Of a stretch of DNA of 53,177 bases, positions 1 to 53,177 are shown piece by piece. The DNA lies in the NCBI GenBank assembly GCA_017694495.1, contig JADIMU010000064.1, positions 1-53,177 on the forward strand. Direction: 5' to 3'. This DNA is from Candidatus Aphodenecus pullistercoris (GTDB lineage Bacteria; Spirochaetota; Spirochaetia; Sphaerochaetales; Sphaerochaetaceae). The notes under the pieces were generated by a model, which searched no databases, had not been told where the DNA came from, and saw only the letters and a program-made list of their open reading frames with translations. Within the stretch, counting starts at the first letter, position 1. The number at the start of each line of letters is the position of its first letter. A program made the translations under genes and the position numbers.

Positions 1-208
1 GGACGAAGCAGTCGTGGCCCGCCTCGGAGAGGGCCTGGGCCACGCTCACGAGCTCACCGGGGTAGCCTGCGTAGCCGTGGACCAGGAGGACGGCAGAGCG
101 CGGTGCCCTCTCGTGCAATAGGGCATAGGAGCGGGCTGCCGGTATGACGGGGGCCCTGTCCCGGTACAGGCCATGGTACCATTCGTCGAAGCTGTCGTAG
201 CGCATCAT
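1..208 (-). CDS. alpha/beta hydrolase, N-terminal part (cut by window edge)
   Basis: The first 69 residues are visible; the gene runs off the left edge. They include a hydrophobic strand followed by HGYAGYPGE, the usual first strand and HG oxyanion loop of alpha/beta hydrolases (esterases, lysophospholipases, chlorophyllase-like enzymes). The nucleophile elbow and the catalytic Asp and His lie outside the window, so substrate and activity cannot be judged. The start codon overlaps the stop of the upstream LuxR gene as ATGA, so the two are probably translationally coupled. A second in-frame ATG follows directly. There is no signal peptide in the visible part, so it is probably cytoplasmic. It is the last visible gene of the ATPase/RloB/LuxR run. 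Confidence 0.75.
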   Translation of the reverse strand, partial: MMRYDSFDEWYHGLYRDRAPVIPAARSYALLHERAPRSAVLLVHGYAGYPGELVSVAQALSEAGHDCFV

Positions 209-1107
209 GACCAGATCCCCTTGTGTATCAGGTTCAGAAGGTCTATGCGGCTTCTGACTCCAGTCTTGGAGAAGATGTTGGCGATGTGGTTGTTGACCGT
301 GTTCACCGAGAGGTTGAGGCGCTGGGCGATCTCCTTGTTTGTGAGGCCCTGTCCGACGAGCTCGATGACCTCGCTCTCGCGGGCCGTGATGTGGTAGGCC
401 GACAGGTCGACCTTCTCCTCTTCCTCCGGCTTCTCCTGCCCTCCGCTGAGCCTGATGAAGCGCGAGATCGACAGGAAGAGGAAGACGAGGAGGACGATGG
501 CGATGGCCAGGAGGAAGATGTCGACTCCGATGGCCCGCACGAGGGGACTGAAGATGCCGACGACGACGATGGGCAGAAGGGACAGTGAGACGATGAAGAT
601 CGTCAGCACAAGTACGCGCACGTCCCTGTCGTCTATGCCCTTGCGGTTGCGGATCATCACGATGATGCAGAAGAAGATGTCAAAAAGGCTGAGGCAGAGG
701 CCGATCTGGTCGAGCACGACGCCTGGAACGAAGATGTCGGCCAGGCTCACGCCAAGGAAGGCCGCCGCGACGAGGATGAAGATCGTCCGGTACGGGTTCC
801 TGTAAGGCTGCCCTATCGCCCAGCATGCGAAGACGGGTACGACCATGAGCATGAAGGAGGCGACCAGGGCTATGAGGCCGAGCCAGATGCATCCCAGGAT
901 CTGGTACACGGGCTCGGGAAATGACAGGGCCGACCAGGAGTCGAGCATCTGGAACAGCAGAAGGGCAAGACCCGCCGCCGTGAAGACGGTCAGGGTCGTG
1001 CCCCTCTTGTGGGGAGCCAGGCGCCGGTAGACTATGCTCAGCGCCAGGTCCATGCTGATCACACAGAAGGCCAGAAGGCCCAGCAGGAGTGTGAGCGATG
1101 CTCTCAC
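205..1107 (-). CDS. seven-helix membrane LuxR-family transcriptional regulator
   Basis: A 300-residue protein. About 215 residues form seven hydrophobic segments (roughly 3-25, 35-55, 67-96, 105-125, 130-152, 162-185 and 190-215). A charged linker rich in Glu follows, then a C-terminal LuxR/GerE helix-turn-helix (residues about 238-300) with TAREsEVieLV and GLTNKEIAQRLNLSVNTV. It is thus a one-component sensor that would bind DNA while anchored in the inner membrane; the ligand is unknown. The start is GTG, 3 nt after the stop of the RloB-like gene and without a Shine-Dalgarno, which implies coupled translation. Its stop overlaps the hydrolase start. Membrane LuxR proteins are common in some gut anaerobes and usually act locally, so it may control its own operon; this is inference. 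Confidence 0.85.
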   Translation of the reverse strand: MRASLTLLLGLLAFCVISMDLALSIVYRRLAPHKRGTTLTVFTAAGLALLLFQMLDSWSALSFPEPVYQILGCIWLGLIALVASFMLMVVPVFACWAIGQPYRNPYRTIFILVAAAFLGVSLADIFVPGVVLDQIGLCLSLFDIFFCIIVMIRNRKGIDDRDVRVLVLTIFIVSLSLLPIVVVGIFSPLVRAIGVDIFLLAIAIVLLVFLFLSISRFIRLSGGQEKPEEEEKVDLSAYHITARESEVIELVGQGLTNKEIAQRLNLSVNTVNNHIANIFSKTGVRSRIDLLNLIHKGIWS

Positions 1108-1110
1108 GGC

Positions 1111-1740
1111 TTACTTGAAGACCTTGGTGTTGTGCGACATGTCGGCCTGTCCGCAGATCTCCGTGATCGCCTTGTTCAGCTCAGGCATCGTAGTGGCCTT
1201 CTCCCCTGTCGCCTGGATGGCGATGCGGTTGTAGTCGCGGGCGTTCTGGTCTGCGACCGAGTGGCGGGGGAAGAGCTTCATGTGGAGGTTGATTCCATCG
1301 GTCAGGAGGTACTCGCCGCTCCAGTTGAAGCCCTCGATCGCCTTGGCAAGCGGCGCGTCGAAGGCGGCCGGGTCGGCGATGAAGGACTGGGGCTTGCCCA
1401 GGTGGAGGTAGAGCCAGAGCTTGAAGGAGGGCTCGAAGTAGCACAGATGGATCCTCTTGCCTGCGAACTTCTCCTCGTACTGCCTGACCTCCTCGCGGGT
1501 GGCGCCCACCTCGTCGAAGCCGAAGAGGGCATAGGCCTCGTCATAGCGCTGGCGGTTCTTCTCCTTGACGGTGAAGGTGATCAGGGCCTTGAGGCTGGTT
1601 GCGCCCGAGTTGACGACGGTCAGGTTGCCGTAGCGGCAGTCCTTCCTCATCTGGGAGAAGTAGAGGGCCTCGGCCTCGGTGGCAGTGACCAGAAGCAGTG
1701 TCGTCTTGGTCTGTGTGTTGTTCCTTTTCCTCGTGGCCAT
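1111..1740 (-). CDS. RloB-like protein, partner of the upstream AAA ATPase
   Basis: A 209-residue protein resembling RloB/AbiLii proteins (Pfam RloB). A basic N-terminus leads to a strand, then TEAEALYF, the position of the family's E-G-x-x-T-E-x-x-Y-F signature. The central part has CYFEPSFKLWLYLH, like the family's 'NPCFELWLLLH' stretch. RloB proteins are found next to RloA-type ATPases in restriction or abortive-infection loci such as AbiL and are suspected effectors. Here the first Glu-Gly of the signature reads Thr-Ala, so activity may differ. The start overlaps the ATPase stop by one base (ATGA). No membrane segment is seen. The family call is fairly safe; the biological role is inferred. 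Confidence 0.72.
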   Translation of the reverse strand: MATRKRNNTQTKTTLLLVTATEAEALYFSQMRKDCRYGNLTVVNSGATSLKALITFTVKEKNRQRYDEAYALFGFDEVGATREEVRQYEEKFAGKRIHLCYFEPSFKLWLYLHLGKPQSFIADPAAFDAPLAKAIEGFNWSGEYLLTDGINLHMKLFPRHSVADQNARDYNRIAIQATGEKATTMPELNKAITEICGQADMSHNTKVFK

Positions 1741-2981
1741 CAGTCCGCCTCCTTTTCATCGTTGACAAAGTAGAATTCGCTGGTGATCGGCAGGGCGCCG
1801 TAGGATCCCTGCAGGTAGCGCTCCCTCGTGCTCGCCTTGCCGCGTGCCGCCTTGAAGTCCGCCAGCGAGAAGTAGCTCGTGCTGGACTCGTGGTCCTTCT
1901 GGGCGAACCAGACGCCGTCGCGCCTCAGCAGGCCATCCTTGAGCAGCGAGGGGTTGCAGTCGACGACGAGCATCTGGCTGTCCGTATTGCACGCCTCGAA
2001 GATTTCGACGAGGTGGCACAGGACGTCGGGATGCAGCAGCATGCCGAAGTCGTCGATGACCAGGGTCTTGTGGCTGGTGAAGCACTCGAAGAAGGCGACC
2101 GCCAGGCTGGTCAGACGGCGCAGCGAGAGGCTCTCGAGGGTGAAGAGGTTGGAATAGCCGTCAGCCTTCTTGTCGTTGATGTAGACGTGGGTGAAGACGA
2201 CCTTGCCGTCCTCCCTGACGCCGACGCGGCGGATGTCGGTGATGTCGATCGCCCAGAAGAAGTTCGAAAGCTGCTCCTTCCAGCCCGGGTGCTCGGTGAG
2301 CATCTTGGCGATGTACTGCTCCGTCGCGCTGGAGACGCCCATCGGCAGCAGGTGGAGGCTGTCGGTGAACCAGCTGTAGAGCTTCATGCACGTCTCGCCG
2401 CCCTTGCGCGCGGCCATGCCCAGGAAGCTCTGGGTGTCGAGGATGCGGCCTGCAAGACGCTTCTTCTCGCCCCTGTAGGACTTGCCGTAGCGGTAGGTGT
2501 ATGTGTTGTCCTCCTCGTTGTACTTCCTGGAGAACATGTTCTTCCTCGAGCCGTTGATCACGTGTACGAGGCTCTCCTCATAGATGCGGTCCTTGTTGGC
2601 GCAGAAGCGGTAGCGGGCGATGACTGTAGGGTTCTCCTCGCTGCCGTCCCCCTTCTCCAGGAGGACCTCCATCTCGATCTCGGCGGGAGTGGCCTTGTCC
2701 ACGCCATAGGCGAAGACTGTTCCGGCCAGGGCGCCAGTGAGGGGGTTCTCGTTCTCGTCGGGTGCGGTCACGACCCTGTTGACGACTTCGAGGGCACGGA
2801 CGAAGGAGCTCTTTCCGGCTCCGTTCGGTCCGATGATGGCGCTCGTCTTGATGACACGGAGCTTGTCGTTGACGAGCACGACCTTGCTCTCGTCCATCCG
2901 GCCGCCTTTCAGGGCCTCGAAACTGATCTTCTGCGGCGACTTCACGGACTTGAAGTTCGCAATTGTCATGTTCAGCAGCAT
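1740..2981 (-). CDS. AAA15-type (RloA/AbiLi-like) ATPase
   Basis: A 413-residue ABC/SMC-like ATPase of the OLD/RloA group. The N-terminus ('TIANFKSVKSPQKISFEAL') is the usual first strand pair. Walker A is GPNGAGKSSF near residue 52. Walker B is LVIDDFGMLLHP near residue 318, followed by a second strand and LLRRDGVWF. The C-terminal 'YLQGSYGALP' is also typical of these proteins. Such ATPases act with RloB or other nucleases in phage-defence systems. Two expected residues differ: Walker B has Asp-Asp instead of Asp-Glu, and the switch-His position reads Cys. A good Shine-Dalgarno (AGGAGG) precedes ATG. It heads the coupled run ATPase, RloB, LuxR, hydrolase, 41 nt after the PHP gene. Confidence 0.82.
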   Translation of the reverse strand: MLLNMTIANFKSVKSPQKISFEALKGGRMDESKVVLVNDKLRVIKTSAIIGPNGAGKSSFVRALEVVNRVVTAPDENENPLTGALAGTVFAYGVDKATPAEIEMEVLLEKGDGSEENPTVIARYRFCANKDRIYEESLVHVINGSRKNMFSRKYNEEDNTYTYRYGKSYRGEKKRLAGRILDTQSFLGMAARKGGETCMKLYSWFTDSLHLLPMGVSSATEQYIAKMLTEHPGWKEQLSNFFWAIDITDIRRVGVREDGKVVFTHVYINDKKADGYSNLFTLESLSLRRLTSLAVAFFECFTSHKTLVIDDFGMLLHPDVLCHLVEIFEACNTDSQMLVVDCNPSLLKDGLLRRDGVWFAQKDHESSTSYFSLADFKAARGKASTRERYLQGSYGALPITSEFYFVNDEKEAD

Positions 2982-3022
2982 GGCTACCTCCTATCCTTGC
3001 CCGGGTCTGCCCAGGCCTGTGT

Positions 3023-3673
3023 TCAGTCCAGGTTGTCCTGGACGAATGCGTTCATCCTGCGCGCCACATAGGGATACTGTCCAAGTATCTCGTACAGCGC
3101 GAGCGGCAGCGAGTCGTCCCCATGGTTGTCGCTTGCCAGAAAGTCGACCACCCCACTCTTCAGCCAGAGCCGGCCCTGGTCGGTGCGCGCCCCGCGGGCG
3201 TTGACCTGCACAAGACAGCCCAGACCGTCATGGAGCTCCTCGAAGAGCTTCGAGTCCGGCGTCAGGAACTTGTAGCGCTCGACATGGGCAAGGATGACCT
3301 TGTAGCCCTTGTCGACGATACGTCTGACGGTGTCGAGGTAGCCCTCCGGGGCGAAGGTCGTGTCGGTCTCGCACAGCACATGGGTGCCGAAGTGCGGGAT
3401 GAAGCCCAGCTCCTCCTGCCCCCTGACGTAGAACTCGCATCCGAGATGGCACTCGATGCCGAAGCGTGCGGCCTTCTCCTTCGCCCATTCGAAGGTCGGC
3501 TCTATCCTCTCCCTCTTCGTGTCCACATAGGGGTCGTCAATGTGCGGCGAGAAGACGATGCGGCTGATGCCGGCCTCCTTGTATTTGCCCATCATCGATG
3601 AGAAGCTCCACTTGCTCATCCTGCTGTCGTCGACCTTCGGCAGCAGATGGGTATGTATGTCGATGATCGTCAT
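3023..3673 (-). CDS. PHP-domain phosphoesterase/tyrosine phosphatase, CpsB/CapC (YwqE) type
   Basis: 216 residues covering a whole PHP-type TIM barrel. Metal-ligand motifs are in order: DIHTHLLPKVDD at the N-terminus, SPHID near residue 43, GCEFY near 78, AHVERY near 130 and SDNHGDD near 182. This pattern matches the Mn-dependent CpsB/CapC/YwqE family, which dephosphorylates bacterial tyrosine kinases in capsule synthesis, though relatives have other substrates. No tyrosine kinase or polysaccharide gene is visible nearby. It precedes the ATPase gene in the same direction with a 41-nt gap, so it may belong to that transcript. There is no Shine-Dalgarno before the ATG; a -10-like box lies 8 nt upstream (see promoter). 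Confidence 0.82.
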   Translation of the reverse strand: MTIIDIHTHLLPKVDDSRMSKWSFSSMMGKYKEAGISRIVFSPHIDDPYVDTKRERIEPTFEWAKEKAARFGIECHLGCEFYVRGQEELGFIPHFGTHVLCETDTTFAPEGYLDTVRRIVDKGYKVILAHVERYKFLTPDSKLFEELHDGLGCLVQVNARGARTDQGRLWLKSGVVDFLASDNHGDDSLPLALYEILGQYPYVARRMNAFVQDNLD

Positions 3674-3681
3674 ATAGCAGA

Positions 3682-3711
3682 ATTTTAGGCAGTCGGAACC
3701 TGAAAATGCAA
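3682..3711 (-). promoter_or_regulatory. promoter of the PHP gene, likely leaderless start
   Basis: On the minus strand TTGCAT (3711-3706) is followed after 18 nt by TAAAAT (3687-3682), which ends 8 nt before the ATG at 3673. Transcription would therefore start at or next to the start codon. There is no Shine-Dalgarno. Confidence 0.45.
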
Positions 3712-3780
3712 GAAAAAAGCGATTCAGGCCATCGAAGGTGAATAATGTTCCAGAACTGATGCATACGACAAGAAAATGAA

Positions 3781-3801
3781 GGCAAATTGACCCAATTTGC
3801 C
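3781..3801. terminator. 9-bp inverted repeat, probable terminator or operator
   Basis: GGCAAATTG and CAATTTGCC are separated by ACC. T-rich runs follow on both strands (TTCATTTTC on minus, GTCATTTTC then CGTTTTAG on plus). It lies in the 204-nt AT-rich gap between the small unknown gene and the PHP gene, both on the minus strand, so it would fit as the terminator of the 6335-3878 operon. The low GC content of the stem leaves an operator possible. No gene is seen in the rest of this gap. Confidence 0.45.
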
Positions 3802-3877
3802 GTCATTTTCCGTTTTAGTTTAAGTTTTCAGGCTATCGTTACCAAAAAACTTTCTAAAAATACTTGATGAAATTCAA

Positions 3878-4207
3878 CTATTCCACAAGTTCGCCACCCT
3901 CACTCTCGGCGTCAGCCAGGACGAGGAGGCAGGAAGCCGAGCCTTCAAGATGGTCGCGGATCCACTGCACGGCCTCGGCGCGCGGACAGGAGGCGAGGAA
4001 GAGGGGCGAGTTCGAGACGAGGATGGCCTCGAAGTCTCCCGATGAGATGAAGCGCTTGAGCGTCTCGTAGAGCTTGCGGCCCTCACCTTCCCTGAAGCGT
4101 TTCGTCGCCGGGAGGAAGAAGCTGGCCTGACCTATTGCAAGGTGGGCAGTCCTGCGGCCCTCGACGAGGGCCCTTCCATCGCTTTTCGTCTGGACTATCA
4201 TGATCAC
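3878..4207 (-). CDS. small protein of unknown function
   Basis: About 109 residues, mixed alpha/beta composition, no signal peptide, membrane segment or motif that I recognise. Segments such as AHLAIGQASFFLPATKRFREGEGRKLYETLKRFISSGDFEAILVSNSPLFLA suggest a compact soluble fold. The start may be GTG at 4207 (GTGA overlap with the lipoprotein stop) or ATG two codons later at 4201. Coupling to the lipoprotein gene supports it being real. It is last in the operon PdxA-like, lipoprotein, unknown. Confidence 0.6.
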   Translation of the reverse strand: MIMIVQTKSDGRALVEGRRTAHLAIGQASFFLPATKRFREGEGRKLYETLKRFISSGDFEAILVSNSPLFLASCPRAEAVQWIRDHLEGSASCLLVLADAESEGGELVE

Positions 4208-5319
4208 GCTCCCATCACGACCGAGAAGATGCTCGTGTCGCTGTCCGTATAGTTCGTCACCGGGCCCTCCCCGCTGAGCTGCTGGCGAGCCTGGCTGTCG
4301 CGCGACCTGAGGTCCCTCAGTCCCGAAAGGAGGCTGTCGACCTCGGCGCTGTCATAGGAAGAAGAGATCTCCTCCAGAATGGCGATGGCTCCGTCCAGGT
4401 CCCCGGAGGCTGCCGTCAGCAGGGCGGCATTGTAGCCTGAAGGCAGATGACCGCTCCTCTCCCACTCCTGGGTGAAGAGAATGCACGCCTGGCTGATGTA
4501 GCCGTCGCCAGCGAGCTTGTAGGCATCCTCGACGGCCTCGGCCTTGGGCTTGTTCTCCATCAGCGTCAGGCTCACCGAGCTGTGGCGAGGTGCGAGCTGG
4601 ACGGCGGCCAGCGAAGTCATGTCGTCCAGCATCCAGCGGAAGTAGGCGTAGGGGTTGGTGCCCCTGAGGAAGGGCATGCTGACATCCTCGACGAACTCCC
4701 TCTTGTCGGAGAAGGTCTTCGTGGCGTAGATCGTCATCGTGCGCGCGTCGATCACCGTATAGGAATAGACGAGCGAGACGACCTGGTTGAGCTTGTAGTC
4801 GACGACCATGATGCGCTTCGGTCTGCCCTCATCATCCAGATGGCTGTAGTCGAAGATGAACTCGCGCTCGGAGGTGATGAACTCGTTGACGTCCATCGAG
4901 ACGATGCGCGGGACGATGAAGGCGTCGATGCCCAGCGCCTCGACTTCGTCGGCTATGGAGAGGCCATAGCGGCTCTTGGCGACCAGGGGGTCCGTGATCG
5001 AGGGCTCAAGGACGTTGAAGAAACCTGTCTTCCTCAGCGAGGAGACCAGGCTGCCTGTCGCATAGGAGGCGACGTCCTGGGCCAGGGAGCCTGTGTAGCT
5101 CGATGGCACGAGGGCCGAGAGCGAGCCGCTGTCGCCCGCCCTGACGTAGGCGGGAGGATTGTGGAAACCCTTGAAGGCCACTGTGGATGCCACGGCGACG
5201 TTGCGGTAGCGGCCCATGTCGATCTCGCTCGGGCTCAGGTAGTCGACGCTGACCGAGGTCGAGCACGAGGCCAGAATGGCCGAAAGGGCCAGTATGATTG
5301 GTAGTATGATGCGTCTCAT
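4204..5319 (-). CDS. lipoprotein of unknown function, CsgG/LpoB-like fold suspected
   Basis: 371 residues with a signal peptide ending in the lipobox LASC (Cys about residue 19), so it is a predicted envelope lipoprotein. After the lipobox come a strand 'RNVAVASTVAF', a segment 'GFFNVLEPSITDPL' and 'LGIDAFIVPRIVSMDV'. This order (conserved beta strand, helix, 'phenotype depends on a target name and value') resembles lipoproteins with the CsgG/LpoB-type fold. The C-terminal third is alpha-helical and TPR-like (ALLTAASGDLDGAIAILEEI). The start overlaps the stop of the PdxA-like gene as ATGA, and its own stop overlaps the small unknown gene. The function is unknown; the fold assignment is tentative. 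Confidence 0.7.
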   Translation of the reverse strand: MRRIILPIILALSAILASCSTSVSVDYLSPSEIDMGRYRNVAVASTVAFKGFHNPPAYVRAGDSGSLSALVPSSYTGSLAQDVASYATGSLVSSLRKTGFFNVLEPSITDPLVAKSRYGLSIADEVEALGIDAFIVPRIVSMDVNEFITSEREFIFDYSHLDDEGRPKRIMVVDYKLNQVVSLVYSYTVIDARTMTIYATKTFSDKREFVEDVSMPFLRGTNPYAYFRWMLDDMTSLAAVQLAPRHSSVSLTLMENKPKAEAVEDAYKLAGDGYISQACILFTQEWERSGHLPSGYNAALLTAASGDLDGAIAILEEISSSYDSAEVDSLLSGLRDLRSRDSQARQQLSGEGPVTNYTDSDTSIFSVVMGA

Positions 5320-6335
5320 CAGCTGACGACTCCTTTTGTGATGTAGTCCCTCGCGACACTGAGGGCCTGGATGAGGGTCTCGGCGCGGGCCACTCCCCGT
5401 CCGGCCTGCTCCATCCTTGCGCTGCGGTCGACCCGCACCGCGAGGAAGGGCCAGCCCCAGTCGATGGTGACGGTCCTGTCGTAGTCGAGGCTCATCGCGG
5501 CGATGTGGGCCTGGTCGTAGAAGAGCGCGATGACGGCGCGGTAGTCGCCGCGCGCGGCGCGGTGCATGAGCACATCGCCGCTGACCGGTCCCACGATGTC
5601 GATTCCGATCGACCTGGCCTTCTCGACGGAGGGGATGAGGACCTCCCTCTCCTCCCTGTCCCAGCCGAGGCTGTCGCTGTAGTGGGGATTGACGCTGGCG
5701 ATCGCAAGCGGCTTGTCCAGATTGAAGACCTGCTGCTCCTGGGTCAGGGAGTCGACTCTGATGATCGTGTCGAGGATGGCCTCGGGCGTGACGAGGTCCA
5801 GGGCCTGGCGCAAGGGGATGTAGTGGCTGTGGCTGAAGATCTTCACCCCACCCGCATCAAGCATGCCCATGGAGCGCACGCTGCCGACCAGGCGGCTCAC
5901 GAGGCTCTCATAGCGGTTCGTCTCGATGCCGGCGGCGCTCAGGGCCCTGGCGTCCAGGGGGACGGTGACCAGGGCGGAGGCGTAGGAGTTCTGGATCAGG
6001 GAGACGGCCTTCAACGTCGTCTCGTAGACGGCGCGGCCGGTGTTGGCCGAGGGGCTTGCGTAGCTGAAGCTTTCCAGGTCTATGCATGGAATGTCGTAGA
6101 AGATCAGGTCCTCGCCTGCGACCATCTCGGATCCGAGCTCCTCGTCATTCGTGACGTAGCTGGTGAATGGCAGCGGGAGGTGGAGGTCGAGCGAGGTCCT
6201 GCGGAAGAGCGCCCGGTCGCCCACGACGATGACAGGTCCGTACCAGTTGTCCTTGCCGCTGGTCAGGGCCCTTATGATGATCTCCGGACCGATGCCGGAT
6301 GCCTCCCCCATGGGGAGTGCCAGATATCTTTTCAT
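5319..6335 (-). CDS. PdxA-family (4-phosphohydroxy-threonine type) dehydrogenase, divergent
   Basis: 338 residues aligning end to end with PdxA-type NAD-dependent decarboxylating dehydrogenases: MGEASGIGPEII at the N-terminus (GDPAGIGPE in PdxA), SHSHYIPL mid-protein, ASVNPHYSDSLGWDREE (NPHAGE region), then ALFYDQAHIA (YHDQG region). The family oxidises 4-phosphohydroxy-threonine for pyridoxal phosphate or acts on D-threonate/erythronate phosphates. Here the third metal His (of YHDQG) appears as Tyr and other family positions differ, so the substrate is uncertain and it may not be a true PdxA. I chose ATG at 6335; an upstream in-frame ATG at 6353 is also possible. A -10-like TATCCT sits 6 nt before 6335. 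It is first of three overlapping genes. Confidence 0.7.
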   Translation of the reverse strand: MKRYLALPMGEASGIGPEIIIRALTSGKDNWYGPVIVVGDRALFRRTSLDLHLPLPFTSYVTNDEELGSEMVAGEDLIFYDIPCIDLESFSYASPSANTGRAVYETTLKAVSLIQNSYASALVTVPLDARALSAAGIETNRYESLVSRLVGSVRSMGMLDAGGVKIFSHSHYIPLRQALDLVTPEAILDTIIRVDSLTQEQQVFNLDKPLAIASVNPHYSDSLGWDREEREVLIPSVEKARSIGIDIVGPVSGDVLMHRAARGDYRAVIALFYDQAHIAAMSLDYDRTVTIDWGWPFLAVRVDRSARMEQAGRGVARAETLIQALSVARDYITKGVVS

Positions 6336-6341
6336 ACCGCA

Positions 6342-6347
6342 AGGATA
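6342..6347 (-). promoter_or_regulatory. -10 box (TATCCT) six nt before the PdxA-like start
   Basis: Minus-strand GGCTATCCT ends 6 nt upstream of ATG at 6335, with no Shine-Dalgarno between. The same TATCCT box recurs before tyrA, rlmI, pta and the PLP-enzyme gene. The -35 region is weak. Confidence 0.4.
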
Positions 6348-6447
6348 GCCCATAGGCCGACACGAGGGAAGGAGGGCGGTGAAAAATCTCTGTGATGGAT
6401 GGATGATTGTACTTGACGCATGGCCGCAGCCATTGTTGACTGTAGGT

Positions 6448-6690
6448 ATGAGCGATTACGACGACTTCTATGATGACGACGAGGACGAGGACTACCTCGA
6501 AGACGAGGACGAGGACGGACTGGACGGCTTCGGCTACATGGACGATGACGGCGAATGGGTCGACGGCGACGAGGACGAGGAGGAGGACGAGTATTCGAGC
6601 CACGGCTGGTCCCTCGTCGACAGCGATGACGATGACGAGGAGCCGCAGTACCAGGACGAGCCCGACGAAGTCTTCGACGTCGATTTCTGA
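6448..6690 (+). CDS. extremely acidic small protein
   Basis: 80 residues from the ATG at 6448. I count 43 Asp/Glu, no Lys or Arg and one His, with several Tyr/Phe/Trp spaced between acidic runs. No domain is recognisable. Such chains are usually disordered and may bind cations or basic proteins, or act as a nucleic-acid mimic; none of this is shown by the sequence. The frame is open from further upstream (6379), but the earlier residues lack the acidic pattern, so the later ATG is preferred. It is divergent from the PdxA-like gene and upstream of the ABC importer. Low-complexity GAC/GAG repeats could also arise by slippage, so expression needs proof. Confidence 0.5.
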   Translation: MSDYDDFYDDDEDEDYLEDEDEDGLDGFGYMDDDGEWVDGDEDEEEDEYSSHGWSLVDSDDDDEEPQYQDEPDEVFDVDF

Positions 6691-6701
6691 TTCATACTTC
6701 A

Positions 6702-6729
6702 TGCATTTTTATTCATGAATATGCATAGC
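6702..6729 (+). promoter_or_regulatory. possible ArgR-type operator pair before the ABC importer
   Basis: Positions 6702-6715 read TGCATTTTTATTCA, an exact fit to the ARG-box pattern TGNATWWWWATNCA. The next 14 bases (6716-6729) are a weaker second copy. Between and across them are small palindromes (ATTCATGAAT and two ATGCAT). They lie directly upstream of the -35 box at 6734. AT-rich palindromes can fit this pattern by chance, and ArgR is not otherwise visible here. Confidence 0.3.
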
Positions 6730-6733
6730 AAGC

Positions 6734-6763
6734 TTGCGCACTCCTCTTTCTTCATGATATAGT
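6734..6763 (+). promoter_or_regulatory. promoter of the ABC importer operon
   Basis: TTGCGC (6734-6739), an 18-nt spacer and TATAGT (6758-6763). Transcription would begin near 6770, at the start of the 6769-6792 hairpin. Confidence 0.6.
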
Positions 6764-6768
6764 CCCCT

Positions 6769-6792
6769 CATCCCGGACGCCAGCCCGGGATG
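6769..6792 (+). promoter_or_regulatory. 5' leader hairpin just before the ABC-importer ribosome site
   Basis: CATCCCGG and CCGGGATG pair around an 8-nt loop. The hairpin sits at the predicted transcript 5' end and stops 5 nt before AAGGAGG, so it could protect the transcript or modulate translation. Confidence 0.4.
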
Positions 6793-6810
6793 GAACAAAG
6801 GAGGATGCAA

Positions 6811-7815
6811 ATGAAGAAGCTTGCCCTTATTCTCATGGCCGCAGTCCTTACGGCCAGCCTCGCCTTCGCGGGAGGCGCCCAGGAAAGCGCCGCCGACGAT
6901 GGCGTCACGACCATCGGCATCTCGAAGCTGATGAGCCACCCCGCCCTCGACTCCGCCGAGCAGGGCATCCAGGACTATCTGAACTCAACCGGACTGGACG
7001 TCGAGTTCCAGCTCCAGAACGCGAACGGCGACGTCTCGACGGCCGCCTCGATCGCCCAGCAGTTCCGCACCTCGGGCTGCGACATCGTGGTCGGCATCGC
7101 GACCGGCACCGCCCAGGCGCTGGCCAACGTCTTCACCGACATCCCCGTCGTCTTCACTGCCGTCACCGATCCCGTAGACGCAGGCCTCGTGCCCTCGATG
7201 GAAGGAAGCAGTGACGTCAACGTCTGCGGCGTGTCCGACATGAACCCCGTCGAGGAGCAGATCCGCCTGCTGGTCGACATCACGGGCGCCAAGACGATCG
7301 GAAACATCTACGCTTCAGGTGAAGCCAACGGCGTCACTCTGATGAACCAGGCCAAGGAAGCATGCGAGAAGATCGGCGTCGGCTTCGTCGAGGTCGCCAT
7401 CTCCAACTCCTCCGAGGTCCGCCAGGCCGCACAGTCCATCGTCGACAGGGTCGACGCCATCTACATCGCGACCGACAACGCCGTCATCTCCGCCCTGCCC
7501 TCCGTCGACGAGGTCTGCTCCGACGCCGGCATCCCGCTCATGGCCGCCGACCCGAGCAACGTCTCCGGACTTGATTGCATGATCGCCTGGGGCTTCGACT
7601 ACTACAGCCTCGGCACCGCCACAGGCGAGATGATCGAAGAGATCATCAACGGCGCCGAGCCCGGACCGCTGGGCACTGTCGTCCTCGATGACCCGGCCGA
7701 CTTCGAGCTCTGGTTCAACCTCGACACCGCCGCGACGCTCGGCATCGAGATTCCCCAGGAGTACCTGGACATGGCCGCCGTCATCATCCAGGACGGCGTC
7801 GAGACCAGGGTCTGA
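6811..7815 (+). CDS. ABC transporter substrate-binding protein (COG2984/TrpX-like)
   Basis: 334 residues. A signal peptide MKKLALILMAAVLTASLAFA is followed by GGAQES, a lipid-attachable or processed N-terminus common in spirochaete solute-binding proteins. The mature part fits the 'ABC transporter substrate-binding protein' family (COG2984, PF04392): IGISKLMSHPALDSAEQGI, GIATGTAQAL, PVVFTAVTDPVDAGLV and the hinge-region AADPSNVSGLD. Streptococcal TrpX, linked to tryptophan uptake, belongs to this family, so an aromatic or other amino acid is a plausible ligand. ATG 6811 is chosen over upstream ATGs because AAGGAGG lies 6 nt before it. It heads a three-gene importer operon with permease and ATPase. 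Confidence 0.85.
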   Translation: MKKLALILMAAVLTASLAFAGGAQESAADDGVTTIGISKLMSHPALDSAEQGIQDYLNSTGLDVEFQLQNANGDVSTAASIAQQFRTSGCDIVVGIATGTAQALANVFTDIPVVFTAVTDPVDAGLVPSMEGSSDVNVCGVSDMNPVEEQIRLLVDITGAKTIGNIYASGEANGVTLMNQAKEACEKIGVGFVEVAISNSSEVRQAAQSIVDRVDAIYIATDNAVISALPSVDEVCSDAGIPLMAADPSNVSGLDCMIAWGFDYYSLGTATGEMIEEIINGAEPGPLGTVVLDDPADFELWFNLDTAATLGIEIPQEYLDMAAVIIQDGVETRV

Positions 7816-7820
7816 GCGTC

Positions 7821-8753
7821 ATGATAGAAGGTATCTTCGTCGAGGGTCTGATCTTCTCGGTCATGGCCCTCGGAATTCTGATCAGCTACAGGATCCTCGA
7901 CCTGGCGGACCTGACCTGTGACGGCTCGGTCGCCACAGGTGCCGCCGTCGCCGCCATATGCATCACCAACGGCTGGGGCATCCCGACCGCCATGGTCCTG
8001 GCCTTCATCGCCGGAATCCTGTGCGGACTGTGCACGGCAGCGATCCACAACCACCTCCACATCCCGGGCCTTCTGGCCGGCATCCTGACGATGACCATGC
8101 TCTACTCGGTCAACCTCAGGATTCTGGGAAACAAGGCGAACGTGCCCCTGGTGCGCGTCGAGACGCTGTACGACATCTTCCCCGCCGCCTTCGGCTTCCT
8201 CTCGTCTTCGCTGGCCTCGCTCCTGGGCACCATCCTGCTCGTGCTGGTCGTGAAGGTCCTGATGGACCTCTTCTTCCGCTGCGACATGGGCATGTCGATC
8301 GGCGCGCTTGGAGGCAACGAGCAGGTCGTCATCAGCCTGGGAATGAATCCATCGGTGCTGAAGTACATCGCGCTGGGCCTCTCCAACGGACTGATCGCCC
8401 TCTCTGGAGCCATGCTGGCCCAGTACCAGGGCTTCGCCGACGCCAACCTCGGCCAGGGCATGGTCGTCCAGGGTCTGGCCGCCATCATGCTTGGCGAGTT
8501 CCTCTTCAACTCGAACAGGATCTCGCTGATCACGCTGCGCGTCATCCTGGGCTCCATCATCTACAAGGGCCTGATGTTCCTCGGCCGCCGCTACGGCTAC
8601 CTCGTGGGCATCACGCCGAACGACTTCAAACTGCTGACTGGACTCCTGGTAATCATCTCGCTCATCGTCGCCTCGACGAGGATCAAGGCGGCCGAGGAGA
8701 AGGCCAGAAGGAAGGCCGTCGAGCGCGTCATGGGAGGAAGGAAGAATGCTTGA
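7821..8753 (+). CDS. ABC transporter permease (COG4120/TrpY-like)
   Basis: 310 residues with about eight to nine hydrophobic segments, related to branched-chain amino acid permeases. 'LSNGLIALSGAMLAQYQGFADANLGQGMVVQGLAAIMLGE' is the family's cytoplasmic coupling loop. It follows the binding protein by 5 nt and overlaps the ATPase gene by 8 nt, so the three form one importer. The transmembrane pore would dimerise in the inner membrane. The substrate is not shown by the sequence; the family includes tryptophan importers. Confidence 0.85.
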   Translation: MIEGIFVEGLIFSVMALGILISYRILDLADLTCDGSVATGAAVAAICITNGWGIPTAMVLAFIAGILCGLCTAAIHNHLHIPGLLAGILTMTMLYSVNLRILGNKANVPLVRVETLYDIFPAAFGFLSSSLASLLGTILLVLVVKVLMDLFFRCDMGMSIGALGGNEQVVISLGMNPSVLKYIALGLSNGLIALSGAMLAQYQGFADANLGQGMVVQGLAAIMLGEFLFNSNRISLITLRVILGSIIYKGLMFLGRRYGYLVGITPNDFKLLTGLLVIISLIVASTRIKAAEEKARRKAVERVMGGRKNA

Positions 8754-9543
8754 CATAAAACACGTCACAAAGGTCTTCTTCCCCGGAACCGTCAACGAGA
8801 AGGTCGCCCTCGAGGACATCAGCCTCCACGTGGACGAGGGGGACGTCGTCTCCGTCATCGGATCGAACGGATCGGGCAAGTCGACCCTCTTCAACATGAT
8901 CGCCGGCACCTTCCCCGTCACCTCGGGAACGATCACGCTGGACGGCAAGGACATCACGAAGATGCCTGAGTACCGCCGCGCCTTCGAGATCGGACGCATC
9001 TTCCAGGATCCGACGAAGGGGACGAGCGCCAACATGTCCATCCAGGACAACCTGGCACTGGCCCTCAAGAAGGGCATGAGGGGAATCCGCTACTCCCTGA
9101 CGCCGGAGAAGAAGGAGCGCTTCAAAAAGCTGCTTGAGCCGATCGGGCTTCAGGACAGGCTTGAGGACAACGTCGGACTGCTGTCCGGCGGCCAGAGGCA
9201 GGCGCTGACATTGATGATGGCATGCATCTCACATCCCAAGCTCCTGCTGCTGGACGAGCACACGGCCGCCCTCGACCCGGGCAACGCCCGCATCGTCATG
9301 GACCTGACGGAGAAGTACATCCGCGAGGAGAAGCTTACGGCCATGATGGTCACCCACAACATGCAGTTCGCCATCGAGTTCGGCAACAAGCTCGTCATGA
9401 TGGACGAAGGCCAGATCATCCTCACCGCAAGCGGAGAGGAGAAGCGCAAGCTCACAGTCCCTGAGCTGGTCGAGCGCTTCCGCCAGATCCGCAACAAGGA
9501 CTTCGCCGGCGACGAGGAGCTGCTGACGAGGGACGGACAGTAG
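8746..9543 (+). CDS. ABC transporter ATP-binding protein (COG1101/TrpZ-like)
   Basis: 265 residues with a complete ATPase: Walker A GSNGSGKST near residue 43, Q-loop 'GRIFQDPTKGT', signature LSGGQRQAL near 146, Walker B LLLLDEHTAALDP near 166 and the switch His in MMVTHNMQ. The HTAALDP form of the D-loop is typical of COG1101, the partner of COG2984 and COG4120 proteins. It starts inside the permease gene (8-nt overlap) and ends 24 nt before a strong terminator, so it closes the operon. Confidence 0.88.
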   Translation: MLDIKHVTKVFFPGTVNEKVALEDISLHVDEGDVVSVIGSNGSGKSTLFNMIAGTFPVTSGTITLDGKDITKMPEYRRAFEIGRIFQDPTKGTSANMSIQDNLALALKKGMRGIRYSLTPEKKERFKKLLEPIGLQDRLEDNVGLLSGGQRQALTLMMACISHPKLLLLDEHTAALDPGNARIVMDLTEKYIREEKLTAMMVTHNMQFAIEFGNKLVMMDEGQIILTASGEEKRKLTVPELVERFRQIRNKDFAGDEELLTRDGQ

Positions 9544-9567
9544 CACAAAGACCAATTGCAGCACATT

Positions 9568-9600
9568 GGGGAGCCGGGAAGAACTGGCTCCCCTTCTTTC
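9568..9600 (+). terminator. rho-independent terminator of the ABC importer operon
   Basis: An 8-bp stem GGGGAGCC/GGCTCCCC with a 10-nt loop, followed by TTCTTTC. Confidence 0.8.
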
Positions 9601-9619
9601 ATAGTACTACCATGGACCT

Positions 9620-10690
9620 ATGAAGAAGACAGCCAAATTCACATTGCTGCCACTAATCCTCGCCCTTGTCCTGAGCGCATGCGCCAGCACGTCTCCTGCC
9701 AATACAAGCCCCGTCGAGGAACTTGGAGTGACGGATGAGGGCAACAGAGTCTGGAGGATCAACGAATCGGACGAGAGGGGCTACGCGATAGCGGCCTACC
9801 TTGTAATACCACCGACCGTCTCTCTGGACCATCTTGTCGTCTATCCCTACAAATCGGGCGAGCTTGGCAGCTACAAAGCCAAGGATGCCATCGTCAGGGA
9901 AATCGTGATGGAAGGATACGGACGATACAACGAGATCACGCGCCATTGTGGGGCCGTCTCGCTCTTCCTCGTCATACCAGAGACCTCAAACAATTTCCGA
10001 CACCTCGAACTCGATCCCTGGACACTCGAGTCCAACGACAAGTACCGACACCTGGACGACCAGGTCGACAGGCTCATCGCCTTCACCCTGGACTTCCTGG
10101 ACACACAGCTTGGCATCAGCTTGCCGGAGAGGGTCGACATGGTGGGCTATTCGGGAGAGGGCAACTTCATACTGCGCTTCGCCCTCCTCCATCCCCAGCG
10201 CCTGTGGTGTGCGTGCGCAGGAGGAGTGAGCTGGTCGCCCTCGCTCGCCACAGCGACGCTTGAAGGCGAAGAGCTGACCTACCCTCTGGGCATCGCCGAC
10301 ATCGGGCGCTACAGCGACGACTTCGACCTCGAGGCCTGGAAGGAAATCCGCTTCTTCGTCGACATGGGCCTCAAGGACGACAGGGGAAGCTACAACCATG
10401 AGCAGCTTGAGTCTATGGACTGGTCGCGGGACTGGGCCCTGGATGGAGAGTGGGAGGAGATCTGGAAAGTCTTCGCACAGGCCTTCGCAAAGATTACAGA
10501 CAATGCCGAACTTGTCAGCCTCATCGACATGGGCCACGTACACAACTACAGCCGCCATGCGGACTTCATCATCGAAAACGACGACGAGTCGCAACCCTTC
10601 ACTCCTGTGCCGACGCTCGAGGAGAGCCTTGTCCTCGTCTCAGGCGGGACGGAATGGAAGCGCAGCGTCGGCTTCGAGTGGCATGATTGA
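9620..10690 (+). CDS. lipoprotein with an alpha/beta-hydrolase-like domain
   Basis: 356 residues. The signal peptide ends in the lipobox LSAC (Cys about residue 21), so it is anchored in the envelope. A GYSGEG nucleophile elbow (GxSxG) lies near residue 177, with 'FILRFALLHPQRLWCACAGGVSWSP' after it as expected for a serine hydrolase. DMGHVHNYSRHADF near the C-terminus contains the likely catalytic His. It is therefore a candidate esterase, lipase or depolymerase; relatives in anaerobes are mostly uncharacterised. It is a single gene between two terminators. No clear Shine-Dalgarno precedes the ATG. The substrate is unknown. Confidence 0.7.
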   Translation: MKKTAKFTLLPLILALVLSACASTSPANTSPVEELGVTDEGNRVWRINESDERGYAIAAYLVIPPTVSLDHLVVYPYKSGELGSYKAKDAIVREIVMEGYGRYNEITRHCGAVSLFLVIPETSNNFRHLELDPWTLESNDKYRHLDDQVDRLIAFTLDFLDTQLGISLPERVDMVGYSGEGNFILRFALLHPQRLWCACAGGVSWSPSLATATLEGEELTYPLGIADIGRYSDDFDLEAWKEIRFFVDMGLKDDRGSYNHEQLESMDWSRDWALDGEWEEIWKVFAQAFAKITDNAELVSLIDMGHVHNYSRHADFIIENDDESQPFTPVPTLEESLVLVSGGTEWKRSVGFEWHD

Positions 10691-10693
10691 GTG

Positions 10694-10720
10694 AAAATCG
10701 GCCCTGCATTGAGCAGGGCC
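10694..10720 (-). terminator. terminator of tRNA-Gln (also at the end of the lipoprotein gene)
   Basis: GGCCCTGC and GCAGGGCC pair around a 5-nt loop. On the minus strand the stem is followed by GATTTT. It lies 5 nt downstream of the tRNA 3' end. Confidence 0.7.
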
Positions 10721-10725
10721 TCGAT

Positions 10726-10797
10726 CTGGGAAGGCAGGACTCGAACCTGCGATGCCGGCACCAAAAACCAGAGCCTTGACCACTTGGCGACTTCCCA
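10726..10797 (-). tRNA. tRNA-Gln (anticodon TTG)
   Basis: A complete cloverleaf on the minus strand: acceptor TGGGAAG with CTTCCCA, a D arm with AAGTGGTCAAGG, an anticodon arm with loop TTTTGGT giving TTG, and a T arm CAGGTTCGAACCTG. The first base is U and the discriminator base G, both usual for tRNA-Gln. The 3' CCA is not encoded. Confidence 0.92.
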
Positions 10798-10845
10798 ATG
10801 TCAGTGATGCCAAGTTAGCAAAGGGACGAATGCTTTGTAAAGGGG

Positions 10846-11109
10846 TCAGCCTTTGGCCTTGGCCTCTTCGTATGCCTTGAGGATGCGCTGCGAGAGCTGC
10901 TGCCTGAAGTCGCTGTTGATGGGGTGGACCACGTCCTTGTACTCCCCATTGTTCACCAGACGTGAGGGCATTGCAATGATGAGCCGCTCACCTGTGGAGA
11001 CGATCTTGATGTTGTGGACGACAAGCTCGCCATCGAAGACCACTGTGGCGAAGGCCTTCAGCTGGTCCTTGCCGCCCATTAGACGGATCTTGATGTCAGT
11101 TATTTCCAT
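10846..11109 (-). CDS. spoVG: SpoVG family regulator
   Basis: 87 residues: MEITDIKIRLMGG, FDGELVVHNIKI, IAMPSRLVNNGEYKDVVHPINSDFR. These are the invariant SpoVG blocks. In spirochaetes and Gram-positives SpoVG is a small DNA/RNA-binding regulator of many genes, not limited to sporulation. I used ATG 11109 because SpoVG proteins begin M-x-I-T-D-x-x-I; an AAGG lies 8 nt upstream. A longer frame starts upstream but adds non-conserved residues. It lies 71 nt downstream of ispE on the same strand, a recurrent neighbour in bacteria. Confidence 0.92.
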   Translation of the reverse strand: MEITDIKIRLMGGKDQLKAFATVVFDGELVVHNIKIVSTGERLIIAMPSRLVNNGEYKDVVHPINSDFRQQLSQRILKAYEEAKAKG

Positions 11110-11180
11110 CACTTGTACCTTGAGTCGCATTCTATACCCATGGAAACAATTTGACAATGGAAAACATGACAAAGAGTGAA

Positions 11181-11987
11181 TTATTCACAAAGCGCTGTTC
11201 TGATCACAGCAAGGTCGCCGAAGTCCTCTCCTCCTGACGGAACGACAAGTTGGGCGGCACCAGAGCCGCTGGTTCCATGGTAGACGCTGTTCCTGACCGC
11301 CGCCAGATAACGCCTGTCGGCGAGAATCGGCTGAAGGAAGTCGAAGTCGTTGTCATACAGTTCCTGCCAGGCTTCCTTCTCCGTCGTCCAGCCGGGAAGA
11401 GGACTGCGTCCTCCCCCTCTCGCATCTGCGCGGGAGAAGGCTTCAATCGTGGAGACCTTGTCGCCGGGCCTCATCACGATGAGGACTTCACCCGGAGCGC
11501 TGTCGACCGGTTCGAGGACCTCTCCCCTGCCCTGGGCATGGGCTGCAACGAGTCCTGAAGTGAAGAAGGGCACGTCCGAGCCTATGGCCAGCGAGAGGGC
11601 CATCAGACGCTCCTGGCCAAGAGGGTTTCCAAAAGCCTTCTCCAAGGCGCGCAGCACGGCCGAAGCATCCGAGCTTCCACCTCCCAGACCTGCCTGGAAG
11701 GGGATGCGCTTGTCTATTGCGATCTCGAGGTCGAAAGCCAGACCCGCCTCGAGTGCGAAGAGCCTGGCGGCCTTCTCCATGAGGTCCGTCTGCCCCTCCT
11801 TGAGGTAGCCCTCGTTGCCGCGGATACGGACACGGGTCAGGCTCGAGGCCTCCACGCTGAGGTCGATGTCGTCATGCAAGGCGACCAGATGGAAATAGCT
11901 GTCCAGGTCGTGGTAGCCGTCCGGCCTCTGCCCCATTATCCTCAAGCCGATGTTGACCTTCGCATAGGCCTTCGCAAGGATCCTCAT
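11181..11987 (-). CDS. ispE: 4-diphosphocytidyl-2-C-methyl-D-erythritol kinase
   Basis: 268 residues of GHMP kinase type. AKAYAKVNIGLRI (substrate Lys near residue 10), RPDGYHDLDSYFH, and PFQAGLGGGSSDASAVLRAL near 92-112 (ATP-binding glycine loop) are the IspE signatures. It phosphorylates the 2-hydroxyl of CDP-methylerythritol in the non-mevalonate isoprenoid pathway. The start overlaps the stop of the glycosylase gene by 4 nt (ATGA), so the two are co-translated. No other isoprenoid gene is in the window except the Gx transporter-like gene at 34450, which has an unrelated role. Confidence 0.93.
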   Translation of the reverse strand: MRILAKAYAKVNIGLRIMGQRPDGYHDLDSYFHLVALHDDIDLSVEASSLTRVRIRGNEGYLKEGQTDLMEKAARLFALEAGLAFDLEIAIDKRIPFQAGLGGGSSDASAVLRALEKAFGNPLGQERLMALSLAIGSDVPFFTSGLVAAHAQGRGEVLEPVDSAPGEVLIVMRPGDKVSTIEAFSRADARGGGRSPLPGWTTEKEAWQELYDNDFDFLQPILADRRYLAAVRNSVYHGTSGSGAAQLVVPSGGEDFGDLAVIRTALCE

Positions 11988-12703
11988 CTCAGCACACCCT
12001 CCCCCTTGAGGAAGTCCACGACGGCCTTTCCGTCATCCTGCCACCAGCTGCGCGAGCCGGGGTTGATCGGGGATGGGTGTGGAATCTTGAGCACCCTCAG
12101 TCCCTTGATCCGGCAAAGCTTGTCGTAGGCGTAGTTGCCTATCCCGACAGCCGTCCTCACTCCATAGTGGGAGACCAGGGCCTCAAGGGCCTCCTGGCAA
12201 GGCCTTTCCAGCTCCTCACGGCAGGCGCGGGGCAACTTGTCCGGAGTCACATTCGTCCCCCGCTCTCCCGAAAGGAGGCACAGGGGACAGAAGTTCTGCA
12301 CACTCGCGTAGGAGAAGAAGTCGCCCACATCGCTGTGGCATGAGCGCACCATGGACCAGAAGGCATGGCCACTGGGCTCCTCCCGCCTTCCCTCAAGTCC
12401 GGTGACAGGACGTCTGGGATGTTCCACGGCAGGCCTGTCGACTTCGACGTCGAGGTGGAGATAATCGCGCACCATGCTCCGGGCACCGAAGGGTACGCCG
12501 GTCTGCATCATGCCGTCGGGACCGGGATTCATTCCCAGGAAGAGCACATCATTGCCACCGGCGAGGGCCATCTTCTGATAGGCCAGATGGGAGGCTCTGG
12601 CATAGTCCAGAGGGTTCATCACAATGCCGTCGAAGTCCAGCGTGACGGCGTCCACCGCCTGTGCAAGCGAGGAGACGAGGCTTTCAATGAAGGAATCGCT
12701 CAT
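11984..12703 (-). CDS. SMUG1-like uracil-DNA glycosylase
   Basis: 239 residues. LGMNPGPDGMMQTGVPFGA near 55 is the SMUG1 catalytic motif (GMNPGPFGMxQTGVPFG), with the catalytic Asn present. YASVQNFCPLCLLSG and the C-terminal HPSPINPGSRSW (HPSP-x-NP) complete the family pattern. SMUG1 removes uracil and oxidised pyrimidines such as hydroxymethyluracil in base-excision repair. Bacterial members are sporadic. Start ATG 12703: a TATAGT box ends 6 nt before it and there is no Shine-Dalgarno. The gene overlaps ispE by 4 nt. Confidence 0.88.
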   Translation of the reverse strand: MSDSFIESLVSSLAQAVDAVTLDFDGIVMNPLDYARASHLAYQKMALAGGNDVLFLGMNPGPDGMMQTGVPFGARSMVRDYLHLDVEVDRPAVEHPRRPVTGLEGRREEPSGHAFWSMVRSCHSDVGDFFSYASVQNFCPLCLLSGERGTNVTPDKLPRACREELERPCQEALEALVSHYGVRTAVGIGNYAYDKLCRIKGLRVLKIPHPSPINPGSRSWWQDDGKAVVDFLKGEGVLR

Positions 12704-12709
12704 GGCTGG

Positions 12710-12742
12710 ACTATAGCACAAGCGGACGATACGTTGTACTCT
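12710..12742. promoter_or_regulatory. divergent promoter region, SMUG1-like gene and HAD gene
   Basis: Minus: extended -10 TGCTATAGT, hexamer 12715-12710, 6 nt before the ATG at 12703. Plus: weaker TACTCT (12737-12742), 9 nt before the ATG at 12752. Neither gene has a Shine-Dalgarno. The whole divergent gap is 48 nt. Confidence 0.4.
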
Positions 12743-12751
12743 TCCCATGCT

Positions 12752-13504
12752 ATGGCTATCAGGGGAATCATCTTCGACAAGGACGGAACCTTGTTCGACT
12801 ACGCCGAGGTCTGGGGACCCACGATAAAGGAATATGCAAAGACGATCCTCATGACCTTCGACGTGCGCAACCAGGACGAGGCCCGCCAGAGGATCTACGA
12901 GATCGTCGGCATCGACGACAAGGGCAACAGCTACCCTGAGGGCTTCCTCTTCAACCACGACCACATCGTGCGCATCTTCTTCAAGATCCTCGCCTTCTGC
13001 ATCCACAACCGCATCAGCCCCTGGAAGATGTACCGCCTCCTGATGAAGCTGCTCAACAGCAAGAACCGCCAGATCTACTTCAAGCTCAAGGACATGGACT
13101 TCTCACCCGTCCAGAAGCTGATGAAGGCCCTCAAGGACGACGGAATGACGATAGGTCTCGTCACGAACGACATCACGGCCAACACGAAGGTCTTCCTCGA
13201 CCTGATGGGCATCGCAGGCTATGTCAGCTTCCTGCGCACCAAGGAGTCCAACTGCAAGGGCAAGCCGAACGACGAGTCGATCCGCCAGTTCTCGTCGCTC
13301 TTCGGGATGACGAGGGATGAGATCTGCGTCGTGGGCGACTCCATAGTCGACATGGAGTACGCCCGACGCGGCCGCGTCGGCTATACTGTCGCAGTCCTCA
13401 CAGGCTACGGCCTGAGGGAGAAGCTGGAAGAGTACGCCGACGTAGTCTATGACAGGATCGAGGATCTGGCCTCAGACCCCGTCCTCTTCCCAAAGCGGAC
13501 CTGA
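12752..13504 (+). CDS. HAD-superfamily phosphatase (phosphoglycolate-phosphatase-like)
   Basis: 250 residues. Motif I DKDGTLFDY at residue 8 (nucleophile Asp and acid Asp), motif II VTND near 145, the Lys of motif III in CKGKPND near 170, and motif IV GDSIVDMEYARRGRVG near 195. The cap is of the helical (C1) type. The Gph/PGP group dephosphorylates phosphoglycolate and other small sugar phosphates; the exact substrate cannot be read. A long upstream extension is open, but ATG 12752 gives the normal motif I placement. The last 33 nt overlap the end of the convergent cysK gene. Confidence 0.82.
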   Translation: MAIRGIIFDKDGTLFDYAEVWGPTIKEYAKTILMTFDVRNQDEARQRIYEIVGIDDKGNSYPEGFLFNHDHIVRIFFKILAFCIHNRISPWKMYRLLMKLLNSKNRQIYFKLKDMDFSPVQKLMKALKDDGMTIGLVTNDITANTKVFLDLMGIAGYVSFLRTKESNCKGKPNDESIRQFSSLFGMTRDEICVVGDSIVDMEYARRGRVGYTVAVLTGYGLREKLEEYADVVYDRIEDLASDPVLFPKRT

Positions 13505-14377
13505 GAGGTAGCGCTCCCCCTCGTCCGGCATGATGACGAGGACCTTGTCGGCACTTGTCATCACCTTCTTCGCCCCAGCAAGCGCCGCTCCCGATGAGAT
13601 GCCCACGAAGAGCCCCTCCTTGCGGGCCAGGAAGCGGGCTTCGGAGAAGGCCTCCTCATCGCTGACCGTCACGACCTCATCGACGACGGAAGCGTTGAAG
13701 TTGGAGGGCACGAAGCCGGCTCCAATGCCCTGGATGCGGTGACGCCCAGCCTTGCCTGTTGTGATCACGGCGCTGGAAGCCGGCTCGACGCCGACGATGC
13801 GGGCCTTGTAGCCCTTCTGTTTGAAATAGCGTCCGATGCCGCTGATCGTGCCTCCGCTGCCGATGCCTGCGACGATCAGGGTGAGACTGTCGCCGAAGTC
13901 GGCCTCGATCTCGCGGGCCGTAGTCTCGTAGTGGGCCCTCTCGTTGTCGGGATTCGAGAACTGGTCAGGCATCCAGGCCCCGGGGCTGTTCTCGACGATC
14001 TGCCTGGCACGGGCCACGGCTCCCTTCATACCCTCTGATGCGGGGGTGAGCACAAGCTCGCTGCCCAGAGCCTTCATGGTCGCCATGCGCTCACGAGACA
14101 TGTTCTCAGGCATGACGATGACGCACCTGTAGCCCCGGCTTGAAGCGATGTAGGAGAGGGCGATGCCAGTGTTTCCGCTGGTGGCCTCCACGATGAGGCC
14201 TCCCTCCTTCAGCTCCCCCCTACGCTCTGCCCCCTCAATCATGTACAGTGCCGCGCGGTCCTTCACAGAGCCCAGTGGATTCTGCCTCTCGAGCTTTCCA
14301 TAGATCTCGCCGCCGCTGTGCTGGAGCCGGACGGCATCCGTATTTCCTATCGCGAATGTGATGTTTTCCTTTCTCAT
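13472..14377 (-). CDS. cysK: cysteine synthase (O-acetylserine sulfhydrylase)
   Basis: 301 residues, fold-type-II PLP enzyme. KLERQNPLGSVKDRAAL holds the Schiff-base Lys near residue 36. VEATSGNTGIAL is the Asn loop, GIGSGGTISG near 170 binds phosphate, and ISSGAALAGA near 260 is the cofactor-ring serine. It makes cysteine from O-acetylserine and sulfide, and would use the product of CysE encoded at 22376. TATATT lies 6 nt before the ATG with no Shine-Dalgarno. It ends 33 nt inside the convergent HAD gene. Confidence 0.93.
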   Translation of the reverse strand: MRKENITFAIGNTDAVRLQHSGGEIYGKLERQNPLGSVKDRAALYMIEGAERRGELKEGGLIVEATSGNTGIALSYIASSRGYRCVIVMPENMSRERMATMKALGSELVLTPASEGMKGAVARARQIVENSPGAWMPDQFSNPDNERAHYETTAREIEADFGDSLTLIVAGIGSGGTISGIGRYFKQKGYKARIVGVEPASSAVITTGKAGRHRIQGIGAGFVPSNFNASVVDEVVTVSDEEAFSEARFLARKEGLFVGISSGAALAGAKKVMTSADKVLVIMPDEGERYLSGPLWEEDGV

Positions 14378-14383
14378 GGGACA

Positions 14384-14389
14384 AATATA
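14384..14389 (-). promoter_or_regulatory. -10 box of cysK, likely leaderless
   Basis: Minus-strand TATATT ends 6 nt before the cysK ATG at 14377. No ribosome site is seen. Confidence 0.35.
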
Positions 14390-14516
14390 AGGCGCCAGAG
14401 GGCCGCAAGGAAGATGCACATCAATATAATTGCAGCCACTGACAGCCACCAGTGGACGACTAGTGAATAATAGCCATATGCAGAAGATTCTACATTGCAA
14501 GGAGATGACTTTTTTC

Positions 14517-14545
14517 TTGACAAATCGTCCCCGATTTGTCATATT
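14517..14545 (+). promoter_or_regulatory. palindromic operator over the acyl-CoA synthetase promoter
   Basis: TGACAAATCG (14518-14527) and CGATTTGTCA (14532-14541) form a perfect 10-bp inverted repeat with a 4-nt gap. It covers a consensus -35 TTGACA (14517-14522) and reaches a weak -10 CATATT (14540-14545) at 17-nt spacing. The position suits a repressor site for the gene at 14593. No regulator gene is adjacent. Confidence 0.5.
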
Positions 14546-14592
14546 TCGAAATGATTGATAATAACTACACGATGTATTGAGGAATAGACAAG

Positions 14593-16305
14593 ATGTCCAA
14601 CAACTCCATCATGGCTGAGCTCAGCCAGTACAAGGGCAGATTCTTCCAAGGCGAGTGGCCCACAATCTACCAGATGTTCACCATCTCGCTCTCCCACTTC
14701 CCCGACAGGGACTGCTTCGTCGTCTTCGAGCCGGAGCGCCGCGCACTGACATACAGACAGGTCGACAGCTACATCAGGAAGGCGGCCAGCGAGCTTGCCT
14801 GTCAGGGCGTCAAGAGGGGCGACAAGGTCGTCATCAACGGCAAGAACTCCATCCAGTGGGCCATAGCCTACATGGCGATAAACTACCTGGGCTGCGTCAT
14901 CGTCCCCATCGACAACCAGACCCACATAGACAAGGTCTGCCGCCTTGCGGCCTTCGCCGACAGCGTCTACCTGATCGCCGACTTCGACGTCATCACGAAG
15001 ATTCCTGCTGATGACCCCTGGTTCAAGTCCCTGCGGGGCTACATGACGCTCAAGGGCCACATCGACGGCCACAAGAACATCATGGAAGTCGAGCCTGAGA
15101 CGATCGTCCCCAGCTCGAGCGACAACTGCGAGGACCTGGCCGCCATCCTCTTCACAAGTGGCACGACAGGCAACGAGAAGGGTGCCATGCTCACGAACAA
15201 GAACATCGTCAGCGACGTCTATGCCGCCGCCAACGACATGAACGTGAACGAGAACGACATCCTCTATGCCCTTCTCCCCCTCCACCACTCCTACGCATGT
15301 ACGACAGTCCTCCTGGAGACGCTGAAGCACGGCGCTTCATGCGTCTTCGGCCACGGCATCGTCGTCTCGAGGATGCTCAACGACATGAAGCAGGGCAAGG
15401 TCACGATCTTCATGGGCATCCCCCTGCTCTACAACAAGCTCCTGGCCGGCATCATGAAGCAGATCAGGGCCAAGGGCAAGCTCACCTACGCAGTGGTCAG
15501 GACGGCCATGTCGATCAACGGCTTCTTCCGCACCCACTTCCACAAGACACCCTTCAGGAGCTTCTTCAGGAAGAAGATCCTCAGCCAGGTCGGCATGGAC
15601 CACAACAACATCCTGATCTGTGGAGCCGGTCCTCTGGCCCCTGAGGTGTGCAAGATGTACCAGCAGTTCGGACTGGACTTCCTCCAGGGCTACGGCCTGA
15701 CGGAGACGGCCCCCGTCCTTACGCTGAACCCTGTGAAGAAGTTCAAGGTCGAGTCGATCGGCAAGGCCCTCGCCATGATGGACATCATCATCGCGGAGCC
15801 CAATGAGGAAGGTGTCGGAGAGATCCGCGTCAAGGGACCGAACGTCACTCCGGGCTACTACAAGGATCCTGAGAACACGAAGGCCCTCTTCGACGAGAAC
15901 GGCTACCTCAAGACGGGCGACCTTGCCATCAAGGACAGCGATGGCTACTTCATCCTCAAGGGCCGCGCCAAGAACATCATCGTCACCGAGGGCGGCAAGA
16001 ACGTCTACCCGGAGGAGATCGAGGACATGTTCCAGACGTGCGAGAACATCGAGCAGATCCTCATCCGCGGCTACCAGCAGAAGAAGGACGTCCCATGCGA
16101 GGCCATCGAGGCCGTCATCTATCCCAACATGGACCACTACAAGGGCAGCAGTCCTGAGGCCATGAAGAAGGACATCGAGGACACGGTCACCCAGGTCAAC
16201 AGGAACCTGGTCGGCTACAAGAAGATCGAGAAGGTCACCATCCTCGACAAGCCCATGGACATGACGACGACCAAGAAGATCAAGAGGAACACAGTCGCCA
16301 AGTAA
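14593..16305 (+). CDS. AMP-dependent long-chain fatty acid-CoA ligase (acyl-CoA synthetase)
   Basis: 570 residues of the ANL superfamily. ILFTSGTTGNEKGAML near 190 is the AMP-binding P-loop; QGYGLTETAPVL near 362 is the A5 motif; GYLKTGDLAIKDSDGYF near 437 is A7; and GRAKNIIVTEGGKNVYPEEIE near 458 is the A8 hinge. The catalytic Lys is expected in the final TTKKIKR. The pattern is that of long-chain acyl-CoA synthetases, which activate exogenous or recycled fatty acids for lipid synthesis. It is a single-gene unit with its own operator-promoter and terminator, suggesting regulation by fatty acid supply. Confidence 0.87.
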   Translation: MSNNSIMAELSQYKGRFFQGEWPTIYQMFTISLSHFPDRDCFVVFEPERRALTYRQVDSYIRKAASELACQGVKRGDKVVINGKNSIQWAIAYMAINYLGCVIVPIDNQTHIDKVCRLAAFADSVYLIADFDVITKIPADDPWFKSLRGYMTLKGHIDGHKNIMEVEPETIVPSSSDNCEDLAAILFTSGTTGNEKGAMLTNKNIVSDVYAAANDMNVNENDILYALLPLHHSYACTTVLLETLKHGASCVFGHGIVVSRMLNDMKQGKVTIFMGIPLLYNKLLAGIMKQIRAKGKLTYAVVRTAMSINGFFRTHFHKTPFRSFFRKKILSQVGMDHNNILICGAGPLAPEVCKMYQQFGLDFLQGYGLTETAPVLTLNPVKKFKVESIGKALAMMDIIIAEPNEEGVGEIRVKGPNVTPGYYKDPENTKALFDENGYLKTGDLAIKDSDGYFILKGRAKNIIVTEGGKNVYPEEIEDMFQTCENIEQILIRGYQQKKDVPCEAIEAVIYPNMDHYKGSSPEAMKKDIEDTVTQVNRNLVGYKKIEKVTILDKPMDMTTTKKIKRNTVAK

Positions 16306-16328
16306 GGCATGTGGAATACTGAAAACCT

Positions 16329-16370
16329 GCGGCCGGGCATGCAAGAGCGTGTCCGGCCGCCTTTCTTTCT
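16329..16370 (+). terminator. terminator of the acyl-CoA synthetase gene
   Basis: GCGGCCGG and CCGGCCGC pair around a 16-nt loop, followed by CTTTCTTTCT. The following 16371-16526 stretch holds no gene, only the mtaD promoter region. Confidence 0.75.
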
Positions 16371-16512
16371 CCAGGCGCGCCGTAACCCAGCGCCCCGGAA
16401 GATGGAAATGACGCAATGCAATATTCAAAACCTTTATTGGAATACTTGTATTTGCTTCAAGTTCAGCTTCATTGCAAGTTTCCATCTCGGTGACTTCCCT
16501 CCTGGCCTGTGC

Positions 16513-16518
16513 TAGACT
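16513..16518 (+). promoter_or_regulatory. -10 box of the MTA/SAH deaminase gene
   Basis: TGCTAGACT contains the -10 TAGACT, which ends 8 nt before ATG 16527. GTGACT 17 nt further up is a fair -35. No Shine-Dalgarno is present. Confidence 0.4.
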
Positions 16519-16526
16519 TGTCAGAC

Positions 16527-17801
16527 ATGAAGACATTGCTCAAGAACCTCACCATAGTGCCGATGACGGCCTATGGACACACATTGCAAGGCGACATCCT
16601 CATCGACGGACGTGACATCGCAGCCGTAGGAGGGGACATCGATTCCCGGCTTGCCGACGAGGTGCGCGACTGTACGGGCCTCATCGCAACTCCAGGCCTC
16701 GTCAATGCCCACACCCACCTCTCCATGACATACATGCGCAACTACAAGGACACATGCTCAAACCTCCAGGACTGGCTGAGCGAGATCTTCCCCATCGAGG
16801 ACCGCATGGACGACGAGGAGATCTACTGGGGCTCGATGCTTGGCCTTGCAGAGCTCATAAAAAGTGGATGCACGAGCATCGCAGACATGTATTTCCACCA
16901 GTGGGAGACGGCCAAGGCGTGCAAGGAGGCCGGCGTCAGGGGCTTCATCTCGCTTACCCTCTTCGGTGACGAGGACGAGACGCTCGACCGCCTGGCGATC
17001 ACGAAGCTCGACAGCGAGCTTGACGGCGACCTGCTGAGGAAGGACATAGCGGTCCATGCCATCTACACATGTACAGGCGGAACGTACAGGCAGTCCGTAA
17101 GCTGGGCCAAGGAGCACAATGCCGTCGTGACGACGCACCTGAGCGAGACGAAGAAGGAAGTCGACGACTGTCTCAGGGAACATGGCACGACGCCTGCCCT
17201 CTACCTCGACTCCCTGGGCTTCTTCGACGTGCCATGCTATGTCGCCCACGGCGTCTGGCTGACGGACGAGGAGGCTCGCCTGCTCGCCTCGAAGCACGTC
17301 GGCCTCGTCCACAACCCTTCCTCGAACTGCAAGCTCGCCAGCGGCATCGCGCCGGTCAGCCGCTTCAGGAAGCTCGGCCTCACCGTGGGCTTGGGCACCG
17401 ATGGAGCGAGCTCGAACAACAACCTCTCGATGGTCAAGGAGATGAGGCTTGCAAGCATGATCAGCAGCGCAAGCACGCTTGATGTCGCCGCGCTCAGGCC
17501 CTACGACGTGCTGAGCATGGCGACCATCGAGAGCGCGCGCTGCCTCAGGGCCGACGACATCATTGGCAGCCTCGAGGCAGGCAAGAGGGCCGACATCACA
17601 CTGATCGACCCCAGGAGCGCCAACATGACGCCAGTCAACGACCTCTTCTCCGCCATCGTCTTCTCGATGGGAGAGAACAACATCCACAGCGTGTTCATCA
17701 ACGGACGCTGCGTCATGGACGCCGGCGTGCTCACGACGATCGACGAGGAACTAGTGCGGCGCGAAGCCCTGCGCTGCTGGGAGCGCCTCAGAGAGGAGTA
17801 G
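16527..17801 (+). CDS. mtaD: 5-methylthioadenosine/S-adenosylhomocysteine deaminase
   Basis: 424 residues, amidohydrolase superfamily. PGLVNAHTHLSMTYMRNY near 57 (metal HxH), THLSETKKEV near 205, AHGVWL near 240, HNPSSNCKLASGIAPV near 265 and GTDGASSNNNLSM near 292 match MTA/SAH deaminases. The enzyme converts methylthioadenosine or SAH to the inosine analogues. It is followed 2 nt later by mtnA, so the pair probably feeds methylthioribose-1-phosphate salvage; the phosphorylase between them is not in the window. The upstream in-frame ATG at 16509 overlaps the promoter, so 16527 is preferred. Confidence 0.88.
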   Translation: MKTLLKNLTIVPMTAYGHTLQGDILIDGRDIAAVGGDIDSRLADEVRDCTGLIATPGLVNAHTHLSMTYMRNYKDTCSNLQDWLSEIFPIEDRMDDEEIYWGSMLGLAELIKSGCTSIADMYFHQWETAKACKEAGVRGFISLTLFGDEDETLDRLAITKLDSELDGDLLRKDIAVHAIYTCTGGTYRQSVSWAKEHNAVVTTHLSETKKEVDDCLREHGTTPALYLDSLGFFDVPCYVAHGVWLTDEEARLLASKHVGLVHNPSSNCKLASGIAPVSRFRKLGLTVGLGTDGASSNNNLSMVKEMRLASMISSASTLDVAALRPYDVLSMATIESARCLRADDIIGSLEAGKRADITLIDPRSANMTPVNDLFSAIVFSMGENNIHSVFINGRCVMDAGVLTTIDEELVRREALRCWERLREE

Positions 17802-17803
17802 GC

Positions 17804-18835
17804 ATGATGATGAAAGAAGACTTCAAGGCCCTCGAGATGAGGGGTGACGAGCTGGTGCTGCTGGACCAGAGGCTGCTGCCGACGGTGGTCGAGGACTTCG
17901 TCTGCCATACTGTGGAGGATGTGTACTTCGCGATCCGCGACATGGTCGTCCGCGGCGCCCCCGCAATCGGAGGAGCCGCCGGCTACGGCGTCCTCTTCGC
18001 GGCGAGGGAGGCGAAGGGGGACATCGAGGCATTCAGGCGCTCATGCGAGCACCTGATTGCGGCCCGACCTACGGCGGTCAACCTCTCCTGGGCCGTACGC
18101 CGCGTGGCCAAGGTGGCCGAGGAGAGCGGTCTGGACGAGGAGAGGATCAGGGCTGAGGCCGATGCGATCGTCGCCGAGGACATCGCGATGAACCACCGCA
18201 TCGGCGAGATCGGCAGCTCTCTCATCCGGCCCGGAGCCACGATACTCACCCATTGCAACACAGGCGCCCTTGCGACATGTGGCTGGGGAACAGCTCTGGG
18301 AGTCATAAAGACGGCCTGGAGCAAGGGGCTGGTGAAGCATGTATACGCCGACGAGACGCGTCCCCGCTTCCAGGGTGCGAGGCTGACGGCCTGGGAGCTC
18401 GTCAGGGCGGGCATTCCTGCGACCCTCATTCCCGACAGCGCCGCCGCCACGCTGATCCGCGACGGCAGGATAGACTGCGTCATCCTCGGCGCTGACCGCA
18501 TCACTGCCAACGGCGATGTGGCGAACAAGCTGGGCACCTTCGCCCTCAGCTGTATTTGCAAGCTCTACGGAGTGCCATTCTACAGCGCGGCGCCGACGAG
18601 CACGATAGACTTCGACATGGCCTCAGGCGACATGATAGAGATCGAAGAGAGGCCACAGGACGAGGTGACCCACGTCAACGGAAGCCAGGTCGCCGCAAGC
18701 GGAATCGGAGTGTACAACCCGGCCTTCGACGTCACACCGCATTCGAACGTGACGGGAATAATAACGGAGGAAGGAATCATAAGGGAGCCATACGATGTGA
18801 ACATCGCGGCCCTCAGGCGGCGTCTGGGCCGCTGA
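17804..18835 (+). CDS. mtnA: S-methyl-5-thioribose-1-phosphate isomerase
   Basis: 343 residues of the eIF2B-like isomerase family. VRGAPAIGGAAGYGV near 47 is the phosphate-binding loop. THCNTGALATCGWGTALGVI near 148 holds the catalytic Cys, and GADRITANGDVANKLGT near 226 the catalytic Asp. It converts methylthioribose-1-phosphate to methylthioribulose-1-phosphate in methionine salvage or the MTA-isoprenoid shunt. It starts 2 nt after the deaminase, and terminates at a strong hairpin. Confidence 0.92.
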   Translation: MMMKEDFKALEMRGDELVLLDQRLLPTVVEDFVCHTVEDVYFAIRDMVVRGAPAIGGAAGYGVLFAAREAKGDIEAFRRSCEHLIAARPTAVNLSWAVRRVAKVAEESGLDEERIRAEADAIVAEDIAMNHRIGEIGSSLIRPGATILTHCNTGALATCGWGTALGVIKTAWSKGLVKHVYADETRPRFQGARLTAWELVRAGIPATLIPDSAAATLIRDGRIDCVILGADRITANGDVANKLGTFALSCICKLYGVPFYSAAPTSTIDFDMASGDMIEIEERPQDEVTHVNGSQVAASGIGVYNPAFDVTPHSNVTGIITEEGIIREPYDVNIAALRRRLGR

Positions 18836-18843
18836 GACGAAGG

Positions 18844-18875
18844 AGGGCCGCCCAAGAGGACGGCCCTGAGTCTTG
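18844..18875. terminator. bidirectional terminator between mtnA and argS
   Basis: AGGGCCG and CGGCCCT pair around a 10-nt loop, followed by GAGTCTTGTT on the plus strand. It sits between two convergent genes. Confidence 0.6.
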
Positions 18876-18889
18876 TTGCAGATCTGGAC

Positions 18890-20719
18890 TCACATTGCGC
18901 TCAGGAAGGGAATGCCTACTATGGCGAAGGCGTTCTTCAGGACCTGGAGCACCATGCGGGCCAGCTCGACCCTGGCGACGACCAGCTCGGGCGTGCCCGC
19001 CTTGAGGATCTGGTTGTCGTGGTAGTAGTGGCTGAAGGTCTTCGCCACATCGTACAGGAGGGCGCACACCAGCGAGGGGTCGTAGGTCGCGGCGGCCTTG
19101 GCGACGACCTCGGGGAAGGAGGCGAGACTCTTGATCAGGGCCACTTCGTCCTCGCCGTCCAGCAGCGAGGGGTCGAAGGCGACGTCCTTGTAGTCGGCCT
19201 TCACATCCTCGAACTTGGCAAGCATCGAACTGATGCGGGCACCCATGTACTGGAGATAGGGTCCAGTGTTGCCGTTGAAGCTGATCGACTCTGCCGGGTT
19301 GAAGATCATGTCGCGCTCCGGTGTGACCTGGAGCAAATAGTAGTTCAGCGCACCCAGCGCGATGTCATGGCTCGTCGCATCAACATCATCCAGAGCGTCC
19401 TCCCTCTCCTTCTTCACGATCTCCTGGCGGGCCAGCTCGGAAAGGTTTGCAAGCAGGTCGTCCGCGTCGACGACTGTACCCTCACGGCTCTTCATCCTGC
19501 CTGAAGGCAGGTTGACCATGCCGTAGCTGAGGTGGTGCAGCTCGTCCGCCCACTCGTAGCCGAGGACCTTGAGGCAGTGGAAGAGGACGCGGAAGTGGTA
19601 CTGCTGCTCGCTCGCGACGACGTAGATCATCGAGTCGAAGGGCCAGTCCTCATGACGGCTCACTGCAGTTCCGATGTCCTGTGTGATGTAGATCGAGGTG
19701 CCGTCACGGCGCAGAAGGACCTTCCTGTCCAGACCGATGTCAGCCAGGTCGATCTGCACGGAGCCGTCCTCAGCACGGAAGAAGACGCCCTTCTCCAGCC
19801 CCTTGAGGACCTCGCTGCGGCCCAGCTTGTAGGTGTCGGACTCGTAGTAGTACTTGTCGAAGTCGATGCCCATCGAGCGGTAGCTCTCCTCGAGGCCCTG
19901 GAGCGTCCAGCCGTTCATCAGCTTCCACAGCTCGACGGTCTCCTCGTCCCCTGCCTCCCACTTTCGCAGCATCTCCTGAGGCGCGGCATTGGCCTGAGCC
20001 TCAGCCTGGGCCTTGAGCGCTTCCTTCTCCTTCTCGTCCGCATCGGGATGGGCCGCAAGCAGCCTGGCGACGCACTCCTTCTCGTAGTCGGCATAGCGTA
20101 CATAGTAGCGGCCGACGAAATGGTCACCCTTCTCGCCTGTCGACTCGGGAGTCTCTCCGCCTCCGAAGGTCTTGTAGGCCCACATGCTCTTGCATATGTG
20201 AACGCCACGGTTGTTGATCAGATTGACCTTGCGCACAGTGGCGCCCTGGCTCTTGAGCAGGGCGGTGACTGCCATGCCCAGGCTGTCGTTGCGCATGTGG
20301 CCCAGATGCAAAGGCTTGTTCGTGTTCGGACAGGAGAACTCGATCATCACGCGGCTGCCCGCGAGGCTGTTGCCCTTGCCGTAGTCGTCGCCCTTGCTGA
20401 GGATCTCCTCATGGACCTTCCTGGCAAGCTCTCCGCTGTCGAGCTTCACATTGAGATAGGGGCCGAGCACGATGAGCTCGCCCGAAGGCAGGTCGCTCCT
20501 CTCCTTGAGACGGGCCATGACCTCGCTGGCGATCTTCGCGGGGGCCATGCGGAAGGCCTTGGCGTAGCTGAACATCGGGAATGCGATATCCCCCTGCTCC
20601 GCCTTGGGCGGCTTGCCTGTGGCGACCTCCTCGACCTGATCGAGGCCGAGCGGGCGGGCAATATCGCCAAGGGCCTCCATAACCAGCGCTTTCCACGCTG
20701 CCTTGCTGTCTTCTAGCAT
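18890..20719 (-). CDS. argS: arginine--tRNA ligase
   Basis: 609 residues, class I synthetase. IEFSCPNTNKPLHLGHMRN near 120 contains the HIGH signature (HLGH), and GMVNLPSGRMKSREGTVV near 405 the KMSKS-type loop (MKSREG). A C-terminal DALR anticodon-binding domain is present (SHYYHDNQILK). It charges tRNA-Arg. A longer frame reaches 20776, but AAAGGAA lies 9 nt before ATG 20719, so that start is preferred. It is the downstream gene of bioY-birA with a 57-nt gap. Confidence 0.93.
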   Translation of the reverse strand: MLEDSKAAWKALVMEALGDIARPLGLDQVEEVATGKPPKAEQGDIAFPMFSYAKAFRMAPAKIASEVMARLKERSDLPSGELIVLGPYLNVKLDSGELARKVHEEILSKGDDYGKGNSLAGSRVMIEFSCPNTNKPLHLGHMRNDSLGMAVTALLKSQGATVRKVNLINNRGVHICKSMWAYKTFGGGETPESTGEKGDHFVGRYYVRYADYEKECVARLLAAHPDADEKEKEALKAQAEAQANAAPQEMLRKWEAGDEETVELWKLMNGWTLQGLEESYRSMGIDFDKYYYESDTYKLGRSEVLKGLEKGVFFRAEDGSVQIDLADIGLDRKVLLRRDGTSIYITQDIGTAVSRHEDWPFDSMIYVVASEQQYHFRVLFHCLKVLGYEWADELHHLSYGMVNLPSGRMKSREGTVVDADDLLANLSELARQEIVKKEREDALDDVDATSHDIALGALNYYLLQVTPERDMIFNPAESISFNGNTGPYLQYMGARISSMLAKFEDVKADYKDVAFDPSLLDGEDEVALIKSLASFPEVVAKAAATYDPSLVCALLYDVAKTFSHYYHDNQILKAGTPELVVARVELARMVLQVLKNAFAIVGIPFLSAM

Positions 20720-20776
20720 ATCGTCAATTTCCTTTGTAGCTAAGTTTTCCGCCCCATCATATCCTTGAGGGGCCAC

Positions 20777-21712
20777 TTAAGCCAAGGGGCGCACCGAGAC
20801 CTCTCCGCTGGACAGATGCTCCACCTGGCCATCCTCATAGCGGACTACGAGGTGGGCCTCATCGTCAATCGCCTCCACATGGGCCCGGCGGCGGCTTTCA
20901 AGGCGCACGACGTCCACATCGCGGCCGATGACGAAGCAGCGCTTCCTATAACCATCAAGGTAGTCCTCGTCCTTGAGCGATGCCAGGATCGAATCGACCT
21001 CCAGCGCGACGAAGTCAGCCTTCGGCATCACAGCCTTCCCGTCGGGAAAGAGGCTGACCGCTACGTCCTCGAGCTCAGGCGGGAAGCTGGCCGTCGTCCA
21101 GTTCACACCCACCCCGATGACGACCTGGCTGACGCGGGACTCCTCCATGCTGACGATGCCCTCGCACAGGATGCCCACAGCCTTGCGGCCGTGCACGTAG
21201 ATGTCGTTGACCCACTTGATGCCCACCTCGAGGCCCAGCGACTCGATGGCCTTTGCCACGCCCAAGGCCGTCCGTGTCGTCATGCTCTGGGTCGATGTGG
21301 CCATCTGGCCGTCTACGACGAGAGAGAGGTAGATGCCACCCTCCCCGCTCTCGAAGCTGCGCCCCCGCCGTCCGCGGCCACTACTCTGGCGCCGCGCGAT
21401 GACGACGAAGGGCGCTTGCTGGCCACTGGCCGCCAGGCGTCGCGCCTCGCTGTTCGTGGAATCGACCTCGTCGAGGTAGAAGACGGGGATGGAGACCAGC
21501 GACGAGAGTGCCAGCTGGTTGTAGCCCGGGTCGTCCAGGCGGTAGCCTTGGCCCTTAGAGGACTCGATTACGGCGCCATCCTCCATGAGGCCCTGGATGG
21601 CCTTCCAGACGGCGACGCGGCTGACTTCCAGCTCCTTGGCGAGGTCCTCGCCGGAGACGAAGGCGCCACGTCTTGAAAGCAGAATCGAAAAGACGCTCTC
21701 TTTGGTGCTCAT
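20777..21712 (-). CDS. birA: bifunctional biotin protein ligase and biotin operon repressor
   Basis: 311 residues. The N-terminal winged helix-turn-helix (residues about 1-65: LAKELEVSRVAVWKAIQGL, GQGYRL) binds DNA; the ligase core has SSGRGRRGRSFES near 120 (biotinyl-AMP loop), KWVNDIYV near 178 and GIGVNW near 215. It attaches biotin to carboxylase carrier proteins and represses biotin genes when loaded with biotinyl-AMP. The presence of a BirA box before bioY supports the repressor role. It follows bioY by 10 nt. Confidence 0.92.
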   Translation of the reverse strand: MSTKESVFSILLSRRGAFVSGEDLAKELEVSRVAVWKAIQGLMEDGAVIESSKGQGYRLDDPGYNQLALSSLVSIPVFYLDEVDSTNSEARRLAASGQQAPFVVIARRQSSGRGRRGRSFESGEGGIYLSLVVDGQMATSTQSMTTRTALGVAKAIESLGLEVGIKWVNDIYVHGRKAVGILCEGIVSMEESRVSQVVIGVGVNWTTASFPPELEDVAVSLFPDGKAVMPKADFVALEVDSILASLKDEDYLDGYRKRCFVIGRDVDVVRLESRRRAHVEAIDDEAHLVVRYEDGQVEHLSSGEVSVRPLA

Positions 21713-21722
21713 GGCAAGGATT

Positions 21723-22277
21723 CTAGTCCTCCTCGCCCCCCTGTGTCATCAGAAGGCGGACGCGGGAGGATGTGGCGTATGCGACCTGGCTTGCGACGAT
21801 GAGCTTGAGCACATCGCCCACAATGAAGGGATAGAGGCCCGAGGCGAGCGTCGCGGCAAGAGAGAGCGAGCGGGAGAAGCCGAGCCAGAGGAGGCCCGGG
21901 ATGTAGATGCACACTGTGCCGACAAGAGATGCGACGATGAAGCTTGCCCGGCTTCCCGTGCGCCACAGGCGCATGACGAGGCCCTCTGCAAGCACTGCTG
22001 GAAGCAGACCTATGAGGTAGCCTCCTGTCGGCCCCGTCATCGCGGCGATGCCTCCTCCCGTCGTGAAGATCGGCAAGCCCACCAGACCGAGGAAGAGGTA
22101 GACGAGGATGGAGAAGAGGGACTGCGGCAGAGGCAGGACGAGGCCGCATAGGAGGGCGAAGAGCGTCTGCAAGGTGATTGGCACCGGTGGAATTGGGATG
22201 CGTATGAAGGCGCCCACCGCCGTCAGCGCGGCAAAGAGGGATACGAGGATGATCGTCACAGTCGTCTTTCTGTCCAT
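21723..22277 (-). CDS. bioY: biotin transporter BioY
   Basis: 184 residues with six hydrophobic segments. IPPVPITLQTLFALLCGLVLP and MTGPTGGYLIGLLPAV are BioY hallmarks. It is the S component of an ECF-type biotin importer; no ECF A/T partners are adjacent, so it may act alone or share a common module. The ATG at 22277 is chosen because the BirA box lies directly upstream; an earlier in-frame ATG at 22331 would place that box inside the coding region. It is co-oriented with birA, 10 nt upstream of it. Confidence 0.9.
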   Translation of the reverse strand: MDRKTTVTIILVSLFAALTAVGAFIRIPIPPVPITLQTLFALLCGLVLPLPQSLFSILVYLFLGLVGLPIFTTGGGIAAMTGPTGGYLIGLLPAVLAEGLVMRLWRTGSRASFIVASLVGTVCIYIPGLLWLGFSRSLSLAATLASGLYPFIVGDVLKLIVASQVAYATSSRVRLLMTQGGEED

Positions 22278-22278
22278 G

Positions 22279-22311
22279 CAGTTAACCTCACAACTGCATT
22301 TGAGTTTACAT
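22279..22311 (-). promoter_or_regulatory. BirA operator in front of bioY
   Basis: On the plus strand the half-sites are CAGTTAACC (22279-22287) and AGTTTACAT (22303-22311), separated by exactly 15 nt. They match the BirA consensus TTGTAAACC-N15-GGTTTACAA at 6/9 and 7/9. The box ends 2 nt before the bioY ATG, so bound repressor would block transcription of bioY-birA. Confidence 0.65.
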
Positions 22312-22375
22312 GTATGGCCTTTCCCCGTCAACGCCCCTTCCTCATCAGCGTCCTCTGGGCTACAATGCGCTCACG

Positions 22376-23257
22376 ATGGAAAGCGACAAGTACATAGACA
22401 GCTACCTCGAGTCCTTCTCGAGGGTCAAGGATCCGCAGAACCCCTTCCAGGGAGTGTCCAAGCTCCCGACGATGGACGAGATCGGGCGTCTCCAGGACTG
22501 CCTGATGTCGCTCTTCTACCCTGGCCGCGGAGCCCACGGCTCACTTGAGGAGGCCGTGCGCTTCAACATGGACCACTTCATCTCGCTGCTCAGGCAGTGC
22601 GTCTACTACGCCTACAGCTACGAGGAGAGACTGTGCGGCACTTCATCTTCCGAACTCTTCGAGCGCAGCGCCCTCGTCGTCGACCGCCTGATGAGGCAGC
22701 TGGGAGCGATCAGGCAGCTGATCAAGCTGGACGCCCAGGCCGGACTGGACGGAGACCCCGCGGCGCGCAGTCTGAGCGAAGTCATCATATGCTACCCCGG
22801 CTTCAGGGCCATTGCGATGCACCGCGTCTCCCATGAGCTGCACCGCATGGGCGTGCCACTGCTGCCACGCATGATGTCCGAGCTCGTCCACAGCCGCACA
22901 GGCATCGACATCCACCCCGGCGCCGAGATCGGCGAAAGCTTCTTCATCGACCATGGAACTGGTGTCGTAATCGGTGAGACGAGCGTCATCGGAAACAGGG
23001 TGAAGATCTACCAGGGCGTCACGCTGGGCGCCCTCTCATTCCCGCGCAACGCCTGCGGCCAGCTGCTGAAGGGCACGAAGCGCCATCCGACAATCGAGGA
23101 TGACGTGACGATCTACGCCAACGCCACGATACTTGGCGACATCACGGTGGGCAGGGGCTCGACAATCGGCTCCTCATGCTGGATCAAGGAGGACGTTCCG
23201 CCACGCATGAGGGTCCTCAACCGGGATCCCGAGATGATCCTCGTCAGCAAAGGCTGA
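22376..23257 (+). CDS. cysE: serine O-acetyltransferase
   Basis: 293 residues. The N-terminal half is helical. The C-terminal half is a left-handed beta helix of hexapeptide repeats, with GIDIHPGAEIGESFFIDHGTGVVIGETS (residues about 180-207, catalytic His and Asp) and 'KIYQGVTLGA'. It makes O-acetylserine from serine and acetyl-CoA, the substrate of CysK (13472). The start has TACAAT 9 nt upstream and no Shine-Dalgarno. The gene's last 14 nt overlap the end of the convergent mtaB gene. Confidence 0.9.
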   Translation: MESDKYIDSYLESFSRVKDPQNPFQGVSKLPTMDEIGRLQDCLMSLFYPGRGAHGSLEEAVRFNMDHFISLLRQCVYYAYSYEERLCGTSSSELFERSALVVDRLMRQLGAIRQLIKLDAQAGLDGDPAARSLSEVIICYPGFRAIAMHRVSHELHRMGVPLLPRMMSELVHSRTGIDIHPGAEIGESFFIDHGTGVVIGETSVIGNRVKIYQGVTLGALSFPRNACGQLLKGTKRHPTIEDDVTIYANATILGDITVGRGSTIGSSCWIKEDVPPRMRVLNRDPEMILVSKG

Positions 23258-24524
23258 CGCTTCCGTCCCTGTAGATTCCGCTGACTATGGCGCCGCGCGA
23301 CAGGAAGGCGGCGCCCTCGACGTCCACCTTCAGGTAGTTGCCCGTCGTGCCGTGCCACAGCCCACCCTCGCGCTTCTCGAGGAGGACTTCCAGGCGGCGG
23401 CCCTGCTGACGGGCGACATAGGCCGCGTGGAGGCGGTCGGAAAGCTCCCTAAGCTCCTTCGCCCGCTCATCCCTGACCCGCTCCGCGACCCTGTCACGGG
23501 CCTTGTATAGTGCCGTGTCGGGACGCGGCGAGAATGGGAAGACATGGAGGGCGGCGAAGCCCATGGAGCTGACGAAGTCGACCGTCTGCCGGAACTCGTC
23601 CTCACCTTCACCAGGCAGTCCCGCGATCACATCGCATGCGAGGAAGGGATCCTCCTTCACCCGGCGCAGCTCACTTATCACCCACTCGAGGTGGCTGCGG
23701 GAATACTTTCTGCTGCTGCGCTCCAGCACCTTGTCGCTCGCACTCTGCAACGGGATGTGGAAATGTGGATGGACATTGGGACTCGAGACGGCCTCGATGA
23801 GACGCTCGTCTATGTGGTCGGGCTCCATCGAGGAGAGGCGCAGCCTCGTCGTCGGCTTCAGGCGTGGGATGAGGGCGAGCATCATGCCGCCAAGGCCCTC
23901 CCCTTCATGGTCGTACATCGTCAGGTTGACGCCTGTCAGGACGATCTCGTTGAAGCCCGCCTCCTCCAGCTCGAGCGCCCTCCTTATGACCTCGTCACGC
24001 GCCAGGCTGACAGAGTGGCCACGCGCTATGTGGACACGGCAGTAGCCGCATTCGTTGTCGCAGCCGTCCTGGACCTTGAGGTAGGCCCTCGAGTGGTAGG
24101 AGAAGGAGGAGGCCTCGTAGTCGAAGACGGATGATGTGGGCTCGGTGAAGCTCGCTATGGCACCATCGAGGTCCATGCCTGAGAGCATGGCCGCATTGAT
24201 GTGGCCGGCAAGCGACAGCAGGGCGGCCTTGCGCTCCAGGGGCACGATGTGGAGCTTGCCGCCAAGCGCCTCGAGTTCCTTGTGGGCCATCTGGGCGTAG
24301 CAGCCGGTCACGACGACGCTGGCTCCACGCGAGGCGAAGAGACGGATCATCCTCCTGGCCTTCTGCTCGGCCTTGGCCGTGACTGTGCATGTATTGACGA
24401 TGTAGATGTCGGCCGACCCCTCCTCGCCCACGACGGTGAAGCCTGCCTTGGCGAAAGAGTCGGCGATCGCCTCGCTCTCGCACTGGTTCAGGCGGCAGCC
24501 AAGCGTGTATACGGCGAGATTCAA
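23244..24524 (-). CDS. mtaB: tRNA t6A37 methylthiotransferase MtaB
   Basis: 426 residues. The N-terminal UPF0004 domain has GCRLNQCES and NTCTVTAKAE, and the radical-SAM cluster CDNECGYC is near residue 152 (Cys ligands for 4Fe-4S). It converts N6-threonylcarbamoyladenosine-37 to the 2-methylthio form in tRNAs for ANN codons. The first Cys triad (Cys 9, 13 and 47) is complete for the auxiliary cluster. It starts by overlapping the tyrA stop by 4 nt, and ends 14 nt inside cysE. Confidence 0.92.
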   Translation of the reverse strand: MNLAVYTLGCRLNQCESEAIADSFAKAGFTVVGEEGSADIYIVNTCTVTAKAEQKARRMIRLFASRGASVVVTGCYAQMAHKELEALGGKLHIVPLERKAALLSLAGHINAAMLSGMDLDGAIASFTEPTSSVFDYEASSFSYHSRAYLKVQDGCDNECGYCRVHIARGHSVSLARDEVIRRALELEEAGFNEIVLTGVNLTMYDHEGEGLGGMMLALIPRLKPTTRLRLSSMEPDHIDERLIEAVSSPNVHPHFHIPLQSASDKVLERSSRKYSRSHLEWVISELRRVKEDPFLACDVIAGLPGEGEDEFRQTVDFVSSMGFAALHVFPFSPRPDTALYKARDRVAERVRDERAKELRELSDRLHAAYVARQQGRRLEVLLEKREGGLWHGTTGNYLKVDVEGAAFLSRGAIVSGIYRDGSVSLC

Positions 24525-25273
24525 ACCTTGCCCTCCTCGCTCTCCCTGAGGTGGTTGAGCGTCTTCTCCAGGGCGACCTGGAGCGAGAGCCTCATCTCAC
24601 GGGCATAGGGATTGTAGTGCTGGAGGTCGTAGAAGAGCTGCATCGGGTCGTTGCACGTCTGCTCCACGATGCTCATCAGGGCCTTGTAGCCGCGCGTCGC
24701 GATCTCGGTGTCCTCCAGCCCCATCTCCCTCAGCGTGCGGCCGACGAAGTGGGTGACGCCCTGCGAGTAGGCAGCCTGCCTGTCGTGCTGGAGCGGCGTC
24801 ATCACAAGGACCTTGAGGCCCCAGGAGGTGAAGAGATCATTCAGCCAGGAGAACTTGTCATCATCGACGCGCAGCGGGCACAGGACCATTGGCAGACCTG
24901 CCAGGCCATCCTTCGCGCTGTCTGGTCCGAACATCGGGTGGCTGGCCACCAGCTGGATGGAGCTGTCAAGCTTCTCCTCCATCCAGCGTGCGGGCTCCGC
25001 CTTGACCGAACATGTGTCGAGGACGAGAGTGTCCTTGCGCACACGGTCCGCCACGCGCTTGAGGACCTCCTCGAAGGATGAAATCGCCACCGTGAAGAAG
25101 AGGACGTCGACACTGGAGAGGAAGTCGTCCTCCGTGAGGAAGTCGACCCCCTCCGGCGGCTCATGCCAGGAGCGGCTCGTCGCGACGACCCTGACGGACT
25201 CAGGGCTCATCCTCCTTATTGTAGAGGCCCAGAAGTGGCCGAAACGGCCCAGGCCATATATTCCTATCGTCAT
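24521..25273 (-). CDS. prephenate dehydrogenase family protein (TyrA-like)
   Basis: 250 residues. GIYGLGRFG at the N-terminus is the NAD(P) Rossmann loop; ASHPMFGPDS near 111 is the TyrA substrate-binding motif with the catalytic His. QHDRQAAYSQGVTHF near 165 also matches. It would make 4-hydroxyphenylpyruvate or tyrosine from prephenate/arogenate. There is no chorismate-mutase or ACT domain, so feedback control is not visible. ATG 25273 has TATCCT 7 nt upstream and no Shine-Dalgarno. It overlaps mtaB by 4 nt. Confidence 0.8.
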   Translation of the reverse strand: MTIGIYGLGRFGHFWASTIRRMSPESVRVVATSRSWHEPPEGVDFLTEDDFLSSVDVLFFTVAISSFEEVLKRVADRVRKDTLVLDTCSVKAEPARWMEEKLDSSIQLVASHPMFGPDSAKDGLAGLPMVLCPLRVDDDKFSWLNDLFTSWGLKVLVMTPLQHDRQAAYSQGVTHFVGRTLREMGLEDTEIATRGYKALMSIVEQTCNDPMQLFYDLQHYNPYAREMRLSLQVALEKTLNHLRESEEGKV

Positions 25274-25280
25274 GGGCGCA

Positions 25281-25329
25281 AGGATAGCCTTTTGGCAGGC
25301 CTTGTGCAATTGATGGAAGACGATACAAT
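25281..25329. promoter_or_regulatory. overlapping divergent promoters for tyrA and the 44-residue peptide
   Basis: Minus (tyrA): TTGCAC (25309-25304), 17 nt, TATCCT (25286-25281). Plus (peptide): TTGTGC (25302-25307), 16 nt, TACAAT (25324-25329). The two -35 hexamers share the palindromic stretch TTGTGCAA, so the two directions probably compete for polymerase. Confidence 0.6.
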
Positions 25330-25352
25330 GGATTGTGAAAGGGAGGGGAATC

Positions 25353-25487
25353 ATGAGAAGACTTGCTACGCTCATACTTGTCATCGCAGCCGCATCGTGC
25401 CTATATGCCAGCTGGAGCATCACCTGGACCATCGACGATGGGAGCAGCTTCACATTCCAGATGGAGGCGGTCCCATTCCGGCATTAG
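25353..25487 (+). CDS. 44-residue exported peptide of unknown function
   Basis: A short gene: MRRLATLILVIAAASCLYA is a clear signal peptide; an AASC lipobox-like site or cleavage after LYA are both possible. The mature part of about 25 residues has SWSITWTIDDGSSFTFQMEAV, amphipathic and aromatic, then stops. The Shine-Dalgarno GGGAGGGG is 5 nt before ATG, and a promoter (TTGTGC-16-TACAAT) is well placed, so it is probably real. It is divergent from tyrA. No family is recognised; it could also be the N-terminal remnant of a longer envelope protein. Confidence 0.55.
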   Translation: MRRLATLILVIAAASCLYASWSITWTIDDGSSFTFQMEAVPFRH

Positions 25488-25555
25488 GTCGAGATGGTGA
25501 AGCGCACATAGTCTGCCATTCTTTGACAAGAGCTGCCAATGGGCCGCCAGACATC

Positions 25556-25613
25556 TTTAAAAATGTGGCGCGTGGGATTATCCTAGCATACAGCAGGGTG
25601 CAAGGACCCTGCT
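25556..25613 (+). promoter_or_regulatory. pta promoter and 5'-leader hairpin
   Basis: TTTAAA (25556-25561), 17 nt, TATCCT (25579-25584) form a plausible promoter. The transcript would begin at about 25591 with AGCAGGGT (25592-25599), a 6-nt loop and ACCCTGCT (25606-25613). The stem directly abuts the TGAGGAG ribosome site, and could stabilise the mRNA or tune translation. 25488-25555 holds nothing else that I recognise apart from an isolated TTGACA. Confidence 0.5.
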
Positions 25614-25628
25614 TGAGGAGATCATACT

Positions 25629-26630
25629 ATGACATTTGCCGAGAAAATGAAGGGACTGGCGAAGAAGGCCGGAAAGTCCCTGGTGCTCGCCGAGGGCCTC
25701 GAGAAGAGGACGCTCAAGGCGGCAAGGATCATCATGGACGAGGGAATCGCCAGCTCCGTCACCCTGGTCGGACCTGTCGACAAGGTGAAGGCTGCGGCCG
25801 CCGCCGAGGGCGTCGACCTTGCCGGCATCACAATCTCTGACCCCGCCACCGACCCGAGGAAGGCCGAGTTCGCCAACGAGTACTACGAGCTGCGCAAGCA
25901 CAAGGGAATGACGCCCGAGCAGGCTGAGGCCGACATCGTCGACCAGCTCAGATGGGGTGCGATGCTCGTCCACCTCGGCTATGCCGACAGCATGGTCGCC
26001 GGCGCCGAGAGCACGACGGCCAACGTCCTTCGCGCCGCCTTCAACATCATCAAGTGCAAGCCTGGCATCAAGAGCGCATCCAGCTGCTTCGTCATGGCCA
26101 CCGACAAGAGCCAGTATGGCGTGAACGGCTCCTTCATCTTCGCCGACTGCGCCACCATCCCCAACCCGACGGCCGAGCAGCTCGCCGAGATCGCCGAGGG
26201 CAGCGCCCTCAGCTGCCGCACCTTCCTCGAGGCCGAGCCCGTCGTCGCCCTCCTGAGCTACTCCACCAAGGGAAGCGCCAAGGGTGACCTCGTCGACAAG
26301 GTCCAGCAGGCGACTGCCCTGGTCAAGGCCAAGTGCCCCGAGCTCCAGGTCGATGGCGAGCTCCAGCTCGACGCCTCGATCGTTCCTTCCGTCGCCGCCC
26401 AGAAGGCTCCCGGAAGCACAGTGGCCGGACATGCCAACGTCCTGGTCTTCCCTGACCTCCAGGCCGGAAACATCGGCTACAAGCTCGTCCAGCGCCTGGC
26501 TGGAGCAGAGGCCTACGGCCCCATCCTCCAGGGCTTCGCGAAGCCGATCAGCGACCTGAGCCGAGGCTGCTCCGTCGAGGACATCGTCGTCACCGCCGCC
26601 ATCACTCTGGCGCAGGCCGCAACCAACTGA
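25629..26630 (+). CDS. pta: phosphate acetyltransferase
   Basis: 333 residues, compact Pta without the N-terminal regulatory domain. [51 protein letters not shown], and [39 protein letters not shown] are typical. It interconverts acetyl-CoA and acetyl phosphate for acetate and ATP formation with acetate kinase (not in the window). A strong Shine-Dalgarno (GAGGAG), strong codon bias and terminator suggest high expression. ATG 25629 is the only sensible start. Confidence 0.95.
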
Positions 26631-26656
26631 GCATAATAGACCTCAAGCGATTGAAA

Positions 26657-26696
26657 GGGGCTGTGGAAAAGTCGCACAAGGCTTTTCCGCAGCCCC
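26657..26696 (+). terminator. long-stem terminator of pta
   Basis: A 15-bp stem (GGGGCTGTGGAAAAG with CTTTTCCGCAGCCCC, one G-U pair) and a 10-nt loop. The following U-tract is poor (AATCTTAT). Confidence 0.65.
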
Positions 26697-26699
26697 AAT

Positions 26700-26849
26700 C
26701 TTATGCCACCGAAAACAGGATCGGATCCACGCAAAGACACGCCGGCATCCCAGGAAGGATCTGCGCCCATCAACAATCACCGGGGCCACTTTGGCCACAT
26801 GCTCATTGCTGTCGTCGAGAAGTTGGCGCAAGAGGTGACCGCGTATCAA
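26700..26849 (-). pseudogene. possible decayed VapC/PIN-type toxin N-terminus
   Basis: Immediately after the antitoxin-like gene the minus strand reads, from TTG at 26849, L-I-R-G-H-LLRQLLDDSNEHVAKVAPVIVDG. This resembles the start of PIN toxins ('VDTNVILRYLLDDNEE...KA..I'), but the first catalytic Asp segment is missing. The frame then loses similarity and runs into the pta terminator. I see no intact toxin. This is a weak, motif-based reading. Confidence 0.25.
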
Positions 26850-27020
26850 TCAACACTTGTCTTCTGTGTGCTTATCATTCATCGCGAGGGCGAAGGCATC
26901 CTTTTCCTTCCCGATGAGCTCCACATTTGCGTATTTGTGCAATGCCCCAGACGCCTTGAGCCCACTTTTCCCCTTCCGTTTTCCGATCATGAATCTTCCA
27001 TCCGTATCGAAGCTCTCCAT
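26850..27020 (-). CDS. small antitoxin-like protein (56 residues)
   Basis: A frame of 56 residues beginning at an ATG that overlaps the rsmA stop (TAATG), so it may be translationally coupled. The first half is basic (GKRKGKSGLK). The second half, ALHKYANVELIGKEKDAFALAMNDKH, resembles the C-terminal toxin-binding helix of antitoxins found with PIN toxins (KYANP-x-LI-x-x-EK-x-A-W/F-x-x-A). No DNA-binding domain is complete, so it may be a 5'-truncated remnant. The 26697-26849 stretch beyond it has no intact gene. The family call is tentative. Confidence 0.35.
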   Translation of the reverse strand: MESFDTDGRFMIGKRKGKSGLKASGALHKYANVELIGKEKDAFALAMNDKHTEDKC

Positions 27021-27859
27021 TACTGGAGGGCGCTGGCCATCTCGATGAGCTTGTCGATGGGCAAGGCCTCCGCCCTCTCGCTTCCGCTCAGGCCGCAGCG
27101 CTCCAGCAGCAGTGCGAGTGCATCCTTTCCGTAGCCGCCCTGGGCGAGGTTGTTCCTGATCGTCTTGCGCCTCTGGGAGAAGAGGATGCGCACCAGTGAA
27201 AGGAAGCGGCGGCGCAGCTCACCTTCCACAAGAGGCCTTTGTCTGCGGCGCATCAGGACGACTGCGCTGTCGACGTTTGGTGAGGGATAGAAGTTCGCCC
27301 TTCCTATCATGAATGCGAGGCTGTTGATGTAGTCCACCTGTGTCAGGATGGAGAAGCTCGACCAGGCCTCGTCGTCCGGCTGTGCGCACATGCGTTCGAC
27401 GACCTCCTTCTGCAAGGTGAAGACCATGCGCTCAGGCAGGATGCCCTCCTCTATCAGGCGGGCGATGCAAATGCTGCCAACGTTGTATGGCAGATTGCCG
27501 CACACGACTTCAGGCCTGTCCGGCTGTGTGATGAGCGTCTTGAGCGCATCCCCTTCGACGAGCGTGAAGCCGGCCTCGTCGCCGAATGCCGGTCCCCTGA
27601 GGAGGGAGCAGAAACCGTGGTCGATCTCGAAGGCGCGCACCTGGGCCCCGCCCTTCAGAAGCAGGCTTGTGATCGCACCAAGACCAGGACCGATCTCCCA
27701 GACGAGCGAAGGCGAGCCGGCCAGGGCCAGATCGGCTATCCGCTGGCGGAAGCTGGCGTTCGTCAGGAAGTTCTGTCCGAACTTCTTCGTCATCGCAAGA
27801 GACGAGAGGCCAAGGATCTCAGTGATCTCCTTGACGCTTGAGTAGTTGAGAGCCCACAT
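27020..27859 (-). CDS. rsmA: 16S rRNA (adenine1518/1519-N6)-dimethyltransferase
   Basis: 279 residues. KKFGQNFLTNASFRQRI near 25, EIGPGLGAITSLLL (SAM-binding) near 56 and GNLPYNVGSICIARLI (NLPY catalytic motif) near 122 define RsmA/KsgA. It dimethylates two adenines in helix 45 of 16S rRNA late in 30S assembly. ATG 27859 has GAGGAGG upstream and is preferred over earlier in-frame starts. Its first 70 nt overlap the end of the comEC-like gene. N-terminal residues 1-20 extend beyond the usual start. Confidence 0.93.
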   Translation of the reverse strand: MWALNYSSVKEITEILGLSSLAMTKKFGQNFLTNASFRQRIADLALAGSPSLVWEIGPGLGAITSLLLKGGAQVRAFEIDHGFCSLLRGPAFGDEAGFTLVEGDALKTLITQPDRPEVVCGNLPYNVGSICIARLIEEGILPERMVFTLQKEVVERMCAQPDDEAWSSFSILTQVDYINSLAFMIGRANFYPSPNVDSAVVLMRRRQRPLVEGELRRRFLSLVRILFSQRRKTIRNNLAQGGYGKDALALLLERCGLSGSERAEALPIDKLIEMASALQ

Positions 27860-29181
27860 GGCGTCCTCCTCTTCGCGTTGAGGATAGCGGAAAGCATGAT
27901 GCCAGACAAGCTGATGAGCAAGAGGACGATGTAGCCCCAGGGAGATGTGCACATGGGGAAGGAGGCGCCGAAGTCCATGACGGCCCCGCATGCTTTGTAG
28001 ACCAGTGACAGGAGGGAGGGCAGCGGCACGGCGAGGGATGCCAGGCTGAGGACCATGTAGATGTAGACGAGGACGGAGGCCAGTCCGCCTGTGAGGATGA
28101 CGGACAGCTGGTATTCACCGAAGACGAGGTAGGACAGCGGACAGGTGAAGAGCAGCGCCGCGAGGCTCGCCGTCATGTTCGTCGCGATGAAGGATGGCAG
28201 GAGGACGAGGTTGTCCAGACTCTCCTTGAGGAAACTTGACAATGACATGATCCCCACGAGCGAGAGGTAGCTGTATGTGCTTGCAAGAGTCGTCAGGCCT
28301 TCTGGAAAGAGGAGGCCCTGGAGGACGAAGGTCGCCATCAGGGCATCGTGGCCACGGATGCCACGCATGAGGAGGAAAACGGCTGACAGCAACCAGGCTC
28401 TGATGATCGAGGGACGGGGACCGACGAGGAAGACGTAGAGCGAGATCGCAAGCAGGGCAAGGAGCCTCGCCCTCCGCTCTCCGACCAGCGGCTTCAAGGT
28501 GAAGCGCAGCAGCATGGCAAACAGCGAGAGGTGCATGCCGCTGAGGGCGAGCACGTAGCTTGTGCCGCTGTCCCGTGCAAGCTCAGCAAGGAGGAAGTCC
28601 TCCTGTGCGCTGTAGCCCAGGGTCAGCATGATGGCGAGGTTGGCCTCATCCACTCCCACAGCAGACAGCCTTTCCTCCATCAGCGCTGTGATGCGCTTGC
28701 GCGAACGGGTGCCTCCTCCCTGTCCAATCAGGCGGTACCAGCGGGCGGAGAAGCCGTAGTCGTCCACCTTGCCTATGAAGAGGACGGCATCCCCACTGTA
28801 GAGCCTCACTCCGTCAGGGTATGTGACGTTGACAAGTCCCCGGGCCGAAGCAGACTCGCCTCCCTGTACGAAGCACTCCTTCAAAGACAGGCTGATCCGC
28901 CTCCGGTCCCACTTGCCGACGACACTGTCCTGGCTGACGATGCCGTAGACGGCGGTGACGTCCTCTTCTGGAAAGCCGTAGGAAACCTCGGCTGACAGAA
29001 GGATGGTCGACAGCAGAAGGATGAGGAGGCTTGTCGCAGCCAGACCTGTGGCGATGCGTCGCAAAGTGCGTTTTGTGCGCAGCGTGATGACGGCACCCAG
29101 GCCGATGGCCGAGCACAGGAGGCTCGGCCAGTGCTGGAAGAAGAGGGCCATGAGGAGGATGGCGGACAGCAGGGCGCTCAT
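27790..29181 (-). CDS. ComEC/Rec2-type competence membrane protein, channel core only
   Basis: 463 residues, many hydrophobic segments. SGTSYVLALSGMHLSLFAMLL near 208 is the conserved Competence-domain motif, and VGPRPSIIRAWLLSAVFLL near 252 is the second. ComEC transports one DNA strand across the inner membrane in transformation. The usual C-terminal metallo-beta-lactamase domain is absent and the protein stops after the transmembrane core, as in shorter ComEC-like forms. No other competence gene is in the window. A good ribosome site (GGGGAGG) precedes the ATG. It overlaps rsmA by 70 nt. Confidence 0.82.
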   Translation of the reverse strand: MSALLSAILLMALFFQHWPSLLCSAIGLGAVITLRTKRTLRRIATGLAATSLLILLLSTILLSAEVSYGFPEEDVTAVYGIVSQDSVVGKWDRRRISLSLKECFVQGGESASARGLVNVTYPDGVRLYSGDAVLFIGKVDDYGFSARWYRLIGQGGGTRSRKRITALMEERLSAVGVDEANLAIMLTLGYSAQEDFLLAELARDSGTSYVLALSGMHLSLFAMLLRFTLKPLVGERRARLLALLAISLYVFLVGPRPSIIRAWLLSAVFLLMRGIRGHDALMATFVLQGLLFPEGLTTLASTYSYLSLVGIMSLSSFLKESLDNLVLLPSFIATNMTASLAALLFTCPLSYLVFGEYQLSVILTGGLASVLVYIYMVLSLASLAVPLPSLLSLVYKACGAVMDFGASFPMCTSPWGYIVLLLISLSGIMLSAILNAKRRTPCGLSTTQASRRSLRSLASRLLR

Positions 29182-29204
29182 ACCTCCCCTATGGGATTGT
29201 CAGC

Positions 29205-29957
29205 TCATCTGTCCAGAATGTACATGAAGGAAAGGAGCCTCAGGTCGAGGTTGTCCTGCGCCGCCCTCTCCCTCAGGCGGTACTCGAGGCCGGGATCAGG
29301 CCCCTTGGCCAGCTGGCGGAGGAAGGCGCCGTAGATCTTCTCCTCCCTGTGGGCATAGTCGACCAGGAGGCGGCGCAGCCAGGCTGGAGCATCGCCTTCA
29401 TAGGAAGGAAGGCAGCCTTCTGCAAGGAGGCGGGCCAGCTCCGGTGTCGACCACTCCTCACCCAGCCTCCTGATGTAGCCCTCAGCCTGGGCAAGGCTGT
29501 CGTCGACCGTCTCGTCCAATGAAGTGAGGCTGTCGAGGCAGTCCTCGCACAGCAGACGGAAGAGCGCCGTCTTCCGGCTTCCCCTTCGCATGAGCACGAA
29601 GGAGGCCGCAGAGAGGGCGAAGGAGATTATGATCTCGTCCAGCATGGGAAGAGGGTCGCGTATGACGAGGGAGAAGAAGAGGTAGGCGACGAGGAAGACC
29701 ACCGCGCTGATGATGAGGCGTGGAATGTAGTAGTGTTCGTTGACGTGGCGCAGTGCCTCGATGCGGAAATCGGCGTAGAGCTCTGCGCATGCATCCTCCT
29801 TCTCATCCTCGCCAAGCGGATGGGATGAGTGGAGGACGTAGTCGCAGCTCTGGAAGGCCTCCCCCTTCAGCCGATGTGGCCTCAGGAGGAGCTTGTGCGT
29901 CCCCAGATCGAGGAGGCAGGCCTCACAGAGCCGCCTTGAAGGCCTCGAGTATGGCAT
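29205..29957 (-). CDS. membrane protein of unknown function with two helices
   Basis: About 250 residues from ATG 29957, which lies 35 nt inside pgm; a longer frame begins at 30062, but its residues look like shadow sequence. A cytosolic N-terminus with a C-E-A-C pair is followed by two membrane helices (IISAVVFLVAYLFFSLVI and IIISFALSAASFVLM), then a long helical C-terminal half with a DETVDDSLAQAEGYIRRLGEEW stretch. I do not recognise the family. It lies 23 nt upstream of the comEC-like gene on the same strand. The N-terminus is uncertain because ATG 29957 is the only plausible nearby start. Confidence 0.6.
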   Translation of the reverse strand: MPYSRPSRRLCEACLLDLGTHKLLLRPHRLKGEAFQSCDYVLHSSHPLGEDEKEDACAELYADFRIEALRHVNEHYYIPRLIISAVVFLVAYLFFSLVIRDPLPMLDEIIISFALSAASFVLMRRGSRKTALFRLLCEDCLDSLTSLDETVDDSLAQAEGYIRRLGEEWSTPELARLLAEGCLPSYEGDAPAWLRRLLVDYAHREEKIYGAFLRQLAKGPDPGLEYRLRERAAQDNLDLRLLSFMYILDR

Positions 29958-31641
29958 CCTTGCCCTCCTCGAGGGCGGCGCGGCCACCCTTTCCTTCCGT
30001 GAGGAAGATGTAGTACTTGATCTTCGGCTCGGTTCCAGAGGGCCTGACGACGAGCTTCTCACCGCTTTCGAAGCGGAGGATGACGACGTCGGCCTTGTCG
30101 AAGCCGCTGCCCTCCTTCAGGAGGTCCTGGGCACTGGCTATGGTGCGTCTGGCCAGCTCATCGCCCGGCTTGAGGGCGCGCAGCGAAGCCATGATCGAAG
30201 CCATCTTGGCCTTGCCCTCGGCGCCTTCGTAGTCGCGGGAGAAGACGAGCTCGGTCGAATAGCCGTAACGGGCGTAGATGCTGTCGAGCCTCTGCTGCAG
30301 CGTCACTCCCCGGCTTGCGTAGTAGCACATCATCTCGACGGCGGCCATGGCCGATGAGACCGCATCCTTGTCGTGGACCTCGTTGACCGTCAGGAAGCCG
30401 TAGCTCTCCTCGCAGCCGAAGAGGAAGAAGTTGTCCCTGTTCTCGCCCTTGTCGATGGCGTTCATCTCGCGGGCGATGTACTTGAAGCCTGTGAGCACGT
30501 CCTTGCAATCGGCGCCGTTCTCCAGCGCGATGCGGCGCACGAGGTCCGTCGTGACGAGGCTCTTGACGACCAGCGGGCGCAGTTGCCGCTTGCCCATCTC
30601 GCGGTTGGTCGACAGCAGGTAGTCGGCAAGCAGTGTGGCGATCTGGTTGCCCGTCAGCAGCATATAGTCCGTCTTCTGCGCGTTGGTGGGGATCGCGAGG
30701 CCCATGCGGTCCGCATCAGGATCGGTGCCGATGACGATGTCGGCCTTCTCCTTCTTCGCCAGCTCGATGACACGCGTCATGGCCTCGGCCGACTCGGGGT
30801 TGGGCAGCTTGACCGTCGGGAAGGCGCCATCGGGCTCCTCCTGCTCCTTGACGACGACGCAGTTGATTCCAAGCCTGGAGAGCATCTCGCGCACAGGTAC
30901 GTTGCCAGATCCATGCAAGGGCGTGTAGGCGACAGTGATTAGGCTGCCCTTGACGATGTCTGGCCGGCGCAGCGAGGAGATGACCATCGTGTAGTAGTCC
31001 TCGTCGACGGATGTGGGGACGGACGAGAGGATGCCCTTGGCCCTCGCCTCCTCCTCGCTGATGTCCTTGATGTCCTCTGTCGCCACAGCGTTGGCAAGGC
31101 GTGCGATCTCGATGTCATGCGGAGGCGTGACCTGTCCTCCGTCGGACCAGTAGACCTTGTAGCCGTTGTACTTGGCAGGGTTGTGGCTTGCGGTGACGAC
31201 GATGCCTGCAGTCGTCTTGAGGTTGCGCACGGCATAGGAGAGCATGGGCACCGGATGGAGCGTGTCGTAGAGGTAGGTCCTCACTCCATTGGCCGCCAGG
31301 ACGAGCGCGGCGGACAGGGCGAAGTCGTGCGACCAGTGCCTTGAGTCGTATGCGATCACGACGGAGGGCGAGGCCGTGTAGGCGTTGCAATAGTCGGCGA
31401 GTCCCTGGGTGACCTTGCGCACCATGTATGTGTTGATGCGGTTCGTACCTCCCCCGATGACTCCCCTCATTCCGGCGGTGCCAAAGGCGAGCGTCGTGTA
31501 GAAGGCATCGTAGAGGGCTGTCCAGTCCTCCTTCTCCAGAAGGGCCTCGACCTCCTTCCTGAAGGCCTCCTCCTTCTCGCCGGCTACATAGCTTCTCGCC
31601 TTTGCGGCGATCTGGTCGATCATCTCACGCGTCAGTTCCAT
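29923..31641 (-). CDS. phosphoglucomutase/phosphomannomutase
   Basis: 572 residues, alpha-D-phosphohexomutase superfamily. TASHNPAKYNGYK near 140 has the phosphoserine; GTDPDADRMG near 308 is the metal loop; GCEESYGFL near 408 is the sugar-binding loop; and VRPSGTEPKIKYYI near 537 the phosphate-binding loop. The length is typical of Firmicutes-type PgcA. It interconverts glucose-1- and glucose-6-phosphate (or mannose forms). The start overlaps the end of gph by 10 nt, and SD-like GGAGGG lies 4-8 nt before ATG. It is followed by the unknown membrane gene. Confidence 0.92.
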   Translation of the reverse strand: MELTREMIDQIAAKARSYVAGEKEEAFRKEVEALLEKEDWTALYDAFYTTLAFGTAGMRGVIGGGTNRINTYMVRKVTQGLADYCNAYTASPSVVIAYDSRHWSHDFALSAALVLAANGVRTYLYDTLHPVPMLSYAVRNLKTTAGIVVTASHNPAKYNGYKVYWSDGGQVTPPHDIEIARLANAVATEDIKDISEEEARAKGILSSVPTSVDEDYYTMVISSLRRPDIVKGSLITVAYTPLHGSGNVPVREMLSRLGINCVVVKEQEEPDGAFPTVKLPNPESAEAMTRVIELAKKEKADIVIGTDPDADRMGLAIPTNAQKTDYMLLTGNQIATLLADYLLSTNREMGKRQLRPLVVKSLVTTDLVRRIALENGADCKDVLTGFKYIAREMNAIDKGENRDNFFLFGCEESYGFLTVNEVHDKDAVSSAMAAVEMMCYYASRGVTLQQRLDSIYARYGYSTELVFSRDYEGAEGKAKMASIMASLRALKPGDELARRTIASAQDLLKEGSGFDKADVVILRFESGEKLVVRPSGTEPKIKYYIFLTEGKGGRAALEEGKDAILEAFKAAL

Positions 31642-32285
31642 AATTCCCTCCCTAGCTCCTCCACACTGGATGCCAGTGGACCGATCCCCTGGCCTACGAG
31701 GTCGAGTGCGCTGCGATAGCCGTAGCTCACAATGAGCGGCCTCACACCTGCGTTCCTGGCAGTCTGCCAGTCGACCTCGCTGTCGCCCACCATTGTAACA
31801 TCCTCACAGGTGGCCTTGCAAAGCTCAATGAAGTCCTCCACACCTTTTTTGTCAGGTTTGGGCCTCTCTCCCTCCATAAGACCACGCACGAAGTCGAAGC
31901 GTCCCGGAAGAAGGCGTCCAATGATCTCCTGGACGAGGCTGTCGGCCTTGTTGGACAGGACGCCCAGCATGCAGCCCATCCCCTTCGCCTCATCAAGCAG
32001 TTGAGGTATGCCATCGTAGACGCGCGAATGGACACAGGCGTTGGCTGAGTAGAAGTCGACGAGCTCCCTGTAGAGGATGTCGAGCTCGTCCTCCGGATAG
32101 GCCGCACGTGAGTACCAGAGGGCACCGATGAGGGCCTTCCTCAGCCCATTGCCGACCACCGCCCGGCACTCCGAGGCCGAGATTTCCCGGCAACAGCACA
32201 GGGCCATCACATGGTTGAGGGCGGCACGGATGTCCTCGAGTGTGTCGACAAGGGTGCCGTCAAGATCGAAGAGGATTCCTTTCAT
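31632..32285 (-). CDS. HAD phosphatase, phosphoglycolate-phosphatase-like
   Basis: 217 residues. Motif I DLDGTLVDT at residue 6, VLSNKAD near 115 (motif II), KPDKK near 145 (motif III) and MVGDSEVDWQTARNAGVRPL near 160 (motif IV). The fold is Gph-type with a helical cap, acting on phosphoglycolate or similar. ATG 32285 gives the normal N-terminus; the upstream in-frame extension is not conserved. TAGACT lies 10 nt before the ATG with no Shine-Dalgarno. The stop is inside pgm. Confidence 0.82.
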   Translation of the reverse strand: MKGILFDLDGTLVDTLEDIRAALNHVMALCCCREISASECRAVVGNGLRKALIGALWYSRAAYPEDELDILYRELVDFYSANACVHSRVYDGIPQLLDEAKGMGCMLGVLSNKADSLVQEIIGRLLPGRFDFVRGLMEGERPKPDKKGVEDFIELCKATCEDVTMVGDSEVDWQTARNAGVRPLIVSYGYRSALDLVGQGIGPLASSVEELGRELWN

Positions 32286-32295
32286 AGCGACACCC

Positions 32296-32301
32296 AGTCT
32301 A
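32296..32301 (-). promoter_or_regulatory. -10 box of the gph-like gene
   Basis: Minus-strand TGCTAGACT; hexamer TAGACT ends 10 nt before the ATG. It is the same extended -10 as before mtaD. The -35 region is weak. Confidence 0.35.
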
Positions 32302-32313
32302 GCACCTGTCACA

Positions 32314-32884
32314 CTAGAGGGAGAAGGCGTAGCCGGCAATCAGACCAATCGATAAGGCGAAGGGTGCATGCCCTGTAGCTGTCACCTGGGATGTATCTTC
32401 GACCAGAGGAATTGAGAAATTCACCTTTGCCGACAGGTCGAGCATCCCGCCACCTGCGGGAATCCAGACGCCTGCATTCATTCCTATATTGAATTCCTTG
32501 CTGTAATGCGAACCGGCATCAGAATAGAATCCAAATCCGAAATAGAAATCAGCTTTGAATGAAAGACCTAATTGTCTGGACCTTAGATTAAATAACACAT
32601 CAAAGTTGAACGATCCGCCAAAGGCAAGACCAGCCTCAATCGCAGTTCCATTGCCAGCAAACCTCGAATCCATTAGGAGAGATCTGTGAGCAGTCCATAA
32701 TATAATGTGAGCAAAGTGGGTGAATTGGGATATTCTTTTGTACCAGCCAAGATATATGCGTTGAGTCCAAGCGAGAATTCCGCACTAGTCGTCACCCAGC
32801 CGCCATACTCTTTTACATTTGTCAGCATCTCCCTCTTTCCACTTCTAGTCAGGACTTGGCCATTGCCTCTCCTGCCCCGGGCAA
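32314..32884 (-). pseudogene. broken outer-membrane beta-barrel gene
   Basis: The 3' part (32673-32314) encodes 119 residues of alternating hydrophobic and polar strands (LSFKADFYFGFGFYSDAG, FALSIGLIAGYAFSL). The upstream part (to 32884), read one frame over, continues the same pattern (EYGGWVTTSAEFSLGLNAYILAGTK) and hits TAA at about 32674. One frameshift there joins the two. No signal peptide is left, and a stop lies at the far 5' end, so the gene lost its start. Base composition is AT-richer than its neighbours. It is probably a decayed outer-membrane protein; the remaining 32286-32313 stretch is empty. Confidence 0.55.
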
Positions 32885-32892
32885 ACTATCCT
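32863..32892 (+). promoter_or_regulatory. rlmI promoter, likely leaderless
   Basis: TTGCCT (32863-32868), 18 nt, TATCCT (32887-32892), ending 6 nt before ATG 32899. No ribosome site. Confidence 0.5.
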
Positions 32893-32898
32893 AGGGCC

Positions 32899-34116
32899 AT
32901 GTACACCATCACGATAAGGCGCGGGAGGGAGGACATCCTGCGCAAGCACAACAGCAAGGTCTACTCAGGAGCCATCGCGGCGATTGAACCTGTCTATTCT
33001 GGCCCATCCCTTGCCAGAGTCCTGGACGCAGACGGCCGCTTCATCGCCTGGGGAAGCTATGACGAGGAGAGCCACACTGTCCTGACATTGCTCAGCTGGA
33101 GGGAGGAGGTAGTGCCCGACGACGGCTGGCTGGAGGCCATGGTCGCCAATGCAGTCGACAACAGGAAGCATCTGATCGACGAAAGGACCAATGCAGTGCG
33201 CCTCATACATGGTGATGCCGACTTCATTCCCGGCCTTGCGGCGGACCTCTATGGAGACGAGATCCGCATCCTCATCTCCTCGCGCTTCGCCCACCGCCAT
33301 CTCGAGACGGTCGTGAAGGCCCTCTTCAACTGCACGAAGGCCCAGTGGATCTCGAGCAAGGTGGATGCGCTCTACGCTCCCAGCGAGCACTTGAAGAAGG
33401 AGGAGCGCAACTTCAGCCGTGGTGGCGAGGAGAAGGGCCGCAGGGAAGGCAACACAGCCTTCCTTGAGGACGGAATCCTCTATGAGATCACCAGCGGCAT
33501 AAGCCAGAAGAGCGGCTTCTACCTCGACCAGAGGAACAACAGGCACATCGTCGAAGGCTACGCCGCCGGACGGCGCTGCCTCGATGCATGCTCCTTCACG
33601 GGAGCCTTCACACTCCACCTCCTCAGGGGAGGAGCCGAGAGCGTCCTCGCATGCGACGCCTCCGAGTCCGTCCTCCGCCACCTCCTCTATCAGGTGAACA
33701 TCAACGAGGACAGAGGCCTCATCCCCGCCGGCTCCAGGAGCCGCGTGGCCATTCGCAAGGACGACGTCTTCTCCCTGGTGCGCCAGATCGAGGAAGACGA
33801 GTTCGACCTCATAGTCCTCGACCCGCCCAAGCTGGCCAAGAAGCGTGACGAGAGGGATGGCGCGATGCGCGGCTACAAGGACCTCAACCTCTGGGCCATG
33901 CGGAAGATCAGGGACGGAGGAATCGTCGCAGCCTTCTCCTGCTCAGGCGCCATCAGCCGCCAGGACTTCCACACTGCGGTCTCCTATGCGGCCGCGGACG
34001 CCCACGTCGACCTCCAGATCCTCGAGGAGCTGAGCGCGGGACCTGACCATCCGGTACGCGCCTCGATGAGTGAGACGGCCTACCTCAAGGGCCTCGTCTA
34101 TCGGGTCGTGAAGTGA
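32899..34116 (+). CDS. rlmI: class I rRNA methyltransferase, RlmI type
   Basis: 405 residues. An N-terminal PUA-like RNA-binding domain (to about 75), then a Rossmann methyltransferase with LDACSFTGAFTLHLLRGGAESVLACDAS near 230-257 (SAM site) and LIVLDPPKLAKK near 304 (DPPK motif), ending in AFSCSGAIS. The RlmI family methylates C1962 of 23S rRNA. A long open frame from 32707 exists, but the family N-terminus fits ATG 32899. The stop overlaps the next gene's start (TGATG). Confidence 0.88.
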   Translation: MYTITIRRGREDILRKHNSKVYSGAIAAIEPVYSGPSLARVLDADGRFIAWGSYDEESHTVLTLLSWREEVVPDDGWLEAMVANAVDNRKHLIDERTNAVRLIHGDADFIPGLAADLYGDEIRILISSRFAHRHLETVVKALFNCTKAQWISSKVDALYAPSEHLKKEERNFSRGGEEKGRREGNTAFLEDGILYEITSGISQKSGFYLDQRNNRHIVEGYAAGRRCLDACSFTGAFTLHLLRGGAESVLACDASESVLRHLLYQVNINEDRGLIPAGSRSRVAIRKDDVFSLVRQIEEDEFDLIVLDPPKLAKKRDERDGAMRGYKDLNLWAMRKIRDGGIVAAFSCSGAISRQDFHTAVSYAAADAHVDLQILEELSAGPDHPVRASMSETAYLKGLVYRVVK

Positions 34117-34466
34117 TGAGGCACATGCGCAAGGCGGACATCGTGGTCATCTTCCTCCTTCTGGCCATCCCGCTTGGCATCCTCTTCGCTTCACCACGCG
34201 GTGCGCTCTTCGTGGAGATCGAGTGCCAGGAAGGCACATACCGCTACAGCCTGGACGACGAGGTCAGGTTGACGGTCACAGGACCTGTCGGCGAGACGAC
34301 AATCGAGATCTCTCATGGAAAGGCGAGGATAGCCGCCTCCGACTGTCCCACGAAAAGCTGCACGCGAGGCTCGATCGACAGCAGCCCGCAGACCCTCGTC
34401 TGCCTGCCCAACCAGGTCGTCGTGAGCATAAGCGGAGAAGGAGGTGCCGATGCGATCGCCTACTGA
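34116..34466 (+). CDS. NusG domain II-containing membrane-anchored protein
   Basis: 116 residues. An N-terminal membrane anchor (VVIFLLLAIPLGILFA) precedes a NusG-domain-II-like barrel with ISHGKARIAASDCPTKSCTRGSIDSSPQTLVCLPNQVVVSI, the COG5341 signature with two conserved Cys (DCP...SC). Such proteins pair with Gx-transporter genes in many Firmicutes and spirochaetes, but their function is unsettled; an extracytoplasmic role is likely. Start ATG 34116 overlaps the rlmI stop (TGATG). A GTG 3 nt earlier is also possible. The Gx gene begins 17 nt before its stop. Confidence 0.8.
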   Translation: MRHMRKADIVVIFLLLAIPLGILFASPRGALFVEIECQEGTYRYSLDDEVRLTVTGPVGETTIEISHGKARIAASDCPTKSCTRGSIDSSPQTLVCLPNQVVVSISGEGGADAIAY

Positions 34467-35487
34467 GGTCGCCTACCTCGCCGCCCTCTCGCTCACGCTG
34501 AGCATCGTAGAGGCTGGCCTGCCCCAGGCCATACCCTTCCTGCGCATTGGACTGGCAAACCTCGTCCTGCTGTGGGCTCTGGAGAGGCTGTGCGCCAAGG
34601 ACTACCTGGCCCTGGCCGCCTTGAAATGGTTCCTCTCATGCCTCGTGTCGGGCATACTCATCTCGCCCTACGCTCTGGTGAGCCTTTCGGGAAACGCGGC
34701 CAGCGCACTCGCGATGCTCCTTGTACACAAGGTAGCCGGAAACAGGCTCTCGCTATACTCGGTCTCGGCCCTGGGCGCCTGGATGTCGGCCCTTGCCCAG
34801 ATGGGAGCCACCAGCCTGATCATCTCCTCCACAGTCATGCGCCTGCTGCCCTTCATGCTCGTCTTCAACACAGCCGCAGGTCTGGTCACCGCCTTCATCG
34901 CACTGCGCCTGGAGCCGGCACGCGATGTAAGGGTCGAGGGAGTCAGGGAAAAAGGCAGGACAGGCTGGGCAAGCCTCATCCTCTTCCTTGTGGCCATCCT
35001 CGCCCTCGCCCTGACAGACGGCATCGCCACCCTCGCCATCTGCTTCGCCCTTGCCCTACTTTCATGCCACATGGCAGGACGCAGGATAAGGCCAGTGCCC
35101 TACATCATCGCGATGGTCGGCATCATCGTCTTCTCCCTGCTCGCCCCATCAGGCCGTGTGCTCTGGCTCTTCGTGACGGAAGGCGCCCTGAGGGAAGGAC
35201 TTTCCAAGGCGCTCCGCCTCTCTGCCATGGTCGCCCTCTCCCAGACGATGACGGCCTCAGTCAGCTTCTCTTCGCTCATCCTAGGCGAGGCTCTGGCGAT
35301 CAACGCATCGCTGTCGGCCCTCTTCTCCCGGACGGAGGGAAGCATCAGGAAGAGGCTCACAGAGGTCCTCTCATGCCGCACGATTGTACTGGTGCAAGGA
35401 GACAGACGTGGCACCACAGCACCCGTCACTGTCATCACGCTGGCAATCACGCTGCTGGCCATCATCTCGCGTCTGTGTATCGTTTAA
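34450..35487 (+). CDS. Gx transporter family protein, apparently fused to an EcfT-like half
   Basis: 345 residues, about ten hydrophobic segments. The first half (to about 160) is the Gx transporter/HepT-I-like family, distantly related to ECF substrate-binding S components: LPQAIPFLRIGLANLVLLW, LVSGILISPYALVSLSGNAASAL. The second half, after residue 185, resembles EcfT/CbiQ transmembrane subunits (WLFVTEGALREGLSKALRLSAMVALSQTMT). The combination suggests S and T parts in one chain; no ATPase is adjacent. ATG 34450 has AAGGAGG upstream and is preferred over GTG 34444. The NusG-II partner lies just upstream. The fusion reading is inference. Confidence 0.68.
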   Translation: MRSPTEVAYLAALSLTLSIVEAGLPQAIPFLRIGLANLVLLWALERLCAKDYLALAALKWFLSCLVSGILISPYALVSLSGNAASALAMLLVHKVAGNRLSLYSVSALGAWMSALAQMGATSLIISSTVMRLLPFMLVFNTAAGLVTAFIALRLEPARDVRVEGVREKGRTGWASLILFLVAILALALTDGIATLAICFALALLSCHMAGRRIRPVPYIIAMVGIIVFSLLAPSGRVLWLFVTEGALREGLSKALRLSAMVALSQTMTASVSFSSLILGEALAINASLSALFSRTEGSIRKRLTEVLSCRTIVLVQGDRRGTTAPVTVITLAITLLAIISRLCIV

Positions 35488-35634
35488 GCCTAGGCCCTGG
35501 TCATATTATTGCATTCCGGTACGCACTCTTTTTCCGAATAATGGGAAAAACGTAGCATTATTCCAGATCAAAACATCCTGAAAGCTCAGTTGTTGTTCCA
35601 ATCATCCCATTTAATTCGACATCTGGTCATTTAT

Positions 35635-35651
35635 TCGTGAAAACTTCACGA
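35635..35651. promoter_or_regulatory. Rex-like operator upstream of adhE
   Basis: TCGTGAA and TTCACGA are separated by AAC, a perfect inverted repeat close to the Rex-site half TTGTGAA, though Rex sites usually have a 4-nt centre. It lies 46 nt upstream of the -35 box. Confidence 0.4.
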
Positions 35652-35697
35652 CAAAGTGCCCTTATTCCTTGCTTTTCCATGTTTTAGAAGGCTGTGC

Positions 35698-35727
35698 TTG
35701 ACTACTTTGCGATTTGCCCTCGATAAT
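35698..35727 (+). promoter_or_regulatory. adhE promoter
   Basis: TTGACT (35698-35703), 18-nt spacer and GATAAT (35722-35727). The transcript would have a leader of about 25-30 nt with the ribosome site AGGAGA just before ATG 35761. Confidence 0.65.
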
Positions 35728-35760
35728 TCAGACAACGATATCAAAGATAGGAGAATTTCA

Positions 35761-38424
35761 ATGGCTAACGTAAGCACTGAGACTTTTCCCGGAGAGAAGG
35801 AACTCCAGGAACTGATTGAAAGAGTCAAGCGCGCCCAGATCATCTACGCCTCCTACTCCCAGGAGCAGGTCGACAAGATCTTCAGGGCGGCCGCCATTGC
35901 AGCCAACAATGCCCGCATCTCGCTCGCACAGGATGCAGTCCAGGAGACGGGCATGGGCATCATCGAGGACAAGGTCATCAAGAACCACTTCGCCGCCGAG
36001 TACATCTTCCACAAGTACAAGGACGAGAAGACCTGCGGCATCATCGAGGAGGACACCGGTTTCGGAATCGAGAAGATCGCCGAGCCCAAGGGCGTCATCT
36101 GCGGAATCATCCCGACCACGAACCCGACCAGCACGGCCATCTTCAAGTCCCTGATCAGCCTCAAGACGCGCAACGCGATCATCTTCTCGCCCCATCCAAG
36201 GGCCAAGAAGTGCACCTGTGACGCCGCACGCATCGTCCGCGACGCCGCCGTAGCCGCAGGAGCCCCCGAGGACATCATCGCCTGGATCGACGAGCCGACG
36301 ATGGAGAAGACGAACTTCCTGATGCATCACCCCCTGGTCAACCTGATCCTGGCCACCGGCGGTCCCGGCATGGTCAAGAGCGCCTACTCCTCCGGCAAGC
36401 CCGCCATCGGCGTCGGTGCCGGCAACACGCCTGCCCTGATCGACAAGAGCGCCAACATCAAGATGGCCGTCAGCTCGATCCTCATGTCGAAGACCTTCGA
36501 CAACGGCGTCGTGTGCGCCTCCGAGCAGTCCGTCATCGTCAACCAGGAGATCTACGACGCGGTCAAGAAGGAGTTCAAGGCCCGCGGCGCCCACTTCCTG
36601 ACGAAGGACGAGATGTCCAAGCTCGAGCCGATCATCCTCGACCCGCAGCGCGGCACGGTCAACCCGAAGATCGTCGGCCAGAGCGCCGCCAACATCGCGA
36701 AGATCGCCGGCTTCGAAGTCGATCCCAAGACCAAGGTCCTGATTGGTGAGGTCTCGAAGATCGCAGTCGACGAGCCATTCGCCCATGAGAAGCTCTCCCC
36801 CGTCCTTGGCATGTACAAGTGCCACAACTTCGGCGAGGGTGCCGACATGGCCGCCCGCCTGGTCGCCCTGGGAGGCTTCGGCCACACCTCCGTCCTCTAC
36901 ATCGACGAGAAGGAGAAGGACAAGGTCGACGCCTACGGACGCGCCGTCAAGACGAGCAGGATCCTGATCAACATGCCTGCCAGCCAGGGCGCCATCGGCG
37001 ACATCTACAACTTCCGCCTCGAGCCCTCCCTCACGCTCGGCTGCGGTTCCTGGGGCAACAACTCCATTTCCGAGAACGTCGGCCCCAAGCACCTGCTGAA
37101 CGTCAAGACACTTGCAAAGAGGAGGGAGAACATGCTTTGGTTCCGCTTGCCGCCCAAGGTTTATTTCAAGTACGGCTGCCTGCCTGTCGCATTGCAGGAG
37201 CTTGAGAACAAGAAGAGGGCCTTCATCGTCACCGACAGCTTCCTCTTCAACTCCGGCATGATCGACAGGATCACCGACCAGCTGGACCAGATGGGTGTCG
37301 AGACCGAGGTCTTCCACCAGGTCAAGCCCGATCCCACGCTGGGCACGATCAACACGGCCATGCAGCTCGTCAACTCCTACAACCCCGACGTCATCATCGC
37401 AGTCGGTGGTGGAAGCCCGATGGACGCCGCGAAGATCATCTGGCTGCTGTATGAGCATCCGGAAGTCTCCTTCGAGGGTCTGGCGCTGCGCTTCATGGAC
37501 ATCCGCAAGAGGATCTACAACTTCCCGAACATGGGCACCAAGGCTAAGCTCGTGTGCATCCCGACCACTTCCGGAACCGGTTCCGAGGTCACTCCCTTCG
37601 CCATCATCACCGATGAGAAGACCGGCATGAAGTGGGCCATCGCCGACTACGCCCTGACCCCGAGCATGGCCATCGTCGACAGCGAGCTGGCCGTCGGACA
37701 GCCCAAGGGACTGACGGCAAGCTGCGGCATCGACGTCCTGACCCACGCCCTCGAAGCGCTTGTCAGCTCGATGAGCACGGACTACACCAACGGTCTGGCC
37801 CTCGAGGCGACCCGCCTGATCTTCAAGTACCTGCCCCAGGCCTATGCCGACGGCACGAACATCAAGGCCCGCGAGAAGGTCCACAACGCCTCCACCATGG
37901 CCGGCATGGCCTTCTCCAACGCCTTCCTCGGCGTGTGCCACTCGATGGCCCACAAGCTCGGCGCCCAGTTCCATGTCCCCCATGGAATGGCCAACGCCCT
38001 CCTGCTGACCAATGTCATCCGCTTCAACAGGAACGACAACCCGACCAAGCAGGCAAGCTTCCCGCAGTACGAGTATCCTTCCGTCACCAGCCGCTACGCC
38101 AGGGCTGCCGACTACGTCGCGATGGCATGCAACGACACGCCCAACGGCGACTATGTCAACGTCAAGCCCGGCATGACGATGGACCAGAAGGTCGATGCTC
38201 TGATCGAGGGAATCGAGAAGCTGAAGAAGGAGCTGAACGTCCCCTCCTCCATCCAGGAGTGGGGTGTCGACGAGAAGGACTTCCTCGCCGTCGTGGACGA
38301 GCTCTCGGTCAAGGCCTTCGACGACCAGTGCACCGGCAGCAACCCGCGCTACCCGCTGATCAGCCAGATCAAGCAGCTCTACCTCGACTCCTTCTACGGC
38401 AGACCCTGGAAGGAAGAGGCCTGA
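35761..38424 (+). CDS. adhE: bifunctional acetaldehyde-CoA/alcohol dehydrogenase
   Basis: 887 residues. The N-terminal half (to about 440) is aldehyde dehydrogenase with the catalytic Cys (VVCASEQSVIV, about residue 252) and CoA/NAD loops. The C-terminal half is an iron-dependent alcohol dehydrogenase with AVGGGSPMDAAKIIW near 545, CIPTTSGTGSEVTPF near 600 and the metal-binding HSMAHKLGAQFHVPHGMANA near 730. It reduces acetyl-CoA to ethanol in two steps, reoxidising NADH, and forms spirosomes in relatives. Start ATG 35761 has AGGAGA before it; the earlier frame is not conserved. It is single-gene, with its own promoter, candidate redox operator and strong terminator. Confidence 0.96.
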   Translation: MANVSTETFPGEKELQELIERVKRAQIIYASYSQEQVDKIFRAAAIAANNARISLAQDAVQETGMGIIEDKVIKNHFAAEYIFHKYKDEKTCGIIEEDTGFGIEKIAEPKGVICGIIPTTNPTSTAIFKSLISLKTRNAIIFSPHPRAKKCTCDAARIVRDAAVAAGAPEDIIAWIDEPTMEKTNFLMHHPLVNLILATGGPGMVKSAYSSGKPAIGVGAGNTPALIDKSANIKMAVSSILMSKTFDNGVVCASEQSVIVNQEIYDAVKKEFKARGAHFLTKDEMSKLEPIILDPQRGTVNPKIVGQSAANIAKIAGFEVDPKTKVLIGEVSKIAVDEPFAHEKLSPVLGMYKCHNFGEGADMAARLVALGGFGHTSVLYIDEKEKDKVDAYGRAVKTSRILINMPASQGAIGDIYNFRLEPSLTLGCGSWGNNSISENVGPKHLLNVKTLAKRRENMLWFRLPPKVYFKYGCLPVALQELENKKRAFIVTDSFLFNSGMIDRITDQLDQMGVETEVFHQVKPDPTLGTINTAMQLVNSYNPDVIIAVGGGSPMDAAKIIWLLYEHPEVSFEGLALRFMDIRKRIYNFPNMGTKAKLVCIPTTSGTGSEVTPFAIITDEKTGMKWAIADYALTPSMAIVDSELAVGQPKGLTASCGIDVLTHALEALVSSMSTDYTNGLALEATRLIFKYLPQAYADGTNIKAREKVHNASTMAGMAFSNAFLGVCHSMAHKLGAQFHVPHGMANALLLTNVIRFNRNDNPTKQASFPQYEYPSVTSRYARAADYVAMACNDTPNGDYVNVKPGMTMDQKVDALIEGIEKLKKELNVPSSIQEWGVDEKDFLAVVDELSVKAFDDQCTGSNPRYPLISQIKQLYLDSFYGRPWKEEA

Positions 38425-38449
38425 GGACAGACACCTCAGACAAGTCGAC

Positions 38450-38480
38450 AAGGAGGGAGACGGTCACCGTCTCCCTCCTT
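38450..38480 (+). terminator. adhE terminator
   Basis: A 14-bp perfect stem (AAGGAGGGAGACGG with CCGTCTCCCTCCTT) closing on a TCA loop, followed by CATTCTCTCC. Confidence 0.75.
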
Positions 38481-38501
38481 CATTCTCTCCAGACAAGAAA
38501 G

Positions 38502-38536
38502 AAAAAACGAGGCCCGGGTCATCTGGAACCCGGGCC
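38502..38536 (-). terminator. terminator of the serA-serC-lrp operon
   Basis: On the minus strand GGCCCGGGT and ACCCGGGCC pair around 8 nt, then TCGTTTTTTC. It lies 25 nt past the lrp stop. Confidence 0.85.
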
Positions 38537-38560
38537 AACGCTTTCTTCAGGCTGTTCCCT

Positions 38561-39016
38561 TCAGATCAGATAGGGCACCATGAGCTTGCGGCTCTTGTAG
38601 ACGACGAAGGTCTCGATGCTCTTGATCTCGTCGATCTTGACCAGCTCGTTCTTGAAGAAGTTGAGGATCGAGAAGTCCTCCTCCACATTCAGCTGCAGGA
38701 GGACTATCATGTCGTAGCGGCCTGTGACGACGGCTGCGCTGACCACGCCCTTGAGGGCGAGCATCTGGTCGGCCTTGCGGGCGAGGTCGAGCGTCGAGAA
38801 CTTCATGCCCAGATAGGCCATCTGGATTGAAGGGATTTTGTCGGGATCGACCAGTCCCTGGAAGCTCAGCATGCCTTCATCCATCAGCTTGCCTACCCTG
38901 CTGCGCACCGTGTTCTCGGCGACGCCCAGCTCGTCGGCTATGGATGAGAAGCTCTTGCGCCCATCACCAAGGCGCCTGAAGACTTCCCTGTTGACCTCGT
39001 CCACTTTCGCAGGCAT
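38561..39016 (-). CDS. Lrp/AsnC-family transcriptional regulator
   Basis: 151 residues. A winged helix-turn-helix (FSSIADELGVAENTVRSRVGKL, residues 22-45), then a RAM/ACT-like ligand-sensing domain (AYLGMKFSTLDLARKADQML, GRYDMIVLLQLN). Lrp/AsnC proteins bind amino acids and regulate amino acid metabolism. Its start overlaps the serC stop (TAATG), so it belongs to the serine operon and may control serine synthesis; the effector is unknown. Ends at a strong terminator. Confidence 0.88.
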   Translation of the reverse strand: MPAKVDEVNREVFRRLGDGRKSFSSIADELGVAENTVRSRVGKLMDEGMLSFQGLVDPDKIPSIQMAYLGMKFSTLDLARKADQMLALKGVVSAAVVTGRYDMIVLLQLNVEEDFSILNFFKNELVKIDEIKSIETFVVYKSRKLMVPYLI

Positions 39017-40095
39017 TATCCGTTCTTCCTCTCGAACTCCTTCATGAAGTCGGCAAGGGCCTTTACGTCCTCAATCGGAAGGGCGTTGTAAAGCGATGCC
39101 CTCAGTCCACCGACGGAGCGGTGGCCCTTGAGGCCCAGCATGCCCTCGGCCTTGCTCTCGGCTACGAACTTCGCCTCCAGCTCCTCGCTGGGCAGACGGA
39201 ATACGACGTTCATCCTGGAGCGGACGGCAGGGTCGACCGGCGAGCGGAAGAAGTCGGATGAGTCGATGACGCTGTAGATCAGGCCGCTCTTCTCTGCCGC
39301 CCTCCTGTCCATGCCCTCGACGCCACCGTTGCGCTTGACCCAGTCGAGCACGAGCTTGACGGCCCAGATCGAGAAGACGGGAGGCGTGTTGTACAGGCCC
39401 TTGTCCTTCGAGTGGAGGCCATAGTCCATGTAGGCGGTGAGGTTCTCCCTCCTGCGTGAGAGCATGTCGCGCCTCATGATGATGAAGGTGGCACCGGCAG
39501 GTCCCAGGTTCTTCTGCACACCGCCGTAGATCATGGCGAAGCGGCTGACGTCGACCGGGCGTGAGAGGATGTCGGAGGACATGTCGCAGATCAAGGGCAC
39601 ATCGCCCGTGTCGGGGAAGTCCTTCCACTCGATGCCTCCGATCGTCTCGTTGGCGCAGATGTAGACGTAGGCGGCATCGGCGCTCGGCTTGACGCTGGCC
39701 GGATCGGGCAGATGGGTGTAGTTGTTCGCCTTGTCGTCGAAGATGACGTTGACACGGCCCAGCTTCTGGGCGTCGGATGTCGCCTTGTTGGCCCAGCTTC
39801 CCGTCTTGAGGTAGTCGGCGCTCTTGCCTTCAAGGAGGAAGTTCGTGGGGATCATCGTGAACTGCAGCGTCGCACCTCCACCGAGGAAGTAGACGTCATA
39901 GTCTTCCGGAATGCCCAGCAGCTCCCTGAAGAGGCCCAAGCACTCGTCGTACATCTCCTCGAACATGCCACCGCGGTGGCTGGCCTCGATCATGCTCAGT
40001 CCCTGTCCCTTGTAGTCGACGATGTTGTCGCGGATCTCCTCGAGGACTTCCACAGGAAGCACCGAGGGACCAGCAAAGAAATTCTTCTTCCTCAT
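39016..40095 (-). CDS. serC: phosphoserine aminotransferase
   Basis: 359 residues, fold-type-I PLP enzyme. FAGPSVLPVEVLEEIRDN at the N-terminus, EASHRGGMFEEM near 38, FLGGGATLQFTMIPTNFL near 70, and the Schiff-base Lys in YGGVQKNLGPAG near 190 are SerC motifs. It converts 3-phosphohydroxypyruvate and glutamate to phosphoserine. It overlaps serA by 4 nt and the lrp start by 1 nt. Confidence 0.94.
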   Translation of the reverse strand: MRKKNFFAGPSVLPVEVLEEIRDNIVDYKGQGLSMIEASHRGGMFEEMYDECLGLFRELLGIPEDYDVYFLGGGATLQFTMIPTNFLLEGKSADYLKTGSWANKATSDAQKLGRVNVIFDDKANNYTHLPDPASVKPSADAAYVYICANETIGGIEWKDFPDTGDVPLICDMSSDILSRPVDVSRFAMIYGGVQKNLGPAGATFIIMRRDMLSRRRENLTAYMDYGLHSKDKGLYNTPPVFSIWAVKLVLDWVKRNGGVEGMDRRAAEKSGLIYSVIDSSDFFRSPVDPAVRSRMNVVFRLPSEELEAKFVAESKAEGMLGLKGHRSVGGLRASLYNALPIEDVKALADFMKEFERKNG

Positions 40096-40982
40096 TTCAG
40101 CTTGCCCTCCTTCACCAAGGCGTCGATCGTATCATAGACCTCCTGTCCAATCCTCAGGAGGTTCTCCTTGCTGTTCGCTCCGACATGGGGCGAGAGCGTG
40201 ACGTTCCCGCACTCCAGAATGGGGTTCTCTCCCTTGACCGGAGGCTCCGTCGAATAGACGTCGGCGCAGTACCAGGAGACCTTGCCCTCCTTGAGCGCCG
40301 CGGCCATGGCGGCCTCGTCGACGGTCTTTCCACGTCCTGTGTTGACGACAACAGGCTTCTTCTCCATGTGGGAGATGAGCGAAGCGTTCATGATCTTGTC
40401 AGTCTCCTCCGTATAGGGAAGATGCATCGAGATGTAGTCGGCATTGCGCACCGCCTCCTCGAGGCTGGCGATCAATGTGACGCCCTCGGCCTCCTTCACA
40501 TAGGGGTCGTAGGCCTGGACCGTCATGCCGAAGGCCTTTGCGCGCACTGCGACCTGGCGGGGGATGTTGCCATAGCCGAGCAATGTCAGCGTCTTGCCGC
40601 AAAGCTCGCTCCTCTTCGTCTTCTTGGCCCACTCGCCAGCCTTCATCGTACTGTCGTAGTAGCAGATTCTGCTGGCTGTGGAGAGCATGAAGGCGAAGGC
40701 CATCTCGGCGACGGCGATCGCGGACGACTTGGGCGTGTTGACCGCTATGATGCCCTTCTCCTTGCAGTAGGCGCGGTCAATGTTGTCCATGCCGACGCCT
40801 CCTCTGATGATGAGGCGGCACTTGGGGGCCGAATCGATGTACTCACGGGTGCACTTGGTCTTGCTGCGCACCAGGATGACGTCCGCCTCTGCGATGCGTG
40901 TGACATCGTCAGTGACTTCTCCGAAGCATGAGAGCTTTTCGGGCAGGCTCGCGTCAAAAGCGTCTGATACCAGTATCAGCAT
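40092..40982 (-). CDS. serA: D-3-phosphoglycerate dehydrogenase, short form
   Basis: 296 residues without the C-terminal ACT regulatory domain. RGGVGMDNID near 61, TLLGYGNIPRQVAVRAKAFGM near 143 (Rossmann), NTGRGKTVDE near 228 (catalytic Arg) and a C-terminal SPHVGANSKEN (catalytic His). It oxidises 3-phosphoglycerate as the first step of serine synthesis. The Rossmann loop reads GYGNIP, with Pro where the third Gly is usual. The missing ACT domain means no classical serine feedback. AAAGGAGG precedes the ATG. It is the first gene of serA-serC-lrp; 40983-41102 holds only its leader. Confidence 0.88.
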   Translation of the reverse strand: MLILVSDAFDASLPEKLSCFGEVTDDVTRIAEADVILVRSKTKCTREYIDSAPKCRLIIRGGVGMDNIDRAYCKEKGIIAVNTPKSSAIAVAEMAFAFMLSTASRICYYDSTMKAGEWAKKTKRSELCGKTLTLLGYGNIPRQVAVRAKAFGMTVQAYDPYVKEAEGVTLIASLEEAVRNADYISMHLPYTEETDKIMNASLISHMEKKPVVVNTGRGKTVDEAAMAAALKEGKVSWYCADVYSTEPPVKGENPILECGNVTLSPHVGANSKENLLRIGQEVYDTIDALVKEGKLK

Positions 40983-41102
40983 GGGAAGGACCTCCTTTTT
41001 CCTTTTCTGATTCCAGTATCAGGCAGAGTGCGCGATATGTCAAATTCAAAATGGATTTTTTACGAAAAGCTCAATTTCCCCCGGTTGAAAACTACAAATA
41101 CT

Positions 41103-41642
41103 TCAATACCAGTCCCGCCAGGTGCCATGGACATAGTAGTCGAACTTGAAGAGGCTGAAGTAGAAGGAGAAGCTGTTCTCGGCCCAGTTGTAGGCCAGGC
41201 CCATCTCGAAGAGCCTCTCCCTGTGTCCAAGGATCGGACTGCCGATCGTCAATGGCGTGAGGCTGACATAGAAGGTCGTGGGGATGAAGATGTTCCAGGG
41301 ATTGTGGAGCGTGAGGAGCATGCCTGTGTTGAGGAGCATGTTGATCGCGCTGCCCGGCACGTAGCTGCCTGTGCTGCGCTCCCCCAGGAGGGCGAAGGAG
41401 AAGCCCAGGCCCAGGGCGCCGTCGCCGAAGAAGGTCGGCGTCAGTGTGGATTCTCCCCAGGCCGACATCTCGACGCGTGGGCTGAGGCCGAGGCTGATGC
41501 CATAGCTCCAGTTGAGGCCTTCACGGTTCTCCAGGCCCCCACCCTGATGCCCGAAGAAGAGGGAGACGTCGTTGTGTGGCCCTGCGAGAAGGGATGAAAG
41601 GCAGATGAGGAGGATGGCGAAGGTCGCTGCTGTCTTTTTCAT
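41103..41642 (-). CDS. small outer-membrane beta-barrel protein
   Basis: 179 residues with a signal peptide (MKKTAATFAILLICLSSLLAG). The rest alternates short amphipathic strands and turns (ISLGLSPRVEMSAWGE, LGLGFSFALLG, FEMGLAYNWAENSFSFYFSLFKFDYY), a barrel-like pattern ending in aromatic residues. I do not recognise the family. It lies 9 nt after the related 163-residue gene on the same strand with a ribosome site. It could be secreted, not integrated; the barrel reading is inferred. Confidence 0.6.
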   Translation of the reverse strand: MKKTAATFAILLICLSSLLAGPHNDVSLFFGHQGGGLENREGLNWSYGISLGLSPRVEMSAWGESTLTPTFFGDGALGLGFSFALLGERSTGSYVPGSAINMLLNTGMLLTLHNPWNIFIPTTFYVSLTPLTIGSPILGHRERLFEMGLAYNWAENSFSFYFSLFKFDYYVHGTWRDWY

Positions 41643-41651
41643 GTCTTCCCC

Positions 41652-42143
41652 CTAGAAGTAGTACGAGACCCGGATCAGGTCGATTCCCCAGCCGGACCAG
41701 GAGAAGTGGTCGTCGAAGCAGACGAAGGGGCGGAGGAATTCGTAGGTGAAGAGCACATCGATGAAGCTGAAGATGGAGAGGCCGAAGCGCCAGGCCAGGT
41801 TCCAGCTGCTGTCCCACATAGCTCCGGCATAGACGCGCGGCGACCAGAGTGTCGGGTTGGTGGTCAGGAAGGAGAAGATGTGGTCCCTCAGCGTGAAGGT
41901 CCTGAAGGCCAGGTCGACGTTCAGTCCGCTGAAGACGAGGCCTGTCGAGTCGAGGCCGGCTCCAGCTCCCGCCTCCAGCGTCAGATAGCGGGAATCGGTG
42001 AGGTCGAGGATTCCTGACAGCCTCACGGACGACGACTGGTTGAAGCCTGAGAAGCCTTCGACGGCGAGGCTGTAGCCTCCGGTCACGGCCCAGGCCGAGG
42101 TGGCAAGGGCGAAGATGATGAAGAGGGAAGCGAGCTTTCTCAT
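41652..42143 (-). CDS. small outer-membrane beta-barrel protein
   Basis: 163 residues with a signal peptide (MRKLASLFIIFALATSAWA). Strand-like repeats (YLTLEAGAGAGL, GLNVDLAFRTFTL, WRFGLSIFSFIDVLFTYEFLRP) end in Phe, as in outer-membrane barrels. Similar in build to the next gene, but not clearly a paralogue. It starts 1 nt after the phospholipase-D-like gene, with GGAGG upstream, and is fourth in the five-gene run from 45243. The function is unknown. Confidence 0.6.
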   Translation of the reverse strand: MRKLASLFIIFALATSAWAVTGGYSLAVEGFSGFNQSSSVRLSGILDLTDSRYLTLEAGAGAGLDSTGLVFSGLNVDLAFRTFTLRDHIFSFLTTNPTLWSPRVYAGAMWDSSWNLAWRFGLSIFSFIDVLFTYEFLRPFVCFDDHFSWSGWGIDLIRVSYYF

Positions 42144-42144
42144 G

Positions 42145-43422
42145 TCAGCCTCCGTAGTAGGAGAAGAGGTAGGAGAAGAGGTTGCCCTTCTCCTCCTTCA
42201 GCGCCAGGGCGGTCTCGAGGTCGAGGGGCTGCATCGTCACCGCGATGTCCTGGTCGATGTGTCTGAGCGAGGCATCGGCGAGGGAGGGGCTGTCCAGGAC
42301 CAGTGCGATCTCGTAGCTCAGGCCCATGGAGCGGAAGTTGAAGTTGCTCGAGCCGATGACGACGTAGCGGCCATCGACCACACACAGCTTCTCGTGGAGC
42401 AGCGGCAGGTAGTCGTCGTCCCCATCGTAGTCCGTATAGACCTCGAAGCCGGCCTCGACCAGCCTGTGGTAGTCGTAGAAGAGCGCGCCCTGGACGTACT
42501 CGCGGCTGTCGACCGGCAGATAGATCTTCACCGAGACCCCGCGGTCCATGGCCGCCTCGAGGCAGGCGTACATGTCGTCGTTGAAGAATGCGAGGTACGG
42601 AAGGATGACGATCTCCTCCTTTGCGGAAGCGAAGAGGGAGGCGTAGAGGCCTGCCACAGAGGCATCGCTTCCCGGCCCCTGGTTGAAGAGCCAGGCGTCG
42701 GTGGAGCCATGGCTCAGGCCACTGGCCGTCGGGAAGTCGTCGGCACTGATGTGGTCGACGGAACACTCGTTCCAGATCGTCACGAACTGGTCGACGAGTG
42801 CGCCGGCAAGCTCGCCCGAGTCGAAGACGTACATGCTGTCACGCTGCAGGTCCCGGTTGTCGGCGCCCAGCGAGATGTAGTTCATGTTCATTCCGCCCAG
42901 GACGCACCAGCGGCCATCGACGACGACCATCTTGCGGTGCTCGCGGATCAGGAGGCTCGTCGGATGGATCAGCATCATGCCGCTCAGCGAGCCGTACTCG
43001 ATCAGATGCACCCCGCTCTCGCGAAGGAAGTAGAGGGGATACATGTACTGGGCCGTCGCCGTCATGTCGAAGGATGAGATGCCATCCATGACCATGTAGA
43101 CGTCCACCCCCTCCCTGGCCTTCTCGGCCAGTGCGGCGTACAGCTCCTCGAGGCCCTCGGATGCGCTGCCGAGGAAGGTCGTGACCAGTATGTAGTCCTC
43201 GGCGGATGAGATCAGGTCGACATAGCGCTCGAGGAAGGCCTTGGCGTCATAGTAGGTCTCTGGATAGGGGACCTGGACAGGTACGCCCCCGCTGGCCTCC
43301 AGCCGTTCGGCCAGAGGTATGGAGGCGTCCTGGATGTATGGATCGACGAAGCTCTCGGTAAGGGAGCACGCACAAAGCAGGAGGCACAGGCACAATGCCA
43401 GGATGGGCTGGTATCTAGTCAC
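42145..43422 (-). CDS. phospholipase D/cardiolipin-synthase-like lipoprotein
   Basis: 425 residues from GTG 43422. A signal peptide with lipobox LCAC (Cys near residue 19) suggests an envelope lipoprotein. Two HKD catalytic motifs are complete: EHRKMVVVDGRWCVLGGMN near 160 and LHEKLCVVDGRYVVIGSSNFN near 345. Such proteins transfer phosphatidyl groups (cardiolipin synthase) or hydrolyse phospholipids; the lipobox points to the envelope. The GTG overlaps the cytidine deaminase stop (GTGA). It precedes two outer-membrane genes, so a role in outer-membrane lipid handling is plausible but unproven. Confidence 0.82.
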   Translation of the reverse strand: MTRYQPILALCLCLLLCACSLTESFVDPYIQDASIPLAERLEASGGVPVQVPYPETYYDAKAFLERYVDLISSAEDYILVTTFLGSASEGLEELYAALAEKAREGVDVYMVMDGISSFDMTATAQYMYPLYFLRESGVHLIEYGSLSGMMLIHPTSLLIREHRKMVVVDGRWCVLGGMNMNYISLGADNRDLQRDSMYVFDSGELAGALVDQFVTIWNECSVDHISADDFPTASGLSHGSTDAWLFNQGPGSDASVAGLYASLFASAKEEIVILPYLAFFNDDMYACLEAAMDRGVSVKIYLPVDSREYVQGALFYDYHRLVEAGFEVYTDYDGDDDYLPLLHEKLCVVDGRYVVIGSSNFNFRSMGLSYEIALVLDSPSLADASLRHIDQDIAVTMQPLDLETALALKEEKGNLFSYLFSYYGG

Positions 43423-43871
43423 TGTCGCATTGTCGGAAAAATGAAGGGATTGGGCAAGAGCTCGGCGAAGCTGTACTCGACGCACTTTCCATCCACCGAG
43501 AAGAGGATGACGCGCGTGTCAGGCCGGGAGAACTCGGCCAGGACCTGGAGACAGAGGGCGCATGGAGGTGCTGGAGGATCGTCGTCGGAGACTACGACCA
43601 GGGCCTCGACGCCCACCACACCCTCCTCGGCGATGGCGTGCAGGATGGCGTTGCGCTCGGCGCATACGGTCGCTCCGTAGGAAGAGTTCTCGACGTTGCA
43701 TCCCGTGTACATGCGTCCCGTGGCCGCGCTGAGCAGGCAGGCGCCCACCTTGAACCTGGAATATGGCGCATAGGCGTGCTCTCTGGCCTGACGCGCCAGG
43801 GTCCGCATCACATCCAGATCGACCAGGGGCCGACCTGATGGAAGGACGATGTCATTGGCTCCGTACAGCAT
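43419..43871 (-). CDS. cdd: cytidine deaminase
   Basis: 150 residues. PYSRFKVGACLLS near 36, TGCNVENSSYGATVCAERNAI near 56-76 (zinc-ligand Cys and catalytic Glu), and PPCALCLQVL near 100 (CxxC zinc ligands) define Cdd. It deaminates cytidine and deoxycytidine to uridine forms. It starts 1 nt after the dihydropyrimidinase stop, with AAGGAG before ATG. The C-terminal tail is unusually long for the family. Confidence 0.92.
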   Translation of the reverse strand: MLYGANDIVLPSGRPLVDLDVMRTLARQAREHAYAPYSRFKVGACLLSAATGRMYTGCNVENSSYGATVCAERNAILHAIAEEGVVGVEALVVVSDDDPPAPPCALCLQVLAEFSRPDTRVILFSVDGKCVEYSFAELLPNPFIFPTMRQ

Positions 43872-43872
43872 T

Positions 43873-45243
43873 TCAGCTCCTTGCCTTTATGAACCTTCCG
43901 TCTCCGGGTATGCCGAGGTAGAGGCCGCTGCCCATGACGAGTCGGCCACGCAGATAGGTCATGACGGGCTTGCCTATCACATTCATGCCCTCGTAGGCGG
44001 TGTAGCCGCATTGCGAGTGGATGTTCTCGGCGCTCAGCGTCCAGGAGATGTCAGGATTGAAGATGACGATGTCGGCGTCGCTGCCCTCCCTCAGTGCCCC
44101 CTTCTCAGGATAGAGGCCGAAGTAGCGGGCCGGTCCCGTCGACAGGACGTTGACCATCTCGTTGAGCGTCAGCTGGGCTCCGTTGGCCACAAGGTTGTGG
44201 ATCAGGGGAAGCAGCTCCTCGCTTCCCGGAATGCCCGGATAGATTGTCCTCACGTCGCGGCTCTCGAGCTTCTGGGCCCGGGTGAAGGAGCAGTGGTCCG
44301 TCGCCACGACCTGGATCTCCCCGTTGCACAGGGCCTCCTGCAAAGCGAGGTTGTCCTCCTCTTCCCTCAGCGGGGGCGTCATGACGTAAAGCGGCGCATC
44401 CTTGCCCTCGAGCTTCGAGCGGTTCAGGAAGAGATAGTGAGGCGTCGTCTCGACGATGACCTCGAGACCGCGGTCGCGCAGGCTCCTGACCGTCTCGAGC
44501 CCTTCCCTGCTTGACAGGTGGACGACGTACAGCGGGATGCCAACCTCGAGGGCGAGAGTGCCCATGTGAGCGATTGCGAGGGCCTCGGCACGGGCAGGCC
44601 TGAGGACGGGATGGTCCTTGGGCTGGTAGTCGCCCCTGTAGTCCTTCTGTACCTCGGCGATCGTGGCGTCGTCCTCGCAGTGGACGCAGACCATGAGGCC
44701 CAGCTCGCCGCACATGCGCAGGATCTCGCGCAGCTCGTCGCGCTTCTCGATCAGATAGCCCACATCCTTGTATGTGGTGAAGAGCTTGATGGCCTTGCAT
44801 CCGGCCTCGCGGATCTGGGCAAGCTCCTCCTTCAGGCCGGGGCGGAAGGCGTAGACGCCCTGGTGGATGGCGAAGTCTATGCTCATCTCCTCGCCCATGG
44901 CGTCGACGCGGGAGCGGAAGGAGCCGACAAGACTCTTCTTGTCGTCGTCGGCGAAGTCGATGACTGTGGTCACTCCTCCGTAGGCGGCGGCCTTGCTCCC
45001 CTCGCGGAAGCTGTCGGCGGTGACGGTGCCGCGGCTGACGAGGTGGTAGTGGGTATGGGCGTCGATGATGCCGGGCAGCACGATCAGGCCGTCGGCATGC
45101 ACGAGCGTCACATTGTCAGGGATGGAATGGGGGTCGATGTGGGGGGCGATCTTGACGATCTTCGAGCCACGCACGAGGATGTCCGCCCTCCTCTTCCATT
45201 CCGTATCAATCAACAGTCCGTTCTGGATCAGAATGCAGCTCAT
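43873..45243 (-). CDS. dihydropyrimidinase/D-hydantoinase
   Basis: 456 residues, cyclic amidohydrolase. PGIIDAHTHYHL near 57 (metal HxH), AIKLFTTYKD near 148 (carboxylated Lys), VHCEDD near 182, VHLSSREGLE near 240 and ATDHCSFTRAQK near 312 are family motifs. It opens dihydropyrimidine or hydantoin rings to N-carbamoyl amino acids, in pyrimidine or purine breakdown. The ATG at 45243 has TATCAT 7 nt upstream and no ribosome site. It heads a minus-strand run with cdd (gap 1 nt), then the PLD gene and two outer-membrane genes. Confidence 0.86.
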   Translation of the reverse strand: MSCILIQNGLLIDTEWKRRADILVRGSKIVKIAPHIDPHSIPDNVTLVHADGLIVLPGIIDAHTHYHLVSRGTVTADSFREGSKAAAYGGVTTVIDFADDDKKSLVGSFRSRVDAMGEEMSIDFAIHQGVYAFRPGLKEELAQIREAGCKAIKLFTTYKDVGYLIEKRDELREILRMCGELGLMVCVHCEDDATIAEVQKDYRGDYQPKDHPVLRPARAEALAIAHMGTLALEVGIPLYVVHLSSREGLETVRSLRDRGLEVIVETTPHYLFLNRSKLEGKDAPLYVMTPPLREEEDNLALQEALCNGEIQVVATDHCSFTRAQKLESRDVRTIYPGIPGSEELLPLIHNLVANGAQLTLNEMVNVLSTGPARYFGLYPEKGALREGSDADIVIFNPDISWTLSAENIHSQCGYTAYEGMNVIGKPVMTYLRGRLVMGSGLYLGIPGDGRFIKARS

Positions 45244-45250
45244 ACACCGA

Positions 45251-45278
45251 ATGATAACCCCCAAGAGCCGTTTTTCAA
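45251..45278 (-). promoter_or_regulatory. promoter of the dihydropyrimidinase run
   Basis: Minus-strand TTGAAA (45278-45273), 16 nt, TATCAT (45256-45251), 7 nt before ATG. Likely leaderless. Confidence 0.5.
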
Positions 45279-45308
45279 AGAAAAATCCGCCAACGCGACC
45301 GATTTTCC

Positions 45309-45337
45309 TTGCAGTCGGACTTCACCGATGGTAGGCT
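45309..45337 (+). promoter_or_regulatory. promoter of the DUF3320-like gene
   Basis: TTGCAG (45309-45314), 17 nt, TAGGCT (45332-45337). The transcript would have a short leader with AGGAAG before ATG 45358. Confidence 0.5.
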
Positions 45338-45357
45338 TTTCTCCAAGATAGGAAGAC

Positions 45358-45909
45358 ATGGTCGAGAAGCTGGAATACAAGGTCGCACACTTCGAAAGGC
45401 TGTCGCTGGCGAGCACGACGCTCCAGGGCGGCGACTATGATGCGCTCGTACGCGAGCGGATCAGCGCATGCATCGACACTGAGGCTCCGATCACCCGCAG
45501 CCTGCTGCTGAAGCGGGTCGTCAACTCCTTCGGCCTCTTCAAGGTCGGCTGGAGGCTGGACAACTATTTCAAGGCCATCCTCGAAGACTTCAGCGGCCAG
45601 CTGGAGGACGAGTGCGGCGTGGCCGTCTACCACAGTCCATGCGAGAACAGGCACAGCTTCCGGCCCAACACGAAGGACATACGCTTCTCGCACCAGATTC
45701 CGCCCTCCGAGGCGGCCAACGTCATCGTGGCCATCCTCGAGGCGAGCTCGAGGCGGATGAGGCGAAAGGACATCTACAACTTCTTCCTCGGCCAGCTGGG
45801 CTACTCGAAGACGGGCAACGACCTCGCCGAGCTCTTCACCCGCGCCCTCACCTATGCCCTGGACCAGGGAATGGTGTGCAAGTCCAAGGCTGGCACCTTC
45901 CACCTCTGA
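45358..45909 (+). CDS. DUF3320-like protein, stand-alone
   Basis: 183 residues with no signal peptide or membrane segment. Residues about 30-75 (VRERISACIDTEAPITRSLLLKRVVNSFGLFKVGWRLDNYFKAIL) resemble DUF3320, a small helix-turn-helix-like domain normally found at the C-terminus of large DNA helicases. The C-terminal half contains another helical segment (SEAANVIVAILEASSRRMRRKDIYNFFLGQLGY) of similar look. No helicase lies nearby. A nucleic-acid-binding role is possible. It sits between divergent dihydropyrimidinase and the PLP gene, with its own promoter. Confidence 0.5.
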   Translation: MVEKLEYKVAHFERLSLASTTLQGGDYDALVRERISACIDTEAPITRSLLLKRVVNSFGLFKVGWRLDNYFKAILEDFSGQLEDECGVAVYHSPCENRHSFRPNTKDIRFSHQIPPSEAANVIVAILEASSRRMRRKDIYNFFLGQLGYSKTGNDLAELFTRALTYALDQGMVCKSKAGTFHL

Positions 45910-45964
45910 CTGTTGCAATCTGTTGCATTTTTTCCTTTACAGCGGCTCCTGTTGGGCTTATCCT
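45910..45964 (+). promoter_or_regulatory. promoter of the PLP-enzyme pair, with 10-nt direct repeats
   Basis: TTTACA (45936-45941), 17 nt, TATCCT (45959-45964). Just upstream are CTGTTGCAAT (45910-45919) and CTGTTGCATT (45920-45929), two nearly identical 10-nt repeats in phase with the helix. They could bind a regulator. The ribosome site AGGAGG lies 7 nt before the ATG. Confidence 0.55.
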
Positions 45965-45982
45965 TCTGCTAGGAGGCGATAC

Positions 45983-47449
45983 ATGCTTATCAACCTGGAA
46001 AAACATGAGTCCGTCATAGCCAAGAACGTCGAGCGCTGCAGGCAGAAGGGCATCATCCTGCCCACCTTCCGCGAGATGATCGACCCGACGAAGGTCGACC
46101 AGAAGGTCAAGGACCGTCTCAGGCAGGTCGGCCTTTGGGACGTCGACCCCGTCAACCTCTACCGCATCACCTGGCACAACGAACCCAAGGAGAAGGGAGG
46201 CCTCTACGGTGGAGTCAACTTCATCGAGATTCCGCGCGAGATCACAGGCACAAAGGCCCGCATCCTCGCCCTGGTGGGCAAATGGTTCCCCTGCGGCGTC
46301 CACAAGGTAGGCGCCACCTACGCCTGTCTCGCCCCCGCCCTGGTCACAGGCAACTTCGACGCCTCCAGCCAGCAGGCCGTCTGGCCGAGCACCGGCAACT
46401 ACTGCCGAGGCGGCGCCTACAACAGCGCACTGCTGGGATGCGACAGCATAGCCATCCTCCCGGAGGACATGTCACAGGAGCGCTTCAACTGGCTCAAAAC
46501 GGTAGCAGGCGAGATCATAGCGACTCCGGGATGCGAGTCCAACGTCAAGGAGATCTTCGACAAGTGCCACGAGCTCAACGAGACGCGCGGCGCGAACATC
46601 GTCATCTTCAACCAGTTCGAGCAGTTCGAGAACTATCTGTGGCACTATGAGGTGACAGGCCAGGCCATGCTCGAGGTCCTGGAGAAGCTGGGAATTGCGA
46701 GCGACAACGTGCGCGCCTACGCCTCCAGCACAGGAAGCGGCGGCACTCTGGCGGCCGGCGACCACCTCAAGGACGTCTATCCCGGCATCAAGATCGGTGC
46801 GGGCGAGGCCCTCCAGTGCCCGACACTGCTTCGCAACGGCTTCGGCGCCCATCGCATCGAAGGCATCGGAGACAAGCACGTTCCCTGGATCCACAACGTC
46901 AAGAACACTGACATGGTCCTCTCGATCGACGACCAGGACTGCATGGACATCTACCGCCTCTTCAACGAGAAGGCGGGCCACGACTACCTCAGCTCGATCG
47001 GCGTCAATGACGAGGACATCGCCCACCTCTCCCTCTTCGGCATCTCGGGCATCGGCAACCTCCTGTCGGCGATCAAGATGGCGAAGTACTACGAGATGGA
47101 AGAGGACGACGTCGTTTTCACCATCCTCACCGACAGCAGCTCGATGTACACGAGCCGCCTTGCGGAGCTCACCGCGCAGCAAGGACCCTTCAACGCCACA
47201 GAGGCGGCCAAGGTCCACGCGGCGGCCCTCCTCCACCAGGGCATCGACAACGCCCTCGAGCTGGGCTACTACGACAGGCTTCGCATCCACAACCTGAAGT
47301 ACTACACCTGGGTCGAGCAGCAGGGAAAGACATACGAGGAGCTCAACCGCCAGTGGTACGACAGGAACTACTGGAAGGAGCTGCCCAAGCTGACGGGCCG
47401 CATAGACGAGCTCATCGACGAGTTCAACAACCGCATCGTCAACGGCTGA
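45983..47449 (+). CDS. fold-type-II PLP-dependent enzyme, subunit-beta family (488 residues)
   Basis: A long relative of cysteine and threonine synthases. GKWFPCGVHKVGATYACL near 98 carries the likely Schiff-base Lys (His-Lys in place of the usual pattern), WPSTGNYCRGGAYNSALLGC near 133 is the Asn loop, and ASSTGSGGTLAAGDHLK near 245 binds the phosphate. C-terminal tryptophan-rich helices are family specific. Such 'PLP-dependent protein subunit beta' genes sit beside threonine-synthase-like genes in many gut anaerobes; the reaction is not established. ATG 45983 has AGGAGG before it. It is co-oriented with the next gene, 64 nt away. Confidence 0.7.
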   Translation: MLINLEKHESVIAKNVERCRQKGIILPTFREMIDPTKVDQKVKDRLRQVGLWDVDPVNLYRITWHNEPKEKGGLYGGVNFIEIPREITGTKARILALVGKWFPCGVHKVGATYACLAPALVTGNFDASSQQAVWPSTGNYCRGGAYNSALLGCDSIAILPEDMSQERFNWLKTVAGEIIATPGCESNVKEIFDKCHELNETRGANIVIFNQFEQFENYLWHYEVTGQAMLEVLEKLGIASDNVRAYASSTGSGGTLAAGDHLKDVYPGIKIGAGEALQCPTLLRNGFGAHRIEGIGDKHVPWIHNVKNTDMVLSIDDQDCMDIYRLFNEKAGHDYLSSIGVNDEDIAHLSLFGISGIGNLLSAIKMAKYYEMEEDDVVFTILTDSSSMYTSRLAELTAQQGPFNATEAAKVHAAALLHQGIDNALELGYYDRLRIHNLKYYTWVEQQGKTYEELNRQWYDRNYWKELPKLTGRIDELIDEFNNRIVNG

Positions 47450-47467
47450 CGAGGACAGGACGGCAGG

Positions 47468-47491
47468 GACAGGGGAGCGCGCTCCCCTGTC
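47468..47491 (+). repeat. 24-nt perfect palindrome between the two PLP genes
   Basis: Arms GACAGGGGAGCG and CGCTCCCCTGTC meet without a spacer. No U-tract follows, so it is not an ordinary terminator; a processing, stability or partial attenuation hairpin is more likely. Confidence 0.6.
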
Positions 47492-47513
47492 TCGGCATCA
47501 TAGGAGAGAGCAC

Positions 47514-48719
47514 ATGAGATTCATCTACCGCTGTGGCGACTGCGGCCACGAGTTCGAGAGCGACGATGTCGTATACCTCTGCCCCAAGTGTGGAGGAAGC
47601 GAGAAGGCGGGAGAGTTCCGCAAGGGCATACTCTCAGTCATCCTCGACCCTGATGGACTCAAGGCGCTCAGGGACAGGAAGGATCTGTGCGTCGAAGACT
47701 TCATGCCCTACCCGATCGTCCACCCTGAGACCTTCCCATGTGGCCCCACTCCCCTTGTGAAGCCGCTGAGGCTGAGGAAGGAGACTGGCGTCGACCTCAC
47801 TCTGAAGATGGACAGCCAGCTCCTGTCAGGCTCCTTCAAGGACCGTGCCAGCCTCCTCGTCGCCAGCCAGGCGATCCACCACGGCCAGGACAGGATAGCC
47901 CTGGCGAGCACCGGCAACGCAGGTGCGGCCATGAGCGCCATCGGTGCCGCCTACGGCCTGGACATCATCCTCTTCGTCCCCGCATCCGCCCCAGTCAACA
48001 AGCTGATGCAATCCGTCCTCTACGGTGCCAACGTCGTACCTGTGAAGGGGACATACGACGACGCCTTCGCCCTCTCGATCGCCTACAGCAGGCTGCGTGG
48101 AGGAATCAACCGCAACACGGCCTACAACCCGATGACGATCGAGGGCAAGAAGGCCGCATCGATCGAGATCTTCCTCCAGATGGGGAGGAAGGCTCCGGAT
48201 GTCATCTACGTGCCCACGGGCGACGGATGCATCCTCGGCGGCATCTGGAAAGGCTTTGCCGACCTGAGGGACGCCGGACTGATAGACAGGCTTCCGCGCA
48301 TCATATGCTGTCAGAGCACGGCCTCATCCGCCATAGCCGACGCCGTCGACAGCGGCCGGATGAAGGATGTGGTCGCCACGACGCTCGCCGACAGCATCTC
48401 CGTCTCCTCCCCGGCCAACGGACGCATGGCAGTGCGTGCCGTCAAAGAGTCGTGTGGCCATGCGGTCCGTGTCAGCGACGAGGAGATCCTCGCCGCCCAG
48501 CGCATCCTGACAGCCAAGGCCGGACTCTTCGTGGAGCCGGCGAGCGCATGCGCCTACGCCGCCTTCCTGAAGGACAGGGACAACATCCATGACGGCGAGA
48601 GCGCCACTGTGCTCCTGACAGGCACGGGCTTCAAGGACATGGCAGTCTTCAATGGCCGCATCAGCCTTCCGGAGGCCATAGAGGCCAGCGAGGAGGCCGT
48701 GGGCAGACTTTCCTTCTGA
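47514..48719 (+). CDS. threonine-synthase-like PLP enzyme with N-terminal zinc ribbon
   Basis: 401 residues. The N-terminal 30 residues contain two CxxC pairs (YRCGDCGHEF, YLCPKCGG), a rubredoxin-like zinc ribbon. Then comes a fold-type-II core: GPTPL, QLLSGSFKDRASLL (Schiff-base Lys near 115), STGNAGAAMSA near 148 and VPTGDGCILGGIWKG near 233 (phosphate loop). It resembles ThrC (phosphohomoserine to threonine), but also dehydratase and diaminopropionate-lyase relatives; no other threonine gene is near. A ribosome site (TAGGAGAG) precedes ATG 47514. Confidence 0.78.
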   Translation: MRFIYRCGDCGHEFESDDVVYLCPKCGGSEKAGEFRKGILSVILDPDGLKALRDRKDLCVEDFMPYPIVHPETFPCGPTPLVKPLRLRKETGVDLTLKMDSQLLSGSFKDRASLLVASQAIHHGQDRIALASTGNAGAAMSAIGAAYGLDIILFVPASAPVNKLMQSVLYGANVVPVKGTYDDAFALSIAYSRLRGGINRNTAYNPMTIEGKKAASIEIFLQMGRKAPDVIYVPTGDGCILGGIWKGFADLRDAGLIDRLPRIICCQSTASSAIADAVDSGRMKDVVATTLADSISVSSPANGRMAVRAVKESCGHAVRVSDEEILAAQRILTAKAGLFVEPASACAYAAFLKDRDNIHDGESATVLLTGTGFKDMAVFNGRISLPEAIEASEEAVGRLSF

Positions 48720-48771
48720 CGAGTGTAACCTTGACGCCTCCGGATGCGTTTGGTCATCTTTGAGAATATAC

Positions 48772-49719
48772 ATGGAAAGCAAGCTGATCCCCCTCCTGAT
48801 CGTCCTGGCGCTGCTCACGGGCTGCGCCAGCACAAGCACATCTGAAGAAGCCGCAACAGCCCCCGTCGACGTCCCCGTCCAGACGAATGGGCCCACCGTC
48901 ACCGAGCGCCCATACGAAAGCCTCAGCGCCTCCGTCGCCTCCATCGACGCCGACGGCAGTGTAAGGCTCGTCATCGAAGGAGGCCTCGAGGCCTCCCTCT
49001 GGCAGGAAGTCTCGCTTGGCGGCGAAAGCGTCTTCATCGTGGACGATCTTGCCGACTTCACGGGAGAGGATGGCGCCTTCATGAGCCTCTCCGGCGACGG
49101 CACTGCGACCCTCATCGGCCTCGATGGCCTGGTCGAGGGAGAGGTCATGCCAATCACGGTCCTCGACGGCAGCTACTCCCTCGACGAGATGGTCCAGGGC
49201 GTCTTCTCGCTCGCCCTCTCGGGAGGATCCATCCACGAAGGCCTCGTATGCGTCTCGAACAGCATCAGCGACGAGGTCATCCAGGATCTTGGCATCAACA
49301 GCATCATCGTCTTCTCCCGTCCCGAGGACGGAGGAAGCCTCTTCAGCTTCCTCTCCTCCCAGGGTCTCGTATGGGAAGGCCCATACAGCGCCCAGGCGCT
49401 GGAGTTCATGCTTGCGAACGAAGGACCATTCCTCATCGTCTCGAGTGAGGAGGATGGACTGCTGTGCCTGCCGACAGTCCTCGCCTGCCTGATGGGCTCA
49501 CGCGCCTCGCAGATCGTCGATGACTACGCTTCGGCCCTCAGCCTCACTGCAGGGCAGACTCGTGCGCTCTCGGCCCAGGTCGACGAGCTCCTGTCGCTGC
49601 TCAACGGCGGCACACTGCCCTCGGACGCCTCCCTCCTGAGCATGAGCACGAACCACCTCAACAGGGACCTGGGACTGAACTTCGATACCATCCCCTCGCT
49701 GCGCCTCCACCTGCGCTGA
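48772..49719 (+). CDS. lipoprotein resembling a tyrosine phosphatase without its active site
   Basis: 315 residues. The signal peptide ends in LTGC (Cys near residue 18). The C-terminal half follows the layout of envelope tyrosine phosphatases of the LipA/PTP type: GPYSAQALEFMLANEGPFLIVSSEEDGLLCLPTVLACLMGSRASQIVDDYASAL near 206-258. The catalytic P-loop (H-C-x-x-G-K-D-R-T-G) is here V-S-S-E-E-D-G-L-L-C, lacking the nucleophilic Cys and the Arg. So it may be a non-catalytic receptor-like lipoprotein. It is 52 nt after the PLP gene. The start at 48772 is preferred to TTG 48760. The fold assignment is from pattern, not alignment. Confidence 0.55.
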   Translation: MESKLIPLLIVLALLTGCASTSTSEEAATAPVDVPVQTNGPTVTERPYESLSASVASIDADGSVRLVIEGGLEASLWQEVSLGGESVFIVDDLADFTGEDGAFMSLSGDGTATLIGLDGLVEGEVMPITVLDGSYSLDEMVQGVFSLALSGGSIHEGLVCVSNSISDEVIQDLGINSIIVFSRPEDGGSLFSFLSSQGLVWEGPYSAQALEFMLANEGPFLIVSSEEDGLLCLPTVLACLMGSRASQIVDDYASALSLTAGQTRALSAQVDELLSLLNGGTLPSDASLLSMSTNHLNRDLGLNFDTIPSLRLHLR

Positions 49720-49774
49720 AGGCTTCCACATTCCACTAGCACTTCTTCCTTCAATCCATTAACATGTAGGAGGT

Positions 49775-49790
49775 CTGCCGGCTGCGGCAG
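49775..49790 (+). repeat. leader hairpin before the IscU-like gene
   Basis: CTGCCG and CGGCAG pair around GCTG, 27 nt upstream of ATG 49818. The intergenic 49720-49817 holds no gene. Confidence 0.4.
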
Positions 49791-49817
49791 GTCGAGAAAC
49801 TCATAGGAGAATGCATT

Positions 49818-50510
49818 ATGAAGTACTCTAAGGAAGTCGAGAACATGTGCACTGTCAGATGTGGTGCCCAGCATGGCTGCGCGCCCATCCCCGAGGAAGG
49901 AAAATGGGTCTACTCCAAGGAGATCAAGGACATTTCCGGACTCACCCATGGCGTCGGCTGGTGTGCACCCCAGCAGGGAGCATGCAAGCTCACCCTCAAC
50001 GTCAAGAACGGCATCATCGAGGAGGCCCTGATCGAGACTCTGGGCTGCTCCGGCATGACCCACTCCGCCGCAATGGCCGCCGAAGCCATCGTCGGAAGGA
50101 CTGTGCTCGAGGCCGTCAACACCGACCTTGTCTGTGACGCCATCAACACAGCCATGAGGGAGCTCTTCCTCCAGATCATCTATGGCCGCAGCCAGAGCGC
50201 CTTCAGCGAGGACGGACTGGTCATCGGTGCCGGACTCGAGGACCTTGGAAAGGGCACCTGCTCCCAGGTCGGAACCGTCTACTCCACCAAGCTCAAGGGA
50301 CCGCGCTACCTCAACCTCGCAGAGGGCTACATCCTTCGCCAGGCCCTTGACGAGAACGATGAGATCATCGGCTACGAGTATGTCAACATGGGCGTCTTCA
50401 TGGAGAACGTGAAGAAGGGCGTCGACGCCAACGAGGCCCTCGAGAAGGCGAAGAAGACCTATGGCCGCTTCGCCGACGCCGTCAAGTACATCGACCCGAG
50501 ACACGAGTAA
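49818..50510 (+). CDS. iron-sulfur cluster assembly scaffold-like protein (IscU/NifU fold)
   Basis: 230 residues. Residues about 55-100 (CKLTLNVKNGIIEEALIETLGCSGMTHSAAMAAEAIVGRTVLEAV) match the IscU/NifU N-terminal pattern, where GCSGMTHSAAMAAEAIVG stands for IscU's GCGSAIASSSLLTEWVKG. Cys at about 49, 56 and 77 are candidate cluster ligands. An extra Cys-rich N-terminus (CTVRCGAQHGC, Cys 11, 15, 21) is unusual for IscU. The C-terminal part is unlike IscU (KLKGPRYLNLAEGYILRQALDENDEIIGYEYVNMG). It is followed 14 nt later by the GGGtGRT gene with a strong ribosome site; the pair probably acts together on an iron-sulfur-related task. Confidence 0.72.
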   Translation: MKYSKEVENMCTVRCGAQHGCAPIPEEGKWVYSKEIKDISGLTHGVGWCAPQQGACKLTLNVKNGIIEEALIETLGCSGMTHSAAMAAEAIVGRTVLEAVNTDLVCDAINTAMRELFLQIIYGRSQSAFSEDGLVIGAGLEDLGKGTCSQVGTVYSTKLKGPRYLNLAEGYILRQALDENDEIIGYEYVNMGVFMENVKKGVDANEALEKAKKTYGRFADAVKYIDPRHE

Positions 50511-50524
50511 GGAGGAAAACCGAA

Positions 50525-51529
50525 ATGGCACTTTTCGAAGGTTACGAAAGAAGGATTGACAAGATCAACGAGACACTCGCCAAGTATGGCATCTCCTCCA
50601 TCGAGGAGGCCAAGGAGATCTGCGACAAGGCCGGAGTCGACGTCTACTCCATTGTCAAGGGTGTCCAGCCCATCTGCTTCGAGAACGCATGCTGGGCCTA
50701 CATCACCGGCGCCGCCATCGCCATCAAGAAGGGCGACAAGACGGCCTACGACGTCGCCAAGAGCCTCGGAGAGGGCCTGCAGAGCTTCTGCATCCCCGGT
50801 TCCGTCGCCGACGACAGGAAGGTCGGTCTTGGACATGGCAACCTTGCAGCCATGCTGCTGAGCGACGAGACGAAGTGCTTCTGCTTCCTGGCAGGACACG
50901 AGTCATTCGCCGCCGCCGAGGGAGCCATCGGCATCGCCAGGAACGCCAACAAGGCCCGCAAGGAGCCCCTCAGGGTCATCCTGAACGGTCTTGGAAAGGA
51001 CGCCGCCAAGATCATCTCCAGGATCAACGGCTTCACCTACGTCGAGACCAAGTTCGACTACTTCACCGGCAAGCTTGAAGTCCTCTCCCGCACCCCCTAC
51101 TCCAAGGGCGAGAGGGCTGCAGTCAACTGCTATGGCGTCGACGATGTCCGCGAGGGTGTCGCAGTCATGCACTTCGAGGGAGTCGACGTCTCCATCACGG
51201 GCAACAGCACCAACCCGACCAGGTTCCAGCATCCCGTCGCCGGCACCTACAAGAAGGAGTGCTGGGAGCTCGGCAAGAAGTACTTCTCCGTCGCTTCCGG
51301 TGGTGGCACAGGCCGCACCCTGCATCCGGACAACATGGCAGCCGGCCCCGCCAGCTACGGCATGACCGACACCATGGGAAGAATGCACTCCGACGCCCAG
51401 TTCGCAGGTTCCTCCTCCGTTCCGGCCCACGTCGAGATGATGGGTCTGATCGGTATGGGCAACAACCCCATGGTCGGAGCCTCCGTCGCAGTCGCAGTCG
51501 CAGTTGCCGAGGCTGTCAACAAGAAGTGA
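50525..51529 (+). CDS. GGGtGRT family protein
   Basis: 334 residues, named for the motif GGGTGRT at residues 259-265. Long Gly/Ala-rich conserved stretches (PGSVADDRKVGLGHGNLAAML, GNSTNPTRFQHPVAGTY, HPDNMAAGPASYGM, SSSVPAHVEMMGLIGMGNNPMVGASVAVAVA) suggest a soluble enzyme or cofactor-binding fold; its function is unknown. It is typically paired with the scaffold-like gene upstream, as here (14-nt gap, AAGGAGG). Strong codon bias suggests high expression. The C-terminal VAVAVAVAEAV repeat is a hydrophobic end. A group II intron is inserted 21 nt after the stop. Confidence 0.78.
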   Translation: MALFEGYERRIDKINETLAKYGISSIEEAKEICDKAGVDVYSIVKGVQPICFENACWAYITGAAIAIKKGDKTAYDVAKSLGEGLQSFCIPGSVADDRKVGLGHGNLAAMLLSDETKCFCFLAGHESFAAAEGAIGIARNANKARKEPLRVILNGLGKDAAKIISRINGFTYVETKFDYFTGKLEVLSRTPYSKGERAAVNCYGVDDVREGVAVMHFEGVDVSITGNSTNPTRFQHPVAGTYKKECWELGKKYFSVASGGGTGRTLHPDNMAAGPASYGMTDTMGRMHSDAQFAGSSSVPAHVEMMGLIGMGNNPMVGASVAVAVAVAEAVNKK

Positions 51530-51563
51530 GCTGAAGTCCCACCAAACTGGATCGAGTAGGTAG

Positions 51564-51640
51564 GCTCTCAAGGATTTTTTTTCATCCCTGAGAGCTTTCC
51601 TCTCACACCACCGTACGTACCGGTCGGTATACGGCGGTTC
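51564..51640 (-). ncRNA. group II intron domains V and VI
   Basis: Domain V (about 51605-51640) is the hairpin of CCGCCGTATACCG with CGGTACGTACGGTGG. Domain VI (51564-51595) is the GCTCTCA/TGAGAGC stem with a GGAT/ATCC inner part and an A/C mismatch, loop rich in A on the intron strand. The 3' tail CTACCTACTCGAT follows. Confidence 0.8.
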
Positions 51641-52997
51641 AGATGAATACGAACTCCAGCTGGGAGTTGTATGTCCTGTCCATCTCCATGCGCTCGTTGT
51701 GCTTCACATTGTAGTATTCCTCGATGTTCAGCAGTCCGAGCTTCATGTGCAGAATCCCGTTTGTCAGGGCACTGCCCAGACAATTGGCCATCCGCCAGTA
51801 TCGGTTGCTCGAGAGTCCCTTTGCGTATTTTCCAATCCACCATCTGGACACTCCGAGCTCGAGCAGGTGTTTCTTCCTTGCTCCCGCTTTCTTCCACAGT
51901 TTCCACAAGTATTGTCGCACGCGCCGCCTTATCCATTGCCCCTTCTGCGCAAGCCAGTTCTTGAAGTGTCCTCGGGCATAGTAGTTCAACCATCCCCTCA
52001 GGTAGGCGTTGAGCTCGCTTATCATCTGGTCTGCCGACACTCCACGGTTGCGTTTCGTAATCTCCCTGACCTTCTGCTCGAACTTCTCGACCTTCTTCGC
52101 TTTGGGCTTGCACATCCCGAGGCCATCTCTGGACTTGGTGGTGATGAATGTGAATCCCAGGAATGAAGAGCCGACGGCTCTCCTCGCCTCCGTCTTCTCC
52201 ATGTTCACCTTCAGCTTCATCCGCCCTTCGAGGAAGCGGACTACGGAGTCCCTCACCCTCCTGCAGGCGTACTTGCTCCTGGTGAATATGTTGCAGTCGT
52301 CGGCATATCTGACGAACTTGTGACCTCTCCTCTCCAGCTCCTTGTCGTAGGGCGTGAGGTAGATGTTCGACAACAGCGGCGACAGCGGGCCACCCTGCGG
52401 CGTCCCCTCGTCCGGCTCCGTCAGACATCCGTCGGTCATGATTCCGCTCTTGAGGTACACGTATATCAGTCGCCTGATGTCCTTGTCCTCAAGCGTACGG
52501 TCCACCAGACTCATCAGAAGGTCGTGGTTGACCGTATCGAAGAATTTGGACAGGTCGAGGTCCACCACATGTCTGTAGCCCTCGGCCATGTACTCCTGCG
52601 CCTTCCTCACCGCATCCTCCGCGCTCCGCCCGGGTCTGAACCCGTAGCTGTAGTCCGAGAACGTCGGCTCGAAAAGCGGCTGGAGAACCTGCACCATCGC
52701 CTGCTGGACCACCCTGTCAATCACACATGGCACTCCAAGGAGCCTGACACCTCCGTTGTCCTTCGGTATCTCGACCCTCTTCACCGGCTTCGGCTTGTAC
52801 CTGCGTGCAAGTATCTGTTCCTCAATCCGTGCCCAGTTGTCTTCCATGTACGCGTCGATTCCTTCGACCTCCATTCCATCGACCCCGGCACTGCCCCTGT
52901 TCCGCTTCACGTTCCGTATCGCGACTTCAAGGTTATGAGGCGAGAGCATCCGCCTGCACAGCTCGGTATTTGGTTCCCTCAGGTTCCCTTCTTTCAT
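51639..52997 (-). CDS. ltrA: group II intron reverse transcriptase/maturase
   Basis: 452 residues. RT domain (1-240) with RT-0/1 PRNxxKRNRGSAGVDG, YSYGFRPGRSAEDA near 117, EGTPQGGPLSPLLSNIYL near 197 and the active-site YADD at 231-234. A maturase (domain X) follows (to about 390) with LRGWLNYYARGHFKNWL. No HNH endonuclease domain is present, so retrohoming probably uses replication forks or DNA hairpins. AAGGAG lies before ATG 52997, in intron domain IV. It splices and mobilises its own intron. Confidence 0.95.
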   Translation of the reverse strand: MKEGNLREPNTELCRRMLSPHNLEVAIRNVKRNRGSAGVDGMEVEGIDAYMEDNWARIEEQILARRYKPKPVKRVEIPKDNGGVRLLGVPCVIDRVVQQAMVQVLQPLFEPTFSDYSYGFRPGRSAEDAVRKAQEYMAEGYRHVVDLDLSKFFDTVNHDLLMSLVDRTLEDKDIRRLIYVYLKSGIMTDGCLTEPDEGTPQGGPLSPLLSNIYLTPYDKELERRGHKFVRYADDCNIFTRSKYACRRVRDSVVRFLEGRMKLKVNMEKTEARRAVGSSFLGFTFITTKSRDGLGMCKPKAKKVEKFEQKVREITKRNRGVSADQMISELNAYLRGWLNYYARGHFKNWLAQKGQWIRRRVRQYLWKLWKKAGARKKHLLELGVSRWWIGKYAKGLSSNRYWRMANCLGSALTNGILHMKLGLLNIEEYYNVKHNERMEMDRTYNSQLEFVFI

Positions 52998-53177
52998 AAG
53001 TCTCCTTCTTCCGGCATCCGACTCACTCCGCCCGCGCGGTCTCCGTCATATGCCGAAGCTCTCCTCCTGCTACTCGAAGATTCATCTGTTCGGCCCTTCA
53101 CCACCTCCCACGCGGCTACTATGGCCTCTGCTGACTTCTCACAGTTCGTTGTTACTACGCTGTCATAAGCGATGTTG

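Follow-up and report, generated by a model that had tools for sequence, protein, structure and literature searches.

What kind of transporter, and for which substrate, is encoded by a gene whose product joins an S component-like half to an EcfT-like half in one chain? Such a gene lies in the window, the whole 53,177-nt stretch of the Candidatus Aphodenecus pullistercoris contig analysed here. We consider, with a probability of roughly two in three, that this fused gene encodes the single-chain S–T module of an ECF-type FAD exporter, composed of EetB and a short FmnA/EcfT-like scaffold.

A fused gene in an apparent operon of overlapping genes

The gene is a single open reading frame with an ATG at 34450 and a stop codon ending at 35487, so the one-chain S–T arrangement put forward in a sequence-only reading is present as described. 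The features of the locus, all on the forward strand, are as follows.

32707-34116 (+): PUA plus SAM methyltransferase gene, upstream, overlapping and in the same apparent operon (PF10672, E 3.6e-10; PF17785, E 2.6e-9)
34116-34466 (+): eetA-like gene for a NusG domain II protein of 116 aa (PF07009 NusG_II, E 6.6e-19)
34438-34445 (+): putative ribosome-binding site AAGGAGGT ahead of the ATG of the fused gene, read from the sequence
34450-35487 (+): fused eetB–T gene, predicted single-chain ECF S–T protein, one ORF of 345 aa (AlphaFold model, pLDDT 86.8, pTM 0.83)
34477-34905 (+): S-component domain (PF07456/EetB), residues 10-152 (PF07456, E 5.6e-26; structural comparison; AXXXA column count)
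34906-34962 (+): linker joining the S and T domains, residues 153-171, containing the model's lowest pLDDT block (66, residues 161-170)
34963-35484 (+): predicted shortened ECF-T-like domain, residues 172-345 (model helices; family profile; hhalign to CbiQ; fold of a relative)

The eetA-like gene overlaps its neighbours on both sides: the preceding gene's stop and its own start overlap (TGATG), and its last 17 bases also belong to the fused gene. Downstream of the fused gene lies an aldehyde/alcohol dehydrogenase gene, and for the PUA/SAM methyltransferase gene no transport link is assumed. The NusG-II neighbour named in the sequence-only reading was confirmed by its Pfam match, and 57 of 80 named EetB loci likewise contain a NusG_II match. 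We take EetA of Listeria to be the NusG_II protein. Deletion of eetA gave no phenotype as described in PMC9973259, and the word NusG is absent from the main text of that paper.

The first half is an EetB-family S component

Residues 10-152 of the window protein matched PF07456 with a score of 91.8 bits, where the cut-off is 30. In agreement, when the model of the fused protein was compared with known structures (VIA), the top twelve rows were ECF S components with Z-scores of 13.1-10.1, and the next row scored 5.8. Both results bear out the earlier assignment of the first half to the S components. An AXXXA motif in S-component helix 1 has been described as the EcfT docking motif (PMC11109136); in the window protein it lies in helix 1 at residues 8-12 (A8..A12), and a column count found both alanines kept in 78 of 104 relatives. 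The fold is common to RibU and other ECF S components, but the window's S half belongs to a separate family, PF07456, and export has been published as the direction of its Listeria member. The Pfam name of the family, 'heptaprenyl diphosphate synthase component I', was rejected as a function, since it is merely a name and an ECF S component is what both the fold and the published data indicate.

The sequence-only reading had regarded the substrate as unknown. However, PF07456 is the family of EetB, and in Listeria monocytogenes EetB binds FAD and pulls it down (PMC9973259). According to the same paper, EetB, the ECF-T protein FmnA and EcfA/A′ are all needed for flavinylation of PplA and for the extracytosolic FAD supply that ApbE-type flavinylation uses. 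By analogy with this homologue, the window protein would bind FAD and move it outwards. The Listeria EetB–FmnA exporter, as described there, resembles the window's system in that an ECF-T-like partner accompanies the PF07456 S component. Further likenesses are the adjoining NusG_II (eetA-like) gene and a genome that encodes ApbE as well as Rnf-type acceptors. In contrast to Listeria, the window's S and T are joined in a single polypeptide with a shorter T part that Pfam CbiQ misses, and apbE is unlinked.

In the literature, PF07456 was found in PMC9973259 only, and 'Gx transporter family' in a single Lacticaseibacillus paper, going by the text available. Among the matches listed, no paper combined EetB or FmnA with spirochaetes in its available text, PMC8042283 being the only one there with EetB, and the combination of 'FAD export' with Treponema gave none.

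The second half is predicted to be a shortened relative of ECF-T

The sequence-only reading held that the second half resembles EcfT, and that the lack of a match to EcfT profiles would speak against this. Taken literally, Pfam gave no such match: the second half alone produced two sub-threshold hits to families other than CbiQ (E 0.26 and 0.29), and CbiQ (PF02361) found nothing in the window protein. At E values up to 0.01, CbiQ detected 1 of 30 T-like relatives. A distant free-standing member (L020) matched CbiQ with an E value of 2e-4, under the cut-off, and a CbiQ search of 41 genomes touched one T-like place only, again below the cut-off (in G045, the same protein as L020). Profile–profile comparison, however, revealed a relationship. 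An alignment of the T-like family (133 rows, 103 distinct; 102 after hhalign's own filter) matched 32 CbiQ rows with a probability of 91.4% and an E value of 9.1e-7 over 127 columns, whereas the reversed alignment and ten block-shuffled alignments gave at most 0.2% and NusG_II gave 1.4%. Comparing the Gx half with these T-like rows gave 0.2%. Hence, of the two halves that were to be compared with their families, the Gx half was recovered directly by PF07456 and the T half by hhalign but not by Pfam.

Other searches gave mixed results. An earlier T-like set of 55 rows aligned with CbiQ at 88.8% across 183 columns, and 11 of these 55 rows were matched by an HMM built from the CbiQ set, the top one being the window's own (2.3e-6 in that small set). 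In the opposite direction, an HMM built from the T-like family recovered none of the 32 CbiQ sequences at E values up to 10, and hhalign of the second half against the three single EcfT sequences of its own genome gave 0.3, 2.8 and 0.2%. Similarly, the T-like profile had 15 matches to PDB sequences at E values up to 10, with no ECF-T chain among them.

In the AlphaFold model, the T-like domain is predicted to have three N-terminal helices, a short beta element, a long helix 4 (244-270), shorter helices at 277-294 and 299-308 and a last helix at 323-344. Foldseek and VIA searches with the fused model listed S components and unrelated folds, with no ECF-T among the 50 rows listed by each, and the predicted T fold therefore rests on a free-standing relative, L107, which was modelled at pLDDT 88.8. 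For L107, Foldseek ranked ECF-T chains first, although with a best E value of only 0.02, and the ten top VIA entries were all ECF-T (Z 12.6-8.0, next row 5.1); VIA itself warns that helical bundles may reach Z ~13 through a common arrangement.

The family departs from canonical EcfT in two respects. In the stretches compared, it is ~65 residues shorter than CbiQ (medians 191 vs 258). In addition, the Ala-Arg-Gly coupling motif, listed as characteristic of EcfT in PMC11109136, was absent from the window's half when searched as the loose pattern A.{0,3}RG, which was found in 12 of 103 distinct T-like relatives vs 24 of 32 CbiQ sequences. Judged by profile–profile comparison and by the modelled fold of a relative, the second half is thus a predicted ECF-T relative and not a canonical EcfT: it shares that fold and remote sequence similarity with EcfT/CbiQ, but lacks clear Ala-Arg-Gly motifs and mostly stays under Pfam detection. 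Such an assignment would give an identity to the C-terminal half, so far unrecognised, of a membrane protein that is common in spirochaetes. Since the T-like family mostly escapes Pfam, the published count of 291 genomes with eetB beside an ECF-T gene (PMC9973259) is likely too low for this class.

The T-like family occurs across Spirochaetia, fused to EetB or encoded beside it

When the whole protein was used as query, 53 of 61 genomes among its relatives held a match. Within the same genus, 13 of the 16 genomes searched matched, and because all 13 hold one uninterrupted frame across both halves, the fusion is not a sequencing artefact ('fused' being defined as one open frame in the assemblies). 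In more distant spirochaetes, the counterpart of the second half often has its own gene, of ~205 aa, directly after eetB. We also considered that the second half might be a chance open frame, which its conservation, its uninterrupted state and its frequent occurrence as a separate gene elsewhere rule out. A profile of the second half found 163 of 198 Spirochaetia genomes and, in a sample of the phylum, 20 of 149 genomes, comprising 17 in the class and three weak matches outside it (E 3e-5 to 5e-4). These results define a new, shortened T-like family without clear Ala-Arg-Gly motifs across Spirochaetia.

The gene order was examined in the best 80 of 423 confirmed EetB relatives, i.e. those closest to a query built from spirochaete sequences; six of these 80 loci duplicate sequences that built the T-like profile. 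A T-like part followed eetB in 78 of them, as a separate gene in 59 (including L168, where the match is on an opposite-strand ORF) and fused in 19, and was not found in two. On a quickly built EetB tree, in which 36 forks are left open and long branches join one another, the switch between fused and separate forms takes 10 changes, at least three of which are forced by starred branches. When partner proteins have been fused on more than one occasion, they usually act together.

The arrangement had been called uncommon in the sequence-only reading, which these loci do not support. As described in PMC9973259, moreover, eetA lies beside eetB in 3,328 genomes, and single chains of EetB and ECF-T are already in print (WP_021725833.1, MBE6480012.1 and MBQ3267887.1), which by their description share the two-domain idea in one polypeptide with the window protein.

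The T-like gene co-occurs with ApbE

Among the 198 class genomes, 156 had both the T-like gene and ApbE, 7 and 9 had one only, and 26 had neither (Fisher P = 9e-19; the genomes are related and the pattern follows phylogeny, so they are not independent). The two genes were no more than 3 kb apart in 27 of 128 genomes with places listed for both, and in 16 they were within 251 bases. The window's genome has one ApbE, on contig C18 and unlinked to the fused gene (C52). It also encodes an NQR2/RnfD/RnfE-family protein, adjoined by an FMN_bind protein with SGASVT within the matched stretch. From known RnfG/NqrC motifs, we presume that SGASVT is the flavin site.

We propose that the EetB half would bind cytosolic FAD and topple within the membrane, against the T half to which it is covalently joined. 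FAD would thereby be set free on the outer side of the cytoplasmic membrane, where ApbE may attach FMN to Rnf-type subunits. The T half would probably borrow ECF ATPases encoded elsewhere in the genome. The module is a candidate source of the extracytosolic FAD that ApbE needs in these bacteria, including one with a 1.14-Mb genome and the fused form (G110).

ATPases and the direction of transport

No ECF ATPase is encoded beside the fused module. A motif scan of the 80 EetB loci found 8 ABC ORFs, with the full 8 kb on both sides available in 36 loci only. The window's genome has three canonical ECF-T genes, each beside ABC sequence (contigs C42, C21 and C16); on C21 the T gene adjoins a 453-aa ABC chain and on C16 a 245-aa ABC gene. 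Candidate partner ATPases for the module were thus seen beside canonical ECF-T genes and not at its own locus, and the ABC ATPases of C42, C21 and C16 could be shared with the fused module. On C42, an 871-aa single chain (L178:6556-9171) combines a match to ECF-T with two matches to ECF-type ATPases.

Alternatively, the module might be an ATPase-free FAD facilitator with a reduced, uncoupled T half as its scaffold, in which FAD exits down its gradient and is trapped covalently by ApbE. The coupling motifs and ~65 residues missing from the T half would fit this, as would the lack of a linked ATPase. Two near-complete genomes, G044 (95%) and G072 (97%), also have a T-like gene without a CbiQ match, and none of the ATPases examined in them grouped with ECF ATPases. 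However, those examined were 34 of 164 TIGR04520 matches (23 of 108 in G044 and 11 of 56 in G072), and TIGR04520 does not tell ECF ATPases apart from the remaining ABC ATPases of these genomes; in each of the two, the best TIGR04520 match was best named an amino-acid-type (GlnQ) ATPase. The same reasoning failed in G049, where 13 of 36 matches were classified: there a row of three genes (L263:4345-6417) encodes BioY, an ECF-type ATPase and, in the EcfT position, a protein of 242 aa. That protein had no Pfam match at E values up to 0.001, and as CbiQ missed it, the absence of a CbiQ hit is not the absence of EcfT. Likewise, G051 is without a CbiQ match yet has an ECF-type ATPase. The absence-of-ATPase argument from G044 and G072 is therefore weak, because few matches were examined, the reasoning failed in G049 and G051 has an ECF-type ATPase. 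Since EcfA/A′ is required in Listeria (PMC9973259), we consider an uncoupled facilitator unlikely. Should the short T half function with no ATPase, this would reveal how small a part of the ECF machinery is needed for export.

A broader form of this idea, which we regard as doubtful to a similar degree, is an exporter common to the class Spirochaetia. It would consist of EetB and a reduced T part stripped of the motifs for ATPase coupling, often in one chain and with no canonical EcfA/A′, and it would run on the FAD gradient and trapping by ApbE.

It is less probable still that the protein imports FAD, riboflavin or another vitamin, as most ECF transporters do. Its S-component fold is common to import S components including RibU, but EetB of Listeria did not stand in for RibU in uptake, as described in PMC9973259, and the tie to ApbE fits a supply from the cytosol. 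Finally, that the second half is a helical membrane domain of other origin, similar to EcfT in arrangement only, is very improbable: the misses by CbiQ and among PDB sequences, the modest Foldseek score, the silence of the fused model and the VIA warning stand against the hhalign match with its clean controls, the drop in Z-score below the ten ECF-T rows of L107 and the position of the T-like part after the S component in 78 of the 80 EetB loci.

Further arrangements of the module

Outside the spirochaetes, the whole eetA–eetB–T set, with a separate T gene, was seen in two Desulfobacterota, Desulfosediminicola and Desulfopila (L108:7628-9088 and L144:7625-9088). On the quick EetB tree, both loci are placed amid sequences from spirochaetes, and gene transfer is possible. 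In the single-contig 1.14-Mb genome (G110, within the class), the S–T fusion is 374 aa long and matches PF07456 with an E value of 6.9e-40 (L267:4961-6085, contig C1), with no adjoining NusG_II gene seen by eye. Six genomes of another genus (G046, G137, G116, G156, G089 and G147) have the T-like match inside a frame of 717-735 aa. In one of these (L056, G046:C45), the T-like part continues into sequence that by eye is phosphohexomutase-like, an odd apparent fusion.
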